Below are positions 1-21,619 of a DNA stretch of 21,619 bases, piece after piece. The stretch is from positions 1 through 21,619 of the IMG/VR virus record IMGVR_UViG_3300017962_000146; one strand, written 5' to 3'. How positions within the stretch are numbered: the stretch's first letter is position 1; every line of letters starts with the position of its first letter. Under the pieces are notes generated by a model that saw only the letters and a list, made by a program, of their open reading frames with translations, was not told the DNA's origin and did no database searches. The stretch is from a virus. Both the position numbers and the translations under genes were made by a program.

Positions 1-468
1 GATTCGCTTGGTGAATGCTTCACCGATGAAAAAGTTCTTTACAGGACGAACACGGTCACTCATATAACCTTCGCTACCTTCGATACTCTCAAGAGCGATC
101 TCACGCAGAGTCACAGTCGCACCCTTCTTTTCAACAACCTGATAGGCGTCAACGTTAGTCTGTTCCCAACCCCAACTGGCAACGAAGATGTCACCCTTCT
201 TGACGTTTTCTTGTGCTTCTTTACGAGCGGCAGCACGAGTAACCTTGCGTTCTTCTTTACGAGCAGCAGCCTCTCTGCGACCAGCAAGGAAACCTTCGAC
301 ATACTGGTACATACGCTCGGCAGTTGGGAAACGATAACAGAACTCAACCTTGTACCCGATACGGGTACGTTTGGTCTCACGGATACAGGTAGCGACTAGA
401 CGCTCTGCGTCAAATGTCAATTTGAGACCTTGCTCTTCAAACTTCTCAATCAACTCTTGTTCGTACAT
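1..468 (-). CDS. Conserved phage protein of unknown function (3' end outside window)
   Basis: Open frame from an ATG at 468 running off the left edge after 156 codons. The start follows an AAGGAA ribosome-binding site and lies 26 bases below the -10 of a TTGACT-type promoter. The N-terminal half is charged and helical, with an Arg/Lys/Ala-rich stretch at about residues 60-90 that could be a basic helix or coiled coil. It is followed by a small beta-rich segment (GDIFVASWGWEQTNVDAYQV, about 94-113) and then TVTLREI. I recall the pattern GDIFV-W-G-x-x-QTNVD-x-YQV from uncharacterised phage and plasmid proteins, but I know no function for it. It starts its own short transcription unit. The C-terminus is not visible. 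Confidence 0.8.
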   Translation of the reverse strand, partial: MYEQELIEKFEEQGLKLTFDAERLVATCIRETKRTRIGYKVEFCYRFPTAERMYQYVEGFLAGRREAAARKEERKVTRAAARKEAQENVKKGDIFVASWGWEQTNVDAYQVVEKKGATVTLREIALESIEGSEGYMSDRVRPVKNFFIGEAFTKRI

Positions 469-493
469 AACTATTTCCTTATTTGACTGGGTC

Positions 494-522
494 ATGATCT
501 CATGAATTTTGGTGAAAGTCAA
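494..522 (-). promoter_or_regulatory. Sigma70-like promoter P1
   Basis: On the minus strand: -35 TTGACT (522-517), 17-base spacer, -10 GATCAT (499-494). The spacer ends in TCATGA, which also precedes the -10 of the promoter at 992-1021 (CCATGA in the one at 2052-2080). It lies in the gap between two genes and drives the gene starting at 468. Confidence 0.55.
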
Positions 523-540
523 CGGTTTTTTTATACCGTT
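521..540 (-). repeat. Inverted repeat next to P1
   Basis: AACGGT (521-526) and ACCGTT (535-540) form a perfect 6-bp inverted repeat with an 8-base A/T loop. It overlaps the upstream edge of the P1 -35 box by two bases. It could be an operator or the end of the previous transcript. There is no T-tract after it, so it is not a standard terminator. Confidence 0.4.
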
Positions 541-551
541 TTGGAATAAGC

Positions 552-758
552 TTATAACAATTCACACGCTTTTTTCCACGTCAGAGCGTGGGTGTCGGCA
601 ATGTGACCACGAATAACGGGAGCAGGACCACCGTTCTTTTCTATGTGAAAAGCGATACCATTGGCAGTTCTGGCACGACCTACCAACTCGTCTTTAGCAT
701 AGAGATGGAAAACTTCGCTTCCCCAAGCAGTATAACCACACACAACTCGATCAATCAT
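552..758 (-). CDS. Small protein of unknown function, 68 aa
   Basis: ATG at 758 directly abuts the TAA of the gene upstream (stop codon 759-761), so the two are translationally linked in a two-gene unit. I recognise no family. The protein is compact and soluble, with alternating beta-type segments in the first half (VVCGYTAWGSEVFHLYAKD) and a C-terminal helix containing a WKKACELL end. No signal peptide or membrane segment is visible. It may be one of the many small early proteins of T4-like phages, but that rests only on position and promoter type. Confidence 0.7.
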   Translation of the reverse strand: MIDRVVCGYTAWGSEVFHLYAKDELVGRARTANGIAFHIEKNGGPAPVIRGHIADTHALTWKKACELL

Positions 759-965
759 TTATACACCCTCCAAGATTATGTCACGAACACGTTCACGGTC
801 AAGGCTGTCACCATAACCCCACTCAAAGAAGTTATGTGGGTCAACACACAACTCGGCATACCGGACGATTGCCTTGTCCAGTTTCTCGACAGTCAGACCC
901 TCAATCGGGTAAAGACCATCATACCCGTAAAAAGACAAACAGTAGTTTCTAAATTCTTTAAACAT
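759..965 (-). CDS. Small protein of unknown function, 68 aa
   Basis: I place the start at the ATG at 965, which sits 8 bases after AAGGAG. The in-frame GTG two codons upstream (971) is only 2 bases from the same site and is unlikely to be used. The protein begins MFKEFRNYCLSFYGYDGLYP and is rich in aromatic and acidic residues. It has no membrane segment and no family that I recognise. It is the first gene of a two-gene unit under promoter P2 and shares a near-identical 5' leader with the gene that starts at 2028. Confidence 0.7.
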   Translation of the reverse strand: MFKEFRNYCLSFYGYDGLYPIEGLTVEKLDKAIVRYAELCVDPHNFFEWGYGDSLDRERVRDIILEGV

Positions 966-970
966 TCGCA

Positions 971-1002
971 CATCTCCTTAATTACAAGGTAATTATCTCA
1001 TG
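971..1002 (-). repeat. Copy 1 of a 32-bp repeated promoter/leader module
   Basis: Matches 2031-2062 at 31 of 32 positions; the only difference is at 995 (A versus T). It contains the -10 box, an AATTAC-CTT-GTAATT inverted repeat and the AAGGAG ribosome-binding site. It includes the expected transcription start of promoter P2. Confidence 0.8.
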
Positions 1003-1021
1003 AAAAACGTGCAAGAGTCAA
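992..1021 (-). promoter_or_regulatory. Sigma70-like promoter P2
   Basis: Minus strand: -35 TTGACT (1021-1016), 18-base spacer ending TCATGA, -10 GATAAT (997-992). It drives the two small genes at 965-552. The -10 lies inside the 32-bp repeat shared with the promoter at 2052-2080. Confidence 0.65.
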
Positions 1022-1030
1022 AGGAAATAT

Positions 1031-1049
1031 TGGAATATGTTATATTCCA
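1031..1049 (-). repeat. Perfect inverted repeat upstream of P2
   Basis: TGGAATAT (1031-1038), loop GTT, ATATTCCA (1042-1049): an 8-bp perfect stem between the stop of the hydrolase gene (1055) and the P2 -35 box. In the minus-strand transcript it is followed by AUAUUUCCUUU, so it could act as a weak terminator. It could equally be a protein-binding palindrome for P2. Confidence 0.5.
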
Positions 1050-1054
1050 GTTTT

Positions 1055-1585
1055 TCATAGATTGTCTACGAATTCTTTCCCGGCAGTGATTAATGCTCCA
1101 CCGTGAATCTCGTGAATGTTCATCGCTGCTATCGCTCGTTTGGTTTCTTCTCGCCACAGTTCCCAGAACTTAGGCTCGTACTCGCGAATGCTGCTGTGGT
1201 TATGCATCATATCGAAGAACTTAATGATCTTGACTTCTTCGGGAGCCAGCGCCAGCTTGCTGTGATATACGGCTTTTTTCTGTGCCCGGTCACCTGCGTA
1301 GGTTGGGGGCTTGGTCAGATAATAAACATACTTGGCCACAGTCTCGCCGCAGATGTCCGTAACCATCTCAAAAGTGGCGTCAGTGTCTTCTACCACGTCA
1401 TGAAGAAGTGCAGCTGCTATGACTTCCTCTGGAGCATATGTTTTGAGAACATTTTCGTAGTAAGCTGCGATAAATTCTGCCACCGCTTCACAGTGAGTGA
1501 AATACGCCTCACCGGTGTACTTTCGTACCTGTCCTTTGTGCTTCATCGCACCCCAAAGCTTTGCGTGTTCTACTAGTGCGCCCAT
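1055..1585 (-). CDS. RelA/SpoT HD-domain (MESH1-type) nucleotide pyrophosphohydrolase, 176 aa
   Basis: A stand-alone HD hydrolase of the SpoT/MESH1 type, expected to remove the 3'-pyrophosphate of (p)ppGpp in the host cytoplasm. Hallmarks in order: KHKGQVRKYTGEAYFTHCEA (16-35), matching the H-x-GQ-RK-G-x-x-Y-x-x-H pattern with metal ligand H31; HDVVEDT (62-68), the HDxxED core; and KFFDMMHN (122-129), matching SpoT KLADRLHN with D125 as final ligand. The length fits the roughly 180-residue single-domain enzymes; no synthetase, TGS or ACT domain is present. The start ATG follows GGAG by 7 bases and overlaps the end of the upstream gene by 13 bases, giving a two-gene unit with the metalloprotease-like protein. 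The substrate could also be another nucleotide; the family call is firmer than the substrate. Confidence 0.85.
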   Translation of the reverse strand: MGALVEHAKLWGAMKHKGQVRKYTGEAYFTHCEAVAEFIAAYYENVLKTYAPEEVIAAALLHDVVEDTDATFEMVTDICGETVAKYVYYLTKPPTYAGDRAQKKAVYHSKLALAPEEVKIIKFFDMMHNHSSIREYEPKFWELWREETKRAIAAMNIHEIHGGALITAGKEFVDNL

Positions 1586-2028
1586 AATAACTCCGTTAAA
1601 AACTCTTCCATTTCAAATGCTTCCTTTTCCCAAGGTTGCTCTTTGTACTTGATTTTGATACCGCCACGAGGACCGTAGGGCACTTCTTGACCCATCCAAC
1701 GAGTCATCTCACCATTCAACTCTTTGCGTATGTACTGCTTCACGTGGGTCAGTTCATGGGCAAGAGTCGCAGCGATCTCGCGTGGGGTCTGCTGGCGAAA
1801 CTCACCGTCGATGACAACTTTACCGACCTCAACCAGAAACTCGTCCTCATCGTCACCCTGCTGGGCGTAACCAAAAGCACCCTCAGCACACGCGATAGCG
1901 AACTTGATGTGGATATCAATCTCGCGCTTGGTGAATTCGCGAGGGAACAACTGCTCAATAACCTCCTCGCAAAACTCTTCGTAAGCTTTGCGGTTCTGGA
2001 TGCGTCCGTGGAAGTGCAAATTGATCAT
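1573..2028 (-). CDS. Putative zinc metalloprotease-like protein, 151 aa
   Basis: Contains a zincin signature HELTHVKQYIR (91-101) with ligands H91 and H95 and catalytic E92. A downstream PWEKEAFEME segment (133-142) could supply the third, acidic ligand, as in SprT-like and gluzincin-type small proteases. No signal peptide or membrane segment is visible, so it would act in the cytoplasm; the target is unknown. The first half is unremarkable helical sequence. The start is set by AAGGAG five bases upstream, within the 32-bp leader module of promoter P3. It is the first gene of a unit with the (p)ppGpp hydrolase. Similar HExxH proteins occur in large phages, but I cannot assign a named family. 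Confidence 0.7.
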   Translation of the reverse strand: MINLHFHGRIQNRKAYEEFCEEVIEQLFPREFTKREIDIHIKFAIACAEGAFGYAQQGDDEDEFLVEVGKVVIDGEFRQQTPREIAATLAHELTHVKQYIRKELNGEMTRWMGQEVPYGPRGGIKIKYKEQPWEKEAFEMEEFLTELLWAH

Positions 2029-2030
2029 GT

Positions 2031-2062
2031 CATCTCCTTAATTACAAGGTAATTTTCTCATG
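2031..2062 (-). repeat. Copy 2 of the 32-bp repeated promoter/leader module
   Basis: Second copy of the module at 971-1002, 1060 bases away and with one mismatch (2055). It holds the P3 -10 box, the AATTAC-CTT-GTAATT inverted repeat and the AAGGAG site of the gene starting at 2028. Confidence 0.8.
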
Positions 2063-2080
2063 GATTGGCCCTTAAGTCAA
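2052..2080 (-). promoter_or_regulatory. Sigma70-like promoter P3
   Basis: Minus strand: -35 TTGACT (2080-2075), 17-base spacer ending CCATGA, -10 GAAAAT (2057-2052). It drives the metalloprotease-like and (p)ppGpp-hydrolase genes. Confidence 0.6.
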
Positions 2081-2088
2081 GCCGTAAG

Positions 2089-2110
2089 TCATTGATTTTT
2101 GGTTCAATGA
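2089..2110 (-). repeat. Inverted repeat upstream of P3
   Basis: TCATTGA (2089-2095) and TCAATGA (2104-2110) form a perfect 7-bp inverted repeat with an 8-base loop, eight bases above the P3 -35 box and just after the glycosyltransferase gene that ends at 2128. It has no T-tract, so it may be an operator or a weak transcript end. Confidence 0.45.
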
Positions 2111-2127
2111 TGGAGATATAATGGAAA

Positions 2128-2826
2128 TTATGAAGTTGTGGTTGATGGTTGAGTCCTCTGGACCACTGTAGCGTATTTTGAGAGGCATCCTAGCTTGCCC
2201 ATCATCAGCTGCTTACACATAATTGCGTCATTTGGCCAAGCGCCGAAATCTGAGACCAATTTGAGCAATCTTGAGGCTCCTTCCGGTTTCAGATAGTAGG
2301 CAGAATTGCCGGGTAGCCCTTGTGGGACGTTTTGATCGTCAATCCAGGGTACTTCGGTCACTCCTTTTCCCATCAATAGCTCATGATAGACTCCAGAGCG
2401 CCGTGTGGCCCCTCTAGGATCGTTTAAAGAGATAACACTAAACTTAGTATTCTTAACTTCTTCAACATCAAAGGGACGAATGAATTTAGCGTCATGTTCG
2501 AAGATTAGAAGGTCTTCTTGAGTTTCAGCACACTTTTTCCACAGCTTGTAATGCGACATAAAACAAGCCATTCGTTTTTTAGGATCTGCTGTTTCGTATG
2601 CGGTTTTTATGAGGCCCGTCTGAATATCTAAATGTTGCTTAGACCAGGGGTAGTTCCATTTTATGTTTTCAGAAAGAAATTCAGCGACTACCTCGTCAGA
2701 AGTAGTCGCTTTGTTTTTCTCGATAACAAATCTGTTATGGTAGTGTGCTGAACTGTCTATCAAAATGTCCGCCTGTTCAAACGAACTCTTGTTATCAGAC
2801 AGCGTTATAACATATGCTCTAGTCAT
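2128..2826 (-). CDS. Family 25-like glycosyltransferase, 232 aa
   Basis: Resembles GT25 (LPS biosynthesis/LgtF-type) glycosyltransferases. It has an N-terminal beta strand AYVITLSDN (4-12), the ACFMSHYKLW block (87-96) equivalent to the family's 'G-x-x-SH-x-x-x-W', and LLIFEHDAKF (106-115) in the position of the usual EDD metal/sugar-nucleotide motif, here EHDA. A later GNSAYYLKPEGASRLL block and WPNDAI are also typical. It would transfer a sugar from a nucleotide-sugar donor in the cytoplasm; the acceptor (phage DNA, host glycan or virion) cannot be read from sequence. The start overlaps the end of the cupin gene by 8 bases. A related EHDA-type enzyme is encoded at 14368-15108. It is the last gene of the peroxiredoxin-led unit. 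Confidence 0.75.
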   Translation of the reverse strand: MTRAYVITLSDNKSSFEQADILIDSSAHYHNRFVIEKNKATTSDEVVAEFLSENIKWNYPWSKQHLDIQTGLIKTAYETADPKKRMACFMSHYKLWKKCAETQEDLLIFEHDAKFIRPFDVEEVKNTKFSVISLNDPRGATRRSGVYHELLMGKGVTEVPWIDDQNVPQGLPGNSAYYLKPEGASRLLKLVSDFGAWPNDAIMCKQLMMGKLGCLSKYATVVQRTQPSTTTS

Positions 2827-3235
2827 GATTCAAATCAGTCAGAGGATTTCCTATATGTCTTTCCGTTTGTGGATGATCCAGTCTATGACCTTGTGTGCGT
2901 CTCACGATATCGTCAGCATTAAACTCTGCCCAATACAACTCGAAGGCAACACCATCATCAACACCTACGAACTGGTGCCATTTACCAGGAGCAACTTTGT
3001 AATAATCTCCTGCTCGCAGAATAGTCTGATCGCAAAGGTTAGGACGTTCTGTGCGTGGTTCATCTGCCCACGTCTTAACCATCAGAGTACCAGACTCAAC
3101 GAAGAATCCATTCCACTTGGTTTGATGATAGTGTTCGCTGCAACAATGATTTGCTTTAAACTCAATTCGATGAAACTCGAACGAGGGGGTGTGCTCGATG
3201 AGTTGTGTGTTACCCCAAATTTTACCAGATTTCAT
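2819..3235 (-). CDS. Cupin-fold metal-binding protein, 138 aa
   Basis: A single-domain cupin of the cupin_2/mannose-6-phosphate-isomerase-like type. Motif 1 is SEHYHQTKWNGFFVESG (33-49), with probable metal ligands H35, H37 and E47; motif 2 is AGDYYKVAPGKWHQF (75-89), with H87. Family members include sugar isomerases, epimerases and dioxygenases, so the reaction is open. It lies between a small unknown ORF (TAATG overlap at 3235) and a glycosyltransferase (8-base overlap), which makes a role in preparing or modifying a sugar plausible but unproven. The residues around the active site look intact. Confidence 0.75.
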   Translation of the reverse strand: MKSGKIWGNTQLIEHTPSFEFHRIEFKANHCCSEHYHQTKWNGFFVESGTLMVKTWADEPRTERPNLCDQTILRAGDYYKVAPGKWHQFVGVDDGVAFELYWAEFNADDIVRRTQGHRLDHPQTERHIGNPLTDLNHD

Positions 3236-3471
3236 TATTTTTCCTTAAGTCTTAAATACACTCGTTCGAGTACATCTGTCAATTCTAGGTTGTTTTGTTC
3301 GAGCGTTGCTATAATAACCTGAACATCACTATCTAACTGTTCTTCATTGTAAGCATATGGAGAATCAGTTACGATCTTGCCGGGTATTCCTTTTTTTCGG
3401 AGTAGATTTCGGATGCGAGTCACCATTACGTCACCGCACCCTCTCGCTTCTCCATTCCACGTATCATTCAT
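3235..3471 (-). CDS. Small protein of unknown function, 78 aa
   Basis: I choose the ATG at 3471, which overlaps the TGA of the ribbon-helix-helix gene (TGATG), over the in-frame TTG at 3489. The protein has a basic N-terminal half (VTRIRNLLRKKG, roughly 23-34) and a C-terminal acidic/helical half (LEQNNLELTDVLERVYLRLKE). No family is recognised. The coupling to a ribbon-helix-helix protein resembles the layout of antitoxin/toxin pairs, but the sequence shows no known toxin fold. Confidence 0.6.
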   Translation of the reverse strand: MNDTWNGEARGCGDVMVTRIRNLLRKKGIPGKIVTDSPYAYNEEQLDSDVQVIIATLEQNNLELTDVLERVYLRLKEK

Positions 3472-3707
3472 CAGTATGAGGACTCCCAACTACTTTCGAT
3501 CCGTTTAACAACTTTCTCTTCTCGTCGTTGCATTTCGAGTTGCTCTTGTTCGCGGGTCATAAAATCCGTTTTCCCGTGTTTTACGATCTGACGAATTGCT
3601 TCATTGAGAACATTGTGCATAGTTAGGTCTCGCTCAATGCAATATCGTTTCAGTTCTTTTTTAAGCTCTGGCTCGATATGAAAATTCATCTGAACGAAAC
3701 CTTTCAT
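3471..3707 (-). CDS. Ribbon-helix-helix (Arc/MetJ-type) DNA-binding protein, 78 aa
   Basis: The N-terminus, QMNFHIEPELKKELKRYC (6-23) then a turn and TMHNVLNEAIRQIVKHG (29-45), has the strand-helix-helix pattern of Arc/MetJ/CopG-type repressors: alternating polar residues on the beta strand, followed by two amphipathic helices. The rest is a highly charged helix (REQEQLEMQRREEKVVKRIE) that may mediate oligomerisation. It probably binds DNA as a dimer to regulate phage or host genes. Its start overlaps the peroxiredoxin stop (TAATG). M7 is an alternative start and would shorten the N-terminus without affecting the fold. Confidence 0.7.
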   Translation of the reverse strand: MKGFVQMNFHIEPELKKELKRYCIERDLTMHNVLNEAIRQIVKHGKTDFMTREQEQLEMQRREEKVVKRIESSWESSY

Positions 3708-4258
3708 TATGCAGCCTCTCTCTTAGGATGTGCGAGACAATATCCCAAAACATTTTCTGGTGATGAAATCTCATAAGGATCTTCGGGATGATTGTCAGAC
3801 ATTGAAGCTTCGGGAAACAATGCTTCTACTACACCATCATCAACTATCATAGCGTAACGCCATGAACGAAACCCAAATCCAAGATTGTCTTTATCTACTA
3901 GCATACCGATCTTCTTTGTGAAGGTGCCACTGCCATCAGGAATAACCTGCACGTTTTGTAGTTGCTGGTCTTTAGCCCAAGCATTCATTACGAACGCATC
4001 ATTAACTGACATACAGTAGATCGCATCGATACCGGTATTAACAAACGCATCAAACTTTTGCTCGTAACCGGGTAGTTGATAGGTTGAACACGTTGGGGTG
4101 AAAGCGCCCGGAAGAGCAAACAGGACTACTCGCTTGCCTTTAAAATAATCTTCCGTGGTCTTATCTTCCCAGCGATAGGGGTTAGGACCCTCAATCGACT
4201 CATCCCGCACACGTGTTCGAAAGTTACATTCTGGTAGTGTATCGCCTTTTCTAATCAT
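3707..4258 (-). CDS. Peroxiredoxin, Prx5-like, 183 aa
   Basis: Thiol peroxidase that reduces hydrogen and organic peroxides in the cytoplasm. The active-site loop is LPGAFTPTCSTYQLPGYE (49-66), with the peroxidatic cysteine at C57 and the conserved P-x-x-x-T-x-x-C pattern. RSWRYAMIVDDG (131-142) supplies the conserved arginine of the Prx5/type II group. A second cysteine, C82 in IYCMSVND, and C173 near the end are candidate resolving residues. The length is full for the family and no glutaredoxin domain is fused. The start ATG lies 7 bases after AAGGA. It is the first gene after a terminator and so probably begins a new unit; I found no convincing promoter for it. The likely role is protecting the infected cell or phage enzymes from oxidative damage. 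Confidence 0.92.
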   Translation of the reverse strand: MIRKGDTLPECNFRTRVRDESIEGPNPYRWEDKTTEDYFKGKRVVLFALPGAFTPTCSTYQLPGYEQKFDAFVNTGIDAIYCMSVNDAFVMNAWAKDQQLQNVQVIPDGSGTFTKKIGMLVDKDNLGFGFRSWRYAMIVDDGVVEALFPEASMSDNHPEDPYEISSPENVLGYCLAHPKREAA

Positions 4259-4321
4259 AATCTTTTCCTTCTATAAAACGAAATAAATTCTGGCCATCTA
4301 AACAGTCCTTGTCGGATGAAG

Positions 4322-4350
4322 CAGAAAAATAATCCGCTATATGGCGGATC
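4322..4350 (-). terminator. Rho-independent terminator
   Basis: In the minus-strand transcript: stem ATCCGC (4349-4344), loop CATATA, stem GCGGAT (4337-4332), then TATTTTTC (4331-4324). A GC-rich 6-bp stem with a T-run, placed just after the stop of the Sm-like gene (4373) in the 114-base gap before the peroxiredoxin gene. It ends the transcription unit coming from the helicase side. Confidence 0.8.
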
Positions 4351-4372
4351 TAATTTAGCATCCATTTCTAAC

Positions 4373-4630
4373 TCAGTTTGCTGCATCGGGATACCCCTCG
4401 TACCATCTGACTACTGTATCAACGCGAAAAGATCTCCAAGCGTCTTTATCTATACACCACACAACTAGGTGTTCATTGTCTTCACGCTGTTCCAATACTT
4501 CTTGAACATTATGGTTAGACAACTCAGTGTTTAAAGTGCAAGGCATAACTCTAAGCTCGCCGGTGTCGATCTTGTTGAATTCAACTGTCACCACACCTTT
4601 TTTTGCAGCATCAATAAAACCCTTAATCAT
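4373..4630 (-). CDS. Sm-like (WYL_2-type) small beta-barrel protein, 85 aa
   Basis: Matches the small Sm-like/WYL_2 proteins found in many marine T4-like phages: KKGVVTVEFNKIDTGELRVM (10-29), CTLNTEL, then VVWCIDKDAWRSFRVDTV (56-73), a pattern of five short beta strands. The fold suggests nucleic-acid or protein binding; no enzymatic residue is visible and the function is unknown. Its ATG overlaps the last codons of the lipoprotein gene by 8 bases (AATGATTAA), indicating coupling. It is the last gene before the terminator at 4322-4350. Confidence 0.75.
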   Translation of the reverse strand: MIKGFIDAAKKGVVTVEFNKIDTGELRVMPCTLNTELSNHNVQEVLEQREDNEHLVVWCIDKDAWRSFRVDTVVRWYEGYPDAAN

Positions 4631-5186
4631 TTAAGTTCTCCACTTCGATAATTTCTGGTACCACAGATACACCACCATAAAGATCTGAGGATATCAAATC
4701 GTTTAGATGATTCTTACTACCACGTGTCCATTTGAGACCAATGTACACACGATATTGGTTTGTCGCAGTAATTAAAACAGCTTTGTTCCACTCTTCGTAT
4801 CCAACGGGAGCGACTTTTCGCACACTGTTCTTTACTACGGAGTCAGTAGCCATGGCTACCTGATCACTCGACTCACTGCCTTCTTCAACAACAGTGTAGG
4901 AAGTATCTTTGTTGATCTGTCCAGCAATCTGATCAGCTAGATCAGCCTTAGCGATGATCGTAGCCTTCTCGATGGCCAGTTGCAGATTAGAAGATACTGC
5001 TGTGCCCACACCGTAGATATACTTGTGCTTGTTCTTGCGGTCAAGCAATCCTCGTTGTTCTTCACTATCAATGTACCACTCAGGGATCTGCGTGAGAATA
5101 GAATTCTCGGTTGCTTCCTGCTTAACTTGGTAGTTCGAGTTGCAACCTACAGCAAGTAGTACAAAAATCATAACCAAAATTTTCAT
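4623..5186 (-). CDS. LPP20-like lipoprotein, 187 aa
   Basis: The N-terminus is a lipoprotein signal: MKILVMIFVLLAVGC, with a hydrophobic stretch ending in a lipobox-like AVGC and C15 as the lipidation site. The mature part contains YGVGTAVSSNLQLAIEKATI and AKADLADQIAGQI (roughly 59-91), the Ala-rich helix pattern of the LPP20 family, and ends with strands such as QYRVYIGLKW. It would be anchored in the inner or outer membrane of the Gram-negative host, facing the periplasm. The function of LPP20 proteins in phages is unknown; surface exclusion or envelope remodelling is possible. The start follows AAAGGAC by 7 bases. It sits after another signal-peptide protein (5190-5468), forming an envelope pair. 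Confidence 0.75.
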   Translation of the reverse strand: MKILVMIFVLLAVGCNSNYQVKQEATENSILTQIPEWYIDSEEQRGLLDRKNKHKYIYGVGTAVSSNLQLAIEKATIIAKADLADQIAGQINKDTSYTVVEEGSESSDQVAMATDSVVKNSVRKVAPVGYEEWNKAVLITATNQYRVYIGLKWTRGSKNHLNDLISSDLYGGVSVVPEIIEVENLND

Positions 5187-5189
5187 TGT

Positions 5190-5468
5190 TTAGTCCTTTG
5201 CTAATCCAATTATGATGGCGATTGGTATAATATCCACAGCCTTTTTTTTTACGTAATCTCCAAAGTCATTCTCTGGATCGAACTTGGTAGAGTTCTTACT
5301 CTCCTCTTTACAGCGGCGAGTTTTGGTCTCTGACACAAGCACACCATCTTTCCAGACTTGAACGACTTCGTAGTTACATTCAGTCTCTTCAGTTTCAGCG
5401 GCAAGTACTTCAATGCCGGGAGCAAAGAAGATTGCCAAGACAAGTAAACATTTTAGCAAATTTTTCAT
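5190..5468 (-). CDS. Small exported protein with C-terminal hydrophobic segment, 92 aa
   Basis: I choose the ATG at 5468; the frame extends to a TTG at 5477, but the ATG gives a classical signal peptide. The signal is MKNLLKCLLVLAIFFAPGIEVLA with probable cleavage after VLA (residue 23), then an acidic mature region with two cysteines (C31, C53) that could form a disulfide. The end is VDIIPIAIIIGLAKD, a short hydrophobic segment that may hold it in the membrane. No family is recognised. It is adjacent to the LPP20-like lipoprotein, and a near-consensus promoter overlaps its first codons, so the downstream lipoprotein could be transcribed separately. Confidence 0.7.
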   Translation of the reverse strand: MKNLLKCLLVLAIFFAPGIEVLAAETEETECNYEVVQVWKDGVLVSETKTRRCKEESKNSTKFDPENDFGDYVKKKAVDIIPIAIIIGLAKD

Positions 5469-5477
5469 AGATGTCAA
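5450..5477 (-). promoter_or_regulatory. Near-consensus sigma70 promoter overlapping a gene start
   Basis: Minus strand: TTGACA (5477-5472), 16-base spacer, TAAAAT (5455-5450). Transcripts would start about 25 codons before the mature part's middle in the exported-protein gene, so they could serve only the lipoprotein and Sm-like genes downstream. It may be fortuitous. Confidence 0.4.
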
Positions 5478-5731
5478 CTCTTTCCTAAGTAAATGTTTTG
5501 AAGATGATCTTCGAATTGTTCTACTTTATCCAAACGATTTGGCCAGTAGATGTAATCTTTTTCTGGGTTTGCTTTAAGATTGTTTAACAAAGGTTGAATT
5601 GCATTAAACAAACCTTCTAGTCTATCGTGGTATGATAGAGCAGTGTTGGCTCGTTCTTTTAGTTCTGTAACAACTTCTAGTTCCTCTTCGGTTACAGCCG
5701 TAAAGCCAAAATCAAAGATGTCATCAGTCAT
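5474..5731 (-). CDS. Conserved T4-like phage protein (DDIFDFGF type), 85 aa
   Basis: Start set at the ATG at 5731, six bases after GGAGG; the longer frame to 5788 would add 19 residues without a ribosome-binding site. It begins MTDDIFDFGFTAVTEEELE, a hallmark N-terminus that I recall from uncharacterised small proteins of marine T4-like phages. A helical region follows (VTELKERANTALSYHDRLEG), then IQPLLNNLKANPEKDYIYWP (45-64), where the NPEK-x-YI-WP block is also typical. The C-terminus is helical. The predicted protein is soluble and acidic; the function is unknown. It overlaps the 52-residue ORF upstream by 8 bases. Confidence 0.8.
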   Translation of the reverse strand: MTDDIFDFGFTAVTEEELEVVTELKERANTALSYHDRLEGLFNAIQPLLNNLKANPEKDYIYWPNRLDKVEQFEDHLQNIYLGKS

Positions 5732-5882
5732 CGTTATCCTCCACAGTAAGTGTGTAAGTGAAAGTTCCCGGTTCGTATGAATCGGCATTGAGTAAAAAAC
5801 TAATAATATCTTCCCTCATAAATTCTTCAATTACTTCATCACGAGCCTGTTTGTATTTCATGAAATCAACTACTTCACCCAT
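5724..5882 (-). CDS. Small acidic ORF, 52 aa
   Basis: Short frame from the ATG at 5882, which overlaps the TGA of the DUF3310 gene (TGATG), to the TGA at 5724-5726, which overlaps the next start by 8 bases. It begins MGEVVDFMKYKQARDEVIEE and continues as an acidic helix, then a short strand-like tail (FTYTLTVEDNDD). Perfect fit in the gap and tight coupling on both sides argue that it is real. No family is recognised. Confidence 0.65.
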   Translation of the reverse strand: MGEVVDFMKYKQARDEVIEEFMREDIISFLLNADSYEPGTFTYTLTVEDNDD

Positions 5883-6262
5883 CACGCGCCTCTACCTGTA
5901 GCATATGGTTTTGGTTTTGCAAACGCTTCATCCCACTCACGAGGAGAAACTGTATCAATCGAGTGATGTCCTGCAGCAGGAGCAAACACTGTTTTGTTTT
6001 CTTCGTCGTGGATGTACAGCTGAATCAAAGCGTAATGCAGGATTTTCATCACATCCTTACGCCCATCGGCCGCGTTACCTTTTCGCCCGTATCGTTTTGC
6101 ATACTTGATGACATTGCCCAAGCAAAAGCCAGTACCATGCCCAGAGTCAATGATAACGTCAGTAGCCTGATACTTATTCGTCGCGTAATGTTGGTCGTAG
6201 GTTCCATCGACATATTTTTTAAACTCCTCAATCAATTCATCTTCACGAAACTTATAATTCAC
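5882..6262 (-). CDS. DUF3310-like phage protein, 126 aa
   Basis: Contains TYDQHYATNKYQATDVIIDS (20-39) and GTGFCLGNVIKYAKRYGRKG (42-61), then a 'D-x-x-K-x-L-H-Y-A-L' helix. This is the GF-x-x-GN-x-IKY-x-x-R-x-x-x-K-G signature of the DUF3310 family. Phage members are sometimes labelled nucleotide kinase after T7 gp1.7, but I see no Walker motif, so I leave the activity open. The start is the GTG at 6262, eight bases after GAGGAG; no better ATG exists in frame. It is commonly located near the gp41 helicase gene in marine T4-like phages, as here. Confidence 0.75.
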   Translation of the reverse strand: MNYKFREDELIEEFKKYVDGTYDQHYATNKYQATDVIIDSGHGTGFCLGNVIKYAKRYGRKGNAADGRKDVMKILHYALIQLYIHDEENKTVFAPAAGHHSIDTVSPREWDEAFAKPKPYATGRGA

Positions 6263-6274
6263 TAACTTGACTCC

Positions 6275-6478
6275 TCAAAGTTCAGTTCTGGTGCCGTCTT
6301 TTCTTTCGATAGTTACGGTGCCTTCATCTTCATCAATTTCAATGCCAATTGCGTCTATAGCCATGCATAAACGAAAAAGTCCATCAAACTCGCCTCTTTT
6401 AAATCCAAACCAATGTCCAGCAGAGTAAGAGCAAAACATTAATCCCGTAGCAATGATAGTGTGCAGTACTGGGTCCAT
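6275..6478 (-). CDS. Small single-pass membrane protein, 67 aa
   Basis: The N-terminal hydrophobic segment VLHTIIATGLMFCSYSAGHW (4-23) probably spans the inner membrane. It is followed by a basic loop (FGFKRGEF) and an acidic C-terminal beta-rich tail (IEIDEDEGTVTIERKDG). No family is recognised. The start follows AGGAGG by 5 bases. It begins 8 bases after the gp41 stop and about 100 bases downstream of a strong promoter located inside the gp41 gene. Confidence 0.7.
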   Translation of the reverse strand: MDPVLHTIIATGLMFCSYSAGHWFGFKRGEFDGLFRLCMAIDAIGIEIDEDEGTVTIERKDGTRTEL

Positions 6479-6486
6479 AGAACCTC

Positions 6487-7881
6487 CTAATTAAATTTAA
6501 TACCACTTAGTTTATTTCCTGCAGTAGTTCTATCGAACACGGGGATATCGTCATCCACTAAATCTTCTTGCTCACTTTGATCTACATCATACAGTTTCAT
6601 TTTGCTTCTGTCAACCCCAATAACGAAACGCTTGTTGACGTTTGGATCGTTATACCGATTCTTCAATTGCTTAACCATAATTTGATTCAAACGTGTAAGC
6701 TCTTCGTTAGAAACTAGTGCAAACATCAGATCCGCAGTCGCCGGAAGTCCGAACGATTCAGAAGTGTCTTCGAGACCAGGATCAGAATTTGCATATCCGG
6801 ATCGTGTGGTTTGAGTAGCGGATACAATCGGCACATCAAACTCTACAGCCAGACCCCTGATCTCTTCGGCAATCGCTTTAATATATGTGTATGAGTTAAT
6901 AGCGCCACCCATACTCTTCATTCTTGCGCTTGCACATATATTTAGGTAATCAATAAAGATGATTTCCGGAACAAATCTTTTTTTCAAACGCAATTCATTT
7001 AGCAGAGCACGAAAATGCCCGGTGTGTGCCTGTCCAGTTGGATACTCTTTTATTATGAGTTTTCCGTTTGTGGCATCTGCAATCTTTTTAATGCGATCCG
7101 TAAACATAGGTTTGGACATATGATCGAGTTGATCTATAGCAACGTTCATCAGATTGGCATCTATCCTTTCTGCGATACGTTCTTCAGCCATTTCCATGGT
7201 GATATACAGAACGTTGCGCCCCTGAGATAAAGCGTTAGCTGCAACGTGACACATAAACAAAGACTTACCGACACCTGTACCAGCAAGGGCAATGTTCAGT
7301 GTCTTGTTCGGCAGTCCGCCCTTGGTGATCGTATTGAAATACTCAAGGTCAAATGGAATGCGTTCTTCTTGTGCGTGATAGAAATCATATCGCTGATCAA
7401 TATTTTCTAAATAATCGTGACCAACATTGTTATCAAAACATACTGCCAAAGCTTTCTGCAAAATATCAGGCAGGGCATCCTTGGTATATTGAGTGTGCTT
7501 CCCATCGATAACCTGAATCGACTCCATGATAGCCAAATACACAGCACGATCTTGACACCACTTCTCAGTCTTCTCAAGAAGCCACTGCTCGTTCTCTTCT
7601 TGATACTCAAAGATAGAAGGCAGGATATCTAGAGCGTGTACATAAGTCTGCTCAGTTAGCGCAGTGCAATCATCGATCTCAATTTTAAAGGCTTCCATCG
7701 AAGGAAGACGGTTGTATTTCTGTACGTACTTTGTTACTTCGGTAAAAAGAATTGCATAAACACCCTCGAAATATTCCTTCTTGATGAAAGGAATAACCTT
7801 GCGCATATAATTTTCATTGGTGAGAATGTTTCTAAGTATCGTCTGCTCAAGATCAATCTTCACTTTCTTCTGCGTCTCCAT
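6487..7881 (-). CDS. 41: Replicative DNA helicase, T4 gp41 (DnaB-like), 464 aa
   Basis: Hexameric 5'-3' helicase that unwinds DNA at the fork and partners with the primase. The N-terminal helical domain (about 1-150) is followed by the RecA-like motor: Walker A GTGVGKS (201-207), H1a TMEMAEERIAERIDAN (228-243), Walker B IIFIDYLN (307-314) and a sensor block VSATQTTRSG. The length is close to the 475 residues of T4 gp41. The annotated ATG (7881) overlaps the upstream gene by 29 bases and has no clear ribosome-binding site. A GTG six codons in (7863, giving VKIDLEQ) is an alternative that overlaps less. No TOPRIM primase (gp61) accompanies it in this window. Confidence 0.96.
   Translation of the reverse strand: METQKKVKIDLEQTILRNILTNENYMRKVIPFIKKEYFEGVYAILFTEVTKYVQKYNRLPSMEAFKIEIDDCTALTEQTYVHALDILPSIFEYQEENEQWLLEKTEKWCQDRAVYLAIMESIQVIDGKHTQYTKDALPDILQKALAVCFDNNVGHDYLENIDQRYDFYHAQEERIPFDLEYFNTITKGGLPNKTLNIALAGTGVGKSLFMCHVAANALSQGRNVLYITMEMAEERIAERIDANLMNVAIDQLDHMSKPMFTDRIKKIADATNGKLIIKEYPTGQAHTGHFRALLNELRLKKRFVPEIIFIDYLNICASARMKSMGGAINSYTYIKAIAEEIRGLAVEFDVPIVSATQTTRSGYANSDPGLEDTSESFGLPATADLMFALVSNEELTRLNQIMVKQLKNRYNDPNVNKRFVIGVDRSKMKLYDVDQSEQEDLVDDDIPVFDRTTAGNKLSGIKFN
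6586..6614 (-). promoter_or_regulatory. Near-consensus sigma70 promoter inside gp41
   Basis: Minus strand: TTGACA (6614-6609), 17-base spacer, TATGAT (6591-6586). It lies in the last 130 bases of the helicase gene, about 105 bases above the start of the small membrane-protein gene (6478), and would drive the accessory cluster down to the terminator at 4322. Confidence 0.6.
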
Positions 7882-8182
7882 AAGCTAATGAACCATCAGA
7901 TGCTGCAACAATAAGAATGTCTTCCAGCACATCCGCAACGAACAACTGAAGCTCTTCATCGTCAGTTGTTAGTTCTGAGTTAGGAGTAGATTCTATCACA
8001 AAATTGAACTTAAGGAAAGCATTTTCGTCTTCACCCTCAAAACCAATGTTGCCAAATTTAATTACAGTTTCCGGATGCGGTCCTTCTAAAAGACGCACTG
8101 CCCAAGACTGAGTGTTAGTTTCATCTGATGGGGTTAGTTCGTAATGAACACCTTCTGATATTTTATTTTCTATTTCATTCAT
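7853..8182 (-). CDS. Conserved acidic phage protein of unknown function, 109 aa
   Basis: Acidic, mostly beta protein: SWAVRLLEGPHPETVIKFGN (26-45), then FLKFNFVIESTPNSELT and a helix EELQLFVADVLEDILIVAAS. The pattern W-x-VR-x-LEGP-x-x-x-T-x-I-x-FGNI plus F-x-F-x-V-x-x-S-x-x-S-x-LT is one I recall from uncharacterised proteins of marine T4-like phages, where it is also near gp41. No catalytic motif or membrane segment is visible. The start overlaps the GT17 gene by 8 bases, and the end overlaps gp41 by 29 bases, so it is translationally coupled to the helicase. Confidence 0.7.
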   Translation of the reverse strand: MNEIENKISEGVHYELTPSDETNTQSWAVRLLEGPHPETVIKFGNIGFEGEDENAFLKFNFVIESTPNSELTTDDEELQLFVADVLEDILIVAASDGSLAYGDAEESED

Positions 8183-9023
8183 CGAGCAACAACCTGTATT
8201 TTTTGGGTAAATTAGTTTGATTTTCTACGGGGATATTAACAATTTTTAGATCGAGAGCTTCGTTGTCTGTTAAAGTATTCGGAATTTTTTTTGTTTCAAA
8301 AATTTCTAAAACTTTATTTAATGATCTTATATGTTTACTGTTCATTCGGTAAAAATCTTTACTAGAACTAGTATAAATTTTATTAATGAAACGTTCTTCA
8401 TCACAAAAAAACCATGATAAATGCCAGCCTGCTTTTGGTATACATTTTAAAGTATTATTACTTCTTATTCTTCGCCATATTTTTGTGTTTTTACGTAACC
8501 AACGTCCGGAACCTAAAGCTATTGATTTAGTAGAATACTGTTCATTTTTTGAATTATCCCACAAGATATGATTCAAATCATAGATAAACCAATCCATCTC
8601 TAAACGAACCGGCTTTGGTGGACATCCTAGCTTTAATACTTTGTCAGCATTCCAAATCTCATCTACATCACAAGTTATTACAACATCATCTTCTTGTACA
8701 ATTTCTGCTAGGTAAGAAAATGATTCCATTCTAGATTCTTTTTCATTGAGAATAGCGCTTTCGAAATCGCGATGACGTTTCTCTTTATCTTTTGAAGATC
8801 GATCAATATCCAAGCGTTTAACACTGTAAATACGGTGATCAATTTTGTGCAAGTAGTCTTTAAATAAATGTTTATTTTCCTGGAAGTATAGTGGCTTGGG
8901 ATCGCCAAGCCACGTATGCTCCGATTCAGATAAAACAAATTTGCCGACGTAATCATTTAATTCTTTGAGCCTAAAGGAAAGCATTTCTAGCTCATCATTA
9001 AATTGGAAGGCGTCTATAATCAT
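8175..9023 (-). CDS. Family 17-like glycosyltransferase, 282 aa
   Basis: Resembles GT17, the family of beta-1,4-mannosyl-glycoprotein N-acetylglucosaminyltransferases. It opens with MIIDAFQFNDELEMLSFRL (1-19) and continues with FVLSESEHTWLGDPKPL (29-45), the pattern 'D-x-F-x-FNDELE-L-x-x-R-L ... V-x-x-E-x-x-x-T-x-x-G-x-x-K'. The metal/sugar-nucleotide motif is ITCDVDEIW (116-124), and GWHLSWF (199-205) is a second family block. It is a cytoplasmic enzyme; donor and acceptor are unknown. The gene is clearly more A/T-rich than the flanking uvsX and gp41 genes, suggesting separate acquisition. It is nonetheless fully integrated, overlapping uvsX by ATGA and the next gene by 8 bases. Confidence 0.85.
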   Translation of the reverse strand: MIIDAFQFNDELEMLSFRLKELNDYVGKFVLSESEHTWLGDPKPLYFQENKHLFKDYLHKIDHRIYSVKRLDIDRSSKDKEKRHRDFESAILNEKESRMESFSYLAEIVQEDDVVITCDVDEIWNADKVLKLGCPPKPVRLEMDWFIYDLNHILWDNSKNEQYSTKSIALGSGRWLRKNTKIWRRIRSNNTLKCIPKAGWHLSWFFCDEERFINKIYTSSSKDFYRMNSKHIRSLNKVLEIFETKKIPNTLTDNEALDLKIVNIPVENQTNLPKKYRLLLDE

Positions 9024-10048
9024 TCTTCGACTGAGAAATCTAACTCGCTACTTAATCCGGATCCCATAGAATATGCTTTGGAAACATATTCACAGAAGGC
9101 TTCGTCGCGTAAGAGAGGTCCCCAAAAATCACAGTTAAGCTGACTCTGTCGATACTTGTGATCAGGTTCGTCTGCTTTCGCATACCAGCCGTTAGAAGGT
9201 TTGATCACATGACCAGAAGCTAGTGCAACATCAAGAAGCCCACTGTATTTGTCGATGCCGCCTTCCCAAGAAACCGTAATGGGAATCTTAGATTGTTCTT
9301 TAACAAAACGAGACTTCTCAACCTTGATTACAAAATCATAACCTTCGACTTCAGTTCCCGATTTGTTTTGCCTACGGCCAATGATCCAAATGTTGTTGGC
9401 ACTGTAGTAAATGCCAGTACCACCTCCAACAACATCTTTTGGATATAAACCAATCTCTTTGTAGGTGTGGTTAATAGCAAGCAAAGGAATGTCTTTCATA
9501 GAGAGGTATGGAGTTACCATACGAAACAAACCTTTGAGGGCTTTAGCACGGGACATATCAGCGACGGACTTTTCGTTCATCGCATCTTCGAGTTCTTTCT
9601 TAGATGCGAGGTTGCCGATTGAGTCTATGATAATAATCACATCATCTTCTTTGTCCATGTTGTCGAGTTGACTCACCAAATCAAACTTCAACTCTTCGGC
9701 ATCCGATACTGGCGTGTGTAGAACACGAGTAGTATCAATACCAAATCCCTCGAAGTATGATTGTGGTGAGCCAAACTCTGAGTCGTAGAATAGCAACACG
9801 GAATCTGGCTTAGCTTCCATATAAGCTGCCGCCATTTTTAAAGCAAAAGAAGTTTTAAAATGTTTTGATGGCCCAGCCAGAACAGTTAGACCGTTTGACA
9901 AACCGCCATCCAATTTTCCGGAAAGAGCCACATTCATCATGGGAACTCCGGTATCTACATAATCTTTTTCTTTGAAGAACTCTGAGTGGTCAAGTCTTTC
10001 AGTGAACTTGACCTTAGAGTTTTTCATAAGCTTAGCCATCAATGACAT
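9020..10048 (-). CDS. uvsX: UvsX, RecA-like recombinase, 342 aa
   Basis: Strand-exchange protein that coats ssDNA and drives recombination-dependent replication and repair. Walker A is GPSKHFKTS (59-67), the T4 UvsX form of the loop; Walker B is IIIIDSIGN (136-144). NHTYKEIGLYPKDVVGGG is the DNA-binding loop region and its flank. The C-terminus ends in an acidic DFSVEE tail, as in UvsX/RecA. The length is somewhat below T4's 391 residues. AAAGGAAG lies within the end of the previous gene, and the ATG follows its TAA by one base. Its neighbour upstream is the dehydrogenase-like protein and downstream the GT17 enzyme. Confidence 0.96.
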   Translation of the reverse strand: MSLMAKLMKNSKVKFTERLDHSEFFKEKDYVDTGVPMMNVALSGKLDGGLSNGLTVLAGPSKHFKTSFALKMAAAYMEAKPDSVLLFYDSEFGSPQSYFEGFGIDTTRVLHTPVSDAEELKFDLVSQLDNMDKEDDVIIIIDSIGNLASKKELEDAMNEKSVADMSRAKALKGLFRMVTPYLSMKDIPLLAINHTYKEIGLYPKDVVGGGTGIYYSANNIWIIGRRQNKSGTEVEGYDFVIKVEKSRFVKEQSKIPITVSWEGGIDKYSGLLDVALASGHVIKPSNGWYAKADEPDHKYRQSQLNCDFWGPLLRDEAFCEYVSKAYSMGSGLSSELDFSVEE

Positions 10049-10049
10049 A

Positions 10050-10961
10050 TTAGTCTTCCTTTAGGTTACGAAGGTTTACTGCTTCTTCCAGCAGAGTGAT
10101 TCGATCAGATTGACCAACCAGCATCTTTACATCCCTGTCAGCATACTCGCCGCCATAAGAACGAGCTTTCTTCACAGTGATAGATGAATCAGTTTTCGCT
10201 TTAATAAACGAAGGAAGCATCACACGCGAATCTTGTAAAGCGGGATGTCGTTCAATCATTCTTCGAACAATTGTTGGGTTCGCTGCACCAAGATCTAGAA
10301 TGACCTGATGAAACTGATTAAAGAAAGCTTGCTTGACTGCACGAAATCCAGCTACTCCAAGCTTTGCGTAAATAACTTCGTGCAAAGTGCCTTTAACAAC
10401 TTCTTTAGTTGAAGTGTAAGTGCAATGTTTAATGATGTTTAAGAAAGCATCAAGTGCTTTGGGGCCACCACCAACGTAATTTAAATCAGATACCAAAATT
10501 TCTTCTGGATCTTCACTAAACTCTGGTGAGTAAATCATTTTGCCGGTCACCCAATCAATACCAACGACATTGATAATACGATCTAAAGTTTCTGTATTGA
10601 TGGTTGTTTTTAAACAGATACCAGCTTGCGTGTTCTGAGCAATCTTCTGAATGGTTGCAATCAAAGCAGCATCATCTAGAGAATCGTTCTTTAACATAGG
10701 AATATCGTCACAAATAAAAACTACAGCTGGGCGATATTCAAATAGTTGAATGTCATCTTTAGGACCAAAACGCATTACTTCAGCAACTTTCAAATCAAAA
10801 GCAGCCTCTGTCGCAACAGCGAGATGATTGTTGCCAGTAATAGCAATGCGAAGTTTTTCTCTAGGCAATCCCGCGTCAGTTACGCCAGTGCCTTCTGTGG
10901 GATCCCAATCTGCATCAACAATTTCGGGTTGTGGCGGGACAATGTTTTGTTCTTCAGTCAT
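10050..10961 (-). CDS. Degenerate nucleotide-sugar (UDP-glucose/GDP-mannose) dehydrogenase-like protein, 303 aa
   Basis: Several blocks line up with UDP-glucose/GDP-mannose 6-dehydrogenases. LRIAITGNNHLAVA (37-50) is in the place of the Rossmann strand and glycine loop; AVVFICDDIP (79-88) of the 'D-x-x-x-I-x-V-x-T-P' strand; SPEFSEDPEEILVSDLNYVG (145-164) of 'NPEFL-x-E-G-x-A...P-x-x-x-x-G'; and AGFRAVKQAFFNQFHQV (204-220) of the central helix. SYGGEYADRDVKML (268-281) sits where 'GGSCFPKDxxAL' carries the catalytic cysteine. Here that position is Y273, and the GxGxxG loop is replaced by TGNNHLA, so normal catalysis looks impossible. The first 36 residues are an acidic, Pro-rich tail. The start follows AGGAG by 6 bases. 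Lying between the primase-like gene and uvsX, it may have a structural or regulatory role. The assignment is from motif pattern only. Confidence 0.6.
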   Translation of the reverse strand: MTEEQNIVPPQPEIVDADWDPTEGTGVTDAGLPREKLRIAITGNNHLAVATEAAFDLKVAEVMRFGPKDDIQLFEYRPAVVFICDDIPMLKNDSLDDAALIATIQKIAQNTQAGICLKTTINTETLDRIINVVGIDWVTGKMIYSPEFSEDPEEILVSDLNYVGGGPKALDAFLNIIKHCTYTSTKEVVKGTLHEVIYAKLGVAGFRAVKQAFFNQFHQVILDLGAANPTIVRRMIERHPALQDSRVMLPSFIKAKTDSSITVKKARSYGGEYADRDVKMLVGQSDRITLLEEAVNLRNLKED

Positions 10962-10969
10962 TTTAACTC

Positions 10970-11905
10970 CTATACATTTCGATATGCATACTCTACAGCG
11001 CGATCAGCTTCGAGGTCTAATGGTCTATTAGTATACCAACTACCAGTCTCCATGTCAAGCTCTCTGCATAAATCAGCGATTTCCTTTGCTGTAATCGGAT
11101 AATCATTTTTGATAGCATTAGCTGCTGTCGCAACCATTATCTGATACATTTTATGATACCATCCAGTATCTGATATCATTTCATATTCTGCCGCCAAGTG
11201 TTTGGGGAAGAACGGACAATTTTTGTAAGAAGACCAGACAACATCTTTAGCTTGCATCTGTTCTTTTCTATACGCAATTACCGCTTCCGCAATTTTTGGT
11301 GGCAGTCTATCAATAAAGTTACCATTCGTTTTTGATTGATAACTCCACTGTGACATTATATAGTCGGGATCTAAATGCTCTCCCTCATTCACATAAAAAA
11401 AGTTAAACGCGTCTGGATATTGTGCAGGTACATAATACATTCGCGATAAGTCTTTGGTTTGTTTGTCTCCTATATCTTCAAATTGTTTGTTAAGTGCATA
11501 CCAGAAGTGTGGTATGTCTTTTTTATCTAATGTTTTCGATAACGGAAATACTAGTCTAAACTTAGGCTGTATTGCAGTGCTTGAAGCAGTTGAGTAACAG
11601 ACATAAGAATACTTTCCGCATATCCTTTGTAAGTTATGATCAACGTCTCCGGTGTGTATGCTAAAATCGTCAACATCAATAGCACACCACCCAGCCCAAT
11701 ACATAACATTTTTATTAGAGCGCGTACTGTCTTTGATATACACAGCAGGGCTAATGAGAGGAGAAGAATTAGTTCCACCTTTCTTACCTTTTAGTTTTGA
11801 ACATTTTTCCAACCATTTAACAAGACCAGACCATGCGCCAAACTCTACCGTTCGATGTGTTTTATTATCGAAAGTGCTGGAAAACATTGTGACTTCATAT
11901 TTCAT
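10970..11905 (-). CDS. Archaeo-eukaryotic primase (PrimPol)-like protein, 311 aa
   Basis: The order of motifs fits AEP-type primases of mobile elements. Motif I is [10 protein letters not shown] (72-81), with the metal-binding pair D77/D79. Motif II region is [20 protein letters not shown] (103-122), like 'Y-x-T-x-SH-x-x-x-x-PR-x-R-x-V-x-PL', but with serine where the usual histidine stands. [14 protein letters not shown] (151-164) matches the 'D-x-S-R-x-x-x-x-P' motif III region. The C-terminal third (about 200-311) is helical and may correspond to a primase C-terminal helper domain. The start overlaps the gp43 stop by ATGA, so it is coupled to DNA polymerase. It may provide the primers for gp43 in place of the T4 gp61 type. 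The activity is inferred; no zinc ribbon is visible. Confidence 0.6.
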
Positions 11906-14340
11906 ACAAAGAAATCTTCCAAGGTGGCTTTAGGTTCTGCGGACCAACCAACAGCATCAAGGATAGGTGTCAGAGGATCTACAAATGATTTAGAAAACAT
12001 GGTATCAAAATCTATTGCAGGTGTCAAGCCAAATTCTTTCGGCAAGTTGTTCGGAAAAGCAATAACGTTTTCCTTTATCCGATTTGGTTCTTTCAAATAT
12101 ACAAACTTAATTTTTTCGCCGTTTTGAATCTTCTCATATTTCTCCTCCAACCCTTGCTTCTTAAGGTGGTGATTATATAACAACGCGCCTCGTGCGTGTA
12201 TTGGAGTTCCCTTGCTATAAATGTTGTCGCGATCTGCAAACTTATCGATGTTTGTTATTCCTCTGGGGAAAGCGATCTGTTCTGGTGTAAGGAGTTTAAA
12301 TTGGGACTTAAAGTCAGAAATGAATCGTTGTGTATCTGATTCGGTACTTTCTATGATGACTCGAAAGATCTCGCGCATTTTTTTTCTTATAACTTCAGGG
12401 GTTGAAGACTTGATAGCTTCAATGCCCATCATCTTAAGCTGAGGTTCCGCGAACCGCACACCTTCGCTGTCATGGACGTTGAGAATATACCGCTTCTTAG
12501 CCATCCAAATTCCACGGTCTGCAATGACCTCACGTTTCATCACCATACGATTTTCATATGCGTTAGTAGCATCAGCTAGTTGTTGATAAGCGTCGGCAAT
12601 TTTGTTTTCAAAATGTTCACATACTTTATCAAGAAAGTTTACGGGATTAACGGGTTGATGCATACGCACCATCTGAGAAAAATTAATATAAACAGAGTCG
12701 GTATCGATTGCGATTACATAATCGTCTTTAGTCCCCATCAATTCCTGCATCTCATCATTGACTGCTTTCTCCGCACACCTAATTGCTCGCTGGCCGGAGG
12801 TTGTTACCGCCTCTGCAATCCTTAGATCGAAGTATCGGAAGTACTGGTTAGCCATCGCACCGTAGAGAGAGTTCATCAGAATCTTAACTGCCATCTGCTG
12901 GTTGTTGAAAATTGTGATGTCATTTGCAAGTTTCTTAGTCGGAGTCTTTTCGTAGTCTTGCTTGGCTTTTAGCATCGCATCCTTAGCGGTAACTCGATCA
13001 GTATAAAACTGCTTGATCACTCGCGGGATGATACCTTGAACATCCGTGCGATACCTAGTCCCATTGGCGGCTTCAGCACCTTCACCCTCAGTTAGAGTTT
13101 CCGGAGACATATTATACTGAACAATGATGTTAGGGTACAGTGAGTTCAAATCGAAGGAGCAAACCCAATCGTGGGATCCTACGACAGGATCTTTAACGTA
13201 GCCTCCTACGATGGTAGACTTCATTTTATCAACCTTGGGCGGCACTACAATGTTCTCAGGACGCAATGCGTTGTAAATAACAGAGTCCCATATGTTTGTA
13301 GTACCTAGCGTGTCGATGTAATTAGTCTTGGCTTTGTACGCCATAGTCAAAGCAAGAGTGATCAGTGCCATCTTCTCTTCGAGACGATCCACTAACTCAA
13401 CGTCTTTGATGTTGTAATCGATGAACTTCTGAAAGTCATGTTTGTACAGCGAGTGTAGAGAGCCGTACTCTTCATACGACAATTTGTTCTCACCTAGAAC
13501 AACGTACGCGATATGATCTAACTTGTAGGACTCTTGCTCGCCATATGTAAGCTTGCCAAACTTTTGAAACAGATCGTAATAGTCTAGCTGAGAGATTCCA
13601 AAGACATCATAAACTTGAGCTTCTTGTCCCATCTTGTTTATAATACTGCGTTTCTTCAGAATTTTCCAAGGAGACAAATCTTTGGCATGATTCTCGTCCA
13701 AAACCAGACTAATTCTATTGACGAGATAAGGTACGTCGAACATCTGTGTGTTCCAGCCCGTAAGAATGTCGGGCACGTTCGGCTTTGAAGACCACCAGCC
13801 TAGGAAACTTCGAAGTAGATCTGCCTCAGTATCACAGCGGAAATAGGTAATATTATGATCGTTGAGTTCAGGATTGTAATCGTACAAACCCCAAACGTAA
13901 TAGACGTTGTCGATATTATTTTTACAGGTAATTGAGATTACTGGATGATGTGCCTCTTCAGGAAAGGGAAACCCCTCATCAGAAGCAACCTCGATGTCTA
14001 TGGTTGTTACGTTGATGCGCTCGCGGTCAAACTTTATCTCGTTAGGAAAACGATCACCGATACATTGCAGAACATAATTAGACATTCCGCTGACAGTAAA
14101 ATTAGGTACGTGTCTGTACTGCTCGATAAAATCATTAGCATCCTTCATGGTGTGGAATGCAATGGGAGCTACGGCATTGCCGTACAAAGTACGGTACTTA
14201 GACTTCTCTAAGCTCGTTCTGTTAATCGGAACAAAAAGCGTGGGAGAATATGGTATTCTTTCTGACACTCGCTCACCGTTTTCATAACCACGATAGAGAA
14301 GAGTGTTACCGTATTTAACAACGTTTGTGTAAAATTTCAT
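11902..14340 (-). CDS. 43: DNA polymerase, family B, T4 gp43, 812 aa
   Basis: Replicative polymerase with 3'-5' proofreading. Exo I DIE (115-117), Exo II NTQMFD (197-202) and Exo III YNIKD (309-313) are all intact. Polymerase motif A is DLNSLYPNI (397-405), motif [10 protein letters not shown] (486-494) and motif C AIDTDSVY (544-551). At 812 residues it is shorter than T4's 898 but complete. The end (LEDFFV) could hold the clamp-binding peptide. The start [12 protein letters not shown] aligns well with T4 gp43. There is no ribosome-binding site before this ATG, and a strong promoter ends only 6 bases upstream, so the mRNA would be leaderless. It is followed by the primase-like gene with an ATGA overlap. 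Confidence 0.98.
11999..12027 (-). promoter_or_regulatory. Weak promoter candidate inside gp43
   Basis: Minus strand: TTGACA (12027-12022), 17-base spacer, TACCAT (12004-11999), a poor -10. It lies about 95 bases above the primase-like gene, the same offset as the stronger nested promoters elsewhere in the window. That offset is the only reason to list it. Confidence 0.25.
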
Positions 14341-14346
14341 TCAGGT

Positions 14347-14375
14347 ATAATAGCAAATATATTAATGTTAGTCAA
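14347..14375 (-). promoter_or_regulatory. Strong promoter immediately before gp43
   Basis: Minus strand: TTGACT (14375-14370), 17-base spacer, TATTAT (14352-14347), then ACCTGA and the gp43 ATG at 14340. Five of six bases match in each box. The expected transcription start, about 7 bases after the -10, coincides with the A of the start codon. The -35 box overlaps the stop codon of the glycosyltransferase gene. Confidence 0.7.
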
Positions 14376-15108
14376 GATTCACAAAGTGTAAATCGTTATG
14401 ATTTTTTTTAACGTGATCTCCTATTTTAGTGGCAAGAGCATCTCTACCCTTAATAGACGATCCATATTTTGAATCTATTAATTGAGTACAAGGAGCGTGT
14501 TCTATACCTAAAGGTCTGCGATGTGCTTGCGTAGCGCTTGTACCTATACCAGTTTTATTTACCCAACGAGGATCACTATATCTGTTAAGAGGCCAATAAA
14601 CTCTATTAAATTTTAAATTTATGTTTCGACAATGCGCGTCCACAGCCTGATGCATAACGGACATTGTGCCTTTACGAGTTCCTTTTTCTACTATCTCGCA
14701 ATGTTGTTTAGCGACACCAGCACTAGCCGTCCATATCTCAGTTGCAGTTCCTAAAAGCATAACTTCCATTTCTTTATATTTTGAAGTAAACTTTCTGAAC
14801 GTATCTTCTTGTTCAGGAATTAAATAAGCATCGTGTTCCATTACCCAAAATTTTTTCTTCCCTGTCGCTAATTTTTTCATCATTCTATAATTAGAATGAT
14901 AAGACCCCAATTCTCCGGGAGTAATTCTTTTATTAGTGTGCCAATATGGGGTATCTTTGAGTTCTTCTAATAAATTGTCTGGAGTGATGCATTGTATGAC
15001 TTCGATTTCAAATATGTCAGACACTCGTTCAAACGATTTCAAAGCGATTTCGTTGTATCTCATAGCGAGATCATTATTAAAATCAACCTGCATATAAGCT
15101 TTAATCAT
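14368..15108 (-). CDS. Family 25-like glycosyltransferase, 246 aa
   Basis: Second GT25-like enzyme in the window. RITPGELGSYHSNYRMMKK (61-79) corresponds to the family's 'TPGE-x-G-x-x-x-SH-x-x-x-W' block, with YHSN in place of SH. FWVMEHDAYL (87-96) is the metal/donor motif, with the same EHDA variant as the protein at 2128-2826. The C-terminal part (WPLNRYSDPRWVNKTGIGTS) has no recognised signature. The protein is cytoplasmic with unknown acceptor. The coding sequence is A/T-rich compared with gp43. The start ATG follows AAAGGTG, and that site can fold into a small hairpin (15112-15128). It has its own cluster of hairpins upstream. Confidence 0.7.
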   Translation of the reverse strand: MIKAYMQVDFNNDLAMRYNEIALKSFERVSDIFEIEVIQCITPDNLLEELKDTPYWHTNKRITPGELGSYHSNYRMMKKLATGKKKFWVMEHDAYLIPEQEDTFRKFTSKYKEMEVMLLGTATEIWTASAGVAKQHCEIVEKGTRKGTMSVMHQAVDAHCRNINLKFNRVYWPLNRYSDPRWVNKTGIGTSATQAHRRPLGIEHAPCTQLIDSKYGSSIKGRDALATKIGDHVKKNHNDLHFVNLD

Positions 15109-15111
15109 ACA

Positions 15112-15151
15112 ACACCTTTAAATGGTGTGACGTTTTTGAGAGGAACGCCAC
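15112..15151 (-). promoter_or_regulatory. Overlapping hairpins in the leader of the glycosyltransferase gene
   Basis: In minus-strand RNA, GTGGCGTT (15151-15144) pairs with AACGTCAC (15134-15127) as an 8-bp stem with one G-U pair. ACACC (15128-15124) pairs with GGTGT (15116-15112), enclosing part of the AAAGGTG ribosome-binding site. The two stems share two bases and so compete. The G-U pair makes the first stem valid only for the minus-strand transcript. A translational switch or attenuator is possible. Confidence 0.35.
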
Positions 15152-15169
15152 TAAACCTCAAGAGGTAAG

Positions 15170-15316
15170 TTAATCTTCCAAGTAGTACTTATAACAGTCT
15201 TTCATGGTTTCAAACTTTTCTTGCTCAACTTCGAGTTGGCAAACTCTTTTTCTTTCGGCACGATCCCCGCTTGATGCGAGAAAAAATACCGCTGCTAATA
15301 CTAGTGCCATTTGCAT
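15170..15316 (-). CDS. Membrane or exported microprotein, 48 aa
   Basis: Short frame with ATG at 15316, seven bases after AAGGAG (start MQMALVLAAVFFLASSG). The first 17 residues are a hydrophobic segment, either a signal peptide or a single membrane anchor. They are followed by a charged, helical tail with two cysteines (C26, C41) that could form a disulfide in the periplasm. No family is recognised. It is the last of four tiny envelope-type genes between hsp20 and the glycosyltransferase gene. Confidence 0.65.
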   Translation of the reverse strand: MQMALVLAAVFFLASSGDRAERKRVCQLEVEQEKFETMKDCYKYYLED

Positions 15317-15326
15317 AATGTGCTCC

Positions 15327-15473
15327 TTATAGACCCTGTGGAATCAGAACCATGCCTGCTTCCATTTGAGTCTGAACCATTAATTCAGGATACAGTAATG
15401 GACCAATAAGACCCATCAAACATAATCCTACCATAACAACGCCGAGTGTGTAATTCCTGATCTTTACAATCAT
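15327..15473 (-). CDS. Single-pass membrane microprotein, 48 aa
   Basis: ATG at 15473 overlaps the TGA of the 32-residue gene (ATGA). The basic start MIVKIRNYTLG is followed by a hydrophobic span (VVMVGLCLMGLIGPLLYP, 12-29) and a short Met-rich polar end. It is expected in the inner membrane with a cytoplasmic N-terminus. No family is recognised. Stop at 15327, 10 bases before the next start. Confidence 0.65.
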   Translation of the reverse strand: MIVKIRNYTLGVVMVGLCLMGLIGPLLYPELMVQTQMEAGMVLIPQGL

Positions 15474-15568
15474 GACATCACCACTAATGCAATCATTACG
15501 GGCGCTACTAATAATGCAGCAGCAAGCATATAAACTGCTTGCGCTTCTTCGCTACACAAAATTTTCAT
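15470..15568 (-). CDS. Single-pass membrane microprotein, 32 aa
   Basis: ATG at 15568 shares its A with the TAA of the gene upstream (TAATG) and follows a very strong ribosome-binding site, AAAGGAGGAG. Sequence plan: a short polar start (MKILCSEEAQ) and one hydrophobic span (about 12-31) ending at MS. It is too short to assign, but the ribosome-binding site and the overlaps on both sides make it a convincing gene. Confidence 0.65.
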   Translation of the reverse strand: MKILCSEEAQAVYMLAAALLVAPVMIALVVMS

Positions 15569-15801
15569 TACTCCTCCTTTGCAGATACCTTGTAACCAGC
15601 GGCTTCCCATTGTTCAATGGTTCGACACTTCATTTTTTTAACAGTAAGACCAGCAGGTCCACGAACTTCGATACGTGCACAAAACTTACCATCTTCGGTT
15701 GCTTTGGCAACATAGTCTTGTTCGTCTGCAGTTACAGGTTGAGCAACAAGTGATGCTGCGAAAATAACACCGCTACATGCGGCAAATAGTTCTTTTTTCA
15801 T
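15568..15801 (-). CDS. Small secreted protein with C-x(n)-C-R-T-x-E-Q-W motif, 77 aa
   Basis: Signal peptide: basic MKKE, hydrophobic core FAACSGVIFAASLVA, likely cleavage near VTA/DE (residues 25/26). The mature part has CARIEVRGPAGLTVKKMKC (41-59) then RTIEQWEAAGY. I recall small exported proteins of alphaproteobacteria (for example sphingomonads) with the same C-x-x-x-x-x-x-G...C-x-T-x-E-x-W pattern, of unknown role; the two cysteines probably form a disulfide in the periplasm. It starts 10 bases after hsp20 and leads a run of four envelope microproteins. It could be a host-acquired gene. Confidence 0.75.
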   Translation of the reverse strand: MKKELFAACSGVIFAASLVAQPVTADEQDYVAKATEDGKFCARIEVRGPAGLTVKKMKCRTIEQWEAAGYKVSAKEE

Positions 15802-15811
15802 TTAAGTGTCC

Positions 15812-16261
15812 TTAGTGAGATTTGATTTCTATCTTTCTCGGACGCTGTTCTTCGGGCAGTTCAACTCTGAGTTTGATCACGAGTAAACCGTTGACGAATT
15901 CGGCTCCATCAACGACAACGTGGTCAGCGAGTCTAAAAGTTTCCACAAATTTCTTCGTGGTAATCCCTTTGTGAAGATATTGACGATTGTCATATTGACC
16001 ATCTTGAGTGTGATCTGAGGGAGTTCCCTTAATAATCAGCACACCGGGTTTATGTTCAATCTCAATATCTTTCTTTTGATAACCGCCTAGTGCAAATTCC
16101 ATAGCGTATTCTTCATCATTATATTTTACAATATTATGACGAGGAAAACCTTTCTCGTTTGCGCCGATGGCAGTTAGTTTTTCTATCTCATCCCATACGT
16201 GGTCAAAACCAATGAAACGAGAATGTGGGAACGTAAACATTTTAGTACGTGTAGTAACCAT
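15812..16261 (-). CDS. hsp20: Small heat-shock protein, Hsp20/IbpA type, 149 aa
   Basis: ATP-independent chaperone that holds unfolding proteins. The alpha-crystallin domain spans about residues 41-133 (HNIVKYNDEEYAMEFALGGY at its start) and carries the conserved closing motif NGLLVIKL (124-131). A short C-terminal tail has the I-x-I oligomerisation motif IEI (144-146). The N-terminus, with FDHVWDEIEKL, is of the bacterial class A type. Length is normal for the family. The start follows AGGAGG by 5 bases. Hsp20 genes are a regular part of marine T4-like phage genomes. Here the gene has its own strong promoter and a leader that looks like a ROSE RNA thermometer, so heat induction is likely. 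Confidence 0.96.
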   Translation of the reverse strand: MVTTRTKMFTFPHSRFIGFDHVWDEIEKLTAIGANEKGFPRHNIVKYNDEEYAMEFALGGYQKKDIEIEHKPGVLIIKGTPSDHTQDGQYDNRQYLHKGITTKKFVETFRLADHVVVDGAEFVNGLLVIKLRVELPEEQRPRKIEIKSH

Positions 16262-16320
16262 ATTTGCCTCCTAATATTTTAGCAAGGTTGTTGTCTAACT
16301 TCCGGACCATTCCGCGAAGT
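16262..16320 (-). promoter_or_regulatory. ROSE-like RNA thermometer in the hsp20 leader
   Basis: In the minus-strand transcript, CCUUGCU (16287-16281) can pair with the ribosome-binding site AGGAGG (16272-16267): six pairs including one U-G, with a single bulged G opposite. Two A-U pairs extend the stem, leaving a tetraloop. This is the UUGCU/anti-Shine-Dalgarno arrangement with bulged G that defines ROSE elements of bacterial small heat-shock genes. A second hairpin at the 5' end (16320-16298, ACUUC/GAAGU plus CGG/CCG with one bulge) fits the multi-hairpin design. The structure is inferred by hand folding. Confidence 0.65.
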
Positions 16321-16328
16321 CGATATTA

Positions 16329-16357
16329 TATATACACTTTTTGTTTTTAACTGTCAA
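16329..16357 (-). promoter_or_regulatory. Strong sigma70-like promoter for hsp20
   Basis: Minus strand: perfect TTGACA (16357-16352), 17-base A-rich spacer, TATATA (16334-16329). A TATAAT overlaps it but would need a 21-base spacer. The transcription start should fall near 16322, giving a leader of about 60 bases that begins with the first hairpin. No sigma32-type -35 is seen. Confidence 0.7.
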
Positions 16358-16361
16358 GTTT

Positions 16362-16877
16362 TTAGATATATTTTGCCGGATCCGGTTCACCTTCTACGCC
16401 GTACGAATATGTTAATCTAGAAGACGAAGCTATAACTTGATGATGAGTGCCTCTAGGAATCCAGACTGAATGACCGGGACGAAATAATCGAGGTTTGTCT
16501 TCGTAATTAGTTCCTTCAACTTTTAATTTTACGGTGCCTATAGCTTGAACTAACAGAACATCCATACTATCTTTATGGTATGGATAGCTGTCAGATTCTT
16601 GACCGAATCCATAAAATTTTATCAAAGATATGGGGTTTTTTCTAAAAACTTCTGCCATATCTAAAGCAACTTCTTCAGCCCATTTAGGGAGTTTATTTTT
16701 TTCAACCCACAAACAATGTGTGAGATATATTCTAATCTTTTCAGCTTTTGAATTAGAATTACTAACAGGATGTTTATCCAAATAATTTAATTCTTCATCC
16801 CAGTTTGGTATAGGATCTAATTTTGTGCTGCCGAAGTAAGGAACTTTATTTTGAATTTTTTCAAGGTCAAGTTTCAT
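16362..16877 (-). CDS. JmjC/cupin_4-like Fe(II)/2-oxoglutarate oxygenase, 171 aa
   Basis: YPYHKDSMDVLLVQAIGTVK (98-117) fits the cupin_4/JmjC pattern 'H-x-D-x-x-D-V-x-L-x-Q-x-x-G-x-K', giving the metal pair H101/D103. LFRPGHSVWIPRGTHHQV (131-148) supplies the distal histidine (H145 or H146), and R154 in SSRLTYSYG may bind 2-oxoglutarate. Relatives with this core hydroxylate ribosomal proteins (RoxA/ROX) or other macromolecules. At 171 residues, this one has only the catalytic barrel and a helical N-terminus, so substrate choice is unclear. The last bases of regA overlap its ATG. A plain cupin without oxygenase activity is the alternative. The gene is A/T-rich relative to the clamp genes. Confidence 0.65.
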   Translation of the reverse strand: MKLDLEKIQNKVPYFGSTKLDPIPNWDEELNYLDKHPVSNSNSKAEKIRIYLTHCLWVEKNKLPKWAEEVALDMAEVFRKNPISLIKFYGFGQESDSYPYHKDSMDVLLVQAIGTVKLKVEGTNYEDKPRLFRPGHSVWIPRGTHHQVIASSSRLTYSYGVEGEPDPAKYI

Positions 16878-17278
16878 TTATTTCCAATATTATATTTGGG
16901 ACACAGATCCCATTCATCCTTTTCTTTGTGAGAAATAATTTTAATTTGGCGCAAAGGCGCACACTCAGCTACATCAGATTGTTTTACTACATGAATCAAC
17001 CCCCAATCAGAAAGCAGAGTAGCAATAGTATTCCTACGAAGCAAATCATTCTCTTCTAGATTAGATTTTTTACCATCAAGTAAAAACAATTCTTTAAAAT
17101 GTACAATAAAATATCGCCCTTGTTTATGTAATATGTGGCAAGATTGAAATAATTTTTTTTCTTTACGTGAAGCTACACCGATTCTTGTTAAAGTTTCTCG
17201 AACTTTAAGAAAATCGTCTGGCTCATTTAAAGTCACCTCAAGCATATCTGCGGGGGACCATAATTTATATTCTTCCAC
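16874..17278 (-). CDS. regA: RegA translational repressor, 134 aa
   Basis: Binds early phage mRNAs near their start codons and blocks translation, including those of replication genes in T4. The sequence aligns along its full length with T4 RegA (122 aa): LEVTLNEPDDFLKVRETLTR (13-32), then QSCHILHKQGRYFIVHFKEL, RRNTIATLLSDWGLI and the end WDLCPKYNIGNK. The listed start is the GTG at 17278, which overlaps gp62 by 14 bases and adds about 11 residues. An ATG at 17245 (residue 12) matches the usual start MLEV of other RegA proteins but has no ribosome-binding site. The region order 44-62-regA is the T4 order. Confidence 0.95.
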   Translation of the reverse strand: MEEYKLWSPADMLEVTLNEPDDFLKVRETLTRIGVASRKEKKLFQSCHILHKQGRYFIVHFKELFLLDGKKSNLEENDLLRRNTIATLLSDWGLIHVVKQSDVAECAPLRQIKIISHKEKDEWDLCPKYNIGNK

Positions 17279-17642
17279 CTTTATGAATCCTTCTCTTTAT
17301 TTCATTGATGTTGTCGGTGGAGAGTAGATGTAGGATTTGTTTAGCCTTTTCATTGCTGTATCCATAATACTCTTTTACCGCTTCCAAATCGCTAATCGTT
17401 TCTGGCTTAATCCATTTACTGAAACGTTTACGCTTTCTGATAATATTTATAAGAAAATGATATTGGAGCTTGTTATCAATGAGGTGATATTGATTCATAA
17501 CATTTGCTGCTATAGCAGTGTCTCGAAAATAAGACAGCGAACGATTTGTCAGAAAAGAATCATAAAGATCTTCTGTCAAATCGTCCACCATCAAATCTTC
17601 TTTACTGTAATTAATGGCAGTTACAAAGCTAAATGGGTTCAT
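17265..17642 (-). CDS. 62: Clamp loader small subunit, T4 gp62, 125 aa
   Basis: Single copy partner of four gp44 subunits; together they open and load the gp45 clamp. It starts MNPFSFVTAINYSKEDL (1-17), the N-terminus typical of T4-like gp62, and is helical throughout, with the end ILHLLSTDNINEIKRRIHKG. At 125 residues it is much shorter than T4's 187, similar to what is seen in marine T4-like phages. It overlaps gp44 by 4 bases (ATGA) and regA by 14 bases. The order and size make the assignment secure although the family is weakly conserved. Confidence 0.92.
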   Translation of the reverse strand: MNPFSFVTAINYSKEDLMVDDLTEDLYDSFLTNRSLSYFRDTAIAANVMNQYHLIDNKLQYHFLINIIRKRKRFSKWIKPETISDLEAVKEYYGYSNEKAKQILHLLSTDNINEIKRRIHKGGRI

Positions 17643-18571
17643 TTAAACTCCACGTTTGCCATAATTTCAGTCATACACGCAACTACGTTGAGTTCATGAT
17701 CAGCAACAAAGGCGTTCTTATACTGATAATCAGCAAGGATAAGGACTAGCTGAGGTATCGAAGAGGTATCTACCTTCTCGTACATATCATCATACAGCTG
17801 CCTAAAGATTGCTGAAGGATCAAGGTCAACGTTATTTGCAACCCAATTGCGCATCTTTTTGAAATCCTTCTCCGCCAAAGCTTTGAATAAAATTTCATAA
17901 TTTCCGCTCGCCTTGACGGTATGTAAAGGCATCCCAGAGATCGCTCCACGTTGAAGCTCATTGATTACTCGTCTCCAATCAGGAGCGTGTCTCATAATCA
18001 ATTCTACCAGATCTTCTGTAGCAAAATCTGTGTGACCTTCTTGCGTCAGAATAAAACGAATCCGTTTCATAAACTGTTCGCAAAGGCTAGGCAGATCTTT
18101 TTTAGATGTATTGAATTCATACACACCACAACGAGAGTGTAGAGGTTCAATGATGCGGTTCTTGAAATTGCAAGTTAGAATGAATCGGCAGTTATCTGAA
18201 AACTCTTCAATGAAACCACGCAATGCGGGTTGCGTCGATTGAGGATTCAGATAATCTGCCTCATCAAGGATGACAACTTTTACATCGCCACCAAGAGATA
18301 CTGTCGAAGCAAATCTTTTAATTTTGCCACGCAAAGTATCGATGTTACCTTCTTCTGAACCGTTAACAACGATGTAATCCAGATCGAGAGAGTCACAGAT
18401 AGCACGAGCTACTGTGGTTTTTCCCAGACCAGCTGTTCCGGTGAACAGCATGTTTGGAACTTCACCACCATCAACGATTTTCTGGAAGGTAGATTTCAGA
18501 GTGTTCGGTAGAATACAATCTGAAATAGTTTGTGGCCGATATTTTTCGACCCAGAGAAATTCTTCTCTCAT
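17639..18571 (-). CDS. 44: Clamp loader large subunit, T4 gp44 (AAA+ ATPase), 310 aa
   Basis: ATPase of the sliding-clamp loader. FLWVEKYRPQTISDCILP (5-22) is the RFC/DnaX box II-like start; Walker A is GTAGLGKTT (45-53), Walker B VVILDEAD (99-106), sensor I ILTCNF (131-136) and the SRC motif with the arginine finger 146-148. The C-terminal helical domain follows, and length is close to T4's 319. The ribosome-binding site is weak (AAAGTG). It is the first of the tightly overlapping set 44-62-regA. Confidence 0.97.
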   Translation of the reverse strand: MREEFLWVEKYRPQTISDCILPNTLKSTFQKIVDGGEVPNMLFTGTAGLGKTTVARAICDSLDLDYIVVNGSEEGNIDTLRGKIKRFASTVSLGGDVKVVILDEADYLNPQSTQPALRGFIEEFSDNCRFILTCNFKNRIIEPLHSRCGVYEFNTSKKDLPSLCEQFMKRIRFILTQEGHTDFATEDLVELIMRHAPDWRRVINELQRGAISGMPLHTVKASGNYEILFKALAEKDFKKMRNWVANNVDLDPSAIFRQLYDDMYEKVDTSSIPQLVLILADYQYKNAFVADHELNVVACMTEIMANVEFK

Positions 18572-18598
18572 TCACTTTACTCATAATATAAATTTAAA

Positions 18599-18805
18599 TT
18601 ACTCTTCAGCGGGTGCTTCTTTACCTGCATCCGACTGTGCTGACTCAAGCATTTGAATCAAAGCAATAGACTGATCTCGCAGCTGACCGATAGTCGCTAA
18701 CTCTTCGCCACGAAACCCGCCACGGCCTGCAATCGTATCGATAACCGCCACAGTGCTTCGCGTTACGCGATTAGTGAGATCTAGAATCTCTTCAGTCATT
18801 TCCAT
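18599..18805 (-). CDS. Small helical protein between clamp and clamp loader, 68 aa
   Basis: I choose the ATG at 18805, five bases after GGAGG (18815-18811); the frame extends upstream to 18835, but that would overlap gp45 for no benefit. Sequence plan: LDLTNRVTRSTVAVIDTIAG (8-27), a turn RGGFRGEELATIGQLRDQ, a helix and an acidic, Ala-rich tail (SAQSDAGKEAPAEE). No family is assigned. Placement next to gp45 recalls T4, where the RNA-polymerase-binding protein RpbA is encoded beside gene 45, but T4 RpbA is 129 residues and I cannot claim homology. Confidence 0.75.
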   Translation of the reverse strand: MEMTEEILDLTNRVTRSTVAVIDTIAGRGGFRGEELATIGQLRDQSIALIQMLESAQSDAGKEAPAEE

Positions 18806-18806
18806 T

Positions 18807-19484
18807 TTAACCTCCGTACGTACTGGTTTTTTCAAGTGCTACCCAATATTCAATATTGGATTCTTTATTCACAAAGTGTGAAATTAATTTTGACGAAATC
18901 GCAACCTCGTAATCACCGTCAATCATTTTAAGATTAGAAATGTTAATTACAAAATTGAAATTAGAATCAACAAAAGTTCCATTGACATCAATTGAAAATG
19001 CATTGGATGTTTTGTCGTTAGTATCTATAACGCTCAGAACGATCACATTATTTTCCACAGAGATAGTCATTTCAGAATGACCTAACACTGAGGCAGCGCG
19101 TTTGATCTTGGCGAGAGTGTCACGATCAAGAGTAAACTTGACTTCTGGCTCTGGCATAATGATAGCCTTATTAGGCTTCGTCAAATTCTCAGGATCGCTG
19201 TAGTGATACTTGATTCTGCTTCTACCTGTACTATCAGAGATTGATACAAAATTATCTTCAAAGAAAACACGAGGCGAATCAACAAGCCCCAACGTTCTGA
19301 GAAATTCGTTTAGATCATAGACCCCAAAAGTGCGTGGGAATTCATCTTCCAATATTGAAGATGATAAAACATTTTTAGCTTCGGCAACCGTCTTAACAGT
19401 GTTACCCGCTTCGATAACAATATTAGAGTTGATAGAAGCATAGTTTTTCAACACCTCTAAAGTTTTTTCAGATAGTTCCATCAT
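18807..19484 (-). CDS. 45: Sliding clamp, T4 gp45, 225 aa
   Basis: Trimeric ring that tethers gp43 to DNA and, in T4, also activates late transcription. The size (225 versus 228 residues) and pattern match: MELSEKTLEVLKNYASINSN at the start (2-21), FGVYDLNEFLRTLGLV, FTLDRDTLAKIKRAASVLGH and YEVAISSKLISHFVN near the end. The fold is made of two similar beta-alpha domains, so no catalytic motif is expected. Two consecutive ATGs open the gene, and AAGGAT lies 5 bases before the first. A perfect-consensus promoter lies about 95 bases upstream inside gp46, so it can be expressed apart from gp46/47. Confidence 0.96.
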   Translation of the reverse strand: MMELSEKTLEVLKNYASINSNIVIEAGNTVKTVAEAKNVLSSSILEDEFPRTFGVYDLNEFLRTLGLVDSPRVFFEDNFVSISDSTGRSRIKYHYSDPENLTKPNKAIIMPEPEVKFTLDRDTLAKIKRAASVLGHSEMTISVENNVIVLSVIDTNDKTSNAFSIDVNGTFVDSNFNFVINISNLKMIDGDYEVAISSKLISHFVNKESNIEYWVALEKTSTYGG

Positions 19485-19491
19485 ATAATCC

Positions 19492-21213
19492 TTACGCTGC
19501 TATTTTTGAAAAGTTTTTAGTTTTTACAAATTCTAGTTTACGATCAAACTTGTTCTCTAGAACCTCACCTTTGTGTGATATTATAAAGACATTTGTATCT
19601 TTGTCAAGCGTCTCTAGAATTTTAGTGAGGTTATCAATACCATCAGCATCTAAGCTGCTATCGAAAGTTTCATCTAGAATTAGAAGATTGGTTGCAATGC
19701 TATTCTTCATTCGCGCAACCTGACGCCATGTGAATAACAAGGCGAGGTCTATGCGTTGCTTCTCGCCTTCGCTGAACGACGAATAGGAGAAGGCATCTCG
19801 ATGACGAGATCGGATTGTTTCATTGAATCCTTCGTCCAAATCGAAGTGGACATAAAAGTCGAGTACTTGAAGGTATTGATTCGTGAGTTTGTTAATAACG
19901 GGCAAGTATTGTTTGATGATTTTGGTTTTGATTCCGGAGTCTTTGAGCAACTCTGTAATAACGTTATTATATTCCCGTTCTTCCGCGAGTTCCAGTTTCC
20001 TCGACACGACCTCCTCACGAGATCTTCGTAGATCCTCAAGCGTAGATTTTGCGGTTTGCAAACTATCCAAGTCCTGCCCCCCTGCGGATAATTCATCACA
20101 TAAACCTTGTATTTGCCGCTTGAGTCTTTTAATGTCACGCCTGTGCATTTCGACATCTTGGAGCTTAGATGTTTCTTCGGACAAAATGTTTTCATTCCAC
20201 GTCATCTCATCATAGTGTTTTGCTATTTTGAAGGAGAGTGTGAGCTTGGCGTCTTCGATCTCTCCTTTCGCGTCGAAAGTTTCTCTGAACTTTTTACTTT
20301 TGATATCAGCGGCGATCTCTTGATCACAGGTGGGACATGTGTCGTTATCCTCATAGAATTTCACATCCTTGTCAAACTTTTTAATCTTCTGATCAAACTG
20401 AAAATCATATTTCTCAAGTTCGTCAATCTTTCTTTTTGTTTCAAACAACAACTTCTCTACTTCTCGAAGTCCAGTATCGGTATACTCTTCAACGAGTTTC
20501 TCCAGACGGGCCAACTCTGCTTGCTGCTCTTTGAGTTCAGACTCTAGTTTATCTTTAGCAGTTTCAGAGATTTTTTCTAATTCAGATATATGTTCTTCCT
20601 GAGCATCTATCTTAGTTTTAACAAGTTCAAGTTCGTATTCATTCTCCTTGATAGTTTCTTTCAGCAAAGATACCTTCTCTTTTAGAAGGTTGTTCATTTT
20701 TGAGAACACATTAATATCTAATAGGTCCTCAATGACTTCACGGCGATGTTGTGCGGGGAGTTGCATAAAAGGAATAAAACTGCTACTCCCCAGCACAACG
20801 ACCTGATGAAACGACTTGTGATTGAGCTTAAGAATATTTTGCTCAAGTATTTTTTGATACTCTTTATTATGCGAGTCCTGATTAAACAGCCTGCCTGTGT
20901 TTGGCATACCATACCATATCTCAAACACAGTAGGTTTGATACCGCGACGAATAGTGTAAGCTTGTGCGCCGACCTCAAAGTAGACTTCAACAAGACAATC
21001 TTTGTTGTTGATTGAGTTCACCAGTTGCGGTTTATTAACACTGCGATGTGCTTTACCAAAAAGCGCGAACGACAAAGCATCAAGCATTGTAGATTTGCCA
21101 GAACCATTTTGACCCACAATCAAAGTAGTCGGAGTTTCGTCCAAAGCAATGTCGGTCCAATGATCGCCAGTGCTTAGGAAATTTTTATAACGAAGGTGTT
21201 TAAATTTTATCAT
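19492..21213 (-). CDS. 46: Recombination endonuclease subunit, T4 gp46 (Rad50/SbcC-like), 573 aa
   Basis: ABC-type ATPase that works with gp47 to resect DNA ends for UvsX recombination and to degrade host DNA. Walker A is GQNGSGKS (34-41). A long coiled coil (about 170-290) leads to the zinc-hook CPTC (293-296), and a second coiled coil runs about 340-415. The ABC signature is FSEGEKQRIDLA (480-491) and Walker B LLILDET (510-516), with a D-loop SSLD. Length is close to T4's 560. The start overlaps the gp47 stop by ATGA and has only a weak ribosome-binding site, so it probably depends on coupling. Confidence 0.97.
   Translation of the reverse strand: MIKFKHLRYKNFLSTGDHWTDIALDETPTTLIVGQNGSGKSTMLDALSFALFGKAHRSVNKPQLVNSINNKDCLVEVYFEVGAQAYTIRRGIKPTVFEIWYGMPNTGRLFNQDSHNKEYQKILEQNILKLNHKSFHQVVVLGSSSFIPFMQLPAQHRREVIEDLLDINVFSKMNNLLKEKVSLLKETIKENEYELELVKTKIDAQEEHISELEKISETAKDKLESELKEQQAELARLEKLVEEYTDTGLREVEKLLFETKRKIDELEKYDFQFDQKIKKFDKDVKFYEDNDTCPTCDQEIAADIKSKKFRETFDAKGEIEDAKLTLSFKIAKHYDEMTWNENILSEETSKLQDVEMHRRDIKRLKRQIQGLCDELSAGGQDLDSLQTAKSTLEDLRRSREEVVSRKLELAEEREYNNVITELLKDSGIKTKIIKQYLPVINKLTNQYLQVLDFYVHFDLDEGFNETIRSRHRDAFSYSSFSEGEKQRIDLALLFTWRQVARMKNSIATNLLILDETFDSSLDADGIDNLTKILETLDKDTNVFIISHKGEVLENKFDRKLEFVKTKNFSKIAA
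19580..19607 (-). promoter_or_regulatory. Perfect-consensus sigma70 promoter inside gp46, upstream of gp45
   Basis: Minus strand: TTGACA (19607-19602), 16-base spacer, TATAAT (19585-19580); all 12 bases match. It is located in the 3' end of the gp46 gene, and the expected start lies about 90 bases ahead of the gp45 ATG (19484). It should drive clamp and clamp-loader genes. Confidence 0.7.
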
Positions 21214-21619
21214 AAAATTTCTAAATTCTGAGCTTCAACCATGAGTTCACGAACCTTTGATTTGATTCGTTCTTTATTAAGATCGGTGTCCACAGCATCG
21301 ATATAAGTATAAAGTAAATCGTCTGTGCTGTCAAGGGCCAAGTTTTCGTCATCCACTTGTGCACCGGCAAAATCTTGAAAAGTTTCTGCTATTTGTAAAC
21401 CATATACAGATCTTTGATTGATACGATCAATAAATTTTTCAAACTCAATAGGTTTAGATTTATTAACGACGATTAACTTAACAAATTTGTTGTCAAGGTA
21501 TTGAAGATTCTGAACAGCATATGAATTCTTCTGGGTATCGTCGTAATATATTTTCTCAAAAATTTTGATTGGATTCTCAACAGCAGTTAACTCGCGAGTA
21601 TCTGTATCAAATACATGAA
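21210..21619 (-). CDS. 47: Recombination endonuclease subunit, T4 gp47 (Mre11/SbcD-like), C-terminal part
   Basis: The frame enters from the right edge and ends with TGA at 21210-21212; 135 complete sense codons are visible. It begins HVFDTDTRELTAVENP, which corresponds to the 'W-x-x-x-DT-x-TRE-x-x-x-x-x-NP' region that follows the nuclease domain of T4 gp47, then a helical C-terminal domain that contacts gp46. The metallophosphatase motifs lie outside the window. The gp46 start overlaps its stop (ATGA), the standard 47-46 coupling of T4-like phages. Confidence 0.92.
   Translation of the reverse strand, partial: HVFDTDTRELTAVENPIKIFEKIYYDDTQKNSYAVQNLQYLDNKFVKLIVVNKSKPIEFEKFIDRINQRSVYGLQIAETFQDFAGAQVDDENLALDSTDDLLYTYIDAVDTDLNKERIKSKVRELMVEAQNLEIL
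21306..21334 (-). promoter_or_regulatory. Near-consensus sigma70 promoter inside gp47, upstream of gp46
   Basis: Minus strand: TTGACA (21334-21329), 17-base spacer, TATACT (21311-21306). The expected start is about 85 bases ahead of the gp46 ATG at 21213. It has the same placement as the promoters inside gp46 and gp41. Confidence 0.55.

Follow-up and report, generated by a model that had tools for sequence, protein, structure and literature searches.

A putative ROSE-type RNA thermometer in the hsp20 leader of T4-like marine phages

Background

To our knowledge, ROSE elements have always been described as tied to bacterial small heat-shock genes. In Pseudomonas putida and P. aeruginosa, the tested ROSE elements of ibpA consist of two hairpins with a U(U/C)GCU core in a 5' untranslated region (UTR) of 61–62 nt, and in this short form hairpin II melts while hairpin I stays closed (PMC3669281). 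Thermometers of cyanobacterial small heat-shock protein genes include that of Synechocystis hsp17 and a ROSE-like element in Anabaena (PMC4166951, PMC4477652). The literature searched yielded three phage thermometers, namely lambda cIII, SPbeta blyA (fourU) and the sigma-70 element of a gut Caudoviricetes phage (fourU); none of them is a ROSE element or acts on a chaperone gene, and for none do those reports describe conservation across a phage family (PMC4166951, PMC11182007).

A ROSE element was found in no phage in the open literature searched, outside which most subscription papers and preprints lie. Under the terms searched, papers on cyanophage small heat-shock proteins hold no mention of leader regulation. 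The novelty of a phage ROSE-like element is provisional.

Results

The hsp20 locus and the fold of its leader

The window (the whole stretch of DNA analysed, 21,619 nt) covers positions 1–21,619 of the virus record IMGVR_UViG_3300017962_000146 (IMG/VR), and its minus strand carries T4-like genes, including those for RegA, a clamp-loader subunit, a UvsX/RecA-like protein and a family-B DNA polymerase. The hsp20 coding sequence, which the leader would control, encodes 149 aa (15812..16261, minus strand; Pfam HSP20 7.7e-13; PHROG 432 Hsp20 3e-31). The preceding gene is cupin/JmjC-like and ends at 16362; the 100-nt gap between the two (16262–16361) is in neither flanking reading frame. A peroxiredoxin-like gene (3707–4258, minus strand; PHROG 2281, 5e-65) is a possible second stress-protection gene of the same phage. 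Since psbA is absent in the 10 related records checked, the hosts of the window clade are probably not cyanobacteria. Genome contigs were also scanned for bacteria from which the phage hsp20 might derive; the one contig obtained belongs to a Flavobacteriales bin and has a different leader.

The original prediction had proposed that CCUUGCU pairs with the AGGAGG ribosome-binding site around one bulged G, and that a second, 5' hairpin lies in the same leader of about 60 bases. Both hairpins are confirmed by folding, as the minimum free energy (MFE) and centroid structures of 16262–16322 (minus strand) consist of exactly these two and nothing else. Hairpin 1 (16298..16320, minus strand; ACUUC-(G)-CGG / CCG-GAAGU) is stable and GC-rich (-10.7 kcal/mol, z -3.1) and covaries in relatives. 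It is followed by the unpaired linker UAGACAACAA (16288..16297, minus strand), which is nearly invariant in the leaders of the window clade. Hairpin 2, CCUUGCUAAAAUAUUAGGAGG (16267..16287, minus strand), pairs CCUU-(G16283 bulged)-CUAA with UUAGGAGG and places a ROSE-type core over the Shine-Dalgarno (SD) sequence; it is predicted by folding and covaries both in close relatives and across phages. The AGGAGG within it (16267..16272, minus strand) lies five bases 5' of the hsp20 ATG (at 16261, minus strand).

The features by which ROSE elements are recognised are present. The leader forms the 5' UTR of a small heat-shock gene (HSP20 family), which the element directly precedes in all relatives that have it whole. 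U(U/C)GCU is imperfectly paired to the SD in the 3'-most hairpin with the G bulged (CUUGCU/AGGAG in the window), and two hairpins in about 60 nt, the 5' one stable, compare with two to four in about 60–100 nt for the class.

The whole leader (16262–16322) folds at -16.0 kcal/mol, compared with -9.2 (sd 2.5) for dinucleotide shuffles (z -2.7). Taken singly, however, the SD hairpin is unexceptional, with 18 of 200 shuffles folding equally well, so the window sequence by itself proves little, and a chance pairing in an AT-rich leader had to be weighed against the comparative evidence.

Covariation in close relatives

Searching IMG/VR for hsp20 yielded 80 loci, and scanning for a pattern made of linker and anti-SD yielded 118 stretches. 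Wherever the element is whole, hsp20 follows it; the remaining pattern matches are without the hairpins. A MAFFT alignment of 20 representative leaders, made with no structure fitting and with two rows misplaced at the SD so that the figures are slightly lowered, keeps 97.8% of pair cells. Changes on both sides occur in 57 cells and in 9 of 16 pairs. The covariation score is 0.581; shuffles score 0.216 and slid partners 0.129 at most. The original prediction was open to refutation by a lack of conservation in related phage leaders; the pairing is conserved.

In the same alignment, all cells (100%) of the 8 pairs of hairpin 1 are paired, with double changes in 6 pairs; this hairpin is rewritten almost freely among close relatives, yet pairing is always kept. 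In hairpin 2 the ROSE core is kept, while C-G and U-A replace each other at the base and A-U and U-A above the core.

Occurrence and SD/anti-SD drift in other phages

The wider set comprised three further hsp20 scans and 22 named phage regions. The pairing is present in 406 of 410 hsp20 reading frames, representing 196 distinct leaders (record Y7, described below, included). When one rule was used for all starts, it was found at 176 of 179 distinct phage hsp20 starts versus 17 of 1261 other starts, the controls being every further start whose reading frame spans 100 aa or more; these counts are not independent events because the leaders are related by descent, whereas the differing SD/anti-SD solutions are independent. 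A first, stricter descriptor had given 125 of 180, an undercount caused by wrong start calls at the first ATG or by an SD lying directly against the ATG, and the looser rule was then used alike for hsp20 and the controls.

The element is present in each of the 21 named phages read, which are mostly cyanophages and pelagiphages: C48C1, Mosig, Melnitz-3, S-WAM2, S-RSM4, HTVC103P, HTVC008M, P-SSM4, S-B68, S-CAM8, S-CREM1, S-TIM61, ACG-2014f, P-RSM6, MED4-213, S-RIM2, S-CAM1, S-H34, RB11-B, AG-345-O18 and, with a shorter core, the Pseudomonas jumbo phage Cassandra. The Cassandra hsp20 leader (L455 613–707, plus strand) has a GAGUGCC...GGGCUC hairpin and AUCUUGC...GGAGAU, and because of this similarity the element is not confined to T4-like marine phages. 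That a ROSE-like leader hides the ribosome-binding site of the phage hsp20, as originally predicted, is strongly supported, and such leaders are far more widespread than could be known from the window.

The strongest single argument for the pairing, from comparison of leaders, is the matched drift of SD and anti-SD. The SD has become GGAC in S-WAM2 and relatives, GGAU in HTVC103P, GGUG in S-TIM61 and GGUAAAA in S-B68, and the opposing arm matches each. The two sides covary as GUC/GAC, CUC/GAG, AUC/GAU, UAC/GUA and CAC/GUG, with the bulged G and CU invariant. Outer pairs within a leader average 3.89, versus 2.88 when partners are swapped between leaders (max 3.02 in 200 trials). The argument against chance is therefore comparative and does not depend on a single-sequence fold: covariation in close relatives and across phages, together with the association with hsp20, rules out a chance pairing, to which we give practically no credence.

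Several other leaders were noted in these records. A more distant phage hsp20 (L091 11734–11789, minus strand) has a variant core CCUGCCUAAUAGGAGG, with CC for CU after the bulged G, and a UGCC/GGGU 5' hairpin. In two related phage records (L468 432–488, minus strand; L466 243–299, plus strand) the leader of another short gene combines a strong 5' hairpin with an AACUUU...AAAGGAGUU pairing over the SD; it has no ROSE core and is a second SD-hiding leader in those phages. Near hsp20 of cyanophage S-CREM1 (L211 327–383, minus strand) lies a glutamine-riboswitch-like sequence (33.5 bits; cut-off 35), annotated in the record as a glnA riboswitch. The GenBank record "Pseudomonas phage Y7" (UNVERIFIED; L205 910–976) has a canonical ROSE_3 before hsp20 (69.2 bits). 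This record is probably host DNA rather than phage and was left out of all counts except the 406 of 410.

Rfam and covariance models

In the Rfam search that had been proposed as a check, ROSE_3 (RF02523) ranked as the best family for the window, but at 18.1 bits (E 0.11) it is sub-threshold. GP20-a (15.2 bits, E 2.7), which came next below the threshold, was taken as chance. The ROSE_3 model also picks up Melnitz-3 at 34.1 bits (E 0.0022), the best score among genuine phage leaders. The gathering cut-off of 43 bits is reached by none of the genuine phage leaders scanned (the window, 20 relatives and other phages) and is passed by Y7 alone; the phage leader is therefore not a member of RF02523 as curated.

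Two covariance models were built, R1 from the close clade and R2 seeded from R1 matches. In the window, the hsp20 leader is the sole R1 site (86.8 bits; next best 6.7), and R1 reaches C48C1 (E 8e-5) and pelagiphage-type leaders (E ~1e-4). On whole phage records, the hsp20 leader is the best R2 match in 12 of 12, with secondary matches at E 0.02 or above. Two leaders that had no part in building R2 are also found by it at the right place: the Y7 ROSE_3, of the Pseudomonas type, at 23.1 bits (E 0.02), and the E. coli ibpB leader, a marginal match, at 17.2 bits (E 0.65). The R2 seed holds a few false positives inside the hsp20 coding sequence (L393, L412, L416), and R2 scores of that group were not used.

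Promoter region

The claim that hsp20 stands behind a strong TTGACA promoter is just partly right. A -35-like TTGACA (16352..16357, minus strand) is present, and 17 nt from it lies the -10-like box TATATATA (16327..16334, minus strand), one mismatch from the T4 late box TATAAATA. The -10 is TATATA at this spacing, and a TATAAT would sit 21 nt from TTGACA. The pair is at most a candidate strong promoter, and it is not in the output of a consensus promoter scanner. The box common to relatives is the T4-late-like one rather than TTGACA: TATAAATA with at most one mismatch occurs in 135 of 187 relatives (background 7%), and TTGAC at the right spacing in 49 of 187. Judged by these motifs, hsp20 may be expressed with the timing of either a TTGACA-type or a T4-late-like box. 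The proposal that no host heat-shock sigma factor would be needed fits the sequence.

Proposed mechanism and alternative functions

The pairing over the SD is strongly supported by the sequence comparisons; we infer that it represses translation, and likeness of form suggests heat as the signal that would open hairpin 2. Hairpin 1 would act as a stable 5' clamp, and hairpin 2 would hide the ribosome-binding site of hsp20 with an imperfect pairing that the bulged G and a G-U pair weaken. Translation would be held down at normal temperature; when the cell warms, hairpin 2 would open and chaperone would be made from mRNA already present. We consider the leader likely to be a ROSE-like RNA thermometer of this kind, in the short two-hairpin form.

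The predicted probability that the window SD is unpaired rises from 0.28 at 20 °C to 0.40 at 42 °C (nearest-neighbour folding), gradually and without sharp melting, and the same method shows no opening for the verified ibpA thermometer, so that folding at different temperatures cannot decide on heat sensing. In partition-function folding, the SD at 20 °C is unpaired with a median of 0.19 in phage hsp20 leaders versus 0.49 in other phage genes, with a slow rise with temperature. The calculated stability of local SD hairpins has a median dG37 of -1.8 kcal/mol in phages (nominal Tm ~51 °C) and is -3.4 kcal/mol in the window (58 °C); those of E. coli and the Y7 ROSE_3 (-4.0 to -5.1 kcal/mol, 62–69 °C) are stronger than the phage median. 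By these calculations, weaker phage hairpins would fit cooler hosts.

The slow predicted shift in SD exposure would also suit hairpins that simply fix a low translation rate and protect the 5' end of the mRNA, with nothing sensed, and mRNA can gain stability from a 5' hairpin that is itself stable (discussed in PMC3669281). Such a leader, however, would not call for a bulged G and CU that stay invariant while the SD arm opposite them covaries, or for a ROSE core restricted to hsp20, and we regard a fixed rate as quite improbable.

A ligand other than temperature is conceivable as well. RegA of T4 acts at ribosome-binding sites, and in the window its gene lies two genes upstream of hsp20, so the leader might be a binding site of this phage translational repressor. 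But the element is not limited to phages that encode RegA: HTVC103P and S-TIM61 carry it without PF01818, which excludes RegA as a necessary ligand and makes a RegA site very unlikely.

IbpA of E. coli, Cedecea and Vibrio represses its own ROSE-type leaders via Arg93 (PMC10474464), and the phage leader could likewise be mainly an operator for phage Hsp20, which would bind and repress it until aggregated proteins draw Hsp20 off (an IbpA-type aggregation sensor). The signal would then be the protein stress of infection, not heat. Most phages outside the window clade have the equivalent Arg, and it is almost universal among the readable Hsp20s of pelagiphages and cyanophages (51 of 51, 56 of 56 and 55 of 56). 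In the window clade, however, 48 of 49 readable proteins have Lys at IbpA position 93, and the positions of IbpA Arg97 and Lys98 hold Glu or Lys, and Thr; R93K makes IbpA repression-dead (PMC10474464), yet the RNA element is still fully conserved in this clade. Judged from these residues, chaperone autoregulation is a serious possibility in most relatives and disfavoured in the window clade, and heat and self-repression could act together outside it. As the main role of the leader, self-repression appears unlikely.

The linker UAGACAACAA is almost invariant in the window clade while both flanking stems vary. This is beyond what a simple melting hairpin explains and counts against the thermometer reading; the linker is possibly a ribosome standby site or a protein site, and the latter would suit an Hsp20 operator.

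Discussion

On balance, it is probable that a ROSE-type thermometer is a standard part of hsp20 in T4-like marine phages (cyanophages, pelagiphages, Methylophilales phages and the window clade), and that temperature acts directly at the ribosome to set chaperone supply in infection, with transcription from a phage promoter and no part played by host heat-shock control. If this is true, viruses would have their first known ROSE element, and no other phage thermometer would be as widespread. Abundant ocean phages would themselves sense how warm the infected cell is, a point of relevance to infection as the sea warms, and phage hsp20 would gain a directly testable condition of use. The phage leaders also form a large natural alignment of the ROSE core, in which the bulged G and CU are fixed and the rest of the helix, including the SD, is rewritten.

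Comparison with known thermometers

The lambda cIII, blyA and sigma-70 elements share with the phage leader a temperature-dependent control of translation on a phage genome. However, cIII closes on warming, and the blyA and sigma-70 elements are of the fourU type and belong to other genes. The cyanobacterial thermometers are, like the phage element, leaders of small heat-shock genes, and one Anabaena element has ROSE-like sequence; Synechocystis hsp17, in contrast, has one short hairpin without the ROSE core, whereas cyanophages have the two-hairpin ROSE-type leader.

E. coli ibpA (RF01832, ROSE_2) and Bradyrhizobium ROSE1 have the same kind of SD-hiding core (UUCUCGCUGAUUUCAGGAG in ibpA, UCUCGCUUAAAGAUAAGGAG in phages), but they are bacterial, with three to four hairpins and other 5' hairpins.

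The Pseudomonas ibpA ROSE (ROSE_3) also has two hairpins in a UTR of about 60 nt before a small heat-shock gene, with U(U/C)GCU opposite the SD and a bulged G, and (G)AUGCC...GGGU of the ROSE_3 consensus is found in hairpin 1 of most phages. The phage element differs in that it is carried by phages, scores below the Rfam cut-off, has much more varied SD arms, follows T4-late-like or TTGACA-type boxes rather than sigma-32 ones and, in the window clade, has GCGG...CCG in hairpin 1. By this analogy, the phage leader looks related to the short Pseudomonas ROSE element in layout and in proposed action.
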